Of a stretch of DNA of 64,000 bases, positions 1 to 64,000 are shown one piece after another. Below the pieces are notes generated by a model. The model was given only the letters and a program-made list of their open reading frames with translations. It made no database searches and was not told where the DNA came from. Position 1 is the stretch's first letter. Each line of letters begins with the position of its first letter. Source of the stretch: Candidatus Nitrosopumilus sp. (GTDB taxonomy: Archaea > Thermoproteota > Nitrososphaeria > Nitrososphaerales > Nitrosopumilaceae); contig JAEFCZ010000042.1 of the NCBI GenBank assembly GCA_016125975.1, positions 1-64,000 of the forward strand. Direction: 5' to 3'. The position numbers were made by a program, and so were the translations under genes.

Positions 1-62
1 CAATGACTCGCATGGCTTAGTATCAATCCGATAGCAGTCAGGTCCGGCAGGATCAACCGGAT
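1..62 (-). rRNA. rrs: 16S ribosomal RNA, 5' end only (partial at window edge)
   Basis: Reverse complement reads AATCCGGTTGATCCTGCCGGACCTGACTGCTATCGGATTGATACTAAGCCATGCGAGTC, the conserved archaeal 16S 5' end. Confidence 0.97.
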
Positions 63-170
63 TCTGAATTTATGATTTTGATTATTGAAGTACATTTGTA
101 CTTTAATTGGAATTGACGGATGCACATAATCTTCACATCTCAGATATTGATCACTTGATCAAATCCTCAT

Positions 171-262
171 TTTTGTATGCGTAACTGGAGGCCCATGAAT
201 CACAAAGTGGCATACTGCCATACTTCATCACGAGCGCCGCCTACTGCGTTACGTATGCAAAA
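171..262. other. Long imperfect inverted repeat / structured element upstream of 16S
   Basis: TTTTGTATGCGTAAC (171-185) pairs with GTTACGTATGCAAAA (248-262), 15 bp with two G-U pairs; inner hairpin AAGTGGCA-TAC-TGCCA. Confidence 0.6.
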
Positions 263-405
263 GGTTCACATGCCAGAATCCATATAAACCATGCGAAAAA
301 TTATGCCTGATCGACCCCGTTTCTTGTAATTTTTACAACTATTCCAAACTATGCCACTTTCAAAACAAGCCCAGCATGATGGATTAAAATGGTAGATGTG
401 GATTT

Positions 406-1713
406 GTGAATTTGGTTTTGGATTATACCAAAGAGTACAAAAAGAAAACAAAGACTTCAGCTAAATTATTTTCAAAGTCTGCAAAGCTACACGTCAATGG
501 TGTTTCTCATAACATAAGATTTTATGAACCATATCCATTTGTTGTAAAAAAATCTGCAGGAAAAAATTTGGTAGATGTGGATTCAAACAAATATACAGAT
601 TACTGGATGGGTCATTGGGCTTTGATTCTAGGACACGGTCCAAAAGCAGTAAAGCAAAATCTGGAAAAACAGATTAAAAAAAGTTGGATGTATGGAACAG
701 TAAATGAGCAGACCATACAACTGTCAGAATTAATTTCCAAAGCTGTTCCAGTAGCAGAAAAAATTCGTTATGTGACTTCAGGTACTGAAGCTACAATGTA
801 TGCAGTCAGATTAGCACGTTCTGTTTCAGGTAGAAAAGTCATCGCAAAGATTGATGGAGGGTGGCACGGATATACTTCAGATTTACTAAAGTCAGTTAAT
901 TGGCCATTTTCAGAATCTGAGAGTTCAGGGGTTGTAAATGAAGAGCAAATCGTTTCAATTCCATACAATGATTTGGAAAAGTCTCTTTCTATTTTGAAGA
1001 AATATTCTAAAGATTTAGCTGGAGTAATAATTGAGCCAGTTTTGGGAGGAGGGGGTTGCATCCCAGCAGACCCAGATTACTTGAAAGGAATCCAAGAATT
1101 TTGTAAGAAGAATAATTCATTATTTATTTTAGATGAAATAGTTACTGGATTTCGATTTAGATTTGGATGCATATACCCTACAATGAAGTTAGATCCAGAC
1201 ATTGTAACTTTGGGCAAAATTGTAGGAGGAGGAATGGCAATTGGGGTCATGTGCGGCAAAAAAGAAATCATGGAGATTGCAGATACTACTGGAAAAAAGA
1301 AATCTGAGCGAAGTTATGTAGGGGGAGGTACGTTTTCTGCTAATCCAGCCTCAATGGTTGCAGGTTTTTCAACACTGAATCATTTAAAATCAAAAAAATC
1401 AATTTATTCAAAAATTAATGAATTAGGGAAATTTGCCAGAAAAGAGATTGGAAATGTATTTGATGGAAAAGTTGCAGTTACTGGCAAAGGCTCTTTGTTT
1501 ATGACTCATTTTCTAAAAGACGGAATTACTGAAATTACAAATTCATCTCAAGCTGCAAAATGTGATGTGGGACTATTGACAAAATATCACTTTAAGATGA
1601 TATCTCATGATGGAATCTTCTTTTTACCAGGAAAACTAGGTGCAATATCAGATGAACACTCCAAAGAAGATGTTAAAAAAATCATAAAAGCATCTGGAGA
1701 TTTTATTTGTTAG
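406..1713 (+). CDS. hemL: Glutamate-1-semialdehyde 2,1-aminomutase / class III aminotransferase
   Basis: ORF 435 aa; [38 protein letters not shown] typical of GSA aminomutase-type PLP enzymes. Confidence 0.75.
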
Positions 1714-2068
1714 AATCATCAGGAAAAAATTCAGATTTCCAAGACTTTAATTTGCTGAAAATTTCCATGTATTGAGAAGATTTTACAGTAATATGAATAT
1801 GGGCATATAATTCTCCAAACTGACATTCAAATATCATTCTGCATTCATCTTTGAAAAATGGAACAGAGATTCCAATCTTGATTAATTTTGAGAATTCAAA
1901 GTCTTCAATCTGAACTAGTTTTTCTTTTATGGTGATTTTTTTAGGGTCAGGGTTTTTAGATATGGTGTCATCTAATTTTTGTTTTATTTCATCACTCCAT
2001 AAAGGAGTATCATGAGGCCATCTATGAACAAAGACTTTTTCAGCTAAAAACGATATCTCAGACAACAC
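1703..2068 (-). CDS. Hypothetical protein
   Basis: ORF 121 aa filling the intergenic space. Confidence 0.6.
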
Positions 2069-2114
2069 CAGAGTTGATTTTCATGTTTTTATAAAATAAG
2101 TGGTTTCAAAAAAT

Positions 2115-2237
2115 ATGGAAAAGAAAGAAGAAGAAAAGGAAGCCTATGCAACAAATAATCCAACAGAGACAGATGCTAAATCTCAAGAAGACATGGCAAA
2201 AGAGGCCATCAAGAAATTCAAATCATTGAATAATTAG
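2115..2237 (+). CDS. Small charged protein (40 aa)
   Basis: Manual translation MEKKEEEKEAYATNNPTETDAKSQEDMAKEAIKKFKSLNN; below ORF-track cutoff. Confidence 0.45.
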   Translation: MEKKEEEKEAYATNNPTETDAKSQEDMAKEAIKKFKSLNN

Positions 2238-2274
2238 CAAAGTTTGAGTAGGGAATAGAGGTTTTTAAAAAATT

Positions 2275-3096
2275 ATGGGACTATTTAGAAAAAAAGAAGA
2301 TCCTGAAGACCTGATGTATGACGCAATGGGCATGGTAGAAAGAAATCAACCAAAAGCAGCCATATCATTATTCAACAAAGTTCTAAAGCAAGAGCCAGAA
2401 AACACAGAGGCATTACTCCAAAAAGGATTGGCACTAAACCAGATAAAAAAATACCAAGATGCAATAACTTGTTTTGATAAACTCATAGAAATCAATCCCA
2501 AAGACGCCCAAGCCCTAAACAACAGAGGAATATCTATGGCAGAGACAGGTAATATTCAAGGGGCAGCTGAATATTATGACAAATCAATAGAAGCAGATTC
2601 AAAATATGCTTCGGCTTACTTTAACAAAGGTGTTTTACTAGACAAACTTCAAGAACATGAAGAAGCTTTAAAGGTATTAGAAAAGGCAATTGCAATTGAT
2701 CCAAAAAAACCCAACGCATTAATTTACAAAGGAATTGTACTTGGAAAACTCAAAAGAAATGAGGAATCATTGAATTGTTTTTCAAATGTTTGTAAAAAAT
2801 ATCCAAATAATTTAGATGCATTTTTCCAAAAAGGAGTTCAATTAGCAGAGTTAGGTCAACATAAAAAAGCATTAGATGTTTTTGATGAAATTTTAAAAAA
2901 ATTCAAAGGTAATGTGAATGTCATTTATGCAAAATCACGTAGTATGGCAGCACTTGAAAAATATCCTGAATCACTAGAGTTGCTAAAACAAGCAGTATCA
3001 GTAAGTCCCAAAGTCATTCGTGCATGGGCAAAAGAAGAGCCAATTTTTACAAAATTGCACAATAATGAACAATTTAGAAAGATTATAAAATTCTAA
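2275..3096 (+). CDS. TPR repeat protein
   Basis: Multiple tetratricopeptide units (ALLQKGLALNQIKKYQDAITCFDKLIEINPKD, ALNNRGISMAETGNIQGAAEYYDKSIEADSK). Confidence 0.9.
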   Translation: MGLFRKKEDPEDLMYDAMGMVERNQPKAAISLFNKVLKQEPENTEALLQKGLALNQIKKYQDAITCFDKLIEINPKDAQALNNRGISMAETGNIQGAAEYYDKSIEADSKYASAYFNKGVLLDKLQEHEEALKVLEKAIAIDPKKPNALIYKGIVLGKLKRNEESLNCFSNVCKKYPNNLDAFFQKGVQLAELGQHKKALDVFDEILKKFKGNVNVIYAKSRSMAALEKYPESLELLKQAVSVSPKVIRAWAKEEPIFTKLHNNEQFRKIIKF

Positions 3097-3207
3097 GATA
3101 CTAGAATTGGAAATTACTTTAAGTGTAATTGCTACAAATATTAAACTAGGAGTAAAATAAGAGAATATGAAAGAGCACACTATAATACTTTATAAAAAAA
3201 GAACAGT

Positions 3208-3706
3208 TTGTATGATAAATTATATGACTATTTTGAAGAAGGAATAAAAAACTCAGAAAGATGTGTTTTCCTGACTACAGAAAATGATGCAAATCAAGTT
3301 TATGAGAAATTAAAGGGAAAATTAGAATCTTCAAAAGTAATAAAATATTTTTCATATTATACAATTCCAGACCCAATAAACATCCCAAAAGAATTTAAGA
3401 AAAAAATGGAGATATTACAAGATACAGTATTTGACAAAACAATTCCAAGGCAGGATAGGATTCAACGTTTTAGGAGATATGACTAGATTTACTAAAGAAT
3501 CTGAAAAAATGATAGAACAGGCTGAGAATTATTTGGAGATAATCAAAGGGAATAATCTAAAGATGTTATGTTCGTTACAAGTATCTAATGAAGATTTGTC
3601 AAAAAAAGCCATGTTCAAAATGATGTTAGAAACACATGATCACGTAATTTTTGAAAAAGAAGACAATACGTTTACAGAAATGACTCTAGATAAAAAAGAC
3701 AAATAA
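3208..3706 (+). pseudogene. MEDS/DcmR-like sensory domain protein, frameshifted
   Basis: ORFs 3208-3486 and 3431-3706 overlap in different frames; joined product ...FDKTIPR/GFNVLGDMTRF... looks like one MEDS-type domain. Confidence 0.6.
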
Positions 3707-3708
3707 AG

Positions 3709-4413
3709 TTACAATATTTTTTTACGTATTGCATCTATTCGGATAATTCCAACTTTCTTTTTTGGACCAATTAATCGTGCCTCAAATATAGGAACGTAGA
3801 GTTCAGTGATTTCACGCAGGACAAATTCTTCAGATAATTCACGAACATCAGTTTCTAGTGGTTTTTTTAATTGAGATTGAAGTTTTTCCAATGCGACATC
3901 ATAAGTTATTTCAGATCTTTTGACATTAGGTTCATTTTTTTGTAACAGCCTCTTTGGATAATTTTCTACAGTTTTAGAATTTACTTTGAATGGGAATTTT
4001 ATCTCTCGTCCGTGATGATCAAAAGTAAGTTCATCTTCTTCTTCAACAAAAACATGCTCTTCTAATTTCATGTCAATTTTGTTTTTACTTCTCTTTCCAA
4101 CAAAGGCTTTCTTAAATCCAGACTTTGAGCTAATTTGAAAAACGCCATCTCCAAGTTCTACTTCTTTTACATTAGAGGGAACAGAGATGGTATGAGTAGC
4201 TTTTCTATAATAATCAGCAATATATTTTCCAGAAACCATCAAAATGCATTCATAGTATAATTTGATAGAATGGATGTGAACTTGTTCTTTTTTTGGTCTA
4301 GATAACAATGATTTGAATGGTTTTGTTTTCTTTTCTTCTACAATTTCAGTTGCATCTTCTAGTTCAATATTTTTTCTTAGAACTACAGTCTTTACATCAT
4401 ACGTTTTAGTCAA
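3709..4413 (-). CDS. Conserved hypothetical protein
   Basis: ORF 234 aa. Confidence 0.7.
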   Translation of the reverse strand: MTKTYDVKTVVLRKNIELEDATEIVEEKKTKPFKSLLSRPKKEQVHIHSIKLYYECILMVSGKYIADYYRKATHTISVPSNVKEVELGDGVFQISSKSGFKKAFVGKRSKNKIDMKLEEHVFVEEEDELTFDHHGREIKFPFKVNSKTVENYPKRLLQKNEPNVKRSEITYDVALEKLQSQLKKPLETDVRELSEEFVLREITELYVPIFEARLIGPKKKVGIIRIDAIRKKIL

Positions 4414-4455
4414 AACTATACAAATTACACAATTCCATCTATTAAACCAATTCTG

Positions 4456-4854
4456 ATGGGAAAAGAAATAATAGATTTAAGATTAATCAAAAATATGGCT
4501 GTAAAGAAAGGGTATATTGAAAAGTTTCTAAAAAAAGCAGACAAGGCACTTCAAGATGGTGTAAAAAGAGCAGATGAAGTTCTAGAAGATGCAGTAGAAT
4601 TTGGAACAATGACTGCAAAACAAGCAGCACAAGCAAGCAAAGAACTTCGGAGCCAAGCAAAAAAAGAAAGAGTGCAATTACAAAAAAGAGGTATTAAAAA
4701 AATTAGTGAGGGAATTGCCACTGCAAAAAACGTTACATTAAGTACAGAAGATGATTTAGCAACACTTGAAAAACTAGGAAAACTCAGAAAGTCAGGAGTA
4801 ATTACTGAAAAAGAGTTCCAAGCAAAGAAAAAGAAGATTCTAGGAAGAATATAG
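4456..4854 (+). CDS. SHOCT-domain protein
   Basis: C-terminal LATLEKLGKLRKSGVITEKEFQAKKKKIL matches the SHOCT motif. Confidence 0.75.
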   Translation: MGKEIIDLRLIKNMAVKKGYIEKFLKKADKALQDGVKRADEVLEDAVEFGTMTAKQAAQASKELRSQAKKERVQLQKRGIKKISEGIATAKNVTLSTEDDLATLEKLGKLRKSGVITEKEFQAKKKKILGRI

Positions 4855-4856
4855 AA

Positions 4857-5312
4857 ATGAAAAAAACTAACATTCACGGAACAAATGATAAAAGAAATGT
4901 AAATCCGGATTGGTTTACTGGAAAAACATGGATGAAGGTATTATCTGGAAAAATAAAATCAAAAGATCAAGACATCTATCATGTTCATTTTGAAAAAGGT
5001 TCTAGAACAAAACTTCATACACATAATGGAAACCAAGTATTAATTGGAGTCAAAGGCAAAGGCAGTCTTGAGATTTTTAGAAGATACGGTACAAGCAAAA
5101 ATAATTTCAAAATAAAAAAGACTGAACGAATCACTCTAAATGAAGGAGATATTGTACATATCCCTGCAAAGACACTACATACACATGGTTCAATTGATAA
5201 TAAAAAATCATTTTCTCATATTGCCATAAACATTTTGCCTAGAAAAAATGCAGAATACAAAACAGTTTGGTGGGAATCAGATTTTAAAACCAAAGTTAGC
5301 AAAATAATCTAG
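4857..5312 (+). CDS. Cupin-domain protein
   Basis: KLHTHNGNQVLIGVKGKG and EGDIVHIPAKTLHTHG cupin motifs. Confidence 0.8.
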   Translation: MKKTNIHGTNDKRNVNPDWFTGKTWMKVLSGKIKSKDQDIYHVHFEKGSRTKLHTHNGNQVLIGVKGKGSLEIFRRYGTSKNNFKIKKTERITLNEGDIVHIPAKTLHTHGSIDNKKSFSHIAINILPRKNAEYKTVWWESDFKTKVSKII

Positions 5313-5315
5313 AAA

Positions 5316-5678
5316 ATGTTGCTCAAGAAAAATTCAGAGATAGAATCAATTCAAGGAGGTGAAGGAACCAATATCAAGCAATATTTTCATCCACACAATA
5401 CACAAAATGGAATAGAGTACAGTCTTGCACAATTCACATTAGAGCCTGGAAAAAAATCAACACTTCACAAGATAAAATCATCTGAAATATACTATATCCT
5501 AGAAGGTAAAGCAAATCTGAGAATCAATGAAGAGGTTTTAGAATTAGAAAAAGATGATTCAGTATATGTTCCACCAAACTCTAAACAAAATATTGAAAAT
5601 ATTGGGGAGCAGAATTTAAGATTTTTATGCGTTGTAGAACCGGCATGGAAAAAAGAAGATGAAATTATACTAGAATAA
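5316..5678 (+). CDS. Cupin-domain protein
   Basis: LEPGKKSTLHKIKSSEIYYILEGKA and LEKDDSVYVPPNSKQNIEN. Confidence 0.85.
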   Translation: MLLKKNSEIESIQGGEGTNIKQYFHPHNTQNGIEYSLAQFTLEPGKKSTLHKIKSSEIYYILEGKANLRINEEVLELEKDDSVYVPPNSKQNIENIGEQNLRFLCVVEPAWKKEDEIILE

Positions 5679-5737
5679 ACAATTTCTAGGCAAAATAATA
5701 TGAATTATTTTTAACATATGACAAATCTCTAAACTTA

Positions 5738-6409
5738 GTGAATACCTACCAAGCCCTCAAAGTATTAGATATTGATTCCAATTCATCACAAGAAGAAATA
5801 AAATCAGCATTTAGAAAAAAGGCACTAGAACATCATCCAGATAAAAGTAAAAACAAAAATGAAGATTTAGAATTTAAAAAAATTACGGAAGCATATGAAT
5901 TTCTGAAAAAAAATCATCATCAAAGAAATGATGTTTACCACCAAAATCAAAATCAATCAAAACCAAAATCAAATTTCAAGAGAAAGCCGTGGGGTGCACC
6001 TGAAGACGAAACAATACCAGAACAAGATTGGGGCAAATACACAAAAGAATTCGAAGAAGGAGACCCTGATTTTTGGAAAGAGTATGAGAAAAATTTCTGG
6101 GAAGAATACAATGCCAGAGTTCGCCCAGATGGTAAAAATGGAGAGTATGAAAAGGCAAAAGAGCCTCAAAAACAACCCAATCTCTTTGTAGATGTCGATA
6201 AGAGTTTGTGTATTGGTTGTTGTAGTTGCGAGATAATTGCACCAGACGTATTTGAAATTAACAAAGAAAGAATGATCAACCCAAAATCATCAGTTATTGA
6301 TCCAAAAGGTGCAGGAGTAAACAAGATTATGGATGCAGCAATGACTTGCCCTACAAAGGCAATAATTGTTGAAGATATAGATACAAAAGAGCGAATGTAT
6401 CCTTATTGA
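5738..6409 (+). CDS. J-domain / ferredoxin fusion protein
   Basis: N-terminal J domain with HPD (LEHHPDKSKNK); C-terminal ferredoxin-like CIGCCSC ... CPTKAI. Confidence 0.9.
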   Translation: MNTYQALKVLDIDSNSSQEEIKSAFRKKALEHHPDKSKNKNEDLEFKKITEAYEFLKKNHHQRNDVYHQNQNQSKPKSNFKRKPWGAPEDETIPEQDWGKYTKEFEEGDPDFWKEYEKNFWEEYNARVRPDGKNGEYEKAKEPQKQPNLFVDVDKSLCIGCCSCEIIAPDVFEINKERMINPKSSVIDPKGAGVNKIMDAAMTCPTKAIIVEDIDTKERMYPY

Positions 6410-6411
6410 AA

Positions 6412-6819
6412 CTAAATTTTTAGTTTTTCAAACAATTCATCTAATTCTGATTCAGACAATTTTACAGTGCCATCAAACATACTGTGTATTGCAGATGCAG
6501 AATCATCAGAGGATCTTGGAACTAAATGAACATGTACGTGTGGGACTTCTTGACCTGCTTCTTTTCCATTGTGAACTGCAACTAGTGTTGCACCAGAAAT
6601 AGAATCAACTTTAGATATCATTTTGTGTACAAGTGAAAATAAATCAGAGTTTTCATCATCAGTCATATCTTGAATTTTTTGATGATGGTTTTTTGGGATT
6701 ACCAATACATGTCCTTTTGCTAGTGGAAATGCATCTAAAAATGAAATAGAATTACTAGTCTCTCCAAGAATTTTACAAGGAATTTCTTTTGCTATGATTT
6801 TACAAAAAATACAGTTCAT
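6412..6819 (-). CDS. HIT family protein
   Basis: MNCIFCKIIAKEIPCKI and histidine triad HVHVHLVPR. Confidence 0.95.
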   Translation of the reverse strand: MNCIFCKIIAKEIPCKILGETSNSISFLDAFPLAKGHVLVIPKNHHQKIQDMTDDENSDLFSLVHKMISKVDSISGATLVAVHNGKEAGQEVPHVHVHLVPRSSDDSASAIHSMFDGTVKLSESELDELFEKLKI

Positions 6820-6854
6820 GGTATTTCATATTTTGTTTAATATTAAATGCTTAA

Positions 6855-7160
6855 TCATGGTTCAACGATTGTTGCCCATGCCAATCCCTCACCAAACTTG
6901 ATGGTCACAATATCACCAGGTTCAAGAGTACAATTTTCAATTGTTTTTGGAATAGTGTCTGTGGTTTCAACATAACAAATTCCGTTATCATTACTCAAAA
7001 TTTCAACGTCTTCATAGATGTCTTCACGAATCAAATTCCAAAACGGAAATACTATTGTGGATAGTACTAGACCTGCAACTACAAAAACACCTCCGAAGAC
7101 TAATCCAGCCTTTTGACTTGAACTAATCTCCATTCTACCAAGTACCGCCATCACCTGCAT
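6855..7160 (-). CDS. Hypothetical membrane protein
   Basis: ORF 101 aa with one TM segment. Confidence 0.6.
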   Translation of the reverse strand: MQVMAVLGRMEISSSQKAGLVFGGVFVVAGLVLSTIVFPFWNLIREDIYEDVEILSNDNGICYVETTDTIPKTIENCTLEPGDIVTIKFGEGLAWATIVEP

Positions 7161-7302
7161 TAGGATCTAATTTCTTTGCAGGAACGTTACCATGTGCTTT
7201 TTTCATGTGTCTTTTCAGACGTTCAGGATCATGTAGTTCAGTGCCACACGTATCACATTTTGTTTTACTATCATCGTCTTTGTTACGTTTGAACAAACCC
7301 AT
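7135..7302 (-). CDS. Small C2H2 zinc-finger protein (55 aa)
   Basis: Manual translation MGLFKRNKDDDSKTKCDTCGTELHDPERLKRHMKKAHGNVPAKKLDPNAGDGGTW; C-x2-C...H-x4-H. Confidence 0.75.
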   Translation of the reverse strand: MGLFKRNKDDDSKTKCDTCGTELHDPERLKRHMKKAHGNVPAKKLDPNAGDGGTW

Positions 7303-7356
7303 ATTTTCTTAAAATTTTGAAATACATTATAAAGGATACGTGGTTTTTGGAAAAAT

Positions 7357-8496
7357 ATGACGATAAAAAATATCACAATTTTAGGTTCTGGCGTTATGGG
7401 ACACGGTATTGCTCAGGTATCAGCAACTGCAGGATATAATATCGTTCTAAGGGATATGAAACAAGAATTTTTAGATAAAGCAATGGAGAAAATAAGATGG
7501 AGTTTAGATAAACTAGTTTCTAAAGAAAAAATTTCCAAAGAAGAAGGAGATTCCATATTTGGTAGAATTAAACCAGTGGTAGATTTGAAAGAAGCAGTAA
7601 AAGATGCAGAATTAGTAATGGAGGTGGTACCAGAAATAATGGATTTGAAGAAAAAAGTTTATGCAGAATTAGATCAAGTTGCAGCACCTGAAGTTATCTT
7701 TGCATCAAACACTAGTACATTACCAATAACAGAGATTGCAAACACAACATCCAGACCCGATAAATTTATTGGAATTCATTTCTTTAATCCACCACAATTA
7801 ATGAAATTAGTTGAAGTGATTCCAGGAGAAAAAACAGCACAAGAAGTTACTGATTTGACTAAGGATTATGTAAAATCAGTTAACAAACAAGCTGTACTAT
7901 GTAGAAAAGATGTTCCAGGTTTTATCATCAACAGATTATTCATTCCAATGGTTCATGAAGCATGTTTTGTCAAAGACAGAACCGGTGCAACTCTTGAGGA
8001 AATTGATTCAGCAGTGAAATTCAAATTAGGATTTCCTATGGGTATTTTTGAATTAGCAGATTTTACAGGTATGGATGTAATCCACAAAGCAACAGTAGAG
8101 ATGCATCTAAGGGACAAAAAAGTAATCAATCCACATCCACTAGTTGAAAAAATGTTTGATGAGAAAAAATTAGGACAAAAATCAGGTGAAGGGTATTACA
8201 AATACTCTGATGACAAATACGAAAGAGTCACATTATCTGAAGAACTAGCACAGAAATGTAATCCAATTCAACTTGTAGCAAACATCCTAAACAATGCAGC
8301 ATGGCTTGTTACAAATGGTGCAAGTGATATTGATGAAATTGAAAAAGCAGCTCAATTAGGTTTAGGTCTAAAAAAGCCATTATTTGAAACTGCAAAAGAG
8401 ATAGGAATCAAAAACATCGTAGACGAACTAAACAAACTTGCCGGAGAGCATGGAGAGTTTTACAAACCAGACCCATTGCTAGCATCTATGCAATAA
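7357..8496 (+). CDS. 3-hydroxyacyl-CoA (3-hydroxybutyryl-CoA) dehydrogenase
   Basis: ITILGSGVMGHGIAQV, ASNTSTLPITEIA, GIHFFNPPQLMKLVEVI. Confidence 0.95.
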   Translation: MTIKNITILGSGVMGHGIAQVSATAGYNIVLRDMKQEFLDKAMEKIRWSLDKLVSKEKISKEEGDSIFGRIKPVVDLKEAVKDAELVMEVVPEIMDLKKKVYAELDQVAAPEVIFASNTSTLPITEIANTTSRPDKFIGIHFFNPPQLMKLVEVIPGEKTAQEVTDLTKDYVKSVNKQAVLCRKDVPGFIINRLFIPMVHEACFVKDRTGATLEEIDSAVKFKLGFPMGIFELADFTGMDVIHKATVEMHLRDKKVINPHPLVEKMFDEKKLGQKSGEGYYKYSDDKYERVTLSEELAQKCNPIQLVANILNNAAWLVTNGASDIDEIEKAAQLGLGLKKPLFETAKEIGIKNIVDELNKLAGEHGEFYKPDPLLASMQ

Positions 8497-8748
8497 CTAT
8501 TGAATTCCCAAATGTCCTTTAATTTTACCAACATCTTCACCAATCATAGCAATCTGACTACTTAGTGCCCACACAGAATTTCTTGATTGAATATTTTGGT
8601 TGTTTAGATACTTTACCAAAGTCATAGTGAATTCAGAATTTTTTGTTTTCTCAAGGTATGATATGATTTCATCTATCATTTGAGGAGGCAATCCTTTGTC
8701 TAATTTATCGATGAGTTGTTTGCATTCCTCATCGTTTTGAATTACCAT
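8497..8748 (-). CDS. Hypothetical protein
   Basis: ORF 83 aa. Confidence 0.6.
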   Translation of the reverse strand: MVIQNDEECKQLIDKLDKGLPPQMIDEIISYLEKTKNSEFTMTLVKYLNNQNIQSRNSVWALSSQIAMIGEDVGKIKGHLGIQ

Positions 8749-8780
8749 GATATAATATACAATCTTTTGATTAAAGAAGA

Positions 8781-9290
8781 TTATGCAGAGATTAATTCAA
8801 GAATTTTTTTAATTGCTTCTTGAGGAGTATCGACTCCAATTATTTTCACATTTTCTCTGTGATCAAGATATCCATCAATGAATGGATCAACTGAGCTATC
8901 TAAATTTCGTATTGCAACCATTGGTTTTTTGTGCATATACGCAGCACATGTTTCAGATAAAGTTCCAGAACCACCGCCAACAATTACTACGCCATCAGCA
9001 GATAACGCATTTAGAAAATCACGAGCCAATCCCATTCCAGTTGGAATGACAATATCACAATATTGATTTGCCTCCTCAGGTTCATTTTGAGGAATTATTC
9101 CAATGGTCAGACCATTTGCATCTTTTGCTCCATGAGCTGCTGCAGTCATTACTCCACCTAGTCCACCACAGATCAATACAGAATCAGATTTTGCAATTTC
9201 TACTCCAACCTTATATGCCATCTTTTCATGCTCAGGTAGACAGCCCTTTGTGTTATGACCAATTACTAAGATCTGTCTTTTCTTTGCCAT
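8781..9290 (-). CDS. TIGR00725/LOG-like Rossmann protein
   Basis: LICGGLGGVMTAAAHGAKDANGLTIGIIP and VIVGGGSGTLSE motifs. Confidence 0.85.
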   Translation of the reverse strand: MAKKRQILVIGHNTKGCLPEHEKMAYKVGVEIAKSDSVLICGGLGGVMTAAAHGAKDANGLTIGIIPQNEPEEANQYCDIVIPTGMGLARDFLNALSADGVVIVGGGSGTLSETCAAYMHKKPMVAIRNLDSSVDPFIDGYLDHRENVKIIGVDTPQEAIKKILELISA

Positions 9291-9365
9291 ATTCCAGATA
9301 ATGAAAAAAGGTTTGAAATATCTTCCGAGAGAAAAGGATATTAGTAAAAAATACTATTGTCATGC

Positions 9366-9488
9366 ATGGAAAGACGTTCAATGCCAGTATGTTTTACTGA
9401 AAAACAATACAAAATGATCGAAGAATATGCCAAGAAAAACGGTATGCTCAACGCAAGCCAAGCTCTTGAAAAACTTCTAAGCGAATAA
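9366..9488 (+). CDS. Small ribbon-helix-helix-like protein (40 aa)
   Basis: Manual translation MERRSMPVCFTEKQYKMIEEYAKKNGMLNASQALEKLLSE. Confidence 0.55.
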   Translation: MERRSMPVCFTEKQYKMIEEYAKKNGMLNASQALEKLLSE

Positions 9489-9552
9489 ACGCTTTTTTGT
9501 TATTTTTATTTTGTTTACATTTATAGAATAAGCTGTATGAGGTAAATTTGAA

Positions 9553-9963
9553 ATGGGGTTATTTAGCAAAAAACCATCACATTGTACTGTTTGCAATAAA
9601 GAGTTAACTCACAAACACAAACCAAAAAGAGAGTGGAATATCAAAGGTCCTCTCTGCGGAGATTGTCATTTTGATAAACAAAAGGAGTACTATGAAGGCA
9701 AAGTCAGACAACCATGTGTAGAATGTGGCAATACTCAAAAAATTACAGATCTGTGGGAACCAAGATGGCAATGGGATATGGAGGGGCTTCTTTGTAAACC
9801 ATGTTTTGATAAAAAAGAAGAATCTCATGGAAAAAAGAAAAATTTCTGCTCATTATGTGGAGGTAAGATGGGACTAATCAGGTATAACCCAAAAGGAAAA
9901 TGGAAGATTGAAGGTCAATTGTGTAGAAAATGTTGGGATGAAAAAAAAGCAGAGTTTGGATAA
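9553..9963 (+). CDS. Triple zinc-ribbon protein
   Basis: Three units of CxxC...W...(G)xLCxxC. Confidence 0.75.
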   Translation: MGLFSKKPSHCTVCNKELTHKHKPKREWNIKGPLCGDCHFDKQKEYYEGKVRQPCVECGNTQKITDLWEPRWQWDMEGLLCKPCFDKKEESHGKKKNFCSLCGGKMGLIRYNPKGKWKIEGQLCRKCWDEKKAEFG

Positions 9964-9966
9964 CAG

Positions 9967-10164
9967 TTGGGATTTTTTAAAAAAATAAAATGTGATGTTT
10001 GTAGTAGTAAGTTTTCAAAACAAGAAGAATTGATGAATCATAAACAGATTGTTCATGGAAAAGATTTACAATACGATTGTAAAGAATGTGACAAGTATTT
10101 TTCAAACATGGAAGATATGAGAACTCATTTGCAAAGAGAACATAGTTACAAAAAAGATAGATAA
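9967..10164 (+). CDS. C2H2 zinc-finger protein
   Basis: CDVCSSKFSKQEELMNHKQIVH and CKECDKYFSNMEDMRTHLQREH, TTG start. Confidence 0.85.
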   Translation: MGFFKKIKCDVCSSKFSKQEELMNHKQIVHGKDLQYDCKECDKYFSNMEDMRTHLQREHSYKKDR

Positions 10165-10371
10165 CTAAATTGCTTTTACTGTTTTAACTACTGGAGGTCT
10201 TACTTTGGTAAATACTCTGAATCCACAAATACATTTGATTTCAGGTAAACGAGATAGTTCAGTGTTTGAAACCATAGTTCCACATCTGAGGCAAGAATAA
10301 TTTACATCAAATGTTTCAACAGGTGTTTCTTCTACTTCATCAAAGTTTTCTTCAGCCATGTTTATCATCAA
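10165..10371 (-). CDS. rpoP: DNA-directed RNA polymerase subunit P
   Basis: YSCLRCGTMVSNTELSRLPEIKCICGFRVFTKVRPP. Confidence 0.85.
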   Translation of the reverse strand: MMINMAEENFDEVEETPVETFDVNYSCLRCGTMVSNTELSRLPEIKCICGFRVFTKVRPPVVKTVKAI

Positions 10372-10390
10372 AATTTCTATAATTTAGAGA

Positions 10391-10699
10391 TTATGTTAAT
10401 GAGAGTTCAATGTAGACGTCGTCAGGAATTTTTAGTCTCATTAGTTGTCTGATTGCTTTATCATCAGCGTTGATATTGATAATTCTTCTATGCATTTTCA
10501 TCTCCCATTTTTCATAAGTTTCAGTACCACTTCCACATGGTGATTTTCTAGTAGCAACATGTAGTCTTTTTACAGGAAGTGGAGTTGGACCCTTTACCTT
10601 AACACCGGTTTTTTTACCGATACCCATGATTTCCCCACATACTCCATCTAGTTTTGGAAGACTGGTTGATGTGAGTTTGACACGGGCGGTTTGAGTCAT
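10391..10699 (-). CDS. rps10: 30S ribosomal protein S10
   Basis: MTQTARVKLTSTSLPKLDGVC..., PLPVKRLHVATRKSPCGSGTETYEKWEMKMHRRII; next to EF-1alpha as usual. Confidence 0.97.
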   Translation of the reverse strand: MTQTARVKLTSTSLPKLDGVCGEIMGIGKKTGVKVKGPTPLPVKRLHVATRKSPCGSGTETYEKWEMKMHRRIININADDKAIRQLMRLKIPDDVYIELSLT

Positions 10700-10710
10700 A
10701 AAAAATCCGC

Positions 10711-12009
10711 CTATGGTTTGTACTCTTCGGTAATTTCCTTAACGATTCCTGCTGCGATAGTTGCACCCATATCTCTTAGGGCAAATCTACCCATCTCAGG
10801 GAATTCTTGGAATGTTTCAATACAAGTTGGTCTTACCGGTCTAATTTTGACAATTGCGGAATCACCAACTTTGAGGAATTTTGGATTTTCTTCCTCAACG
10901 GCACCAGATGCTGGGTTGATCTTTTGCAAGAACTCAGTAACTGTTGCTGCAACTTGTGCAGTGTGTGCGTGCATAACTGGAGTGTAACCAGGTGCAATTG
11001 CTGTTGGGTGATGAATTACAATAATTTGTGCTTTGAATTCTTTTGCAACATTTGGTGGAGCGTCAGGACTTCCCAGAACATCTCCTCTCTTGATATCTTT
11101 CTTTTCAACACCTCTAAGGTTGAAACCAATGTTATCACCTGCTTCTGCAGATGGCATCTCTGTGTGGTGAGTTTCAATAGATTTGATTTCACCAGGAGCG
11201 CCTGAAGGCATTACAACAATTTTGTCTCCTGCTTTCATAACTCCGGTCTCAACTCTACCTACAGGTACTGTTCCTACACCAGTGATGGTGTAAACGTCTT
11301 GGATTGGAACACGTAGTGGTTTACCAGTTGGCTTTTCAGATACTGTAAAGTCATCAAATGCTTCAAGCAGTGTTTTACCAGAGTACCATGGCATGTTCTC
11401 GGATTTTTTAACCAAGTTATCGCCTTTCCATCCAGAAACTGGAATGAATGGTACATCATCTAGTTTGTAACCTACAGATTTGACTAATTTTTCGCCCTTT
11501 TCTTTGGCGGCTTTGAATACATCTTCAGAATAGTTGCTATCATCCATCTTGTTGATTGCAACAATTAGTTGGCCTACACCTAAAGTCTTAAGCAAGAATG
11601 CGTGTTCTCTTGCTTGACCACCTGCAGCAATTGCAGTATCGGTTTCACCCTCTTTTGCGGATAGTACTAGAATGGCTGCATCTGCTTCAGAAGCGCCAGT
11701 AATCATGTTTTTAATAAAGTCCCTGTGACCAGGAGCGTCAATCAAAGTAAAGAAGTACTTTGGAGACTCAAACTTTTGGAATGCAAGATCGATTGTAATA
11801 CCTCTCTCTCTTTCATCCTTAATGTTATCCATTACCCATGCATACTTGAAAGTATCACCTTTTCCGGTCTTCTCGGATTCGGATGCATGTGCTGCAATAG
11901 TTCTTTCATCTACAACTCCAAGATCCATCAAAAAATGACCCATAGTAGTTGATTTTCCATTATCAATATGTCCTGTAACAATCAGGTTCAAGTGTGGTTT
12001 ATCTGCCAT
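10711..12009 (-). CDS. tuf: Translation elongation factor 1-alpha
   Basis: GHIDNGKSTTMGHFL, DAPGHRDFIKNMITG, NKMD; full length 432 aa. Confidence 0.98.
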   Translation of the reverse strand: MADKPHLNLIVTGHIDNGKSTTMGHFLMDLGVVDERTIAAHASESEKTGKGDTFKYAWVMDNIKDERERGITIDLAFQKFESPKYFFTLIDAPGHRDFIKNMITGASEADAAILVLSAKEGETDTAIAAGGQAREHAFLLKTLGVGQLIVAINKMDDSNYSEDVFKAAKEKGEKLVKSVGYKLDDVPFIPVSGWKGDNLVKKSENMPWYSGKTLLEAFDDFTVSEKPTGKPLRVPIQDVYTITGVGTVPVGRVETGVMKAGDKIVVMPSGAPGEIKSIETHHTEMPSAEAGDNIGFNLRGVEKKDIKRGDVLGSPDAPPNVAKEFKAQIIVIHHPTAIAPGYTPVMHAHTAQVAATVTEFLQKINPASGAVEEENPKFLKVGDSAIVKIRPVRPTCIETFQEFPEMGRFALRDMGATIAAGIVKEITEEYKP

Positions 12010-12012
12010 GTA

Positions 12013-12034
12013 AAATGCCTATCTGAGGGCATTT
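12013..12034 (-). promoter_or_regulatory. Hairpin immediately upstream of the EF-1alpha start codon
   Basis: AAATGCC-CTCAGATA-GGCATTT on the minus strand, ending 3 nt before ATG. Confidence 0.5.
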
Positions 12035-12130
12035 ATTACTGTTATGAATTTTTGAAAAAAAATCTAAAATTTTTCAATTAATTTCAGATCAGAAGACTTT
12101 GCTAAAAGCACATAAATCAAAGGGACAAAA

Positions 12131-13276
12131 ATGGAAAATATGAAAATTACAGTTTCAGTTATCAAAGCCGATGTTGGCGGTGTCGGAGGACATACAAAAC
12201 CTAGTGACGGATTATTAGATGCAATTAGAAATACCGTTAAAAATTCAGAAGATTTGCTTATCGATTATTACATAGGATATTGTGGTGATGACACCCATAT
12301 CGTAATGTCTCACACTCATGGTGTAGACAATGAAAAAATTCACAAAATGGCATGGGATGCATTCATGGCAGGAACTCAAGTTGCAAAAGATGAAGGGTTG
12401 TACGGAGCAGGACAAGACTTACTCAAAGATTCATTCTCAGGAAATGTAAAAGGAATGGGTCCAGGAGTTGCAGAGATGGAATTTGAAGAAAGACCAAACG
12501 AAGCATTTACAGTATTTGCAGCAGACAAAACAGAACCTGGTGCATTCAACTATCCAATCTACAGAATGTTTGTAGATGCACTAAGCAATACAGGATTAAT
12601 TGTAAACAAGAATCTTGCAGATGGAGTAAAAATCAACATTATGGATGTTGAAAAAGCTCAGATTGCAGAATTAGAGTTATGGCAAGACAAACCAACAATT
12701 GAAGCTGCATTAATGTATCCAGGAAGATATGTTGTAGATTCTGTCACTACAAAAGATGGAGAACCAATTCTAGCTGCATCAACTGACAGACTACATAATA
12801 TTGCAGGAACATATGTTGGAAAAGACGATCCAATTTGTGTTGTAAGAACACAAAAAAGATTCCCAGCAACTGAAGAAGTCGGAAGTGTGTTTAACAATCC
12901 ACACTTTGTTGCAGGAAATACAAGAGGAAGTCACAATATGCCTCTAATGCCTGTAAAACTAAATTCTGCAGCAACAATCAACTTTTGCATTCCAATAGTA
13001 GAAGCACTTGTGTTTAGCATGCATAATGGAAAGTTTACTGGGCCATTTGATGGATTCTCAACACCAGATTGGGATCTAATCAGAGAAAGAGCAACAGAAA
13101 AAGCAATGGCAATCAGAAGCCAAGGATTTATCCATCCGGCAACACTAGTTCCATCAGAATTAGAATATGCCGAAGGATATAGAGCAAGAATGGATGTTCT
13201 TGAGAGTAAGATGAAACCAATGGAAGAAAATACTTCTAGTGGTGAGAAGAAAGAAAATTACGAAGATCCAGATTAG
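12131..13276 (+). CDS. fbp: Fructose-1,6-bisphosphate aldolase/phosphatase (archaeal bifunctional)
   Basis: KITVSVIKADVGGVGGHTKPS, GAFNYPIYRMFVDALSNTGLI. Confidence 0.95.
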   Translation: MENMKITVSVIKADVGGVGGHTKPSDGLLDAIRNTVKNSEDLLIDYYIGYCGDDTHIVMSHTHGVDNEKIHKMAWDAFMAGTQVAKDEGLYGAGQDLLKDSFSGNVKGMGPGVAEMEFEERPNEAFTVFAADKTEPGAFNYPIYRMFVDALSNTGLIVNKNLADGVKINIMDVEKAQIAELELWQDKPTIEAALMYPGRYVVDSVTTKDGEPILAASTDRLHNIAGTYVGKDDPICVVRTQKRFPATEEVGSVFNNPHFVAGNTRGSHNMPLMPVKLNSAATINFCIPIVEALVFSMHNGKFTGPFDGFSTPDWDLIRERATEKAMAIRSQGFIHPATLVPSELEYAEGYRARMDVLESKMKPMEENTSSGEKKENYEDPD

Positions 13277-13344
13277 TGATTTCAGACTCTGCAAATCATA
13301 AGAAATAGTTAAATCAAAAAAGACCCTACCAAATTCAGGCAGAA

Positions 13345-13752
13345 ATGGATTTTCAAAAAATTTTTGATTGGAAGACATATATTTTCACAGCATTGGCTGT
13401 TATCTCATTTTCAAATTTCATGGCAGTGTTATTTGGACAAACCATACCAGGAATAATCTTAGACTTTTTCAAAGTTGCAGGAGAATACGTGGTATTAGGA
13501 GCAGTGTTTGTATTTGCACTTGCATGGCTCCTAAAGGCAAAGCCTCACAATCGGCCAAAACAATACTCAGTAGTTCCATTTGACGTATTTGGAAAAAAGA
13601 GTCAGATTGACGGTTTGAGAACAGAATTCAAAACACATGATGTAGCGTGGAGTTTCATGAAGCAATACAAAAAAGCATATCCTCTTTACAACTTTGCGCT
13701 CGTATCTGATCTTCCAAAGTCAGACAAGCCAACCATCTTCAGATACATCTAG
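13345..13752 (+). CDS. Hypothetical membrane protein
   Basis: ORF 135 aa with two predicted TM segments. Confidence 0.7.
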   Translation: MDFQKIFDWKTYIFTALAVISFSNFMAVLFGQTIPGIILDFFKVAGEYVVLGAVFVFALAWLLKAKPHNRPKQYSVVPFDVFGKKSQIDGLRTEFKTHDVAWSFMKQYKKAYPLYNFALVSDLPKSDKPTIFRYI

Positions 13753-13788
13753 ATTCAATTTTTATTCAACATTACGTAAAGGTTTAGA

Positions 13789-15555
13789 ATGGAGTTTTCA
13801 GTTTTAGCTGACGCATTTAACAAAATGGAGTCAACCAGAAAGAGGTTAGAGCTAACTCAGTATTTGGTAGAATTATTTGAAAAGACACCACAAGAAGTAA
13901 TTTCAAAGATAGTGTATCTATTACAAGGAAAACTAAGACCCGATTTTGAAGGAATAGAGTTAGGAGTTGCAGAAAAGCTTGCAATAAGAGCAATTTCAAA
14001 ATCTTCAGGAATTCCAATTAAAAAAATTGAAGAGGAATATAGAAAAGGAGGAGACTTGGGACATGCTGCGACCGTAATCTTAGAACAAAAAACGCAAACA
14101 ACATTTCTTGTAGAAGACATTACGGTTGAACGAGTCTACGAGACATTATTCAAAATTGCAAAACTAGAAGGAAGTAGATCACAAGACATGAAAATGAAGT
14201 ACATCTCGAGTCTACTAAATGATGCAAGTCCATTAGAGGCAAGTTTCATTCTAAAAATTTTGTTAGGCACACTTAGACTAGGAATTGCAGAAAATACAGT
14301 AATGGATGCATTAGCATCGGCATTTTCAGGGACCAAAGAAAATAGAAAAGTTCTGGAGCATGCATACAATGTTTCTAGTGATTTAGGAAAAGTTGCAGAG
14401 ATTATAGCAAGTGAAGGATTAGAAGGAGTTGAAAAATTCAAAATAATTTTGTTTAATCCCATTAGACCAATGCTTGCAGACCGAGTAAAGAGTGAACAAG
14501 AAGCAATTGAAAAAATGGGAACAGAGTTTGCAGCAGAATACAAACTAGATGGTGAAAGAGTACAACTACACATTGAAGGAGACAAAGTAGTTTTGTTTTC
14601 AAGAAGTCTAGAAAATATTTCAAGTTACTATCCAGATATTATAGAAAAAATTCCAAAGGCAATTCAAGCAGAAAACATCATACTAGAAGCAGAAGCAGTT
14701 GCAATCAATGAAAATACAGGAGAGTTTTTGCCATTCCAAGAATTAATGCATAGAAGAAGAAAATACAAAATAGAAAAAGCAGTTACACAATATCCAATTA
14801 CAGTTAATTTATTTGATATCTTGTATTGTAATGGAAAAAGCTGTTTAGAATTAGATTACAAAAATAGAAGAGAAAAATTAGAAAAAGTTGTAAAAGAAGA
14901 TGACTTTGTAAAACATATTCCTATGGCAATAGTCAAAAATGAAAATAACATTGAAGACTTTTTTGAAAATAGCATAAACGCAGGAAGTGAAGGATTGATG
15001 TTAAAGATGCTTGACAAGCCATATCAAGCAGGTTCTAGAGGAAGTCATTGGTTAAAACTCAAAAGAGAATATCAAAATGAGCTTGGAGACAGTTTAGATC
15101 TTGTTGTAATAGGAGGATTCTTTGGAAAAGGAAGAAGAACAGGCAATTATGGTACTTTGTTACTTGCAACATATGAAGAAGATGAAGATACATTCACCAG
15201 TATTTGCAAAGTGGGAACTGGATTCTCAGATGAAGATTTAGATCAATTATATCAAATTCTAAATCCTAAAGTTACAATCAAAAAAAATCCACGTATTAAC
15301 AGCGAGATGGAAGCTGATGTATGGTTTGAGCCAGAATTAGTAATAGAAGTAGTTGCATCTGAAATTACACTTAGTCCAATTCACAAAGCAGCAAGAGACA
15401 AAATTAGAAAAGGAGCAGGACTTGCATTAAGATTCCCAAAATTCACAGGAAAGATAAGAGTTGAAAAAATTGCAGAAGATGCATCTACAAATGAAGAAGT
15501 GATCACACTATATCAAGGTCAGAAAAAAGTAGCACATGACAAAAGTCTCATGTAA
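13789..15555 (+). CDS. lig: ATP-dependent DNA ligase
   Basis: Adenylation motif AEYKLDGERVQLH; LDLVVIGGFFGKGRRTGNYGTLLLATY. Confidence 0.97.
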   Translation: MEFSVLADAFNKMESTRKRLELTQYLVELFEKTPQEVISKIVYLLQGKLRPDFEGIELGVAEKLAIRAISKSSGIPIKKIEEEYRKGGDLGHAATVILEQKTQTTFLVEDITVERVYETLFKIAKLEGSRSQDMKMKYISSLLNDASPLEASFILKILLGTLRLGIAENTVMDALASAFSGTKENRKVLEHAYNVSSDLGKVAEIIASEGLEGVEKFKIILFNPIRPMLADRVKSEQEAIEKMGTEFAAEYKLDGERVQLHIEGDKVVLFSRSLENISSYYPDIIEKIPKAIQAENIILEAEAVAINENTGEFLPFQELMHRRRKYKIEKAVTQYPITVNLFDILYCNGKSCLELDYKNRREKLEKVVKEDDFVKHIPMAIVKNENNIEDFFENSINAGSEGLMLKMLDKPYQAGSRGSHWLKLKREYQNELGDSLDLVVIGGFFGKGRRTGNYGTLLLATYEEDEDTFTSICKVGTGFSDEDLDQLYQILNPKVTIKKNPRINSEMEADVWFEPELVIEVVASEITLSPIHKAARDKIRKGAGLALRFPKFTGKIRVEKIAEDASTNEEVITLYQGQKKVAHDKSLM

Positions 15556-15621
15556 TCATGCTCAAAAAATATCAAAAATCATAGAGGATTTAAATTACCT
15601 CAGGAATTAGTAGTTTTTGTT

Positions 15622-16275
15622 ATGTATAGCGGAGAGCTTGAAGTTCAAGCAAAAAGAAAGGCTATCGCAGTTTTACAAGACGAAATCAATAGAATTCTTA
15701 ATGCATCCAGAGAATTAGCAACACTTCCTAAATTGATGATGAAAAAAGACAAGACAGGAATCAAAAACACACTAGAACAAATTTCAACAATTGAAGAAGA
15801 AGTAGAAAATCTAAGAAGAAAGATTACACGCGAAGTAGCAGATGTTGGAGGTTTAATCATGAACAGAGAAAATCTTCTAAACACAGCATACACAATGGAT
15901 GAAATTGCAGGATACATTACTGGAATCTCATTCAAACTCTCAAACGTAAAACCAGCTACTCTCAAAAGTGCAAAATTAGACAAAGATTTGACAAAACTAA
16001 TTGAATTAGTTGTAGATGAAGTCTACAAACTAAATGAAATTATTCGAAGTCTTAACACAAACACTGCAAATGCAATTGAATTAGCACAAGAAACACAAAC
16101 TATTGAAAGAGAAATTGACATCAAATACAGACAAGCAACAATAAAACTTCTATCCGAAGTTACAAACACAAAAGAACTGATGTTAATGAAAGACGTGATT
16201 GAAGGAATTGAAGAAATGGCAGATAAGTGTCAAAGAGTATCAGATTCTTTCATTTTGTTAGCATTGAGCCTATAG
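15622..16275 (+). CDS. DUF47/PhoU-like protein
   Basis: All-helical 217 aa ending LMKDVIEGIEEMADKCQRVSDSFILLALSL, typical of the DUF47 C-terminus. Confidence 0.75.
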   Translation: MYSGELEVQAKRKAIAVLQDEINRILNASRELATLPKLMMKKDKTGIKNTLEQISTIEEEVENLRRKITREVADVGGLIMNRENLLNTAYTMDEIAGYITGISFKLSNVKPATLKSAKLDKDLTKLIELVVDEVYKLNEIIRSLNTNTANAIELAQETQTIEREIDIKYRQATIKLLSEVTNTKELMLMKDVIEGIEEMADKCQRVSDSFILLALSL

Positions 16276-16368
16276 AAAAATCACCAATCTACATTTTTAC
16301 TTTATTTTCTATCTCAAGAAATACTCAAAGATAGTGAATTCATATACGTTAATGTTTTTTGAGAAATT

Positions 16369-16905
16369 ATGAAAGGAGAGTTAATCGAAAATAGAGTTAT
16401 TGTTTGGAATATTGAAGATTCACGTAAACTTTTCAGTAAAGGGTATTATGGAAAGCCAATAGGAATTCCAAAACCAAAGATTGAAGAGATTGACGCGCCA
16501 CTAATTTTAGATTTAATTGAAGCACTGTATTTACTAGAAAATAAGAAAATTACAATTTCAAAATCAAAACACAAAGTTACGGTTGAACAAATGACAGAGG
16601 TTTGTAAAAAAGAACATCATGATTTTGATAAAAAATATCTAGTTTACAAAAATTTTAGAGACAAAGGATACATCATTAATCCTGGAATAAAATTTGGTTG
16701 TGACTTTGCAGTTTATGAGAAAGGACCAGGAATAGATCACGCACCATTTCTAATCCAAGTGTATAATCGAAACGAGTCAATCACATCTACAGGGATTGTA
16801 CTTGCAGGAAGACTTGCAACAACAGTAAGAAAACAATTCATTTTAGCAATTCCAAAAGGCAAAGATAATGTTGACTTTTTGGCTCTAGATTGGTGGAAAG
16901 CCTAA
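16369..16905 (+). CDS. endA: tRNA-intron (splicing) endonuclease
   Basis: YLVYKNFRDKGYIINPGIKFGCDFAVYEKGPGIDHAPFLI ... RKQFILAIP. Confidence 0.95.
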   Translation: MKGELIENRVIVWNIEDSRKLFSKGYYGKPIGIPKPKIEEIDAPLILDLIEALYLLENKKITISKSKHKVTVEQMTEVCKKEHHDFDKKYLVYKNFRDKGYIINPGIKFGCDFAVYEKGPGIDHAPFLIQVYNRNESITSTGIVLAGRLATTVRKQFILAIPKGKDNVDFLALDWWKA

Positions 16906-17279
16906 ATTGATTTTATGTGACCAGCAATACGATCATAGATATCAAAAAGATCTTTTGTGATTCCAAAAGCCAAAGAATTATCCCATTTACTACGAATTCT
17001 TATAGCATTATCAGTTGGCTCCACATAGATTGTAGCGTCTTTTACTGATTGTTTTGCAATCATTTCATTGAGTTCTACATCTTCATTTAGTTTAGAAGCA
17101 AGACTTCCAGGTCCATCCCATTCTACTTTTTCAACAGTTTTTGCAGCAAAATGACCACGTGTTTTGAGTTTGGTTTTTGCAACAAAGTTACTTACAGATG
17201 TACCAGCATCTTTTCTTACAATGAAGTGTGCTTGATATCTGTCTAGTGCGCCCCAAGGGAGTGGATTTGGATCTTGCAT
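16902..17279 (-). CDS. Conserved hypothetical protein
   Basis: ORF 125 aa, just downstream of ORF 17282-17518. Confidence 0.7.
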   Translation of the reverse strand: MQDPNPLPWGALDRYQAHFIVRKDAGTSVSNFVAKTKLKTRGHFAAKTVEKVEWDGPGSLASKLNEDVELNEMIAKQSVKDATIYVEPTDNAIRIRSKWDNSLAFGITKDLFDIYDRIAGHIKSI

Positions 17280-17281
17280 TT

Positions 17282-17518
17282 TTACCCCTTTTGAATAATT
17301 TGAATTACGTCGATGTTAGAATTCTTAACATCAAGACATCCTCTATTAGTTATCATTCTTGCTGTATGAGCAAAATATCTACTGTAATAATCACCTTGTT
17401 CAACATTATCGGTTCCAATTTCTTTGGATTCAGAATCTACACCGATCTCCTTTAACATACTACTAAATTTCTCAGGCCATGTCTGATAGACAAATGTATC
17501 TGGCTCTGTATCATGCAT
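17282..17518 (-). CDS. Conserved hypothetical protein
   Basis: ORF 78 aa, putative operon with the next gene. Confidence 0.65.
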   Translation of the reverse strand: MHDTEPDTFVYQTWPEKFSSMLKEIGVDSESKEIGTDNVEQGDYYSRYFAHTARMITNRGCLDVKNSNIDVIQIIQKG

Positions 17519-17614
17519 TAAAAATCATGAATCATACCCACAAATAAAGATATCAAGAAAAAAATCACAGAGATCAATCCAATTAAATATTACAAAAGAT
17601 TTGAGACTTTATCT

Positions 17615-19381
17615 ATGCTAAAATTCCAAGACAAAGTCGCATTAGTTACAGGAAGTGGAACAGGTATTGGAAAAGCTATTGCAACAAAATTTATTGAAAA
17701 TGGCGCAAGTGTAATTATTCTTGGTAGAAGAAAAGAGCCACTACAAGAAGCCGCAACAGAACTTGAAGGAAAAATTCCACAAGGAGTAAATGCTACAGTC
17801 AAAATTTTTGCAGGTGTAGATGTTGCTGATGAAACAGCAATGAATGAAATGTTTGATACTCTAAAAAATGAAGGAACTAATGTAGATTACATAATTAACA
17901 ATGCAGGTGTTTCAGGTCCAGTAACATGTTTTGCAAATGCACCTCTAGATGAATTTAAAAGTACAATTGGAATTCATTTGACAGGAACATTCTGGGGCTC
18001 AGTTCAAGCACTAAAAGTTATGAAAGAATGGGGAAAAATAATTACAATTTCAACATTCTTTACTGAAGAAAGACCATTAGAACAAAGACCTTATAGATTT
18101 AGAAGTCCATATACTGCATCACAAGGTGCAAAGAACAGACTTGCAGAATGCATGTCATGGGAATTAACTGAAAAGAAAATCATATCAATTGCAACAAATC
18201 CTGGACCAGTTCATTCAGACAGAATTTACAAAACAGTTTATCCAAAGGCTGCATCTGAATTCATGAGAGTTAGTGGATTTGAAGATTTAACTCCAGTTGA
18301 AGTTGAAGAAGCAAAAGATGATTTGTTAGAATGCATATTAGCAGACGGGATAGATAAAGAAGGAATTGCAAAAACAGCAGAGAAACTAGCAAACGGTAGA
18401 GATGTTAGTAAACTAACTGAAACATATACAAAATTACTAGAGCAAATTCAAAAGCTTGCAGGAAAAATTCAAAACAACACATCACATATGATTGCAGACC
18501 AAGAATTCCTAAAACAAACACAAGTTGCAGAATCAGTTCTCAATTTGTGCGATGATAAAATTGCAGAAATTCTAAACGGAAAAGTAATTCCAGGAGATAG
18601 AGTATTTTATCCAGTAAGACCACATATTGGAACTACAACACCAGGAGTTCATCAACCAGACTTTGCAGGAAAAGCAGTTGTCTTCACAGTAGATGCAACT
18701 GATAAAGCAGATGCAGAAAGAGTTGAATTTTTGGCAGGTCATGTTGAGAAAAATGGTGGAAAAGTTGCATGTTTTATTTCAAAAACAACTCCAACTGAAC
18801 TTCAAGAACAAATCAGTGGAAAATTCCATTCACATGTAGTAGATATTACAAATCCTGAAGAAGTAGAAAGATGGCTAAACACTGCTAAAACCAACATTGG
18901 AGAAATTCTAGCCGTAATTCATACCACAGGAAAACTGCCAGAAATTGGAAAATTAACTGAATTAACAAGAGCAGGATGGGATGAACTTATTGCAAAATTC
19001 ATCGTAACTCCTGCAACAGTAGCACAAAGAGCATTAGAGCAATTTGTTCCAGGAGGAAACAAAGATCCACGCCTTTACAAAGATGCAAAAGGTGCAATGA
19101 TGATTGTTGGTCCAGACCTACCAGTTGGAAGAAAAACTACAGGAACACAAAGAGCTCAAGTAGAAGTTTTCAGAGGAGCATTAAGACCATTTACAACAAC
19201 AGTCAATCAAGAATTAAGTGATGTATTAAAATCAAAAATCAGAATGTTTTCGGTTTTCCCAGGAACAGTAACAGGTGGAGAACCAAATAATGAAAGAATT
19301 GCAGATGCAATCAATTTCCTTGTTTCAGATAGTGCAGCTTCATCAGCTGAAGTCACTTTCTGTGTTGATGAATCAAGATAA
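17615..19381 (+). CDS. Tandem short-chain dehydrogenase/reductase (two SDR domains), malonyl-CoA-reductase-like layout
   Basis: N-terminal SDR: VALVTGSGTGIGKAI, VDYIINNAGVSG, ISTFF...PYTASQGAK; helical insert; second Rossmann region with a degenerate active site. Confidence 0.85.
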   Translation: MLKFQDKVALVTGSGTGIGKAIATKFIENGASVIILGRRKEPLQEAATELEGKIPQGVNATVKIFAGVDVADETAMNEMFDTLKNEGTNVDYIINNAGVSGPVTCFANAPLDEFKSTIGIHLTGTFWGSVQALKVMKEWGKIITISTFFTEERPLEQRPYRFRSPYTASQGAKNRLAECMSWELTEKKIISIATNPGPVHSDRIYKTVYPKAASEFMRVSGFEDLTPVEVEEAKDDLLECILADGIDKEGIAKTAEKLANGRDVSKLTETYTKLLEQIQKLAGKIQNNTSHMIADQEFLKQTQVAESVLNLCDDKIAEILNGKVIPGDRVFYPVRPHIGTTTPGVHQPDFAGKAVVFTVDATDKADAERVEFLAGHVEKNGGKVACFISKTTPTELQEQISGKFHSHVVDITNPEEVERWLNTAKTNIGEILAVIHTTGKLPEIGKLTELTRAGWDELIAKFIVTPATVAQRALEQFVPGGNKDPRLYKDAKGAMMIVGPDLPVGRKTTGTQRAQVEVFRGALRPFTTTVNQELSDVLKSKIRMFSVFPGTVTGGEPNNERIADAINFLVSDSAASSAEVTFCVDESR

Positions 19382-19835
19382 GAATGAAAAAATTTCTGAA
19401 TTTAGAGTTGGAGATGCATTTCATTCCACATACAGTATTTCAGATAAAGAATTAGAAGAATATCTGAATTTTTCTAGAGTGAGAAATACATTCTTAGAAG
19501 ATAAACAAAAAGGAGAACAACAAATTGTTTCAGGAAGAGCAATTTTGTCTAGAATGGAAGGGGAATTTACAAGACTAAGTCAAATTTATGGAAATCATCT
19601 TGTATTTTTAGGAACTGATGGAGATGCAGGATGGGACAATAGGGCAACATGATTTCTAAAACCACTTTACACGGATCAAGTACTGAAATTAAAATTTACA
19701 ATTTCACAAATAGATGAAATTGATGATGAGTTTGGAAAGATTGCAGTAGATTATGAAGGTACAAATCAAGACGGAGAAACAATTGTACTCTCAAAGAAAA
19801 ATATCTACAGAATCAAGAAAGAACCACCAAGATAA
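19368..19835 (+). pseudogene. MaoC/hotdog-like protein interrupted by in-frame TGA
   Basis: One reading frame 19368-19835 with TGA at 19650-19652; ...GWDNRAT*FLKPLYTDQVLKLKFTISQIDEIDDEFGKIAVDYEGTNQDGETIV... Confidence 0.65.
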
Positions 19836-19842
19836 TAAAACA

Positions 19843-19886
19843 GGAGAGCCGACTCGTCTCCCCCGCCCTCAGATCATAAGACCTGA
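19843..19886. other. GC-rich tandem hairpins (possible ncRNA or bidirectional terminator)
   Basis: GGAGA-N9-TCTCC followed by TCAGaTC-ATAA-GAcCTGA. Confidence 0.4.
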
Positions 19887-19938
19887 TGAACAATATACAT
19901 TGCAAAATTTGTATAAAAGCAGGGAGAATATTTTGAGC

Positions 19939-20724
19939 CTAAATTCCTAACAATGTAGAGTCTCCAGTTAGAGAATCAAAGAATAGTTTTCCTGCAGCAA
20001 TCAAAATTACTACAGAGACTAGAATTTGCAAATATCTCTCTTTGATGTCAATAGATAATCTTGCACCAACTAATCCACCAACAAAAGATCCAATTGCCAA
20101 GAATCCAGCCTGAAGAAAATCAGGATGTCCTAAAAGACTATGAGCAATTACTCCAGAAAATGATGCAAACAACAAAACCATTTGAGAAGTTGGAGCGGCT
20201 TTCTTCATAGCCATTCCCATTCCAACTACCATTAATGGAACAAATACAATTCCTCCCCCTATTCCAAAGAATGAAGATATGATTCCTGCAAAGAAACTAG
20301 CACCAATTGCAAAAATCATCATTTGTATAGAGATTTTCTTTTCTTTGGTTTCGATTTTTTTTCTCAAGAAAATGTATGCAGCTGATGCAATTAACACAAA
20401 ACCAAATAATATCTTAAAAATATCTGGTGCAACATCGCTAGAAACAACTGCACCTAAAATAGTACCAGGAATAGATAACAATCCAAGTTTGAACCCTAAA
20501 GAATATTCAATTCGTTTTTGTCTAGAATATGAAATAGTGGATGCAACAGCATTACTTAGAGCTGCAAAAAGACTGTTACTTGCTGCAGTAGTGGGTGGAA
20601 ATCCCAAGAAAGTTAAAACAGGAACTACAATAATTCCACCTCCCAATCCAATCATAGAACCCAAAACACCAGCTGCAAATCCTAAAAGAATAAGCCATAA
20701 TTGATCAATCATCGCAATCGTCAA
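19939..20724 (-). CDS. TauE/SafE family permease
   Basis: FAAGVLGSMIGLGGGIIVVPVL and FFAGIISSFFGIGGGIVFVPLMV. Confidence 0.93.
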   Translation of the reverse strand: MTIAMIDQLWLILLGFAAGVLGSMIGLGGGIIVVPVLTFLGFPPTTAASNSLFAALSNAVASTISYSRQKRIEYSLGFKLGLLSIPGTILGAVVSSDVAPDIFKILFGFVLIASAAYIFLRKKIETKEKKISIQMMIFAIGASFFAGIISSFFGIGGGIVFVPLMVVGMGMAMKKAAPTSQMVLLFASFSGVIAHSLLGHPDFLQAGFLAIGSFVGGLVGARLSIDIKERYLQILVSVVILIAAGKLFFDSLTGDSTLLGI

Positions 20725-21858
20725 TTAGAGAATAGAGATTCCATATATTTTGGAATCCATACATGTTTTCAATAGTTCTTCAGAATTTAGTTGAGAGCAT
20801 TGTTTCTGAATATCGTCAAAGTCAGGATGGACTAATTTTACCCATTTTCCAACCTCATGTACACAGTCATGTTGAAATTCATTTGGAATAAACTGGCATA
20901 CATCTAACGCCTCAGAAATATTCCTATTATCTGCAAAAACCATTGCCACGCCTTGATAACAATATGTCAATTTATCATAAGAGAGTTTTTGAGGGTCGCA
21001 GACTAAATTGATTTTATTAATATCTGAAACTACTAAAGATGCAAACAATCTCCCAATCCCTCTAAAACAATTTTTAGAAAATTCATCTTCAATGGTTTCA
21101 CAATAATCAACTATGTTATTTAATTTAGGTTGAGAATATCCAACATAAGTTGGTTGATAGTGATAACATGGTGCAGCTATTTCGTCATCTATAACACTGC
21201 AAGGATATGAAAGATCATTTTCATCAAAATCACTATCGTGAGATTTGTTAAATCTTACAACATTTTCCATAAACAATCCTTTTGCACAACTAATTTGTTC
21301 CCAGTCCTCAAATTGCTGACATGCTACAACAGCATTGGACATATTGTACCCATAGATACTTTCAAGACTATGTCCCACACCATGAAGACATTCCCATCGA
21401 TCAATTGTAGGGTATTCAAAGGAATCAGGACAAATAGACAGAAAATCTACTTGTTTGGGTTCAAAATTATAAAGCAATACTTGAGAATCAAGATGATTCT
21501 TTACAATACTATGAACTACTGCACCACCACACTTAGTAGATTCCACAAATTCAATTGATTCAGTGACGTCACCAAGATAGCCATATACAAAATCTCCAAG
21601 ATGATGAGCGTTTTGATGACATAGGTTTTCAGATTCAGAATAAACTAGAATCAATTCATCAACAGTGTCCAATATTGTTTCTTTATCATAGAATTCAGAT
21701 TCATCTTGTAAGAATTCAATGGCACAATGTGAATCATGTTTGCAATCATGAAGAATTTGAGAAGCAAGTTCATTTTTAGATTCATTAGTAAAAAATAACA
21801 AAAAAGAAGTAATAATTGCAAAGAAAATTAATGCCAAAAATATTATTTTTTTATTCAA
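20725..21858 (-). CDS. Secreted/membrane-anchored Cys-repeat protein of unknown function
   Basis: N-terminal TM, then repeated C-x(9-14)-C-x2-G units (CLHGVGH, CAKGLFM, CFRGIGR, CYQGVAM, CVHEVGK). Confidence 0.75.
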   Translation of the reverse strand: MNKKIIFLALIFFAIITSFLLFFTNESKNELASQILHDCKHDSHCAIEFLQDESEFYDKETILDTVDELILVYSESENLCHQNAHHLGDFVYGYLGDVTESIEFVESTKCGGAVVHSIVKNHLDSQVLLYNFEPKQVDFLSICPDSFEYPTIDRWECLHGVGHSLESIYGYNMSNAVVACQQFEDWEQISCAKGLFMENVVRFNKSHDSDFDENDLSYPCSVIDDEIAAPCYHYQPTYVGYSQPKLNNIVDYCETIEDEFSKNCFRGIGRLFASLVVSDINKINLVCDPQKLSYDKLTYCYQGVAMVFADNRNISEALDVCQFIPNEFQHDCVHEVGKWVKLVHPDFDDIQKQCSQLNSEELLKTCMDSKIYGISIL

Positions 21859-21892
21859 TTACTATCACACGTATTTTTTTAATCAGGTTAAT

Positions 21893-22537
21893 CTACTTTA
21901 GTATAATTAATGTCTGCAATACAGAATCATCTTTTGGTGTTATTTCCAAGAGGATTTCAGTATCAGCCAAGTTATCAATTTTTGATTTGATACTACGCTG
22001 GTCTGAATCATAGTAAAAAGTATGCACAGTATCTAGCCACTCAGGAATAGATTCAAAGCCAATTTCTTCTTCTTCCCAACAATCACAAACAAGTGTTTGA
22101 ATTACAGTTTCAAATATTGCATATGTTTTTTCTTTGTCAGATTCCAAAGTATCAGTTTCAAGATTTGCAATTGCTAAAATTGGTGTTACAGTACTTCCAC
22201 CAATGTTGATGTTTCCAATTGTATTTCCATTTTTGTCTAAAACAGCAGTAGTTGTACAGTATTCTACATTTCTTGGAAGGCCTTTTTCAAAAAATGTACA
22301 ATACTGGCTAATAGTATGATCAGTTATCGCTGTAGGAGATGAGACAAAGATATCATGTTCTTTCAGAGACGTTTGGATTTTCTCAATATCATAATATGTA
22401 AAACCTGAATCATAGATGGGGGTTGTAAGAGGTTCAGAAGGTTCTTCAGGAAGCAACATTGCATAGGATGTAGCAGCTGCTATGCCAAGGATAATTGGAA
22501 TTATAATTAATTTATTCACAACAAATAACTCTAGCAT
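21893..22537 (-). CDS. Hypothetical exported protein
   Basis: ORF 214 aa with N-terminal hydrophobic segment. Confidence 0.65.
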   Translation of the reverse strand: MLELFVVNKLIIIPIILGIAAATSYAMLLPEEPSEPLTTPIYDSGFTYYDIEKIQTSLKEHDIFVSSPTAITDHTISQYCTFFEKGLPRNVEYCTTTAVLDKNGNTIGNINIGGSTVTPILAIANLETDTLESDKEKTYAIFETVIQTLVCDCWEEEEIGFESIPEWLDTVHTFYYDSDQRSIKSKIDNLADTEILLEITPKDDSVLQTLIILK

Positions 22538-22559
22538 TCAAAAATAAGGTTTTGCAATT

Positions 22560-23051
22560 CTAAATTGAAATTATAGTCAAAACAGAATCTTTTGTGATAT
22601 TATTTTGCTCAATGAATCCTGCAGTTACTTCAAGAACATAAACTGCCTCTTGTTCGGGTACAACACTTTGACATGTGGCGATTTCTAATGCGGCTTTGCA
22701 TGGAGGAACATCTTGTTCTATGTGAACTATTTTGCCATCCTCATCAAACCACATCATATCAAGTGAGAATTGCATGTTAAGCATCCACAGAGAATATAGT
22801 CCAGGTTCGCTAAAAACAAAGATCATTCCTTGATCATAGGGTAGTTGATCTTGGAACATCAAGCCACGTACTCGTCGTGGTTCAGTATCTGCAATTTGCA
22901 CCTCAAGCGGGACATCATCAACTAAAATTGTACCTCTAGGAAATTCAACTGATTCTAATTTACTTTCACTAGGAAGAGACATCATGCCCACAACACCAAT
23001 AATTATTGCAGCAATTGAGATTGGAATTAGTGCCTGTGCTCTAGTAGTCAC
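22560..23051 (-). CDS. DUF192 family protein
   Basis: VQIADTEPRRVRGLMFQDQLPYDQGMIFVFSEPGLYSLWMLNMQFSLDMMWFDEDGKIV. Confidence 0.9.
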   Translation of the reverse strand: MTTRAQALIPISIAAIIIGVVGMMSLPSESKLESVEFPRGTILVDDVPLEVQIADTEPRRVRGLMFQDQLPYDQGMIFVFSEPGLYSLWMLNMQFSLDMMWFDEDGKIVHIEQDVPPCKAALEIATCQSVVPEQEAVYVLEVTAGFIEQNNITKDSVLTIISI

Positions 23052-23086
23052 ATTTGAATTTGGTTTGTCCTTTTAAAATACGTTAA

Positions 23087-23254
23087 TTATTTTGGGTTTG
23101 ATTTTAAACTACGTTTTAGTTCTTGATTTACAATATCCGAAAAACTTACACGGTTCTTGCGTTTGAGGATTTCTTTTGATTGAAGATTATAGATTTTCTT
23201 TACTAGTTCATCATCCATAGTAATTGTAACTCTTCGCGTCAAATCAATTACCAT
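23087..23254 (-). CDS. Small ribbon-helix-helix-like protein (55 aa)
   Basis: Manual translation MVIDLTRRVTITMDDELVKKIYNLQSKEILKRKNRVSFSDIVNQELKRSLKSNPK. Confidence 0.65.
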   Translation of the reverse strand: MVIDLTRRVTITMDDELVKKIYNLQSKEILKRKNRVSFSDIVNQELKRSLKSNPK

Positions 23255-23612
23255 ATAAATCAAGTTCAGAGCGAACAGTGTCTATAATTTTCAAATAATC
23301 AGCACGAGGTTCAGTGCTGATTAGAAATAATTCATTAGAGTTTATTGGAATACTAATCATTGTAACTTTTTCATATTCTGTAATTGAAGAAGTTTCATTG
23401 CCTATCTTGTAAGCCAAGTTAGTATACAAATATCGCTTTTGCAAAGCATAATGAATTGACATTTTAACTTCATCACCAACTAGTAATTTTTCAACATCAT
23501 CTTTTTGTCCTCCTGCAACTAGTTCTCCCTTACTATTTGCAACACCTGCAAATCTTACTTGAGAATCAAAATCAAGAATCTTTTTTGTCAGTTCATCATA
23601 ATTAATTGCCAA
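23244..23612 (-). CDS. Roadblock-like (DUF6659-like) protein
   Basis: ORF 122 aa, SQVRFAGVANSKGELVAGGQ... style. Confidence 0.6.
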   Translation of the reverse strand: MAINYDELTKKILDFDSQVRFAGVANSKGELVAGGQKDDVEKLLVGDEVKMSIHYALQKRYLYTNLAYKIGNETSSITEYEKVTMISIPINSNELFLISTEPRADYLKIIDTVRSELDLYGN

Positions 23613-23627
23613 GAAAATACACCAAAT

Positions 23628-24935
23628 CTATTTTTTCTTTCTAAAGATTTCATCTTTTTCTTGTAATTCATCAGTGTATGTATCCATGTCTAACATGAAC
23701 TCTTCTTCATCAGAGTACGCAAACTCTGCATGTTCACTGATATCAAGACCAACATCTTCAACTTCAGGACTGACCCTGATTCCAATAAGATGTTTTATTA
23801 TCTGCATCAGTATCCATGTTCCACCAAATCCAATTGCAGCTGCAACAGCAACACCTACTCCTTGAATCCATAATTGATCAGGATTACCAAATAGTAATCC
23901 ATCTACTCCGCCAGGGTTAATCATAGTACTTGCAAAGATACCAATTGCAAGAGAGCCTACAATACCTGCAACGCCGTGGACTGAGCTGACATCAAGGGCA
24001 TCATCAATGTGTAATTTTTCTTTGAATAGAACCACACCAGAATAAGAGATTACACCAATTGCAACACCAATTACAAAGGCATGTTCAGCACTAACAAATC
24101 CAGATGCAGGTGTGATTCCAGCTAGTCCAGCAATTGCACCATTAATTGTAGCAACAACAGATGGTTTTCCTGTCCTTACCCATGAAAGTCCACCCCAAAT
24201 TAAGGCTGAAACTGATGAAGCCATGTGAGTTACGATTACAGTATTTCCTGCAACACCACCAGATGCTGCAAGTGCACTACCTGCATTAAATCCGAACCAT
24301 CCAAGCCAAAGTAAAGATGAACCTAAAACGGCAAGTGGAATACTATGAGGAATCATAATGGCAGGACCATAATTTCTTCTCTTTCCAAGTACGAGTGCTG
24401 CAGCTAAGGCTGCCATACCCACACTAGTGTGAATTACAATACCACCTGCAAAGTCTACAACTCCTAGTTGTGCTAACCAGCCACCTCCCCATACCCAGTG
24501 TACAAGAGGATAGTAGATCAAAGTAGACCATGCTGCGATAAATATGATAAATGAGCTGAACTTCATTCTTTCAGCAATTGTTCCTGTAAGAAGCAATGGA
24601 GCAATACATGCAAACATCAATTGGAATTTTACAAATAATACTCCAGGAATTGTTGGAGCATAATCTAGTGGACCGTCAGAAGGCACACCTTTGAGAAATA
24701 CCCAACTAGTATCACCAATAAGCCCCATAGTAGAATCACCAAATGATAAACTAAATCCAAAAACAAACCACATGACACTCAAAAGTGCTAAACCGAAAAA
24801 TATCTGCATGAAAATTGATGCTGCATTTTTCTTTCTAAGTAAACCAGATTCAAAAAGACCCAATGCGGGGATCATAAGCAATACAAGACTTCCAGCTACA
24901 AGCATCCACGCAGTATCACCAGAATCAAGTACCAT
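23628..24935 (-). CDS. amt: Ammonium transporter
   Basis: DTAWMLVAGSLVLLMIPALGLFESGLLRKKN, DFAGGIVIHTSVGMAALAAALVLGKR, SVHGVAGIVGSLAIG. Confidence 0.97.
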   Translation of the reverse strand: MVLDSGDTAWMLVAGSLVLLMIPALGLFESGLLRKKNAASIFMQIFFGLALLSVMWFVFGFSLSFGDSTMGLIGDTSWVFLKGVPSDGPLDYAPTIPGVLFVKFQLMFACIAPLLLTGTIAERMKFSSFIIFIAAWSTLIYYPLVHWVWGGGWLAQLGVVDFAGGIVIHTSVGMAALAAALVLGKRRNYGPAIMIPHSIPLAVLGSSLLWLGWFGFNAGSALAASGGVAGNTVIVTHMASSVSALIWGGLSWVRTGKPSVVATINGAIAGLAGITPASGFVSAEHAFVIGVAIGVISYSGVVLFKEKLHIDDALDVSSVHGVAGIVGSLAIGIFASTMINPGGVDGLLFGNPDQLWIQGVGVAVAAAIGFGGTWILMQIIKHLIGIRVSPEVEDVGLDISEHAEFAYSDEEEFMLDMDTYTDELQEKDEIFRKKK

Positions 24936-24986
24936 TGAAGAAAAAAATTATTTTTTTAATTAATAACAATATCCTAATTTGATTGT

Positions 24987-25003
24987 CAAATGATAATCAT
25001 TTG
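24987..25003. promoter_or_regulatory. Perfect inverted repeat in divergent amt/glnK promoter
   Basis: CAAATGAT-A-ATCATTTG. Confidence 0.65.
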
Positions 25004-25053
25004 GTATACAAAATCAGAAATTATATTTATCAAGTTGAAATTACAATTATCAA

Positions 25054-25383
25054 ATGCTCAAAATAGAAGCCATTCTTGGCGAAAATGACGTCATGGCAAT
25101 TAGTGAAGCACTCAAGAAGATCGGAATTGGAGGTCTTACAGTTACCAAAGTCAGAGGTAGAGGGAAAAGACCAGGTCCAGAAATTCACGCATCAAAAGGA
25201 AGTGAAATTTTTGTTCCACAGTTTAACGACAAATACTTTATCTCAGCCATCATTCAAGACTCAAAAGAAGACGAAGTGGTAAATATCATTAAAGAAAATG
25301 GTAGAATAGGTAAAATTTTTGTTTCACAAGTATTGCGCGCAGTAGATATTGCAACAGGCGATAAAGGCAAAGAAACAATCTAG
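25054..25383 (+). CDS. glnK: Nitrogen regulatory protein P-II
   Basis: MLKIEAILGENDVMAISEALKKIGIGGLTVTKVRGRGKRPG ... NGRIGKIFVSQVLRAVDIATGDKG. Confidence 0.96.
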   Translation: MLKIEAILGENDVMAISEALKKIGIGGLTVTKVRGRGKRPGPEIHASKGSEIFVPQFNDKYFISAIIQDSKEDEVVNIIKENGRIGKIFVSQVLRAVDIATGDKGKETI

Positions 25384-25392
25384 AGGATTATC

Positions 25393-25521
25393 ATGAATTT
25401 ACGTAAAAGCAAATTATTCCACAGAGAAAAGATGCAACCAATTAGACCTAAGGGCTATCCTAAGGTAGCTGCAATTGTAGGAATAATTGTTATACCACCG
25501 ATATTGTTACTAGTTATATGA
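25393..25521 (+). CDS. Small membrane protein (42 aa)
   Basis: Manual translation MNLRKSKLFHREKMQPIRPKGYPKVAAIVGIIVIPPILLLVI. Confidence 0.5.
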   Translation: MNLRKSKLFHREKMQPIRPKGYPKVAAIVGIIVIPPILLLVI

Positions 25522-25616
25522 AAACTTCTAAGAAGATCAGCATTGCAAAGTTGATAATGGCTGCAGTTGGTTTGACTTTGGTTGGATTGTGGTTATTCTC
25601 AGATTATATTTTCTAA
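25518..25616 (+). CDS. Small membrane protein (32 aa)
   Basis: Manual translation MKTSKKISIAKLIMAAVGLTLVGLWLFSDYIF; ATGA overlap with previous ORF. Confidence 0.5.
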   Translation: MKTSKKISIAKLIMAAVGLTLVGLWLFSDYIF

Positions 25617-25618
25617 AG

Positions 25619-26131
25619 TTAAAAATCTTCAAAATTGTTTTCATATACAATTGTAGGATTCTTTAGTTGTTTTTCTAACGTAGGTAATGATTTCATTATA
25701 CAATAATTTACAAAATCACTAAATGACTTTATTCTATAATCACTTCTAAGTGTGTCTTTGTTTTCTTCATAAATTACTTGTAGTTTATGTAAAGTGAATT
25801 TTTGTAAAGGAACAAATCTACTTCGTTTTGGCAAAGGTTTTGTTGTTTTATTTTCCTCAAAAGTAATTTCAAGATCTTGTTTACCGTCAATAGTTTCCAT
25901 GTCAACAACTTCTTCCATTTCAGAGACAAAGATTTTTCCACCATGTGTTGCAGACAAACCAGAATTTTTTGAAATCATTTCAACTACTTTTCGTGCATCT
26001 TTATCTGGAACAACTGTTTCAATTTTTGCAAGAGGGGTTGATTTGAGACCAGTTGAACCCACACGAGAACCTTTGGATTCATCATAGATGTTACTGTCTT
26101 CAAGATTTCGTTTATCAATAATATGTGCCAA
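25619..26131 (-). CDS. Half-PII-like protein with C-terminal extension
   Basis: KIETVVPDKDARKVVEMISKNSGLSATHGGKIFVSEMEEVVDMETIDG resembles the C-terminal half of PII; T-loop half absent. Confidence 0.6.
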   Translation of the reverse strand: MAHIIDKRNLEDSNIYDESKGSRVGSTGLKSTPLAKIETVVPDKDARKVVEMISKNSGLSATHGGKIFVSEMEEVVDMETIDGKQDLEITFEENKTTKPLPKRSRFVPLQKFTLHKLQVIYEENKDTLRSDYRIKSFSDFVNYCIMKSLPTLEKQLKNPTIVYENNFEDF

Positions 26132-26373
26132 CTGAATTCAAATGAGTTTTAATTGTAGGGAAATTCCTTCTCTTGATCACAGCTTCTATTTTTTTCACGA
26201 ATAATTTCAAAAAAAGAGGATATTTATGAGATTAGGCAATTATCATAGATAATATCAGATCGTATTCAAATCACATATTATGAATCAAAAATTTAGGCAT
26301 AAAATAAAGTGTAAAAAAATCAGCTAGAAAGATCAACAAAGCTCAAGTTAAAGACTAATAAAGTAATATACCG

Positions 26374-26385
26374 TACTGTACAGTA
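26374..26385. promoter_or_regulatory. Palindrome abutting the start codon of the next regulator gene
   Basis: TACTGTACAGTA, perfect 12 bp. Confidence 0.55.
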
Positions 26386-26732
26386 TGATGCGAGCAAGAC
26401 TAACATACGTACCACTTGAAGTGGCAGAACAATTCGGAGATTTCATAATCAAAAGAGATGAAGAGATTCTAGGTGCAGTTAAAGCAAGAACCAAGGATTA
26501 CAGTACACTATCTTTATTGAAATTATTGTATCAATTAAGAGGAAATCCAATGACATTTTCAGAATTGTATTCAAAATCAAAGATCAGAATGAAAAAGTCA
26601 TTTCTGAACTATCTACATCTATGTGTAGATTACAACTTTATCAAAAAAGAGGCAGTTGGATCAAATATGATCTATACAATAACAGAGAAAGGACATACAA
26701 TGCTAGGTCTATTTATGCAAAAAAATAATTAA
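26385..26732 (+). CDS. Winged-helix transcriptional regulator-like protein
   Basis: MTFSELYSKSKIRMKKSFLNYLHLCVDYNFIKKEAVGSNMIYTITEKGHTML. Confidence 0.7.
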   Translation: MMRARLTYVPLEVAEQFGDFIIKRDEEILGAVKARTKDYSTLSLLKLLYQLRGNPMTFSELYSKSKIRMKKSFLNYLHLCVDYNFIKKEAVGSNMIYTITEKGHTMLGLFMQKNN

Positions 26733-26851
26733 AAATTTGATTTACTTTTTTGTAGATAAAATATTCAGGATCATAATTAGTATTGAGATAGAAAATAGCA
26801 TAGAACTAGTATTCAGTAAAGTAATTAGATAGAACAAATCGATGTTAAATA

Positions 26852-27577
26852 GTGCCAAAAGAATTTCCAGAAGCTGAGGTATTTGAGATAAAAAAAGTAG
26901 AGTTGAAGAGTCCGGTAATTTTTGCAGGGTTTGTAGGAGCAGGTCTTGTAGGTCCTGTTGCAATCAATCACATCATTGAAAAATTAGATATGGAAGAAAT
27001 TGGAGTTATGAGATCAAAATATCTTCCACCATCAACTGTGTTTATGAGAGGAAGATTACGTCATCCATTTAGATTCTACGCAAACAAAGAAGGAACAGTT
27101 TGTGCAATAATTTGCGAAATCACATTAAGAATGGAGGGACTCTATTCATTGGTAGCATCAATTTTAGACTGGGCAGCAGAAAAAGGATCAAAAGAAATTG
27201 TAATTCTAGATGGAGTTGCAGGAGTTGAACACGATGATAAAGCATATTGTGCTGCTGAAGAAGATTTGATAAGAACTATGGCAGACAAAGATATCAGTAT
27301 GATTCCACAAGGATTCATCACAGGAATTCCAGGAGGGATTCTGAATGAATGTCTAGTAAGAGAAATTCAAGGAATAACACTTTTGGCAAAAGCAAATAAA
27401 ATTGCGCCTGATTCTGAGGCTGCAGCCACCCTAATTGATGCACTAAATCGATTTTACGATATGAACATCGATACAAAAGACCTTCAAGAAGACAAAGATA
27501 GAATACATTCAGAATTTAGTGAATTATCACAAAAATATGTAGAACATAGAGAAGCAACATCTGGAATGTACATGTGA
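26852..27577 (+). CDS. PAC2 family / proteasome assembly chaperone-like protein
   Basis: FVGAGLVGPVAINHIIEKLDMEEIGVM..., GVEHDDKAYCAAEEDLIR, GIPGGILNECLVREIQGITLLA. Confidence 0.85.
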   Translation: MPKEFPEAEVFEIKKVELKSPVIFAGFVGAGLVGPVAINHIIEKLDMEEIGVMRSKYLPPSTVFMRGRLRHPFRFYANKEGTVCAIICEITLRMEGLYSLVASILDWAAEKGSKEIVILDGVAGVEHDDKAYCAAEEDLIRTMADKDISMIPQGFITGIPGGILNECLVREIQGITLLAKANKIAPDSEAAATLIDALNRFYDMNIDTKDLQEDKDRIHSEFSELSQKYVEHREATSGMYM

Positions 27578-27626
27578 TCGAAACGACAAGCAAATTCTTT
27601 TATTCATAACAAAAGGGCAACAAACT

Positions 27627-28649
27627 ATGGCTCTGACCTACAAAAAAGCAGGAGTAGATATTTCTAAAATTAAACAAAGTCAAATGGCAATTGGAAAACT
27701 AATTTCATCAACTCACAAGTTACAGAAAAAAGCAAAGATAGCACATGGTTTTGGACATTATGCAGGAATTGTAGAAATTCCAGGAGGAAAACTTTTGGCA
27801 ACACATACAGATGGAGTCGGAACCAAAGTAGTAATTGCAAATATGATGAAAAAATACAACACAATAGGAATCGATTGTGTTGCAATGAATGTTAATGATA
27901 TAATCTGTATTGGTGCAACACCAGTATCGTTTGTAGATTACATTGCTGCAAACAAAAATGATGTAACAATTTTAAAAAAAATTGTAGAAGGATTAGTAAG
28001 AGGCGCAAAAAAATCTGCAATGCCAATAGTAGGAGGGGAGACTGCAATAATGCCAGATGTTATTGAAGGAAAAGGGTTTGCCTTTGATTTGGCAGGAATG
28101 GTTGTAGGTCTAGTAGAGAAAAAAGATATGGTACTTGGAAATAAAATAAAAGCAGGAGATGTGATAATTGGTGCAAACAGTACTGGAATTCATTCAAATG
28201 GGTATTCGCTTGCAAGAAAAGCATTATTGAAAAAATATTCTGTTAAAGATAAGGTAAAGGGGGTTGGAACACTAGGAGATGCATTACTAAAACCAACTGA
28301 GATCTATACAAAACCAGTTTTAGAAATGGTTCAAAAATGCAAAATTAATGGCCTTGCACACATTACAGGAGGTGCATTTACCAAACTATTACGCCTCAAA
28401 AAAATAGGTTATGAGATAGACAATCTACCAAAAATTCCACCAATCATGGGATTGATAGAAGAGCAAGGAGTAAAACCTGAAGAAATGTACAAGACATTCA
28501 ATATGGGAGTAGGATTCTGTGTGGTTGCACCAAAAGAACAAGCAACAAGAATCAAATCAATATTCAAAAAACACAAGATCTCAAGTCAAGAGATTGGACG
28601 TATTGTTTCTAAAAAAGGAGTTTTTGTCAATTCACAAAAAATTGCTTAA
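27627..28649 (+). CDS. purM: Phosphoribosylformylglycinamidine cyclo-ligase
   Basis: MALTYKKAGVDISKI, LATHTDGVGTKVVIAN, GIDCVAMNVNDIICIGATPVSFVDYIA. Confidence 0.96.
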   Translation: MALTYKKAGVDISKIKQSQMAIGKLISSTHKLQKKAKIAHGFGHYAGIVEIPGGKLLATHTDGVGTKVVIANMMKKYNTIGIDCVAMNVNDIICIGATPVSFVDYIAANKNDVTILKKIVEGLVRGAKKSAMPIVGGETAIMPDVIEGKGFAFDLAGMVVGLVEKKDMVLGNKIKAGDVIIGANSTGIHSNGYSLARKALLKKYSVKDKVKGVGTLGDALLKPTEIYTKPVLEMVQKCKINGLAHITGGAFTKLLRLKKIGYEIDNLPKIPPIMGLIEEQGVKPEEMYKTFNMGVGFCVVAPKEQATRIKSIFKKHKISSQEIGRIVSKKGVFVNSQKIA

Positions 28650-28723
28650 TTTAACAATAGCAAAATAATTTTCAACCCGGTATCGCCTTATATTACAGAT
28701 TTATCCAGAATTATAAGAGAAAG

Positions 28724-29974
28724 ATGGCTGCAGATGCTCATTTTATTGAAACAATTATTGGTGTAGGGATACTTCTTTTTGCAGCTAAACTAATGGCAGA
28801 GCTTTTCTTGAGATTAAAGCTTCCAATTGTACTAGGTGAATTATTAGCAGGAATGATTGTTGGACCGTTTGCATTAGGCCAATTTTTCATTTTAGATGGA
28901 AAGCAGTTGCTGCACATTAACGATGAGATAAAAATTCTAGGAGAGATGGGTGCAATTGTAATTTTGTTTATGGCAGGACTTGAAATGACACCAAAAGAAT
29001 TTCTGAAAGGAGGGAAAGCATCGTTTACAGTTGGGGCACTAGGGGTGGTCGTCCCGTTCTTCGCGGGTTTTGTTATTTTTGGGTTATTTGGATTTGAAGC
29101 ATTAGAATCAATGTTGATTGCAACTGCGCTTACCGCCACCAGTATCGCAATTTCTATTCAAGTACTAAGTGAATTTGGAAAACTAAAGGCGCCAGAAGCT
29201 AGACTTATCATTGGCGCAGCAGTAGTAGATGATATTTTAGCAATTGCAGTTTTATCAGTTGTAATATCAATTACAGGTTCAGATGCAGGAATTGAAAGCA
29301 TAAACGTTACAGATGTGGCAATAACAATTTTGCAGGTATTAGGATTCTTTGCAATTATGTTAGTAGTAGCAGTAATAATAATTCCCAAAGTTATCACTCC
29401 AAGACTGTGGAAAGCAAAGGGTAGTGTTGAAGGAATTGCGACAGCCTCATTCTTTGGTGCCGCAGCACTTGCAGGCTCAATTGGGCTATCACCAATTGTA
29501 GGGGCATTTGCAGTAGGAATGGCGTTATCAACAACCAAAGTGTTTGAAAAAGTAGAAAATTACATTGGAAAGATCGGATTGATTTTTGCGCCGTTATTCT
29601 TTGCAATAATTGGGGCGCAAGTAGATCTTCGCGCAGTTGATTTGAATATTTTGATGGTTAGTGCAGTGATCATTGTAGTTGCAGTTGTTACAAAGTTGTT
29701 AGGATGTGGACTTCCAGCAATGTTATTTTTGAAAAGCAAAGCTCAAGGAATGAGAGTTGGAATTGGAATGATTTCTAGAGGAGAGGTAGGATTAATCGTT
29801 GCAGGGGTAGGGGTAACTGCAGGAGTTTTGACATCAGAAGTATACTCTACAATTGTAATCATGGTTGCAGTTACTACAATAATTACACCAATTTGGTTAA
29901 AAATGGAATACAGAAAAGAACAGAAAAGTGGAACTGCTGCAGCAGAACAAAGTATTGAACAAAAACCAGAGTAA
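28724..29974 (+). CDS. Kef-type cation/proton antiporter
   Basis: LPIVLGELLAGMIVGP, ALTATSIAISIQVLSEFGK, GAAVVDDILAIAVLS. Confidence 0.93.
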   Translation: MAADAHFIETIIGVGILLFAAKLMAELFLRLKLPIVLGELLAGMIVGPFALGQFFILDGKQLLHINDEIKILGEMGAIVILFMAGLEMTPKEFLKGGKASFTVGALGVVVPFFAGFVIFGLFGFEALESMLIATALTATSIAISIQVLSEFGKLKAPEARLIIGAAVVDDILAIAVLSVVISITGSDAGIESINVTDVAITILQVLGFFAIMLVVAVIIIPKVITPRLWKAKGSVEGIATASFFGAAALAGSIGLSPIVGAFAVGMALSTTKVFEKVENYIGKIGLIFAPLFFAIIGAQVDLRAVDLNILMVSAVIIVVAVVTKLLGCGLPAMLFLKSKAQGMRVGIGMISRGEVGLIVAGVGVTAGVLTSEVYSTIVIMVAVTTIITPIWLKMEYRKEQKSGTAAAEQSIEQKPE

Positions 29975-30020
29975 ACACTAGCAAAGTCTTAAATCCTACA
30001 AAAAATTCTGAAAATCAATT

Positions 30021-30224
30021 ATGTCAGTTAATGTTAACAGTCAGTCATTCAAAGAGGATGTGATTGCAGAGATCAAAAGAATTCAAGATGAATTAAATGA
30101 ATTAAAAACTCTCAAAAAAAATATTACTAAAAATTCTACAAAGAGAAAACCAGCTAGAAAGACTGTGAAGAGAAAGACTGCTGCAAAGACTAGCAAATCA
30201 AAAAGAAAAACTAGGCGACGATAG
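30021..30224 (+). CDS. Small protein with Lys/Arg-rich tail
   Basis: N-terminal coiled segment then KRKPARKTVKRKTAAKTSKSKRKTRRR. Confidence 0.75.
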   Translation: MSVNVNSQSFKEDVIAEIKRIQDELNELKTLKKNITKNSTKRKPARKTVKRKTAAKTSKSKRKTRRR

Positions 30225-30280
30225 GCTCAAAATTAGCCAAATTATTTAACGAATTTATGTCCAATTTAGTGTGAGTACCC

Positions 30281-31864
30281 ATGAGTAAGTTAGATTCAGC
30301 ATTCTCAAAGGCATGTAGTGAAATCACTCAGAATTTACTAACAATTGATGAGCCTAGTAAAAAACAAGTCAAAGAAGAAATCAAAAGAATCTGTGCCAAA
30401 TACTCACTAGAAAGAATTCCAAAAAATCATGAGATACTTTCAACGGTAAAAGAATCAGAATTTGATAAACTCAGAAAAGTATTGTTAAAAAAACCTGCAA
30501 AGACTGCATCAGGTGTTGCAGTAGTAGCATTAATGCCAAAACCATATGCATGTCCACATGGAAGATGCACATACTGCCCAGGAGGAATTGAATTTAATTC
30601 TCCAAATAGTTACACAGGAAATGAACCATCAACACTAAATGCAATAGAAAATGAATATGACCCAAAATTACAAATCACAACAAAGATTGACAAATTAATT
30701 GCATATGGACATGATCCATCAAAAATGGAAATTGTGATTGTTGGAGGAACATTTCTTTTCATGCCACAAGATTATCAAGAGAGTTTTATCAAATCATGTT
30801 ATGATGCATTAAATGGAATAAATTCAAAAAATTTGGAAGAAGCGAAATCAAACAATGAACATGCATCAATAAGAAATGTAGGATTTACAATTGAAACAAA
30901 ACCAGATTTTTGTAAAAAAGAACATGTTGATTGGATGTTAAACTATGGAATAACAAGAATAGAGATTGGGGTTCAATCATTACAAGAAAGAGTGTATGAT
31001 ATTGTCAATAGAGGACATAACTATAATGACGTAATAGAATCATTTCAAATTTCAAAAGATGCAGGATACAAAATTGTTGCACATATGATGCCAGGATTGC
31101 CAACGATGACTCCAAAAGAAGACATTGAAGATTTTAAGAAATTGTTTTTAGATCCACAATTACGTCCTGACATGCTAAAGATTTACCCATCACTAGTAAT
31201 TGAAAACACACCAATGTATGAAGAGTACAAGGATGGAAAGTATACGCCATATTCAGATGAGGATATGATCAATGTTCTAACAGAATCTAAGAAAAATGTT
31301 CCAAAATGGGTCCGAATTATGCGGGTCCAAAGAGAAATTTCCTCAAATGAGATCATCGCAGGTCCAAAATCAGGCAATCTAAGACAGATTGTTCATCAAA
31401 ATTTAGCAAAACAGGGCATGAAATGTATGTGTATTAGATGCAGAGAGGCAGGATTAAACAAAAAATCAGAACCAAAAGATATCAAACTAAACAGAATTGA
31501 TTATGACTCTTCAGGGGGCAAGGAAGTGTTCTTGTCTTATGAAGACAAGGATGAATCAATTTATGGATTTTTAAGATTAAGAAAGCCAAGTACAGATGCA
31601 CATAGAGATGAAGTAGGTACAGATTCGTGTATTGTTAGAGAACTTCATGTTTATGGAAAGTCATTAAAGATTGGTGAAAAAGAAGAAAGCGAGATACAAC
31701 ATTCAGGCCTAGGAAAAAATTTGATGAGTCAAGCAGAAAAAATTTCAAAAGAAGAATTTGATGCAAAAAAACTGTTAGTGATTAGTGCAGTCGGAACAAG
31801 AGAATATTATCAAAAGTTAGGGTATTCGTTATATGGGCCATACATGTCCAAATTATTGAGTTAG
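30281..31864 (+). CDS. elp3: Elp3-type tRNA uridine(34) acyl/carboxymethyl transferase
   Basis: Radical SAM CPHGRCTYCPGG plus C-terminal GNAT domain (HSGLGKNLMSQAEKI). Confidence 0.95.
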   Translation: MSKLDSAFSKACSEITQNLLTIDEPSKKQVKEEIKRICAKYSLERIPKNHEILSTVKESEFDKLRKVLLKKPAKTASGVAVVALMPKPYACPHGRCTYCPGGIEFNSPNSYTGNEPSTLNAIENEYDPKLQITTKIDKLIAYGHDPSKMEIVIVGGTFLFMPQDYQESFIKSCYDALNGINSKNLEEAKSNNEHASIRNVGFTIETKPDFCKKEHVDWMLNYGITRIEIGVQSLQERVYDIVNRGHNYNDVIESFQISKDAGYKIVAHMMPGLPTMTPKEDIEDFKKLFLDPQLRPDMLKIYPSLVIENTPMYEEYKDGKYTPYSDEDMINVLTESKKNVPKWVRIMRVQREISSNEIIAGPKSGNLRQIVHQNLAKQGMKCMCIRCREAGLNKKSEPKDIKLNRIDYDSSGGKEVFLSYEDKDESIYGFLRLRKPSTDAHRDEVGTDSCIVRELHVYGKSLKIGEKEESEIQHSGLGKNLMSQAEKISKEEFDAKKLLVISAVGTREYYQKLGYSLYGPYMSKLLS

Positions 31865-31872
31865 GAAGAAAT

Positions 31873-33462
31873 ATGTCAGAGCAAGAAATTATCGGAAAAG
31901 GAACTTGGATTGACAAACTAGCTTCAGAGTTGCTTGAACGTGAAAAATCACTTGGAAGAAATTTAGATCTTCTAAAAGTAGAAAGCGGTCTTGGTGCATC
32001 AGGAATTCCACATATTGGAAGTTTGGGAGATGCAGTTAGAGCATACGGAGTCAAATTGGCATTAGAGAATTTAGGTTACAAATCAGAATTAATTGCATAT
32101 TCAGATGATCTTGATGGATTGCGGAAAATTCCAGAAGGAATGAAAGAGTTTGAATTAGAAGAACACTTAGCAAAACCAGTATCACTTATTCCAGATCCAT
32201 ACGGATGTCATGATTCTTACGGCATGCATATGAGTAGTATTCTTTTAGATGGACTAGACAAAGTTGGAATCAAATATGAGTTTAGAAGAGCTGTTGATAC
32301 ATACAAACAAGGATTGCTAAAAGACAATATCCACACCATTTTACAAAATAGTACAAAGATTGGTGAAAAGATTTCAGAGCTTGTAGGGCAAGAAAAATAT
32401 CAAAAATATTTACCATATTTTCCAGTTTGTGCAAACTGTAACCGCCTCTATACAGCAGAAGCAACAGAGTATATCGCAGATGAGAAAAAAGTCAAGTACA
32501 GATGTCATGATGCTGAAATTGGCTCAAAAATGATCAAAGGTTGTGGTCATGAAGGCGAGGCAGACATTACAAAAGACCTTGGAAAACTAGCCTGGAAGGT
32601 AGAATTTGCAGCAAGATGGGCTGCATTTGATATCAGATTTGAAGCATATGGGAAAGACATTATGGATTCTGTAAAAGTAAATGATTGGGTAGCTGATGAA
32701 ATTTTAGATTTCCCACACCCACATCATGTAAAATACGAAATGTTCTTAGACAAAGGGGGGAAAAAGATTTCAAAATCATTAGGAAACGTACTAACTGCAC
32801 AAAGATGGTTAGAGTTTGGCAGTCCAAAATCAATTTTATTATTACTTTACAAGAGAATCACAGGAGCCAGAGAATTAGGGTTAGATGACATACCATCATT
32901 GATGAATGAATACAATGAATTAGAAGACATTAACTTTGGAAGAATCAAAATAGATAACCAAGCAAAACTTGTAAAATCAAAAGGACTCTATGAGTATGTT
33001 AATCTCCTAAACCCACCAAAACAAGCAAGCACTCATGTAAATTACAGATTGTTAATTGAATTAGCAAAAATATTCAAAGAAAATAGAAATGAAAGAGTGA
33101 TGAAAAAGTTACTTGATTACGGAGTAATAAAAAATCCCGAACCAGAAATTGAAAAACTCATTGATCTTGCAGGGAACTTTTCAGATGAATTTGATGAACA
33201 AGAAAAGATTGAAGTTGATTTAGATGAAACTGCAAAAAAAGCATTAAAGGTTTTATCAGATGCACTTGCAGCAGAGGAAGAGCCTGAAGATATTCAAAAT
33301 ACAATTTACCAAATCGCAAAATCAAATGATGTTCAACCAAAAGATTTCTTTAAAATTTTGTATCAGATTATTCTTGGCACATCTAGAGGGCCAAAAATTG
33401 GTCCTTTCATTTCAGATATTGGAAGAAAACAAGTAGCAAAGACACTATCAGAGTATACATAG
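31873..33462 (+). CDS. lysS: Class I lysyl-tRNA synthetase
   Basis: GLGASGIPHIGSLGDAVR and KISKSLGN motifs. Confidence 0.95.
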   Translation: MSEQEIIGKGTWIDKLASELLEREKSLGRNLDLLKVESGLGASGIPHIGSLGDAVRAYGVKLALENLGYKSELIAYSDDLDGLRKIPEGMKEFELEEHLAKPVSLIPDPYGCHDSYGMHMSSILLDGLDKVGIKYEFRRAVDTYKQGLLKDNIHTILQNSTKIGEKISELVGQEKYQKYLPYFPVCANCNRLYTAEATEYIADEKKVKYRCHDAEIGSKMIKGCGHEGEADITKDLGKLAWKVEFAARWAAFDIRFEAYGKDIMDSVKVNDWVADEILDFPHPHHVKYEMFLDKGGKKISKSLGNVLTAQRWLEFGSPKSILLLLYKRITGARELGLDDIPSLMNEYNELEDINFGRIKIDNQAKLVKSKGLYEYVNLLNPPKQASTHVNYRLLIELAKIFKENRNERVMKKLLDYGVIKNPEPEIEKLIDLAGNFSDEFDEQEKIEVDLDETAKKALKVLSDALAAEEEPEDIQNTIYQIAKSNDVQPKDFFKILYQIILGTSRGPKIGPFISDIGRKQVAKTLSEYT

Positions 33463-33465
33463 AAA

Positions 33466-33666
33466 ATGGTTCATTCTGATCATAACAAATCAAAAAACAG
33501 TGGGGGATTTGCCTTGATAATTTTGGGCGCATTATTACTAATTATAGGCCCACAAGAAGCAATTGTTCCAAAAAGCATGAGCGTGATGACATGGATTGCA
33601 GGTCTAATAATTGGAGGGTTGGGGTTCTACCTTAAATTTTTGAGATATAGAACAAAACAACAATAA
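33466..33666 (+). CDS. Hypothetical small membrane protein
   Basis: ORF 66 aa with two TM segments. Confidence 0.65.
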   Translation: MVHSDHNKSKNSGGFALIILGALLLIIGPQEAIVPKSMSVMTWIAGLIIGGLGFYLKFLRYRTKQQ

Positions 33667-33694
33667 AGAAAGATTCATCTTTTAGAGAAAGACG

Positions 33695-34465
33695 GTGAGA
33701 TATGAAATGGGGTTATTTGGTAAAAAAGAAGACAAGTTATCAGAAAATAGTGAAGAGTATGTTCTAAAAGAAGAATTAGAAACAGAAGTAGAGAATCTTC
33801 AAAATGAGTTTAGGACAAAACAAAATGAATTATCAGATATTAAAGAAAAAATAGAATCAGTCAAAGAAGAATATGAATCAGCAGTAAGTAATTTAATGCT
33901 AGTAAAAAAAGAACTTAATCAAAAAAAAATGGAGCTTGACATTGTTATTCGAGAACATAAAGAAGTCAAAGAGAAAATTAAAAATTCAAAACAACCAAAA
34001 GATCCAAAATCAGATAAAGAATTTGGTAAAACAGAAAATAGTCTAGCAAAAATAAAACAAGAGTTAGAAGAGATCACAAAAGAGTATGATGAAACTAAGG
34101 AAAAATTAGCAACAGAGCAATCAACACTTTCACAAATCAGAAAACAACAGATAGATGCAGAAAAAGAACTAGATGAAGCAAATTCAAGACTATACAATGC
34201 AAAAGAAGAACTAGACAAAAAAGATCAATTTCAAGATACGAGTATTCTTACACCAAAAGAAAAAGAATTCATTCAAGGAGATAACAAGAGTTCTGCAGGA
34301 GTAATTGAGGCTGCAAGTGCTGTTGTAGGCTCCTTAAAATCAAAACTCAGTATGACACAAAAAGAATTAGAAACAATTCAGTTGTTATTAGAAAAAGAAA
34401 GAGAAGAACATGAAGAAACTAAAAAAGAATTAAAAAAACTCAAATCAAAAAAACAAGAATCATAG
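33695..34465 (+). CDS. Coiled-coil protein
   Basis: Long heptad-like E/K-rich protein; likely start at 33707 (MGLFGKKEDK). Confidence 0.75.
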   Translation: MRYEMGLFGKKEDKLSENSEEYVLKEELETEVENLQNEFRTKQNELSDIKEKIESVKEEYESAVSNLMLVKKELNQKKMELDIVIREHKEVKEKIKNSKQPKDPKSDKEFGKTENSLAKIKQELEEITKEYDETKEKLATEQSTLSQIRKQQIDAEKELDEANSRLYNAKEELDKKDQFQDTSILTPKEKEFIQGDNKSSAGVIEAASAVVGSLKSKLSMTQKELETIQLLLEKEREEHEETKKELKKLKSKKQES

Positions 34466-34906
34466 ACTATCAAAATGTTTTTTCCATTTTAATTTAATTT
34501 CATCTTCACTAATTCCCATATCATATAGAGGTGATGTTACCTCTGAGATATCAGCAACATCAACTAATACAATAGAGTCAATTGGGCTCTTGATACCATT
34601 ATCTCGATAATATCTCAGAATATCATGGTAAAGAGGAGTGTCTTTGATGGTTTTAGCCATACCTCTAAACAAAAATCCTTTTCGCAATAATGGATCAATT
34701 ACATTAATTTCCACATGTGGATTGGTTTTCAAATTTTTCATAGTATCAGGATACCTAATATTTGCAAATGCCAGTTGATTCTCAGACCATCCAATTATGG
34801 TACCTTTTGGTGAGAGATTTGGAGTTCCATCAGAAGAAACTGTTGCAACATAACCTAACTTTTGTAAATCTAAAAAATTCTTGATCTCTTGAGTAATTTT
34901 AGACAA
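34460..34906 (-). CDS. Pyridoxamine 5'-phosphate oxidase-like FMN-binding protein
   Basis: LGYVATVSSDGTPNLSPKGTIIGW ... LAFANIRYPDTMKNLKTNPHVEINVID. Confidence 0.9.
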   Translation of the reverse strand: MSKITQEIKNFLDLQKLGYVATVSSDGTPNLSPKGTIIGWSENQLAFANIRYPDTMKNLKTNPHVEINVIDPLLRKGFLFRGMAKTIKDTPLYHDILRYYRDNGIKSPIDSIVLVDVADISEVTSPLYDMGISEDEIKLKWKKHFDSL

Positions 34907-34946
34907 TATTTCTTGAAACTATTACAACATAATTAATTTTTGAGAA

Positions 34947-35045
34947 TCATCTCATGAATTCAGCAGCTTCTATAGAAAAGAAGAAGAATCCTATTCCTCC
35001 TCCAATAATTCCAATCCAAATGGCAATTTGTTTAAGTCTAGACAT
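34947..35045 (-). CDS. Small membrane protein (32 aa)
   Basis: Manual translation MSRLKQIAIWIGIIGGGIGFFFFSIEAAEFMR. Confidence 0.45.
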   Translation of the reverse strand: MSRLKQIAIWIGIIGGGIGFFFFSIEAAEFMR

Positions 35046-35129
35046 ATGAGAAGGATTATTCAATCTCATTATTGAATCTAATCAAACCACTTAGACAATT
35101 ATAATTAGAATGACTACGATCAATCAGCA

Positions 35130-35273
35130 TTGGCAAGCATAAAGGATGTAGGGAAATTTTTTTTATTCATTGTTGGGGGATTAGTAGCAATTATTGTAGG
35201 CTCGTTTATGATTAGAGGAACTATGCACATGTGGGATAATCCAGACGACGTCAAAGATGAGAAAAAGGACTAA
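35130..35273 (+). CDS. Small membrane protein (47 aa, TTG start)
   Basis: Manual translation LASIKDVGKFFLFIVGGLVAIIVGSFMIRGTMHMWDNPDDVKDEKKD. Confidence 0.45.
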   Translation: MASIKDVGKFFLFIVGGLVAIIVGSFMIRGTMHMWDNPDDVKDEKKD

Positions 35274-35299
35274 AAACAAGTATTCTAAACAAATTACAA

Positions 35300-35602
35300 T
35301 TGCTTCAAGATTCCACAATAAGAAAATCACTTGACCAATATATCAAAAATAGAATTTTAGAAATAGATTCAGAGATAAAACAAACATTTCCAAATATTAA
35401 AAAAATTTGGAAGTGTGAAAACGAAGTAGACTTTCTTTATGGATATTATGTTGGAAAAATTGAAGAAGGAACACTGCATTATCTACTAAAAGCAACTCGT
35501 GCATCAGCAGGAGGATATGTAGATTCATTTGAAATAAGAGGGATTATTGAAGAGCACAGAAATGAATTATACAACACAATAAAATCTGCAATAAATCAGT
35601 GA
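35300..35602 (+). CDS. Hypothetical protein
   Basis: ORF 100 aa. Confidence 0.65.
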   Translation: MLQDSTIRKSLDQYIKNRILEIDSEIKQTFPNIKKIWKCENEVDFLYGYYVGKIEEGTLHYLLKATRASAGGYVDSFEIRGIIEEHRNELYNTIKSAINQ

Positions 35603-35633
35603 ACTAGAAATACTACATCATACATGTAACATC

Positions 35634-35807
35634 ATGGTAGGCCCACAAGATGGAGGTTTTGGATTTGACCAATCAAAAAAATATACCAGTGTTGAGAATA
35701 TTGATGAGGTTTGTGTCCAGTGTCAAGCAGGCCAACACAAGAATTGTTTGAAAAAAGCAAAGAAACAAGATGTTTGTGAATGTGAACATTGTATGATTTA
35801 TGGATAA
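35634..35807 (+). CDS. Small Cys-rich putative zinc-binding protein (57 aa)
   Basis: Manual translation ends ...DEVCVQCQAGQHKNCLKKAKKQDVCECEHCMIYG. Confidence 0.6.
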   Translation: MVGPQDGGFGFDQSKKYTSVENIDEVCVQCQAGQHKNCLKKAKKQDVCECEHCMIYG

Positions 35808-35859
35808 ATCAACCAAAAATCAAGAAATTTTTTAATAATATTATGTCCAAGGACTATTC

Positions 35860-35970
35860 TTGTCAAATCAGTATACATTTCATTGCAAGTTTTGTGGAAA
35901 GGATTTTGGCAGTAGTGTAATTGACCTTGCTACCCATATTGGCAAAGACCATGATGAGTCAAAAAAATAA
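35860..35970 (+). CDS. Small C2H2 zinc-finger protein (36 aa, TTG start)
   Basis: Manual translation LSNQYTFHCKFCGKDFGSSVIDLATHIGKDHDESKK. Confidence 0.55.
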   Translation: MSNQYTFHCKFCGKDFGSSVIDLATHIGKDHDESKK

Positions 35971-35991
35971 TTTCTGATTTGAGGAATTAAA

Positions 35992-36102
35992 ATGAAATGC
36001 AGTAGCAAGAATGTTGAATACTATCACGACAATGCAATACACATGGATGGAAATGGAAAATGTCTAGTTAGAGGCTGTAAATGTGAGAAATACCTCCATT
36101 AG
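35992..36102 (+). CDS. Small Cys-containing protein (36 aa)
   Basis: Manual translation MKCSSKNVEYYHDNAIHMDGNGKCLVRGCKCEKYLH. Confidence 0.5.
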   Translation: MKCSSKNVEYYHDNAIHMDGNGKCLVRGCKCEKYLH

Positions 36103-36431
36103 AGTGCAGATAATTTGTTTTCAAGCTCAGTAATTTCTTTTTGGTAAGAATCAGCAACATTTTTTGCAAATTCTTTGTGTGCAGCAATTATTGCATCTAG
36201 TGCATCCTTGTATTCAGGATGACCATTCTTTAGAACATCACAAGATTTCAATGAAGTTACATGCCCAGTAACTGTAGCCAATGCATTTTTCTGATTGAAT
36301 TTTACAATCCCACCAAATGCTTCAATTAACATGTAAGCTGAATCTACTTTGCATTTGTAAGTGACACGACCAGTTTCAGTATTAAATAACTGTGTTATTC
36401 CACCTGGTTTTCTTGTAACAGTTACGGTCAT
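36099..36431 (-). CDS. Hypothetical protein
   Basis: ORF 110 aa. Confidence 0.65.
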   Translation of the reverse strand: MTVTVTRKPGGITQLFNTETGRVTYKCKVDSAYMLIEAFGGIVKFNQKNALATVTGHVTSLKSCDVLKNGHPEYKDALDAIIAAHKEFAKNVADSYQKEITELENKLSAL

Positions 36432-36473
36432 GGAATGATTGAAAACAATGCAGTATTAATTATTTTAGAAATT

Positions 36474-37001
36474 TTATGCAGCAGGATCTGTTTTAGGAGC
36501 TGCTGCATCTGCTGCAAGAATTTTATCAATTTCATTGACTGCAATCTTGTCTCTTCCTATAAGATCAAACTTTTGTAGTATTGTTTCAAACTTTGTCTCT
36601 TCTTGAACTTGTTCATTTACGAACCATTCCAAGAATGCATAAGTTGAATGATCTTTTTCTTTTTGTGCAATCTCTACCATTTTGTGAATTGCTTTAGTAA
36701 CTGCTTGTTCATTTTTTAGAGCAGTCTTGATTAATCCTTCTAATGATTTGTATGTTCCAGTTGGAGCTTTGATTGCAGGGATTGTAGCTGTTGCCCCCAT
36801 GTCATTGAGATAATGTACAACCTTGAGCATATGGGTTCTTTCCTCATCAGATTGTGCATAGAAATATGCTGCACCCCCCTGATAACCTGTTACCTCACAC
36901 CAAGATGCCATTGCCAAGTAACTATTTGATGCTAATGCCTCAAGTGCCACTTGATCTTGTAGTGATTTTTTCATTTTAGTAGAAATTTTCATTGTATTCA
37001 A
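36474..37001 (-). CDS. ftn: Ferritin
   Basis: ALEALASNSYLAMASWCEVTGYQGGAAYFYAQSDEERTHMLKVVHYLNDMGATATIP. Confidence 0.95.
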   Translation of the reverse strand: MNTMKISTKMKKSLQDQVALEALASNSYLAMASWCEVTGYQGGAAYFYAQSDEERTHMLKVVHYLNDMGATATIPAIKAPTGTYKSLEGLIKTALKNEQAVTKAIHKMVEIAQKEKDHSTYAFLEWFVNEQVQEETKFETILQKFDLIGRDKIAVNEIDKILAADAAAPKTDPAA

Positions 37002-37126
37002 TGTGTAATTTCTCTATATTAAAAAAACTTGCTGAAATCATCAGGTTCAACTACACATGAATTTGTCTTTCATTTTGAGAATGAGACTTAATGTTAAAAA
37101 TCGTCTAAATTGACATTAGTAAAGAA

Positions 37127-38509
37127 TTATTTTTTAATTTTTGGAGAATGTAATGGGTAGTTATTATCTTGAGTCATTGGCAATAAAACAGTAAATCTTG
37201 TAAATTTACCTAGTTCTGACTCTGCAATAATTTTTCCTTTATGCATATCAATTATTCCTTTAGTGATAGTCAATCCAAGACCAGTACCACCATATTCTCG
37301 TTTTGTTGCAGAATCTACCTGATAGTACTTTTGGAAAATATTTTCCAATTTATCATTTGGAATACCAGAACCATTATCCTCTACAACAATTTTTGCAAAA
37401 TTATTTTCTTTAGATAATGAAATGGAAATTTTACCATCATATGAAGGAGTAAAATCAATAGCATTTGTAAGTAGATTTAGTAAAACTTGAGAAATTCTAG
37501 ATTTATCACAAAAACATCTTACTTGGTTTAATTCTAAATTGATTTTGATTCCTTTTTTATCAAAGTCAGGTTCTAGTTGAATTACTATCTCATTAATGAT
37601 ATCAGACAAAGAATTTTCTTCTTGAGATATTTTCATGTTGCCTGTTTCTAATTTTTGAGCATCAGACAGATCATCAATTAATTTGTGTAAAGATTCTGCG
37701 CTAGAACGTACTACTTGTAATTTTTCGATTTGTTTAGGCGTAAGTTGTCCTAGATTTCCAGAGATTATCATATCCAAATAGCTCTTAATAGGAACAAGAG
37801 GGGTTTTTAGCTCATGAGCAATCATAGATGGGAATTCATCTTTTTGATGTCCCATGTATTCTAATTCTGTAATTTCTTCTTCTTTTCTTTTGAACTTTGA
37901 ACTCATTAAAACAATTATTCCGATACTTATAATGACAGCTATAATCGCAGTAGGAATTGCTCGCTCATACATTTCATGTAAAGATTTTAGACTTTGAGCT
38001 TTTTGAATTAAAATTTTTTGAGAGAATTCAGAAGGACCATCCCATGCATCTAAGAGCATAACTTTTTGACCATCAATTATTGCATAATCTGTAAATTGTT
38101 CTGTAAAAGATACCTCAATTCCGGTAATTGGTTCAATAAAATTAGTTGCAGAATAATCTTCAAAAATCTGTTCTTCAAAATCAGGATACACATCAGAAAC
38201 ATCAAAAGTTGTTTTTCCTGTAAACTCGTATACTTCTAATCCATCAATTTCAGTTACACCAACAAAAGTATAATCCATAACTGAACCTCCAACGTCATAT
38301 ACCTGGTAATCTTTTTGCTCTAAATCATGAGGAAACATGTAATATCCAGGTTTGTCAACATATTGACGAGTGTGTTTATCTACAGTTTCATCAAGTTCTG
38401 TGGCCCACAGTATTTCATCAGTTAGAATGTCTTTGTAAGTATAAGATGTACGCATTAACAATTGATTTCCATTATCTTCAATTACATTTCCATTCCAAAC
38501 AAATACCAT
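37127..38509 (-). CDS. Sensor histidine kinase with DUF3068-like extracytoplasmic domain, 5' end apparently disrupted
   Basis: MIAHELKTPLVPIKSYLDMI (H box), VEDNGSGIPNDKLENIFQKYYQ, GGTGLGLTITKGI; N-terminal TM lies in another frame upstream to ~38688. Confidence 0.85.
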   Translation of the reverse strand: MVFVWNGNVIEDNGNQLLMRTSYTYKDILTDEILWATELDETVDKHTRQYVDKPGYYMFPHDLEQKDYQVYDVGGSVMDYTFVGVTEIDGLEVYEFTGKTTFDVSDVYPDFEEQIFEDYSATNFIEPITGIEVSFTEQFTDYAIIDGQKVMLLDAWDGPSEFSQKILIQKAQSLKSLHEMYERAIPTAIIAVIISIGIIVLMSSKFKRKEEEITELEYMGHQKDEFPSMIAHELKTPLVPIKSYLDMIISGNLGQLTPKQIEKLQVVRSSAESLHKLIDDLSDAQKLETGNMKISQEENSLSDIINEIVIQLEPDFDKKGIKINLELNQVRCFCDKSRISQVLLNLLTNAIDFTPSYDGKISISLSKENNFAKIVVEDNGSGIPNDKLENIFQKYYQVDSATKREYGGTGLGLTITKGIIDMHKGKIIAESELGKFTRFTVLLPMTQDNNYPLHSPKIKK

Positions 38510-38848
38510 TTTAATTAGATCAGATAACGGAGCCCCAATTTCATCAGCTAGTTGAATTTCACCAATGTTTTCAGCAGATACTTCATAGATGTATTCAGTG
38601 TGATTAATTCAGGCACTGCAAAGATGAACCACAAAAACAAGAATATAGTTCCAATTCCACCTACAGCAATTATTGATTAATTTTTCATTTTTTACAGTCC
38701 TTTTTTTAAAAATTTTTTATTTAAACCACAATGTGTGATGGAAAATAACAATGTGTTGTTAAGTACGCTCATAGTTAATGATTTGCAACATTTATGCCTA
38801 GACTTAAAGGAGATCAGAATTTCCCATTTTTGGATTTTTAAGTTAATA

Positions 38849-38864
38849 CTAAATCTTGATTTAG
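38849..38864. promoter_or_regulatory. Inverted repeat in intergenic region
   Basis: CTAAATC-TT-GATTTAG, perfect 7-bp arms. Confidence 0.35.
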
Positions 38865-38904
38865 AAAAATAAAGTAAATCCAAAGAGGCTTGAACTAAAA
38901 GAGG

Positions 38905-40230
38905 TCAAGATAAAAATTTCATTACTAAGAAAAATATTGCAAATCCACTAAGGAAAATTATTCCTGCAAAACTCAAAATCTTCAATATAGCAGAAGGTTG
39001 TGATTCTTTATTCAAGAATTTACCAGTAACTAGTTTGAAATTAAAGATTGCAATTATTGGAGCAATTACAAATGACAGGACAGTTGCAAAATCAACTAGT
39101 TCTTTGAGGTTATTTCCAAATTGAAATATCACAGTTAGAGATCCTGTAGAAATTACAAGCAAGAATATCACATACAAAATTCTAAATTTTGTGCGAATTT
39201 TCTCTTCTTTTCGGGTAAAAATCAGCTCTATTGTTCTTTGTAAAGAACGAGAATATCCATCAAGTACTGCAATTATGGTTCCAAACATCACAGTAAAAGC
39301 AGAAGGTGCAATTATGATGTAACTCCAATCTCCAATTGTTTTAGTATACAAAGAAACAATCTCATTTGCAAATAGGGCGTTATTGTTTGGTAGTTCATCA
39401 CCTGAGCCATAAAATATGAAAGCACCAAGTGTGACAAACATTATTGCAAGAATCCCTGTAATCAGGTATGCTAGTCTGAATTCAAACAAAGTCTCTTTAA
39501 GTGTTGGTTTGTAGTCTGTCTGCTTCATTCTCTCTAAGGTCCATAAGCTATTCCAGCTAGAAGAATCAACTGCAGTTGGCATCCACCCCATTAGAGCCAA
39601 TAAGAAAAAGATTCCAGAGATATTCCAAAGTTCTTTTGGTTCAAATTCTGCGACAGGTTCTATTGGGCCATTATACAAGGTCAACAAAAATGCAGAAACT
39701 GTAGATACAAGTAAAACAATAGCAATTATCTTTATCAGACTATCAAGAACATGATACTTACCAATTGCCAATATTCCAACACAAACTGCAAACAAAATGA
39801 TTATAGTCCATTCTCCAAGAAAGTCTAGTCCAAACAAATTCTCAAAAAATCCGGCAGTAACAAATCCAACTGCGCCAGTAACAAAAAACATTGACGCAAT
39901 TGTAATTAGAAAATACAACCACAATACAGGAGTTCCAAGTTTCTTGTATCCATCAATGATACTAGTTTGAGTAGAATTTGCATAACGAGAACCATATTCA
40001 AAAAAAGGATATTTCAATAAAGTAACCACAATTACAAATCCCAGAATCAACAAGCCATAATCGGCTCCTGCTCTAGTAGATTGCACAAGGTGAGACACAC
40101 CTATTGCAGTACAAGCAAATAAAATCCCAGGCCCAGCAGTTTTTGAAAAATGAGAGAGTTTTGAATCCATTATTCTATAAAGTATTGATATTCCAAGAGC
40201 CGTCAACCCAAACTCCGATAACTTTAGCAC
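38905..40230 (-). CDS. Nramp-family divalent metal transporter
   Basis: TAGPGILFACTAIGVSHLVQSTRAGADYGL, ~11 TM segments. Confidence 0.88.
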   Translation of the reverse strand: MLKLSEFGLTALGISILYRIMDSKLSHFSKTAGPGILFACTAIGVSHLVQSTRAGADYGLLILGFVIVVTLLKYPFFEYGSRYANSTQTSIIDGYKKLGTPVLWLYFLITIASMFFVTGAVGFVTAGFFENLFGLDFLGEWTIIILFAVCVGILAIGKYHVLDSLIKIIAIVLLVSTVSAFLLTLYNGPIEPVAEFEPKELWNISGIFFLLALMGWMPTAVDSSSWNSLWTLERMKQTDYKPTLKETLFEFRLAYLITGILAIMFVTLGAFIFYGSGDELPNNNALFANEIVSLYTKTIGDWSYIIIAPSAFTVMFGTIIAVLDGYSRSLQRTIELIFTRKEEKIRTKFRILYVIFLLVISTGSLTVIFQFGNNLKELVDFATVLSFVIAPIIAIFNFKLVTGKFLNKESQPSAILKILSFAGIIFLSGFAIFFLVMKFLS

Positions 40231-40546
40231 CAGTATTCCAAGATGAAATCACTTCAACTCCTTTTTTGATTTGGGATATGTGTTCTTCATCTGAAACTGG
40301 ATTGCCAGCACAGTCATAGTGACCTGACACTACGATTAGTTCGGATTTGTGTGCATTAATTGAAATTCCAACTTTGGTCTTAATTGATTCAAGATCAGAA
40401 TTGTCTGCAACTTTTTTGTCAACACCTGGTTCTGTGATTGCATCGACATAATCAACAGAATAGTTTTCTTTAATCCATTTTGCAAGAGGTAGTTGTATTC
40501 TACCATCCATACAAGTTACAGATGTTGCAAATTTTCCTTCTGCCAT
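40175..40546 (-). CDS. Minimal beta-carbonic-anhydrase-like protein
   Basis: C-M-D-G-R (CxDxR) and H-Y-D-C (HxxC) zinc-site motifs in a 123-aa protein. Confidence 0.65.
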   Translation of the reverse strand: MAEGKFATSVTCMDGRIQLPLAKWIKENYSVDYVDAITEPGVDKKVADNSDLESIKTKVGISINAHKSELIVVSGHYDCAGNPVSDEEHISQIKKGVEVISSWNTGAKVIGVWVDGSWNINTL

Positions 40547-40574
40547 GATTTGTCAAGATTATAGGAGAATAAAA

Positions 40575-41126
40575 TTATTTTCCATGCAAAAAGCACTCAG
40601 ACGTGTGATCATTGACCATTCCTATTGCTTGCATTAAGGCATAACATATTGTAGGCCCTACAAAACTAAATCCTCGCTTTTTGAGGTCTTTGCTTAATTT
40701 TTCAGATATTTCAGTGGACGCAGGTAAATCAGATAGTTTTTTGAATTTATTTTTAAGAGGTTTGCCATTTACAAAACTCCACAAATACTTGTCAAAAGAG
40801 CCAAACTCTTCTTGGACTTTGAGGAATTGTTTTGCATTGTTTATAGCGGAATTGATTTTGAGTCTGTTTCGGATAATTGATTTGTCTTGCAGTAATTTTG
40901 ATATACGTTTTTGTGAATATTTTGATACTTTAACGGCATCAAAATTAGAAAACGCCTTTTTGTAGCCATCTCTACGCTTGAGAATAGTTACCCATGAAAG
41001 ACCAGCCTGAGCACCCTCCAATATCAGAAATTCAAATAATTTTTGATCGTTATGTTGAGGTCTACCCCATTCTTTATCATGATAAATAATGTTTGGCTCA
41101 TCAGTTGCCCATTTACACCGTTTCAT
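40575..41126 (-). CDS. tag: DNA-3-methyladenine glycosylase I
   Basis: KRCKWATDEPNIIYHDKEWGRPQHNDQKLFEFLILEGAQAGLSWVTILKRR. Confidence 0.96.
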   Translation of the reverse strand: MKRCKWATDEPNIIYHDKEWGRPQHNDQKLFEFLILEGAQAGLSWVTILKRRDGYKKAFSNFDAVKVSKYSQKRISKLLQDKSIIRNRLKINSAINNAKQFLKVQEEFGSFDKYLWSFVNGKPLKNKFKKLSDLPASTEISEKLSKDLKKRGFSFVGPTICYALMQAIGMVNDHTSECFLHGK

Positions 41127-41178
41127 GTTTTACTCAAAGTTCTAACAAAATATTAGTTATCAAATTTTAAAAAAAATC

Positions 41179-41604
41179 ATGAAATTAAATCAGCAATTAC
41201 TTAGAATTAATCGAAGTTTTCTAATTTGTTTTGTAATTTCAGCGTCACTTTCTGCAGCATTTGCACAAATGTTATCAGGTTATGACAGTTATCTTAACAC
41301 AACATTTACCATAATTTTTGGATATGTTGTTTATTTTGGTATTTTTTCAGGATTGTTCTATTGGGATAACAAAGAACGCTACAAGTCAATGGGAAGAAAA
41401 TTAATCAAAAAAGAACTACTTGCACTAGTTTCATCATTTGGAGTTGGAGAAATAGTTTATCTTGGAATCAGATGGCCAACTTTTTATTATTTTCTAGAAA
41501 TTGGAATAGAACCATTTCTAGCATCATTAATTTCAGAAATAATTGCTACTGGATGTTACATGATATCAGTTACACTATTTCTTAAAAAGACAAAAACGTA
41601 CTAG
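41179..41604 (+). CDS. Hypothetical membrane protein
   Basis: ORF 141 aa with four TM segments. Confidence 0.7.
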   Translation: MKLNQQLLRINRSFLICFVISASLSAAFAQMLSGYDSYLNTTFTIIFGYVVYFGIFSGLFYWDNKERYKSMGRKLIKKELLALVSSFGVGEIVYLGIRWPTFYYFLEIGIEPFLASLISEIIATGCYMISVTLFLKKTKTY

Positions 41605-42003
41605 TTATTTTGCAAGTTGATTTACTAAATCTGTAGAGGTAATAATTCCAGTGATATTACCATTATCAGATACTGCAAGTTTTCTTATTTTTTTGTTAGC
41701 CATTATTTCAGCTGCTGCAGAAATTGGTTCTCCCTGATTAATTGTAATTAGTGGAGACGACATTATTTTTTCAACAGGAGTATCAGTTGAAAGGTTATTT
41801 GCAGCAATCTTTGTTGCATAGTCTCTATCAGTAACAATTCCGACAAGACTATCACCATCTTTTACAATGACTGCACCTATTCCTCCTTGTTCCATCATTT
41901 TTGCCACTTGCAGTGCAGTAGTATTAGGATTAACAGTAATCAATGCACGAGTCATAATATCTTGTACTTTGATTGATGAATAGTTGAAATCTTCTCGACT
42001 CAT
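41605..42003 (-). CDS. CBS-domain protein
   Basis: VQDIMTRALITVNPNTTALQVAKMM ... GIVTDRDYATKIA ... VEKIMSSPLITI. Confidence 0.92.
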   Translation of the reverse strand: MSREDFNYSSIKVQDIMTRALITVNPNTTALQVAKMMEQGGIGAVIVKDGDSLVGIVTDRDYATKIAANNLSTDTPVEKIMSSPLITINQGEPISAAAEIMANKKIRKLAVSDNGNITGIITSTDLVNQLAK

Positions 42004-42058
42004 TACAACAGTATAATGTCATAATATTTAAGATATTCATACAGTAGGAATTTTAATT

Positions 42059-42682
42059 CTAAATTGCAGCCTTGACATACAATTGACTAGCAGTAATTTT
42101 TCTTTTAAACGAAATTCTATAGAAAATTAAAATTCCCAACAACTCCAAATATTCAACAAATCCCACAGTGTAAAAATGCATCAGCCAGCCATCAAGGGAT
42201 TGATCAATAGATGCAATTGCCGCACTCATTTTAGGAAATTCTGTCAACAATGCAGATGGTGCCAACAAAAATCCCACTGCCCAATCAGTATAAGTCATTT
42301 GATTTGTCATTTCTAAAACTTGTTCTTGGGAATTTGGGATGTATTGAGTATTTTGTAATTTATGTTCAAAATGAATTGAATTACCTTGATCAATTGCTAC
42401 AACCATCATACCTAAAATCAAAAGCAAAAATACAGATTCTCCAAAAACGACAATGCCACGTTTTCCTTTTTGAAATTTGTAGATTTGTCGCTCAAGCATA
42501 GGACCAAAAAATCCCAATCCCTTCTTCTTTGCTAAAATTATGATAGATATTGAAATAGCAGCGATCACTCCAAAAGAGCTCAACCAATCATCAGATACAA
42601 ATTCGACAAACAACAATCTGGCAGGTAATAATAAACCAGCCATCATACCAAATACTATTAGTGATTCAAATACTCCTCGCAA
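42059..42682 (-). CDS. Hypothetical membrane protein
   Basis: ORF 207 aa with several TM segments. Confidence 0.65.
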   Translation of the reverse strand: MRGVFESLIVFGMMAGLLLPARLLFVEFVSDDWLSSFGVIAAISISIIILAKKKGLGFFGPMLERQIYKFQKGKRGIVVFGESVFLLLILGMMVVAIDQGNSIHFEHKLQNTQYIPNSQEQVLEMTNQMTYTDWAVGFLLAPSALLTEFPKMSAAIASIDQSLDGWLMHFYTVGFVEYLELLGILIFYRISFKRKITASQLYVKAAI

Positions 42683-42817
42683 ATGCAGGTCCCCTTGAAG
42701 TGTATGTTGTCATACTATAAAAAATACAAATGTACTTTTAACTAAATTAAAAAAATTTACCTAGGACCAATAATAAAAAGAATAAAATCACAAAAAAGGA
42801 ACTTCTAGCAACTAAGA

Positions 42818-43792
42818 TTACTCTTCATCGTCGTCTTCATCGTCGTCATGATGAAAACTATGTTGATCATCGTCTTCAACCAATTCAATTTCAAATTCAA
42901 TTACTTGTTCAATCTCAGATATGGTTAAACCTGTAAGGGAAGCAATTTCAGAGATGGTGTTTTCTTCATTAATCCATTCTACCTCAAACGTTTCCTTTTC
43001 ACCATTGTTTTCTACTTGAATTTTGGCAATTCCATCTTCAACTTCCACTTCAATTTCTAATTTATCTTCGAATTCATCTGTATCATCTGCTTCTAGTTGT
43101 GCTTCTCGTTCTGCTTTATCTGCTTCTCGTTGTGCGTCACGCTCTCTTTTTTGTTCTTCTCGGAGTTGTTGTGCATCTTCTCTTAGTTGTTCATCCATTT
43201 TTTGATGGAGTTCTTTTACGTGTTCTCTTTTTTGGACGTTATCAGGAAGAGATTCAATGTTAGCAATTGCTGCATCTCTTTGAGCAGAACTAACAGGCAA
43301 GCCTTTTGATTCTTGTATGAATACCCTCATGTTTTCTCTAAATTCTTTGAAGGCTGCTTGATATGTTTCTCTTAGTTCTTTGTAAGAATCTCTAATATCT
43401 TGTAAGTCTGATTTACATTCTTCACGAACTGATTGTCTTTCAGAAGGTTCTGCATTTCTCATATCATCTCTACATTGTACGATAACCTCTTTGGTTTCTG
43501 CTTTTTGTTGTTTGAATAATTCTCTTGATTCATGTACAAATCTTGAAACTTCTTGACCTAAGTTTTTAATATTTTCCTCAGTTTCTGTTTCCTCAGTTTC
43601 TGTTTCCTCAGTTTCTGTTTCCTCAGTTTCTGTTTCCTCAGTTTCTGTTTCGTCTGAAATTGAAATAGCATCTTCTAGTTCAACAACAATGCTTTCATTT
43701 TCAACATCACTTGTTTGAGCAAAAGTTAGAGGACTAGAAATTAGTCCTAAAATAAGTACGGAAATAATAAAAGTATTAAAATATAAATTCAT
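42818..43792 (-). CDS. Secreted acidic coiled-coil protein with TETEE repeats and Asp/His-rich C-terminus
   Basis: Signal peptide; TETEE repeats; C-terminal EDDDQHSFHHDDDEDDDEE. Confidence 0.75.
   Translation of the reverse strand: MNLYFNTFIISVLILGLISSPLTFAQTSDVENESIVVELEDAISISDETETEETETEETETEETETEETETEENIKNLGQEVSRFVHESRELFKQQKAETKEVIVQCRDDMRNAEPSERQSVREECKSDLQDIRDSYKELRETYQAAFKEFRENMRVFIQESKGLPVSSAQRDAAIANIESLPDNVQKREHVKELHQKMDEQLREDAQQLREEQKRERDAQREADKAEREAQLEADDTDEFEDKLEIEVEVEDGIAKIQVENNGEKETFEVEWINEENTISEIASLTGLTISEIEQVIEFEIELVEDDDQHSFHHDDDEDDDEE
43576..43650 (-). repeat. Five perfect copies of a 15-bp tandem repeat (coding)
   Basis: (cctcagtttctgttt)x5 on the plus strand. Confidence 0.95.
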
Positions 43793-43928
43793 AAAAAAAA
43801 GTCACTCTAATAGTATATAGTAATTACGCACAATTTGATAATAAGTAACAATTTTTGTGTTTGTTTTAAGATTTTAAAATACAAAATATTTTGTTGAGTT
43901 TCAAAAAAACAAAATACAGGAATTGCAC

Positions 43929-44261
43929 TTAATATGATGCAGGAGTGGCTTTGCCAGAAATGAATTTAATATCTTTGTCTTTAGAGAGTTCTTCAATTAA
44001 TGGTACTGCCATTTGACCAACTAGAGTTAGTCCATGCTCACCAGCATTCATTGGAAATCCATATTTTGCTCTAATTACTTCTTGTTTATTTTCGATGTTT
44101 GTTCCTGAATTGTACTCAATGTGTAATTCAACCATAGGTGGTGCGTCTGGAAGTTTTCGTTCAAGATACATTATCTTGATCAAAAGATCAACATCAACAT
44201 TTGAAAGTGTCTGTGTGATTGCATTTCTAAATTCATTGTACCGAGCTTCTATTTGGGACAT
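43929..44261 (-). CDS. Hypothetical protein
   Basis: ORF 110 aa. Confidence 0.65.
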   Translation of the reverse strand: MSQIEARYNEFRNAITQTLSNVDVDLLIKIMYLERKLPDAPPMVELHIEYNSGTNIENKQEVIRAKYGFPMNAGEHGLTLVGQMAVPLIEELSKDKDIKFISGKATPASY

Positions 44262-44506
44262 TGATTAAATTTCATATGTTTTTGATTTAACTAGTAGGTC
44301 TGCAGTGTCTTGCAATGATCTAATTTATTTTCAAAAAAATCTATTTGCCAGTTACCAATATTTTTTTAACAAGTAAATTCCCACATTATAATTCTTGGAG
44401 AAAAGTCATTTCGTATAGCATTATTTTGATTTTGGTTTACAGACAAACAAAGAAAATCATCAGAAAAGACAAGAATAAACCTAAATGATTCAAAAATCAA
44501 GACTAA

Positions 44507-44878
44507 ATGTTGAAGTACTTAAATGATATAGAATCTGAAAAATACATCTCAGTTGAAACATACAGGGAAAATGGCAATCCAGTTAGAACCCCAGTGTGGT
44601 TTACAATTAAAGATAATCAAATTTTTGTAGTTACCAGAGACCAAACAGGAAAAGTAAAGCGTCTCAAAAATAATACCCAAGTAAAAATTGCCACATGTAC
44701 AATCAGGGGGGAGATTAAAGGAAAATGGATTTCAGGCATTGCAGAAATTTTAGATGGAGAAAAAACAAGAGATGCTATAAAAAGGAGAGATAAAAAATAT
44801 GGGTTTTTCTCCAAAATGGCAAGATTCTTGACTAAAAGTAAAGGAGAACTTTTAGCATTTTCAATTAAGATAAGTTAG
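44507..44878 (+). CDS. PPOX/F420-class flavin-fold protein
   Basis: KYISVETYRENGNPVRTPVWFTIKDNQIFVVTRDQTGKVKRLKNNTQVKIATC. Confidence 0.88.
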   Translation: MLKYLNDIESEKYISVETYRENGNPVRTPVWFTIKDNQIFVVTRDQTGKVKRLKNNTQVKIATCTIRGEIKGKWISGIAEILDGEKTRDAIKRRDKKYGFFSKMARFLTKSKGELLAFSIKIS

Positions 44879-44967
44879 TGTGTATGTAAATAAAAAAAAG
44901 GGAGATACTTTCCCCCATAATGAAAAAATAGCAATATTACTTTGTATATTTGATTAATTAAGTAATT

Positions 44968-45001
44968 GGTACAAATTAAAAATTTATTTTACATTTGTAC
45001 C
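44968..45001. terminator. Inverted repeat between convergent genes
   Basis: GGTACAAAT-N16-ATTTGTACC. Confidence 0.4.
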
Positions 45002-45079
45002 ACATGTTATCATTCAGATATTATGAATGCAAATTATAATAAATTACAAAAATTATTTAGATTTTGTAAAAAATCATTA

Positions 45080-45568
45080 TCAAAATGAATCAATGGTGTT
45101 TTGTAATCTTCTTTCCTTTTTTAATTTCAAAGCAGTTAATCCCGTAAATCCAAAAATTATTACCAAACCAACATATGCCAATACCTGACTATATTCAATT
45201 AGCACCGCAGAGACTCCAGTGCCAACAACACTTGGAAGTAAAGATAATGCGTATAACCACCAACCACAACAACCAAGTGGAACTAGAGAGAAAAATGAAA
45301 AGAAAGAAGTTGCAGCTGTACTTCCAGAATTTCCACCAAATGCTTTTCGTTTAACATTTAGTTTGCATCCTAGAAATTTACTTTTTTCAGACAAAAATAC
45401 TTGCAGACCAATTCCAATTCCCATACCAATTATTACAATAGAGTTTAGTTGAAATGCAGCACTGATTGCTGCAAGTGGTTCTAATGCAGGAGTAGTAGCT
45501 ACGACCACTGTCAAATAAATTACAACTGTAAGGATTCCAACAATTATTGCCTTTTGAATAGGCTTCAT
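45080..45568 (-). CDS. Hypothetical multi-TM protein paired with DUF3179 gene
   Basis: ORF 162 aa; GCCGWW motif; abuts DUF3179 gene. Confidence 0.65.
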   Translation of the reverse strand: MKPIQKAIIVGILTVVIYLTVVVATTPALEPLAAISAAFQLNSIVIIGMGIGIGLQVFLSEKSKFLGCKLNVKRKAFGGNSGSTAATSFFSFFSLVPLGCCGWWLYALSLLPSVVGTGVSAVLIEYSQVLAYVGLVIIFGFTGLTALKLKKERRLQNTIDSF

Positions 45569-46692
45569 TAGATATCACCATAAACTAGAGTTTGAGGGTG
45601 AAACGCAACCCATTCAAACCAAAATCCAGGTTCAATTGGCAATCTTTCTAGTTGTTTTCCCTTATATTGGCCAGATATTGCCAATCCATCATAATTCCAT
45701 TCAGAGTTTGATTGAAGATCAGTTATTTTCCCATCTGAATATTGAAAATCTAAAACTTGCCCATTGATTGTTCTCTCAAATGCACGAGAGTTTTCAGGAT
45801 ATAATGAAACTAACATAACAGGAATTGTACCAACTGAATCATTAATCACAATTTCGGATTCAATGTCACTTTGTTTGAATGCTTTTGAAACATCATCTTG
45901 ATTAAATCCAATGATTATCTCTTTTGGGTGCATTCTATCATCACTATGCTCTACTGGAAACATTATTCGGGGTTCTGTGTAATAATTACCGTAAGGATCA
46001 GTTGCATATGATCTTAGATGACCAGTATCAGTTGTTAACACCAAAGTATCGGGGTGTAATGCTCTCCAATCACCCCATGTGATTACATCAAAAGGAACCA
46101 AGTTTAGTTGGTATCCAGTTAGTTCTCCTTTTACTGCAATTCCAAGTGCTTGACTCCAATAAGATTCTGTTAATCTATCATACATCAACAAATTACTGTT
46201 GTATAATTTTCCAGAAGTACCAAACTCTACTTCTTGTCCGTTAATTATTCTCTCAAAGACTTGGTTAGTGTAACACAATGGACAATAAGTTACAGATACA
46301 GGAACATCTCCAACGTTATCATTTACGATTTCATGCCAAACCAAAATGAATAGAGGATATGCTTTTGCCTCCCCATTAATTTCTAAACCAATTACGATGT
46401 CTGAATCAGACATGAATTGAGAATCAGAAACAGTGGCAAAAACAGGATTGTCAATTGAAGGAATTCCATCTTTTGGAGGTCCTCCCCCTTTGATCTTATC
46501 TAATGGAATCAGATGTTGGATGCCATCAGTTTCCATTATTTGAAGTTCAGATATGCCTGTTTCAGTAAGTGTAGCTGATGTAGATATAGGCGTAATTGTG
46601 ACATAAGGTTGAGAATCTTCAGACAAAAACAAAGCAAACCCTACAAGGGCAATACCAATAGCTATGGCTGGAGCAAGAATTTTGACATTCAA
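45568..46692 (-). CDS. DUF3179 domain protein
   Basis: PPKDGIPSIDNPVF, VIGLEINGEAKAYPLFILVWHEIVND, VTYCPLCYTNQVFERIINGQEVEFGTSGKLYNSNLLMYDR. Confidence 0.92.
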   Translation of the reverse strand: MNVKILAPAIAIGIALVGFALFLSEDSQPYVTITPISTSATLTETGISELQIMETDGIQHLIPLDKIKGGGPPKDGIPSIDNPVFATVSDSQFMSDSDIVIGLEINGEAKAYPLFILVWHEIVNDNVGDVPVSVTYCPLCYTNQVFERIINGQEVEFGTSGKLYNSNLLMYDRLTESYWSQALGIAVKGELTGYQLNLVPFDVITWGDWRALHPDTLVLTTDTGHLRSYATDPYGNYYTEPRIMFPVEHSDDRMHPKEIIIGFNQDDVSKAFKQSDIESEIVINDSVGTIPVMLVSLYPENSRAFERTINGQVLDFQYSDGKITDLQSNSEWNYDGLAISGQYKGKQLERLPIEPGFWFEWVAFHPQTLVYGDI

Positions 46693-46791
46693 TTGAGCAT
46701 GAATTTGTCCTCTAAATTATTAAAAAATTGTTCCAACTTGTAGAGTAGATTTGGACAAATCCTTTTAATTATTTTTTAAAGGTCAGAATTT

Positions 46792-47214
46792 ATGAATACA
46801 GAAGCAACCCTAAAGGGAAATATATTACATGATATTACCCATTGGGGAATTAGTGCATCTATTGGCGTGATATTCATTGTGCACAGCATAAAGAAATTTG
46901 ATCCTAGTTGGCAAGAGTGATTAGTATCAATAGGGATTCCACCAGAACTACAATTACCAATTGCCCTAGCCGAATTTATCGGAGGAGTGTTGTTAGTTGT
47001 GGGAGTTCTTTCAAGAATTTCTGCTGCAATATTATCAATAGTTTTGCTTGGAGCAATATTTCACATTAGATGGGAAAATGGATTCTTTGTTTCCAAAGGA
47101 GGATGGGAATGGGATTTGGTAATGCTTGCAGCAGTTTTAGCAATCATTGTAGCAGGTCCTGGTCGAATTTCAATATCCCATGTCGTAAAAAAGATTCCTA
47201 GATTCTTACAGTAA
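46792..47214 (+). pseudogene. DoxX-family membrane protein interrupted by in-frame TGA
   Basis: ATG at 46792, TGA at 46918-46920 in the same frame as ORF 46987-47214: ...HSIKKFDPSWQE*LVSIGIPPELQLPIALAEFIGGVLLVVGVLSRI... Confidence 0.7.
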
Positions 47215-48342
47215 TTACTTTAATTGTTTATTTAATTCTGTAATGAATTTCTTTATTTTTAGTTTTGGAATTACAGCACCACATGCTCTATCATGTCCAC
47301 CTCCAGAACCACCAAGGTCAGTTGCCAGTAAATTAACAATTTTTCCCAAGTGAACTTTGCAGTTTTTAGAACCTCTAACAGATACTGCATAGATACCATG
47401 GTCTACTCTTTCTTTGTATGCAACACCAACATCTTTTCCAGATAACCCCATTACAAAATTGACAGCACCACTAGCTCCTGAATCTAAAATTTCCATGTGG
47501 CCAAGATTCTTCATGGTCTTCATACCTGCTTTGACTTTGGCAATAATTTGAGAGAGTTTTTCAACTTGAATTTGTGCAAATTCAAATGTATTTGGAATAT
47601 CATGAGGGAATTTCGATTCTGCCAACTCTTCGACTAGATACAACAAATAGTCCGGTTCTTTTTGATGACCAACAATATTGTAAGTAAGAACTGTAGCACT
47701 AATGAGTGCAAATTGCCTATCATACATTTGAAGTAATTTTGCTCCAAGTGGTCTATCCTCCATATAATCAGTAATGGCAGCACATGTTGCAACAAATGTG
47801 GCGTGTTCATTTAATTTCGATTTGTAGGCATTGTAAACTTGAACAGTAGTACATTCGTTAATGTCATGAATCACTTTGACTTTGAGTTTTTGTAATGATT
47901 TTACAACATTAGGATCAATATCATGATGATCAATGTATGTAACTGAAACTTTGTTTTTTCTCAGAGTCTTCATAATATCAATAAATTCATCTTGAGTCTT
48001 TTTGCTCAGACCCAAATCACAAATGTATAATGATTTTAGTTTTTCATCATTGACAACTTGTTGTAATGCCTCCATTTGTCCAGGATAATCAACTAAAATG
48101 GCATCACCGCCGAATGCTTGTCTGATTAATGCAGCAGAACTAATACCATCAGCATCTTCTTTATGGGAAATACATATTACTTTGGTACGCTTTGATTTTG
48201 TTGTTTTTTTAACACTAGTTTTTTTAGGTGATTTTTTAACAGTTTTTTTGGTTGCAGTCTTTTTAGTTTTTTTTGCAGTTTGAGTCTTTTTATTTACGGC
48301 TTTTTTTGTTGTAGATTTCTTTGTCTTTAATGCAGCCAACAT
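47215..48342 (-). CDS. DHH-family phosphoesterase with Lys-rich N-terminal tail
   Basis: CISHKEDADGISSAALI, VTYIDHHDID; C-terminal GGSGGGHDRACGA. Confidence 0.88.
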   Translation of the reverse strand: MLAALKTKKSTTKKAVNKKTQTAKKTKKTATKKTVKKSPKKTSVKKTTKSKRTKVICISHKEDADGISSAALIRQAFGGDAILVDYPGQMEALQQVVNDEKLKSLYICDLGLSKKTQDEFIDIMKTLRKNKVSVTYIDHHDIDPNVVKSLQKLKVKVIHDINECTTVQVYNAYKSKLNEHATFVATCAAITDYMEDRPLGAKLLQMYDRQFALISATVLTYNIVGHQKEPDYLLYLVEELAESKFPHDIPNTFEFAQIQVEKLSQIIAKVKAGMKTMKNLGHMEILDSGASGAVNFVMGLSGKDVGVAYKERVDHGIYAVSVRGSKNCKVHLGKIVNLLATDLGGSGGGHDRACGAVIPKLKIKKFITELNKQLK

Positions 48343-48380
48343 CGTGAAAAACTACAGACCCTCATTTAAATGAAGAATGG

Positions 48381-48575
48381 TCATTTTGATTTTCTATATG
48401 GTTTTTTGATACTTTGATTTATCAGAGAACTTGAATCAAGATATACCTCATAAAGAGAAAGTCCTTCCATCTGATTTTGGTTATCAATTTCCTGAATTTT
48501 TTTTAGTTCTTCAGCAGATGCATTTAGAACCAAGTCATCGAGTTTTTGTAAATTTTTGCGTTCACTGGGAGTCAT
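48381..48575 (-). CDS. Hypothetical protein
   Basis: ORF 64 aa. Confidence 0.5.
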   Translation of the reverse strand: MTPSERKNLQKLDDLVLNASAEELKKIQEIDNQNQMEGLSLYEVYLDSSSLINQSIKKPYRKSK

Positions 48576-48694
48576 TTAATATTTGATTAAAAATTCTCAT
48601 TTAGGGTCAAAAGTTGGCATATTAGACTAAATACTAAATTTCATAGACATAATTTTAGCGAAAATATAATAGAAGATTTTTTGTTAGGCTCAAT

Positions 48695-49858
48695 ATGGAG
48701 ACCAAAAATATTGGCTTGCGAGGAATTGAGGTTGCAGATACAAAAATTTCAAACATTGATGGAGAAAAAGGCAAGTTAATCTATAGAGGATTTGATATTT
48801 TAGATCTCACAAAGAATTCAACATTTGAGGAGACAGCGTATTTACTACTATATGACAACCTTCCAACAAAAGCCCAATTAGATGAATTTAATTCAAAACT
48901 AGTTGAGGCAAGATACATCCCAAAACAGATGCAAAAAAACATGGGAAATTGGAGAAAAGATGCAGATCCTATGGACATGCTTCAAGCATTTGTCTCAGCA
49001 CTTGCAGGATATTATGATGAAGAGTTTTCAAATAAAGAAGCAAGTTATGACAAGGCAATCAACCTAATTGCCAAAGTACCTACAATAATTGCAAGTTGGC
49101 AGAGAATTAGAAACGGGTTACCAATTGTAGACCCAGATGCATCTCTAAGCCATGCAGCAAACTTCCTATACATGATGTCAGGAGAAAAACCAGATCCTGA
49201 AGTTGAAAAGATTTTTGATGTATGTTTAATTTTACATGCAGACCATACATTCAATGCATCAACATTTACAGCTAGACAAGTAGCATCAACAAGAGCTCAT
49301 ATGTATTCAGCATCTAGTGCAGCAATTGGAGCACTAAGTGGAGAATTACATGGTGGAGCTAACACTGAAGTCATGAAGATGTTATTAGAGATTCAAGAAA
49401 TTGAAAAAGTAGAGCCATGGATAAAAGAGAAAATGAGTGTAGGTGAAAGAATTATGGGAATGGGTCATGCAGTATACAGAACTTATGACCCTAGAGCACA
49501 AGTACTAAAAGAATTATCAAGAAAACTTGCTGAAAAAACAAAAGAACCATGGTTTGATATGACTGAGAAAGTTGAAACAACAACCATTTCTGAAATGAAA
49601 TCACAAAAAGAAAAAAACATCTATCCAAATGTGGATTTGTATAGTGCATCAATTTACTATATGTTAAAAATCCCAGTGGATTTGAATACACCAATATTTG
49701 CAATATCAAGGGTTGTAGGATGGGCAGCTCACATTATCGAAGAAAAATTTGCAGAAGCTGCACCAAAACCAGCATTGTATAGACCAAAAGCAACGTATGT
49801 TGGAAAGTATTGTGGTCCAGAAGGGTGCGAATACAAAACACTAGACTTGAGAAAATAA
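48695..49858 (+). CDS. gltA: Citrate synthase
   Basis: GLRGIEVADTKISNIDGEKGKLIYRGFDI, LHADHTFNASTF, MGMGHAVYRTYDPRA. Confidence 0.96.
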   Translation: METKNIGLRGIEVADTKISNIDGEKGKLIYRGFDILDLTKNSTFEETAYLLLYDNLPTKAQLDEFNSKLVEARYIPKQMQKNMGNWRKDADPMDMLQAFVSALAGYYDEEFSNKEASYDKAINLIAKVPTIIASWQRIRNGLPIVDPDASLSHAANFLYMMSGEKPDPEVEKIFDVCLILHADHTFNASTFTARQVASTRAHMYSASSAAIGALSGELHGGANTEVMKMLLEIQEIEKVEPWIKEKMSVGERIMGMGHAVYRTYDPRAQVLKELSRKLAEKTKEPWFDMTEKVETTTISEMKSQKEKNIYPNVDLYSASIYYMLKIPVDLNTPIFAISRVVGWAAHIIEEKFAEAAPKPALYRPKATYVGKYCGPEGCEYKTLDLRK

Positions 49859-49861
49859 TTT

Positions 49862-50122
49862 TTAATTTCTTGTACTAAGCCAATCTTTAGCTTTAGAATT
49901 TACATCATGCTTGTACAACACTTCAAAAACCATATCATAGAATGTGATACCTTTTTTCTGTGCTTGTTCATCAAGCCACTTTATACCATCTGCCAATTCA
50001 GGATCATATTCAGAGAACTCTACTAATTCATCGACCATTTTTAAAAAGAAGGCGTGAGATTCAAGCATAACTACACCTTTCAATCTTTGATCATAAGTGA
50101 AGGATTCAAAATATATTGACAA
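49862..50122 (-). CDS. Hypothetical protein
   Basis: ORF 86 aa. Confidence 0.6.
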   Translation of the reverse strand: MSIYFESFTYDQRLKGVVMLESHAFFLKMVDELVEFSEYDPELADGIKWLDEQAQKKGITFYDMVFEVLYKHDVNSKAKDWLSTRN

Positions 50123-50144
50123 AAAACCACTTTTTGGATGACAA

Positions 50145-50498
50145 TTGGACCATGTTTTTTACTTTGAGGGAAATAATGAAAAAGTCTCATGGAAAATAGA
50201 GACAGGGGAATCTATTGCTAAACAAAATAGAGAACATGTTCAGATGTACAAAAACAAAGTAACAGATTTACAATCAAAATACATTGCACTTCATGTAGGT
50301 CTTTTTTGGGCAATAGGAGTCTTCATTATAAAAAATGAAGATTCAATCAAAGTAAAATGTGACGAAAAAGTAATGTTTGAGCATTTCAAATTTGATAAAG
50401 AAATCAATGATGAATTTATCAAAAACAGAATGCAATTCATCAAACAATTAATTTCTCAAAGAAAATTGAAAATGGATTTTGAGTTAATTGAATCATAA
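50145..50498 (+). CDS. Hypothetical protein
   Basis: ORF 117 aa. Confidence 0.65.
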   Translation: MDHVFYFEGNNEKVSWKIETGESIAKQNREHVQMYKNKVTDLQSKYIALHVGLFWAIGVFIIKNEDSIKVKCDEKVMFEHFKFDKEINDEFIKNRMQFIKQLISQRKLKMDFELIES

Positions 50499-50562
50499 AA
50501 AAAATAAGGCAAAAGAGCTTAAGACCAAAAACGGTTAGTTACTTGGTGACAGCTCAATTACT

Positions 50563-50769
50563 TTGTATGATGTTATTACAATATGGATTGATAAAAGAAA
50601 GAATTGTTCAACTTCATTGGCAACAGTCAATGTCACATTAGAGCGATCATATATAATTTTCAATGAATTTTTAGAAAATTTGAAAAAATTTGAAAGTTTT
50701 ACAGAAATCAAATTTCTTCAAAGAAAAAAACTAGAAAATTTTGAATATGAAGGTAAGAATGAAGATTAG
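50563..50769 (+). CDS. Hypothetical protein
   Basis: ORF 68 aa, non-ATG start. Confidence 0.4.
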   Translation: MYDVITIWIDKRKNCSTSLATVNVTLERSYIIFNEFLENLKKFESFTEIKFLQRKKLENFEYEGKNED

Positions 50770-50803
50770 ATTTATTTACCTTGTAGAAAGTCTCTGATCA
50801 ACT

Positions 50804-51721
50804 ATGGCAGGTATAGATAAAGCTGCAATTGGATTTTCAATCGCAATTGTAGCAATTGGAGTTGCATTTGCTATGTATGGCGATGCAGCTCAAAATGCCG
50901 GACCCAGTGTTTCTGCTCCAGCTGTAACATCTACAGCACCTGAGCCAGTAATGGATGAACCAAAGGCAGATCCTGAAAAACCAACGAAAGTTGGTTGGGA
51001 GAGAGCCACATCTGTACAAGACCCAGGTATGGGACATGAATCACACCAACTTGCAGTGCTATTAGCACCAAGTGAGAATATCTATTCAGGTACACTTCTC
51101 TATGATGCATCTGAAAATATTCAGCTAGTTACACTTAGAGGACCAATCGGAGCTGATGAAAAACCAGCAAAGACTTGGACACCAGACGGTGAAACAATCT
51201 TTGAATTAACATTTGTTGATCCAAAGAATACAAAAGGTGAATGGGAATTTTCCGGTAATGCTTTAGCAGTTCACACAATGTACACCAACACATTTGTAGT
51301 TGATTACAAAATCCTAGACCTCACAGAAACAGAGGCTATGATGGAAGAAAAAACTGTAGAACTTGAGGAAGAAGTATCTATGGAAGAAACAACTCCAGTT
51401 ATGGAAGAACCAGCAGGTCCAATGACTCATACAGTTGACATGCCAGTAGGTACTTCAGTTCCAGGATGTGAAGAAACTAACAAATGTTACATTCCAGCAA
51501 ACATTTCAATTAATGCTGGAGATACAGTAGAATGGATTAACTCAGACACCGCCGCACATACAGTAACTGGAGGTAGTCCAGCAGAGGGTCCATCTGGTGT
51601 CTTTGACAGCAGTTTAGTTATGGGTGCAGCATCTTATTCATTCACATTTGAAGATGCAGGAAACTATGACTACTTCTGTATGGTACATCCTTGGATGGTC
51701 GGTACTGTTACAGTGAACTAA
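50804..51721 (+). CDS. Membrane-anchored plastocyanin-like blue copper protein
   Basis: C-terminal cupredoxin AAHTVTGG ... YDYFCMVHPWMVGTVTV (His, Cys, His, Met ligands). Confidence 0.93.
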   Translation: MAGIDKAAIGFSIAIVAIGVAFAMYGDAAQNAGPSVSAPAVTSTAPEPVMDEPKADPEKPTKVGWERATSVQDPGMGHESHQLAVLLAPSENIYSGTLLYDASENIQLVTLRGPIGADEKPAKTWTPDGETIFELTFVDPKNTKGEWEFSGNALAVHTMYTNTFVVDYKILDLTETEAMMEEKTVELEEEVSMEETTPVMEEPAGPMTHTVDMPVGTSVPGCEETNKCYIPANISINAGDTVEWINSDTAAHTVTGGSPAEGPSGVFDSSLVMGAASYSFTFEDAGNYDYFCMVHPWMVGTVTVN

Positions 51722-51742
51722 ACCAAAATTTTTTCTTTTTTC

Positions 51743-53329
51743 TTATTTTATCTGATTTTTACGAATTGTTCTATTGTATACCACTCCAAATCTATGAGTT
51801 TCATCTCTAGCATGTTGTAAAATTTTCAAAGAAGGTTTACTCTTTGCAATAACAATAGGTTTTTTGGTTTTTGGAACATAGACTTCTTCGTTCTCTTTTG
51901 CAAGAGAAATACAAGGAAGATTCAATCCAAGTGACTGTAAAGATTTGGTAGCAGCACTAAGTTGGCCTTTACCACCATCAATTACTATCAAATCAGGCAA
52001 TTCAGAATTCTCTTCAAGTAACCTATAGTACCTGCGTTGGATTACTTCTCCAATCATAGCAAAGTCATCTCTGCCAGACACTGTTTTGATTTTGAATTTT
52101 CTGTATCCAGATTTATTTGGTTTTCCATTAACAAATCGAGCCATAGAACCAACTGCGAAGTCTTCACCATGATTAGAGATATCAAAGCATTCAATGATAT
52201 TTGGAATTTCAGGAAGATGCAGAATTTCTTTTAGTTCTACGAGCCCAGGGTCTCCTCCTTTAGTATGAATAAGTTTGATATTTTTTAGAATCAAATTCAC
52301 GATATTTTTTTTCTTGCCTTTTGTAGGAGCAGAGATTTTTACAGAAAAACCAGCTTGCTTTGAGAGTAATGATTCCAAGAGTTTCTGATTTTCAGGAATC
52401 TCACTTACAATGATATGCTTTGGAATTTTATGTGTTGAATAATACTGATAGAGAAAATTTGAAAACGAATTATCACCAACCAAATCAAAAAAGAATTTGT
52501 CACTATCTCGAATTACACCATTAATCATTCTAAAATTCATCACAGTTGCAGATTGTTCTTGAATTCCAATTCCAAAGTATTCTTCATCAGAATTTTCAAT
52601 ATATTCCATTTTCTGTTTTGTTTGAAGACTACCTAATCGTATCAGAGTATCACGAATGTCTTTTGCACGTTCAAATTGTTGTAGTTCAGCAGCCTGATGC
52701 ATATCTTCTTCTAATTTTTTAGTAAAAATTTTTGTCTGGTTTTTTCCTTTGAGAATTTCTTCTAATGAAGCCACATGTTTAGGATATCTATCCTGAGCAT
52801 CTTTGAACTCACATGGGCCTTCACAATTTCCCAAGTGGTATTCAAGACATACTTTTTTTGGTAATGTTTTACAAATTCTAATTTGAAATGCCTTACGTAA
52901 TGCACCAATAGTAAGTAATTTGGAACTACCTTGAGTAAAGGGACCAAAAATTTTTCCTTTGCCAAGAAATTTTCCATCTTTAGTACGTCTTGCAACTAAT
53001 AATCTAGGATATTTTTCATCAGATATTCTAAGGTAGGTATATCGTTGTTGATCTTTTAATTCGATATTAAATCTAGGACGGTATTTTTTGATCATGTTTG
53101 ATTCTAAAAGAAATGCTTCACTTTCATTATCAGTCAGAACAAATTCAATATCAGAAATGTTTTGAACAAGTTTTTGAGTTTTATAATTTTGATTTTTTAG
53201 AAAATATGACTTTACACGTTTTTTGAGATTCTTTGCTTTACCAATGTAAATTATTTTTCCATCAGAATCTTTCATCAAATAAATTCCAGGATCAGTGGGA
53301 ACAGTAATCTTTGAAATATCAAAAGTCAT
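51743..53329 (-). CDS. uvrC: Excinuclease ABC subunit C
   Basis: GIYLMKDSDGKIIYIGKAKNLKKRVKSYF; ECFDISNHGEDFAVGSMARFVNGKPNKSGYRKFKIKT. Confidence 0.96.
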   Translation of the reverse strand: MTFDISKITVPTDPGIYLMKDSDGKIIYIGKAKNLKKRVKSYFLKNQNYKTQKLVQNISDIEFVLTDNESEAFLLESNMIKKYRPRFNIELKDQQRYTYLRISDEKYPRLLVARRTKDGKFLGKGKIFGPFTQGSSKLLTIGALRKAFQIRICKTLPKKVCLEYHLGNCEGPCEFKDAQDRYPKHVASLEEILKGKNQTKIFTKKLEEDMHQAAELQQFERAKDIRDTLIRLGSLQTKQKMEYIENSDEEYFGIGIQEQSATVMNFRMINGVIRDSDKFFFDLVGDNSFSNFLYQYYSTHKIPKHIIVSEIPENQKLLESLLSKQAGFSVKISAPTKGKKKNIVNLILKNIKLIHTKGGDPGLVELKEILHLPEIPNIIECFDISNHGEDFAVGSMARFVNGKPNKSGYRKFKIKTVSGRDDFAMIGEVIQRRYYRLLEENSELPDLIVIDGGKGQLSAATKSLQSLGLNLPCISLAKENEEVYVPKTKKPIVIAKSKPSLKILQHARDETHRFGVVYNRTIRKNQIK

Positions 53330-56145
53330 TTTTTAACTAGTTTCTTTAGATATTTCCCAGTATAACTGCCAGGAGCTTTTGCAATGTCTTTTGGTGTACC
53401 TGTAGCAACAATTCTACCACCTTCATCACCACCTTCAGGACCTAAATCAATTATCCAATCAGAATTTTTTATGACATCCATATTATGTTCAATTACCACT
53501 ACAGTATTTCCAAGATTGGTCAGTCTATTTAGAACATCTAACAATTTTTGAACATCTGCAAAATGAAGTCCAGTTGTAGGCTCATCTAGAATATACATGG
53601 TTTTTCCAGTGCCTCGTTTTGATAATTCTGAGGCTAGTTTTACTCTTTGAGCCTCACCACCGGACAATGTAGTTGAAGATTGTCCAAGTTTGATATATCC
53701 CAATCCAACATCATAGATTGTTTGTAATTTTCTTTTTATTGCAGGAACATTTTCAAAGAAATTCAGAGCTTCATATACAGTCATGTCTAAAACGTCTGAG
53801 ATATTTTTTCCTTTGTATAGAACAGATAAAGTTTCAGAATTGTATCGCTTTCCTTTGCATTCATCACATTTTACATAAACATCAGAGAGAAATTGCATTT
53901 CAATTTGTTTTACTCCATCACCGTCACATGCAAAACATCTTCCATCAGCAACATTAAATGAAAATTGTCCAGGAGCATATCCGCGTTCTTTTGATAATTC
54001 AGTATTTGCATACAATTCTCTAATTGGGGTAAATGCACCAATGTATGTGGCAGGATTTGATCTAGGAGTTCTTCCAATTGGAGATTGATCAATTGCTATA
54101 ACCTTATCAATATTTTCCAAACCTACAATCTTTTTGTGATTTCCAGGTTTTACATTGGATTTGTAAAAGTGATTCTCTAGGGCTTTGAGTAAAATGTCAT
54201 TAATCAAAGTAGATTTACCAGAACCTGAAACACCAGTAATTGAAACAAAAAGACCCAAAGGAATTTCCACATCAATGTCTTTGAGATTATTTTCTGATGC
54301 TTTTTGTACAACAAGAGAGCCAGAATTGTTTCGGATTTTGTCTTCCAACATGATCAATGAATTATCTTTAAGATAATCACCAGTGACAGATTTGTGACCA
54401 TTGAGAATTTGTTTAACAGTTCCCTCAAAAACAACACTTCCGCCATTTACACCTGCACCTGGACCCAAATCTACCATCCAGTCTGAATTTCGTATAACTT
54501 CTTCGTCATGCTCTACTACAATGACAGTATTTCCAAGATTTCGTAGTTTATTTAGCGTTTTAATTAATCTGGCATTATCTCTTTGATGAAGACCAATGGT
54601 GGGTTCATCCAGCACATACAAGACACCAGTAAGATTAGAGCCAATTTGAGTGGCTAGTCGAATTCTTTGAGATTCACCACCAGACAATGTTGAACTTAAT
54701 CTGTTCAAAGTAAGATAATTCAAACCAACATTCATTAAAAATTCAAGTCGTTCTTTGATTTCTTTTAGTACATCTCTTGCAATGTATTGTTCATTTTCAG
54801 TTAATTTCAATGTGGAAAAGAAATCATAACAATGATCAATTGATAAATCACAAACATCCATGATTCCTTTATTATTAATTTTTACCGCAAGAGATTCAGG
54901 TTTTAGTTTTTTACCATCACATGCATTACATGGAGTATCTCTCATGAATTGTTTTAGCCATTCACGTTTTGATTCAGAATCAGTCTCCATAAAAACACGT
55001 TGAAGATTAGATAATACCCCTTCAAAGGCATTAGTGTATTGCCATGAAGAGTCACCAGACTTTGAACGGTAGTTAAAATCGATCAAGTCATCAGTACCAT
55101 ACAAAATAATTTGAAGATGCTTTGATTTTATTTTGTTTATTGGAGTCATCAAATCAAAACCAAACTTTTTTCCAACTGCCCTTAATGCCTGTCTTCTAAA
55201 TGAAGAAAATCGTCCACTCCAAGGAACAATTGCACCATCCAAAATAGATTTTGTTTTATCAGGTATCACTAAATCAGGATCAAACTCCATTTTAACACCA
55301 AGACCATTACATTCTTTACACAAACCAAATGGGGAGTTGAATGAAAAATTCCTTGGCTCTAATTCACCGACAGTCAATCCGCAGTAAGGACAAGCATTGT
55401 TTTGTGAAAATATTTTTTCAGATTTTTCTGATGCAATCATCACATCTCCTTTTGATGCCTTGATAGCAGTATGAATAGCCTCAAACAATCTTGAGCGTTC
55501 TGATTTTTCAGTAGTGATTCTGTCAACTACAATCTCAATATTGTGCCATTTTTGCCTATCAAGTGGAGGAATATCCTCATCTAGGCTCAAAATTTCACTA
55601 TTTAGGCGTATTCTAGAATAACCATCTTTTTTGATTTGTTCAAATAATTTCTCATAGGTTCCTTTTTTTCTTTGAATGATAGGCGATAAAACCAGGATTT
55701 TTTTTCCGGAGAATTCCCTTAGTACAGAATCACAAATAGTTTCTACAGACTGGGTAGATATTTTTCGTCCACAATTAGTACAATAAGATATACCAATTCT
55801 TGCATAAAGCAGTCTCATGTAATCATAAATTTCAGTAGTAGTTCCAACTGTAGAACGAGGGTTTTTACTAGTTGTCTTTTGTTGAATTGAGATTGCAGGT
55901 GATAGTCCTTCAATAGAATCAACATCAGGTTTATCCATCATCTCTAGAAATTGACGGGCATATGCAGAAAGAGATTCAACATATCGTCTCTGACCTTCAG
56001 CATAGATGGTATCAAAGGCCAAAGTAGATTTTCCAGAACCAGACAATCCACTAATTACAATTAGTTTATTTTTTGGAATATCAATGTCAATGTTTTTAAG
56101 ATTATGATGATGTGCACCACGAATTTTTAATTTATCTTCGGTCAT
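53326..56145 (-). CDS. uvrA: Excinuclease ABC subunit A
   Basis: [35 protein letters not shown]; two ABC modules with TLSGGE(S/A)QR. Confidence 0.98.
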
Positions 56146-58093
56146 TTTTTATTTCAATCTCCTTTTCTAGTCTTTTTATTCTATCTCTACATTCAATTGC
56201 ACGTTCAAAATCTAAATCTTCAGAATATTTTTTCATCTGAGCTTCTAAATCGATAATATCAGTAGCAATATCATGAGTTGATTTTAATTTTGAATCATCA
56301 AGTGTTGTAACTTGTTCTGGAACAGACTTGATAATTGTTTTTGGAGTTATGCCATAATCTTTGTTGTATTGAATTTGTTTTTCTCTACGACGCTTTGTTT
56401 CACTCATTGCATTTTTCATTGATTGGGTAGTAGTATCAGCATACATGACGACATTTCCATTTTCATTTCTTGCAGCCCTACCAAAAGTTTGAATCAAACT
56501 GGTAAAATTCCTAAGAAATCCTTCCTTATCAGCATCCAATATTGCAACAAGAGATACCTCTGGAATATCCAATCCTTCCCTTAGCAAATTAATTCCAACT
56601 AGAACATCAAATTCTCCCAGACGTAATTGCCTGATTAACTCAGTTCTCTGTAATCCTTCAATTTCAGAGTGCATATATCGTACACGAACTTGTTTTTTTG
56701 AGAGATATTCAGCCAGATCTTCAGCCATCCTTTTAGTCAGAGTAGTGACTAAAACACGCTCAGATTTTGCTACTTTTTTATTGATTTCTTCGATCAAGTC
56801 ATCCATTTGGTTTTTTGTAGGTCTAATCTCGACTTTAGGGTCCAATAATCCAGTTGGTCTTACTAGTTGTTCAGCAATATGAGATGAGATTTTCTTTTCA
56901 TATTCAGCAGGAGTTGCTGAAACAAAGATTGTGTTTTGAATGTATTTTTCAAATTCTTCAAATTTTAGCGGACGATTATCATATGCACTTGGCAGCCTAA
57001 ATCCATATGTGACTAGTTCTTTTTTTCTAGAATGATCACCTTTGTACATTCCATGTAGTTGTGGTAACGTAACATGGGATTCATCAATTACTAACAAATA
57101 ATCATCACCAAAAAAATCCATCAGACAAAATGCTTTTTCACCAGCCTTTCGTCCATCAAAGTGTCTAGAATAGTTTTCAATACCAGAACAATACCCTAAT
57201 TCTTCAATCATTTCCAAATCATACTTTGTTCTCATCTCTAGTCTCTGTTTTTCTAATTCATTTAATTCAGGTAATCGTTTCTTGAGTTCATCTTTAATTG
57301 ATTGTACTGCTTTTTTTCTAACATCTTTTGCAATAAGATAATGTTTTGCAGGGAAAATTTTCATTTGGTCAATCTTCTTTTTTTCTTTTAGCGAAACATG
57401 ATCAAGTAAAGAAATCTTTTCTACTTCATCACCAAACATAGAAATTCTTACAAGATCTTCAGAATATGCAGGAGTAATGTCAATTGTATCGCCCTTTACT
57501 CTAAAGTTTCCGGGAGCTACTTCAGTATCATTTCTCTCATATCGTGCATCAACTAGTTGTCTAATGAGTTCGTTTCGTTTAATTTCATCACCTGCATTAA
57601 TTATAATTGCTAAATCTTCCCAATCTTTGGGATTACCAAGAGAGTAGATACATGAAACAGTAGAGACAATTATTGTAGGCTCACCTGAGAGCAACATTGC
57701 AGTTGCCTCTAGTCTTAATTTTTCAATTTTTTCATTTATCTGAGTGTCTTTTTCGATGTAAGTATCAGTTTGAGGAAGATAACTTTCAGGTTGATAATAG
57801 TCATAATACGATACAAAATATCCAACATTATTTTTTGGAAAGAATTGTTTTAGTTCTGAGTATAGTTGAGCTGCAAGTGTTTTGTTATGAGATATGACCA
57901 GAGTGTTTTTTCCGGTTCTTGCAATAACATTTGCAACAGAGAATGTCTTTCCACTACCAGTTACACCCAACAATGTTTGAACGGTCTTGTTTTTGACTCC
58001 CTTGACTAGTGTATCAATTGCTTGAGGTTGATCACCTGTAGGGGCATATTCAGATGCTAATTCAAATTGAGTTATTTGTTCCAACAGGTACAA
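56132..58093 (-). CDS. uvrB: Excinuclease ABC subunit B
   Basis: TLLGVTGSGKTFSVANVIA, YYDYYQPESYLP, C-terminal UVR motif. Confidence 0.98.
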   Translation of the reverse strand: MYLLEQITQFELASEYAPTGDQPQAIDTLVKGVKNKTVQTLLGVTGSGKTFSVANVIARTGKNTLVISHNKTLAAQLYSELKQFFPKNNVGYFVSYYDYYQPESYLPQTDTYIEKDTQINEKIEKLRLEATAMLLSGEPTIIVSTVSCIYSLGNPKDWEDLAIIINAGDEIKRNELIRQLVDARYERNDTEVAPGNFRVKGDTIDITPAYSEDLVRISMFGDEVEKISLLDHVSLKEKKKIDQMKIFPAKHYLIAKDVRKKAVQSIKDELKKRLPELNELEKQRLEMRTKYDLEMIEELGYCSGIENYSRHFDGRKAGEKAFCLMDFFGDDYLLVIDESHVTLPQLHGMYKGDHSRKKELVTYGFRLPSAYDNRPLKFEEFEKYIQNTIFVSATPAEYEKKISSHIAEQLVRPTGLLDPKVEIRPTKNQMDDLIEEINKKVAKSERVLVTTLTKRMAEDLAEYLSKKQVRVRYMHSEIEGLQRTELIRQLRLGEFDVLVGINLLREGLDIPEVSLVAILDADKEGFLRNFTSLIQTFGRAARNENGNVVMYADTTTQSMKNAMSETKRRREKQIQYNKDYGITPKTIIKSVPEQVTTLDDSKLKSTHDIATDIIDLEAQMKKYSEDLDFERAIECRDRIKRLEKEIEIKNDRR

Positions 58094-58133
58094 TCCCCAA
58101 AAACTGAATTTAAAGCAATGGTGATATCAAAAA

Positions 58134-58757
58134 CTACCAAACAGGTTCATCGATCATTTTTAGGCCATCAGTGGTTTCCTCAAAGCCCATAATTTTCAAA
58201 GTTTCCTTAGATGTAGGAGAATTTCTTTCTAGAATTTTTTGTGCTAAAATTTGTCTAGAATAAGAGCGTAATTGCTGACCAATTTTGTATTTTCCTTTAA
58301 TTGATTCAGGAATCACCTTGATAACTGCAACCTCGTCCAATACTAGATCATTATTTTGTATTGGAATGTAATTGCCTTCAGGTTGATACTTTTTCATTAG
58401 TTCATTAAGTCCAAGAGCCTTTTCATCATCATCGTCAACAAAAACTGCTTTTCCTTTGATTACCACACTGATGTACAAAGTATCTGCTTGAGATGCATCA
58501 GTAGGATGTGAAAAATATGAAGGTAAAAATTCCAATTCTCTATCTACTTCAAATCCGACTTTGTTGTTTCTTGAAATATTATCTAATTTTTCGCCACTAG
58601 TATACGAATGCATGTAAATTGAATCATCAACAAATGCAAAATTCATAGGAATGATTTGAGGGTAACCATTCTCATCAATGCTTGCTATACGGCCAACGTG
58701 TTCTTCAGAAAGAAATTCTTTTATTTTTTCATAGGACTTTATTTCAAGACGCCCCAC
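58134..58757 (-). CDS. Pyridoxamine 5'-phosphate oxidase-like flavin protein
   Basis: VGRIASIDENGYPQIIPMNFAFVDDSIYMHSYTSGEKLDNISRNNKVGFEVD. Confidence 0.88.
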   Translation of the reverse strand: MGRLEIKSYEKIKEFLSEEHVGRIASIDENGYPQIIPMNFAFVDDSIYMHSYTSGEKLDNISRNNKVGFEVDRELEFLPSYFSHPTDASQADTLYISVVIKGKAVFVDDDDEKALGLNELMKKYQPEGNYIPIQNNDLVLDEVAVIKVIPESIKGKYKIGQQLRSYSRQILAQKILERNSPTSKETLKIMGFEETTDGLKMIDEPVW

Positions 58758-58826
58758 TAGTTTCAGATCAGTTGTGATTTGTGAATTGATCTAATAAACT
58801 TAATGTAACAAAATATACAAAAAACT

Positions 58827-59045
58827 ATGCGTGACCCATATCTTGACGAATTAAAAAGTGAATTCAATAAATACACAAATGATTTAAAAAAATTAAAAAA
58901 GAAACTTCTAAAAACAGATTCATCACAAGAACAAGAAAAAATGATCAGACAAATAGACAATATTGCAAAACAAATGGAGAATAATCAAAAACAGTCTGCA
59001 AAGGTCACAAAATCAAGAATTAAGGAAAGACGGTTAAAAAAATAA
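58827..59045 (+). CDS. Small charged coiled-coil protein
   Basis: ORF 72 aa. Confidence 0.6.
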   Translation: MRDPYLDELKSEFNKYTNDLKKLKKKLLKTDSSQEQEKMIRQIDNIAKQMENNQKQSAKVTKSRIKERRLKK

Positions 59046-59046
59046 T

Positions 59047-59136
59047 CTAATCTTCTTTGTCAAGTTCTTGTGCCAATGCCTTGATTTCTAAAATTCTACA
59101 AGACAGTTCATTGCATTCAGTTTCATAGTTGCCCAT
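59047..59136 (-). CDS. Very small protein (29 aa)
   Basis: Manual translation MGNYETECNELSCRILEIKALAQELDKED. Confidence 0.35.
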   Translation of the reverse strand: MGNYETECNELSCRILEIKALAQELDKED

Positions 59137-59231
59137 ATTAATAAATTACAAAAAATATCAAAAAAATACAAACGTCCTAAAACTTGACTTTATTCATCCA
59201 ATTTTTTTAATTAAATAAAATCACTTAATTT

Positions 59232-59672
59232 ATGATAAATTCTACAAGAATTATGGTCGAGTTTGATGAAGAGCGAGAAGAAGCTACCAATCAAGTATTG
59301 GATTTACTTGAAGAGTGGGGAACAGAATCAAAGTTCATCTGGTTTAGAGAACTACATAGAATCACAAACATTGACAAAGGATTACTACGAAACATCCTCA
59401 ATGAATTAAAAAAATCAAAAGAAATCAAAGAGATGCATGGGACAAATAATAGAATATTTTTCTGTCTTCGAAAGTATTACATCAAATGCAGGGATGTTGA
59501 ATTTAGATTCAAAGGAAAAGAAATAATGCTCAGAGATGGAAGCAAGACCAAAATTATTGCAGGTGCAACAAAGGCAACTGAGCGTACAAGAAAAAGATTA
59601 GAAAAACAGAGAAACAAACGTAGAGCAAAATCATTTACAAAAGCAAAAAACAAGAGACCGCACAAATCATAA
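59232..59672 (+). CDS. Predicted winged-helix-like protein with basic tail
   Basis: Helical N-terminus ITNIDKGLLRNILNELKKSKEI; tail RTRKRLEKQRNKRRAKSFTKAKNKRPHKS. Confidence 0.65.
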   Translation: MINSTRIMVEFDEEREEATNQVLDLLEEWGTESKFIWFRELHRITNIDKGLLRNILNELKKSKEIKEMHGTNNRIFFCLRKYYIKCRDVEFRFKGKEIMLRDGSKTKIIAGATKATERTRKRLEKQRNKRRAKSFTKAKNKRPHKS

Positions 59673-59912
59673 GGAATCTTCTGCTTGTCTTCTTGCAAAA
59701 TTAGATTCTGCTCGTTTTAGTTTTGCAGACTCAGCAACATCTTCAGTCATATCATAGAGTTCGTGAAGTTGCATATCAGGACTCAGTACATCTTCTTTTT
59801 CATCTTCTAGTTCAAGTTCCAAATTTGCCAGAATTTCTACATTTTCTTCTAAAATGTCAAGGCATTTTTTTACAGATTCAGGAAGGTCGTCATCCATCAC
59901 ATATTGTAACAA
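59667..59912 (-). CDS. UPF0147 family protein
   Basis: MDDDLPESVKKCLDILEENVEILANLELELEDEKEDVLSPDMQLHELYDMTED style. Confidence 0.65.
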   Translation of the reverse strand: MLQYVMDDDLPESVKKCLDILEENVEILANLELELEDEKEDVLSPDMQLHELYDMTEDVAESAKLKRAESNFARRQAEDSL

Positions 59913-59956
59913 ATAGTAAAGTAAATGATTTTCTGTATGTTATAGAATAGAACGCC

Positions 59957-61090
59957 TTATTGTTTGGCTTTTTCTCTCAAGGCAGGCATTACATGACTGG
60001 CAAATTTGTCAATAGAGCCAAAGTAATTCTTACCCCAGAATCTAATCACAAAGTGATTGACACCTGCATCCATGAATCTTTCAAATGTAGGAATGATGTC
60101 ATCAGGAGTTCCAACTGCAGTTGAAGAACGTGCAACTGGTTCAGGAATTTTAGTAGCTGCTTCTCTCATCTTTACAATCCAATCTTGATTAGACATTGAA
60201 TATTCTGTAAAGTATTTTCTAAAGTCAAAGCCTTCAATTTCTTTTAGACCATGAACACGAAGAATTTCTGGTTTAAACAAACTTACTTTGACAGCTTCTT
60301 TCATTCTTGCCCATGACTCTTCTGCATCTTCAGAAAAGTAGACATCAATGTCAAGGGCGTATTGGAAATTATCTTTTTCTTCTTGAGTTCTATTATTTTC
60401 ATCCATGGATACTTGAATTTGTTTTGCATGATCTTCAAAGAGTTCTGGTGTGTAACCAATTGGCAACCAACCATCACCAAGTTTTCCAGTTAATGCAAGT
60501 GTACGTTTACCACCAGATGCCATGTAAGTTGGTGGACGTGGTTTTCTAATTGGAGGCGCTTGTAAACATGCACCTTCAAGTTTGTAATATTTTCCCTCAT
60601 AATCTACGGTGTTATCAGGAGTTGATTCGTATAATGTATGAATAGTTTCAATTTGTTCTTCCCATTTTGAAACTGGTTTTTCAAATGGAATACAAAATTC
60701 TTTTAGATTCTGAGCTTCACCTGCACCAATTCCAAGAATTGCTCTGCCTTTTGAAACTCTATCAAGTGTGATTGCAGCAAGTGCAATGTTTGATGGGTGT
60801 CTTCGGATTGCATCAGTAACACAAGTTCCAAGTTCAACATTGTTTGTAACTGCAGCAATAGCTGAAAGCATAACCCATGGATCCAATACAATAGCATTTT
60901 TCCATTGTGGTACATTGGTGTGATCCATATAGAAAATAGAATCATAGCCAGTTTTGTCAGCAAGCATACATGCAGTTAAGATTTGGTCTTCAGTGTATCC
61001 GGCTCTTGCAACATTTAGACCGTTTTGAATACCAAATTTGAGTTGAGTCATGTAATGAACAATGATAATTAGCATAAATAAGTATTTCAA
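59957..61090 (-). CDS. LLM-class F420-dependent oxidoreductase
   Basis: VELGTCVTDAIRRHPSNIALAAITLDRVSKGRAILGIGAGEAQNL; likely internal start MTQLKFGIQNGLN. Confidence 0.92.
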   Translation of the reverse strand: MKYLFMLIIIVHYMTQLKFGIQNGLNVARAGYTEDQILTACMLADKTGYDSIFYMDHTNVPQWKNAIVLDPWVMLSAIAAVTNNVELGTCVTDAIRRHPSNIALAAITLDRVSKGRAILGIGAGEAQNLKEFCIPFEKPVSKWEEQIETIHTLYESTPDNTVDYEGKYYKLEGACLQAPPIRKPRPPTYMASGGKRTLALTGKLGDGWLPIGYTPELFEDHAKQIQVSMDENNRTQEEKDNFQYALDIDVYFSEDAEESWARMKEAVKVSLFKPEILRVHGLKEIEGFDFRKYFTEYSMSNQDWIVKMREAATKIPEPVARSSTAVGTPDDIIPTFERFMDAGVNHFVIRFWGKNYFGSIDKFASHVMPALREKAKQ

Positions 61091-61155
61091 GACAACGTAC
61101 CAATCAACGTATTCAAAAAATCAATACGAAATTCGTTAAAATAACTTAAAAAAAA

Positions 61156-63036
61156 TCAAACTACGATAATACCAGATTTTACCAAGTATTCTATACCATT
61201 AACAAATGTAGAATCATCAATTGTACCATCTGCCCACCATCCTGCGTTGTTCTTTATCCATGCTGGAATTTCATTAGAATCTGAACCTTCACCTTGAGAT
61301 GTTGGTGGAATTTTTAGAATGTCTTCTTTAATCAGGAATTGAATTCCTTGAATAAAAGAATCATCATTGATTGTACCTTCTGCCCACCATCCTGCGTTGT
61401 TTTTGATCCAATCAGGTACAGAAGGTTTTGATTCACCAACAGTAATTGAACCGATCATCCACGGATGAAGTGTACAATAATAATCAAAAGTTCCATTTTC
61501 TTCAAATTTGAAGGAGAACTTATCTCCAGCAGATATAACTCCACTATCAAAGATACCAGAAGAACCTTCATCTGGAGTTCCAGAGGTTACTGTATGTGCA
61601 GAACAATCCTTGTTATCCCACAATACAACTTGATTAGACTCAATATTCAGATTGTGGGAAATATAACAAGAATTATCATTCTCACATCCAGGTAATGCAG
61701 AGCCTACTGTAATATCAATAAAGTGATCACCTTCAATCTCTTCTTTTAGTTCAGAGACTTTGAATGAAAATTCTCCCGAGGTGTCAAAATTATTAACATT
61801 TGATATCCTTACAAGTGCAGCTCCAACTTCATTAAAACTTACTTTAAGAGAATCTGTTCCATCAGGGGCTTCTAATTCTTTTTTTGATTCTATTAAGTTA
61901 CCATTAAGAAAAATATCTAGATCATAAACATTTTGTTGGATGATTGCATTAGAAACAGGATCATGGAATTCTATATGCAATGTAACATCATTATTTGGAT
62001 TAATTTTTCCTTTTGGAGATATAGATAAATGAAATTTCCAGTCTTCTTCAGATGATAATTGAATAATTTTATCACCTTCTTCTAATGATGCATCACTTTT
62101 TTGAACATCTCGTAGTTTACCCGATTGTATACCAAAAATCATTTTTTCGTTTAGATAAGAAGGGTTTTCATCAATCATTTTTAGTAATTTTTTTGATGAA
62201 AGTAAAAAGTGAATAACAATTTCATCGTCACCAGAACGATCAATGGTACCAAAATAAGAGATGCCATTTACAGTTAACAAAATTTCATGGTTTTCAAAAA
62301 TATCCACTGTTTTTGGAAGATAATATTCAGCATGAACAAATGGTATTGATTCAATAAAGTTTTCATCCCAATTAAAGGGCATTTGTGCAGTGAGTTTTTT
62401 GTCTCTTTGATCATAGTGAAAGTTTTCTATTTTATCAAAATATGTTGCAAACATCAAATCATGAGTTACATCATCAATGTCTATGGAAAATGGAATGAAT
62501 TCTCCTATAGTAAACAAAATTTGAAATGTGGTATTAGTTCCAGATACGGGTTCACTATCAATGGACAATAATGTCATTTGAACATCAACCAGACCCCCTT
62601 CCAAAAATAATGGAGCCTCAATAGTCAGAGGGGAATCATTTGAGGCTAACCAGACACCATTTTCCATAGTTTCACCCAAGAAATTTAGATTTTGACTAGG
62701 TACAATTAACATCTGTATTTTTTCATCAGGTGAATACACATCAAAGTCTACAACTAGATTTCCTTGCCCATCAAAGATCTCAACACTATGTTCAGTACCT
62801 AAAACTACTTGTCCAGTATCATCATTAATTGTGGTAATATCAAAAATAATATGCTCTTCATTACCTTCTAAAATGGAAGGGTTTGTTTCTAATTCTATTT
62901 TGAAATAGTTTTGATTAATAAAAAGAACATCACTTGATTCGCTACCAGAACCACCACTATATGCAAATTGTGACATTCCAAAAGTAAGAAGGATTAAAAA
63001 AAATACCAATAAAAATTTCTGATTCATGTTGTACAT
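61156..63036 (-). CDS. Large exported cupredoxin protein with two C-terminal W-I/V-K-N-N-A-x-W-W repeats
   Basis: Signal peptide; cupredoxin SAHTVTSG ... YDYYCTLHPWMIGSITVG; VPDWIKNNAGWWAEGTINDDSF and IPAWIKNNAGWWADGTIDDSTF. Confidence 0.9.
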   Translation of the reverse strand: MYNMNQKFLLVFFLILLTFGMSQFAYSGGSGSESSDVLFINQNYFKIELETNPSILEGNEEHIIFDITTINDDTGQVVLGTEHSVEIFDGQGNLVVDFDVYSPDEKIQMLIVPSQNLNFLGETMENGVWLASNDSPLTIEAPLFLEGGLVDVQMTLLSIDSEPVSGTNTTFQILFTIGEFIPFSIDIDDVTHDLMFATYFDKIENFHYDQRDKKLTAQMPFNWDENFIESIPFVHAEYYLPKTVDIFENHEILLTVNGISYFGTIDRSGDDEIVIHFLLSSKKLLKMIDENPSYLNEKMIFGIQSGKLRDVQKSDASLEEGDKIIQLSSEEDWKFHLSISPKGKINPNNDVTLHIEFHDPVSNAIIQQNVYDLDIFLNGNLIESKKELEAPDGTDSLKVSFNEVGAALVRISNVNNFDTSGEFSFKVSELKEEIEGDHFIDITVGSALPGCENDNSCYISHNLNIESNQVVLWDNKDCSAHTVTSGTPDEGSSGIFDSGVISAGDKFSFKFEENGTFDYYCTLHPWMIGSITVGESKPSVPDWIKNNAGWWAEGTINDDSFIQGIQFLIKEDILKIPPTSQGEGSDSNEIPAWIKNNAGWWADGTIDDSTFVNGIEYLVKSGIIVV

Positions 63037-63066
63037 GTTGGAAAATATTTTACATATAAAATATAT

Positions 63067-63996
63067 CTATACTCGAATTAATCCAGTAGAGATCAAGTAT
63101 TTGATACCATTTGCAAATTCTACATCAGTGACATAATCTTGTGACCACCAATCAGCATTATTTCGTACCCATCTTGGAATATTGTTAATGTCAACTTCTT
63201 CACCATCCACAAGTATTGGTTCTGGTCTTGGAACATCAATAATTTGTTCTTGAACTAAATATTCAATACTTTTTGCAAAATCATTATCATTAATTTTTGA
63301 ATCAACCCACCAAGATGCATTTTGTTTTACCCAATCAGGAATTTGTATATCAGCTGAAACAGAATGAATAATTGCCTTATTTGCAGTGCGGGCATCAATT
63401 CTACTTAATTGTTCACTTGTAACTGTTTGGCCGTTAATTTGTTTTGGCATGGATGAATTAACGTCTGAAATTGTATCATCAATTGTTACTAGTCCAATAG
63501 GTTGATCAAATACAACTGTCCTGGCAGTGATCTCTTGATCATCATGATATGAATATGGCTTTGGCAAAGTCATATCAATATATTTTAGAGTTATAGTATC
63601 ACCATTTGCAACACGTAATCTATTTTCAGTAAGAGAACGATCATTCATTGTAACATAGAATTCACCTTGCAATACATCGATATAGTGACCTCCAATACGA
63701 CCTTCAAACAGTCCTAACTCACTAGCTTCCTCAAAGGCATGATGTTTTCCTACCACCTGTTTCAAAACAGCTTCAGGGGCTACTTGGAATGAGAATGATT
63801 GAGAAGCATCAGTATCAAACAAGTCTTTGTACACGATTTTAACTGACCCACGTTCATCAAATCTAACTTTTTCAATTGCTTGTCCATCACCAGAAAACCC
63901 TGATCTGACATCAATTAATTCGCCATTAAACCAAACTTCCATAGTATATGACAACTTTGTTTGATGAATATCAGTAAGTCCTTCATGAACCATCAA
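63067..63996 (-). CDS. Exported protein with WW-type repeats (probably 5'-truncated by window edge)
   Basis: IPDWVKQNASWWVDSKINDNDFAKSIEYLVQEQIIDVP and IPRWVRNNADWWSQDYVTDVEFANGIKYLISTGLIRV. Confidence 0.8.
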   Translation of the reverse strand: MMVHEGLTDIHQTKLSYTMEVWFNGELIDVRSGFSGDGQAIEKVRFDERGSVKIVYKDLFDTDASQSFSFQVAPEAVLKQVVGKHHAFEEASELGLFEGRIGGHYIDVLQGEFYVTMNDRSLTENRLRVANGDTITLKYIDMTLPKPYSYHDDQEITARTVVFDQPIGLVTIDDTISDVNSSMPKQINGQTVTSEQLSRIDARTANKAIIHSVSADIQIPDWVKQNASWWVDSKINDNDFAKSIEYLVQEQIIDVPRPEPILVDGEEVDINNIPRWVRNNADWWSQDYVTDVEFANGIKYLISTGLIRV

Positions 63997-64000
63997 GTTC

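Follow-up and report, generated by a model that had tools for sequence, protein, structure and literature searches.

The window, that is, the whole 64,000-nucleotide stretch analysed, carries on its minus strand a gene that joins a PII domain to a conserved C-terminal domain and whose reading frame is broken in this assembly. It lies convergent with glnK, beyond which comes amt, as the initial annotation had stated. The features on which our argument rests are the following:

23628 to 24935, minus strand: amt, divergent from glnK
24980 to 24988, no strand assigned: candidate operator box 1, TGATTGTCA, one mismatch to TGATWATCA
24991 to 24999, no strand assigned: candidate operator box 2, TGATAATCA, exact
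25002 to 25010, no strand assigned: degenerate box 3, TGGTATACA, three mismatches but in the 11-bp phase, and better preserved in relatives
25054 to 25383, plus strand: glnK, a PII protein of canonical size, convergent with the window gene (Pfam P-II, E 2e-15)
25619 to 26198, minus strand: the whole gene for PII plus C-terminal domain, frame-broken here, with its stop at 25619-25621 and a GTG start at 26198
25622 to 25831, minus strand: conserved C-terminal domain (PKRSRFVPLQKFTLHKL...SFSDFVNYCI...) and tail, a putative DNA-binding domain like that of ribbon-helix-helix (RHH) proteins, with standalone relatives at loci L148 and L149
25832 to 26125, minus strand: remaining PII domain (Pfam P-II, AlphaFold model, Foldseek matches to GlnZ and GlnK2), running from strand 2 through the T-loop region, strand 3, helix B, strand 4 and a degenerate C-loop to a variable linker
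26120 to 26127, minus strand: frame break, 2 nt fewer than in every compared relative (DNA alignments with 11 relatives, offset -2)
26121 to 26198, minus strand: PII strand 1 and helix A (VKKIEAVIKRRNFPTIKTHLNSVG...), overlooked in the initial annotation; over these 24 codons the ratio of silent to changing differences from the nearest relative is 6:2

The open reading frame at 25619-26131 (minus strand), previously described as a 'half-PII' protein, is present, and its PII-like stretch is real: residues 22-78 match positions 38-98 of the 102 in Pfam P-II (E 3e-7, above the cut-off), and the best match to solved PII proteins reaches E 7e-5. The half-domain itself, however, is an appearance created by the 2-nt frame break in the window assembly. 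The frame is the rear part of a complete PII gene that has suffered a two-base deletion, and relatives carry the full domain. They stay open over about 193-196 aa, whereas the window pieces 26198-26121 and 26125-25622 lie in different frames; at the site of the deletion the window has GGCACATATTATTGAT, two bases shorter in the alignments with 11 relatives, which have GGCACATACATTATTGAT or similar. The TTG 'start' at 26131 is inside the gene and out of frame. Nor is the T-loop half missing, as had been supposed: the frame lacks no more than strand 1 and helix A, which are encoded just upstream in the other one, and the roughly 35 residues taken to be unrelated are the T-loop region (IIDKRNLEDSNIYDESKGSRVGSTGLKS). 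The gene's reading frame is about 25 residues longer in dozens of relatives, where it encodes a complete PII domain including the T-loop. Nearly all of the 33 relatives recovered in a scan of public genomes begin (M/V)KKIEAVIKRKNFPTIK..., as PII proteins classically do; the window keeps this start (VKKIEAVIKRRNFPTIKTHLNSVG, from the GTG at 26198), but in another frame. It is near certain that the gene encodes a complete PII domain with a C-terminal extension.

The nearest relative (genome G048, locus L088) is intact, and its protein is 93% identical. Silent and changing differences from it number 6:2 in the 24 codons before the break and 30:10 in the 166 codons after it. Since the excess of silent change is equal on the two sides, the front part was constrained until very recently, and the break is either recent or an assembly error. 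The same equality rules out the remnant of an old truncation, and a programmed frameshift is unsupported, as the relatives have one continuous frame. The break is most simply read as an error of assembly or sequencing, and a recent mutation is possible; only if it is an assembly error is the gene of the window genome whole. Disturbed frames occur elsewhere too. In the same genome a further PII gene (L121, G000:C10:9321-9610) is frame-broken near its T-loop, at about 9467, where the G048 orthologue is intact, and contig C10 holds another broken frame besides it. In G044, a single-contig genome, the copy of the window gene at L056 has an in-frame TGA ahead of the last helix; the copy at L025 has a frame break in its N-terminal half; and in G110 (L074) the copy is split between PII and C-terminal domain. 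These three disrupted copies may be errors or may reflect recurrent loss.

Could the window locus, then, be a functionless pseudogene or an assembly error, the association of its family with the palindromic boxes described below being incidental? The deletion itself, the two broken frames among 15 on contig C10 and the different disruptions in L025 and G044 would fit such a reading. We nevertheless hold it to be very improbable: coding constraint is equal on both sides of the break, the window gene is the only one broken among the 20 syntenic frames of the window, and the break touches the window copy only, not the family. For draft genomes in general, the case carries a caution that an apparent half-domain may be a frame break.

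Across 301 genomes (300 of the class and the window's own; gene counted at a match of E < 1e-15), the gene was found in 84; they belong to the window's family, where many genera have it, and to a second family of the order, f2. The intact protein has about 193 aa, with a full PII fold and a conserved C-terminal domain of about 65 aa. All 46 representative intact relatives match Pfam P-II (PF00543), and the intact nearest relative covers positions 1-98 of 102 (E 1.7e-10). Structure prediction with AlphaFold gives a PII fold (strands 2-9, 27-33, 57-64 and 90-94; helices 10-23 and 66-79) with a separate helical C-terminal domain, and the helical extension noticed at the outset is present; a Foldseek search of the PDB with this model returns GlnZ and GlnK2 at E of about 1e-6. 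Among viral contigs we found only two distant matches to the PII domain (residues 1-103), neither with the C-terminal domain.

In PII proteins ATP and 2-oxoglutarate are bound by a canonical set of residues, GxGxQ39, K58, K90 and R101/R103. Here the T-loop GxGxQ, K58 and the C-loop arginines are replaced, and only K90 and the B-loop SG are kept. The GlnK of the window likewise has no C-loop arginines, which indicates that the canonical ligand residues are not strictly required for PII membership in these archaea. Family match, modelled fold and Foldseek matches strongly support PII ancestry; judged from sequence and model, the gene product belongs to the PII proteins in both ancestry and fold, and its ligand site is altered. 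PII gene sets vary among these archaea (PMC7490402), and in Nitrososphaera viennensis five of six P-II proteins were detected (PMC12542715).

Of the loci that could be assessed, nearly all have glnK or another PII gene either convergent with the gene or no more than about 3 kb away from it, and amt is usually divergent from glnK. In genus g2 the gene sits beside another PII gene, away from amt, and in genus g22 of f2 it adjoins a PII gene and is divergent from amt. This comparison of gene neighbourhoods strongly supports the conserved linkage to amt and glnK that had been proposed. Between glnK and the gene (25392-25618) the window holds two very short reading frames that resemble small single-pass membrane peptides (MNLRKSKLFHREK...IIVIPPILLLVI and MKTSKKISIAKLIMAAVGLTLVGLWLFSDYIF). 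On the far side, a perfect palindrome, TACTGTACAGTA (26374-26385), lies at the very start of a small winged-helix-like gene (26385-26732).

The C-terminal domain is strongly conserved (KR-R-(F/L)VPLQK ... Y-IKSFSDFVN-CI), with invariant basic residues and an SFSDF motif. The linker that joins it to the PII domain is variable, and long in g22. The domain also occurs alone, at L148 and L149; the G170 standalone relative (L149:10178-10831) adjoins a small protein of similar pattern (MQINVDQEIADYFESMW...IPSFSEFMNDKL). Nearly every genome of the window's family encodes a further protein, of 132 aa (L145, L146, L147, L159; G048:C1:1688459 and others), whose N-terminal part (GFKSITVSETVYDKF...SFSGYVTYML) is RHH-like and whose C-terminal half contains cysteines (CQLCDEKDCVH); we found no Pfam family for it.

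We hypothesize, on indirect evidence from profile comparisons, that the C-terminal domain is of the RHH type. By hhalign it matches the 132-aa relatives at 84%, and these match the VapB RHH family at 57%; the direct comparisons give 18% with VapB and 0.5% with NikR-type RHH, figures to be read against yardsticks of 6% for NikR-type RHH versus VapB, both undoubted RHH families, and 0.5% for a reversed control. Pfam RHH_5 matches one standalone relative at E 0.04. The model of the domain has confident helices at 9-23 and 37-57, separated by a short one, and no strand in the monomer. Direct scans of Pfam and NCBIfam with the domain gave chance-level matches only, a profile search of the PDB returned nothing significant, and Foldseek with the domain alone found no significant structural match in the PDB or viral sets. 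DNA binding by the domain is likewise hypothetical.

The divergent amt-glnK region supplies a candidate target. It carries a 9-bp palindrome, TGATWATCA, every 11 bp, mostly as two or three boxes. In all 41 amt-glnK intergenic regions from genomes with the gene (a few duplicates among them), the best match to the 20-mer TGATWATCANNTGATWATCA has 0-3 mismatches, and only 0.2% of shuffled sequences come as close as three mismatches or fewer. Counting from the glnK start codon, the last well-formed box usually ends 40-44 nt upstream, and about 54 nt upstream where box 3 is degenerate, as in the window. At L021, with eleven exact copies of the palindrome, and at G245:C101:59067-59185 the array has grown to some eleven perfect TGATTATCA boxes with 11-bp spacing. 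Genome G136 has three exact boxes 43 nt ahead of an amt gene and two ahead of a PII gene. Boxes or partial boxes also precede the gene's own start at L087, L079, L083 and L086, and in f2 (L073, more weakly L072); in most Nitrosopumilus, the window included, there is no box ahead of the gene itself.

Boxes and gene tend to occur together. The two-box pattern, searched at up to one mismatch across the 301 genomes, was found in 65, against none for a control pattern read backward. It is present in 56 of the 84 genomes with the gene and in 9 of the 217 without it (Fisher p of about 4e-30, which overstates the evidence, the genomes being related). Within genus g1 the counts are 30/45 with the gene and 0/27 without (p of about 2e-9, overstated for the same reason); those g1 genomes without the gene that were checked mostly have no such glnK either. 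Genus g8 is a stronger control than the genome-wide or the g1 counts: it has kept a divergent amt-glnK pair whose intergenic region is equal in size (about 113 bp), the gene is absent, and the motif occurs in none of 14 such regions; this control probably represents one evolutionary loss. In genus g2 the boxes are still found at amt-glnK with the gene elsewhere, about 244 kb away in G003. Two genomes with the gene, G083 and G091, have no motif genome-wide at up to two mismatches.

An account close to the initial annotation would make the divergent PII core a partner of GlnK, in mixed trimers or by contact with GlnK/Amt, and the tail a module for protein interaction or anchoring, with an unrelated regulator reading the boxes. 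Tight linkage to glnK or another PII gene, the degenerate ligand site and a tail that has no structural match to DNA-binding folds all suit it. We consider it unlikely, however, since g8 keeps amt-glnK while having neither gene nor boxes, and since boxes stand ahead of the gene itself in some lineages; together these two observations tie the gene to the boxes. The convergent orientation also disfavours a simple operon.

Our preferred explanation, which we regard as probable, is that a complete PII-family protein with a DNA-binding domain of about 65 aa, probably RHH, acts as a nitrogen- or energy-responsive regulator of amt-glnK transcription. We also incline, if only slightly, to the view that this PII-family protein is itself a sequence-specific DNA-binding transcription factor, sensing and DNA binding being combined in a single chain, that controls ammonium uptake genes of ammonia-oxidising archaea through a conserved array of palindromes spaced 11 bp apart; in this reading it would be the protein described here, and not another, that reads the boxes. 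With one TGATWATCA palindrome to each helical turn of 11 bp, dimers of the C-terminal domain would bind successive palindromes along a single face of the DNA, and the bound array would sit between the core promoters of amt and glnK, next to both. The PII core would join the subunits and relay a metabolic or GlnK-derived signal, which might be a nucleotide, 2-oxoglutarate, another ligand or GlnK; as most canonical PII ligand residues are lost, the ligand sensed is hard to predict. Activation is our guess for the sign of control, given that the boxes stop about 40-44 nt short of the glnK start codon and adjoin the proposed TATA element.

Several observations tell against such a regulator: the C-terminal domain alone has no structural or PDB sequence match and scores low with RHH families directly, the PII ligand residues are mostly replaced, G083 and G091 have the gene and no motif, and most Nitrosopumilus have no box ahead of the gene. 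Another regulator, lost together with the gene in g8, could also be the binder. In a related account, the protein would govern amt-glnK transcription through a separate DNA-binding protein, much as PII acts through PipX-NtcA in cyanobacteria. Known PII proteins do act on transcription in that way, and the same co-occurrence data would be explained. We judge it decidedly unlikely, given that no neighbouring regulator is conserved. The winged-helix-like gene at 26385 is unlikely to be the box reader, as it is missing from many other loci, including loci with boxes; so is the 132-aa RHH-like family, since g8 has this family but no boxes.

Few signal proteins are as widespread as PII proteins, which, as far as we know, act on transcription only via other proteins. 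If our preferred reading is true, a DNA-binding domain within a PII polypeptide would make an exception to that rule. Ammonia-oxidising archaea are major players in the nitrogen cycle, and to our knowledge the control of their ammonium uptake genes is largely undescribed. Our analysis names a candidate regulator and a candidate operator for these archaeal genes, and a single purified protein with a promoter fragment of 118 bp would suffice to put the question to the test. A literature search over the main texts of open papers found no description of a DNA-binding PII or of a TGATWATCA operator.

Several known systems invite comparison. The protein shares with the PII family (PF00543; GlnB/GlnK/GlnZ) the domain of two beta-alpha-beta units separated by a T-loop and the linkage to amt and glnK; unlike those proteins, it continues past a variable linker into a further domain of about 65 aa, and GxGxQ, K58 and the C-loop arginines are replaced. 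NikR is an RHH domain fused to an ACT-type ferredoxin-like sensor, and here too a ferredoxin-like ligand domain is joined to a putative RHH-type domain, but the domain order is reversed, the sensor is PII instead of ACT and the direct RHH profile match is that of 0.5%. The likely operator plan, with short palindromes in tandem one helical turn or less apart, recalls MetJ, an RHH repressor on tandem met boxes, which are short palindromes; the boxes here are instead TGATWATCA with an 11-bp period, the sensor is different and the promoter is archaeal. A KTITV...SFSD pattern in VapB antitoxins (PF02697, RHH) resembles the 132-aa relatives, whereas the direct match of the C-terminal domain is weak, its inter-helix region is longer and no toxin partner is seen. 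In the cyanobacterial PII-PipX-NtcA system PII likewise provides an input to transcription, but a separate DNA-binding protein is needed there, while here a putative DNA-binding domain lies within the PII polypeptide itself; we know of no other PII with a DNA-binding domain.
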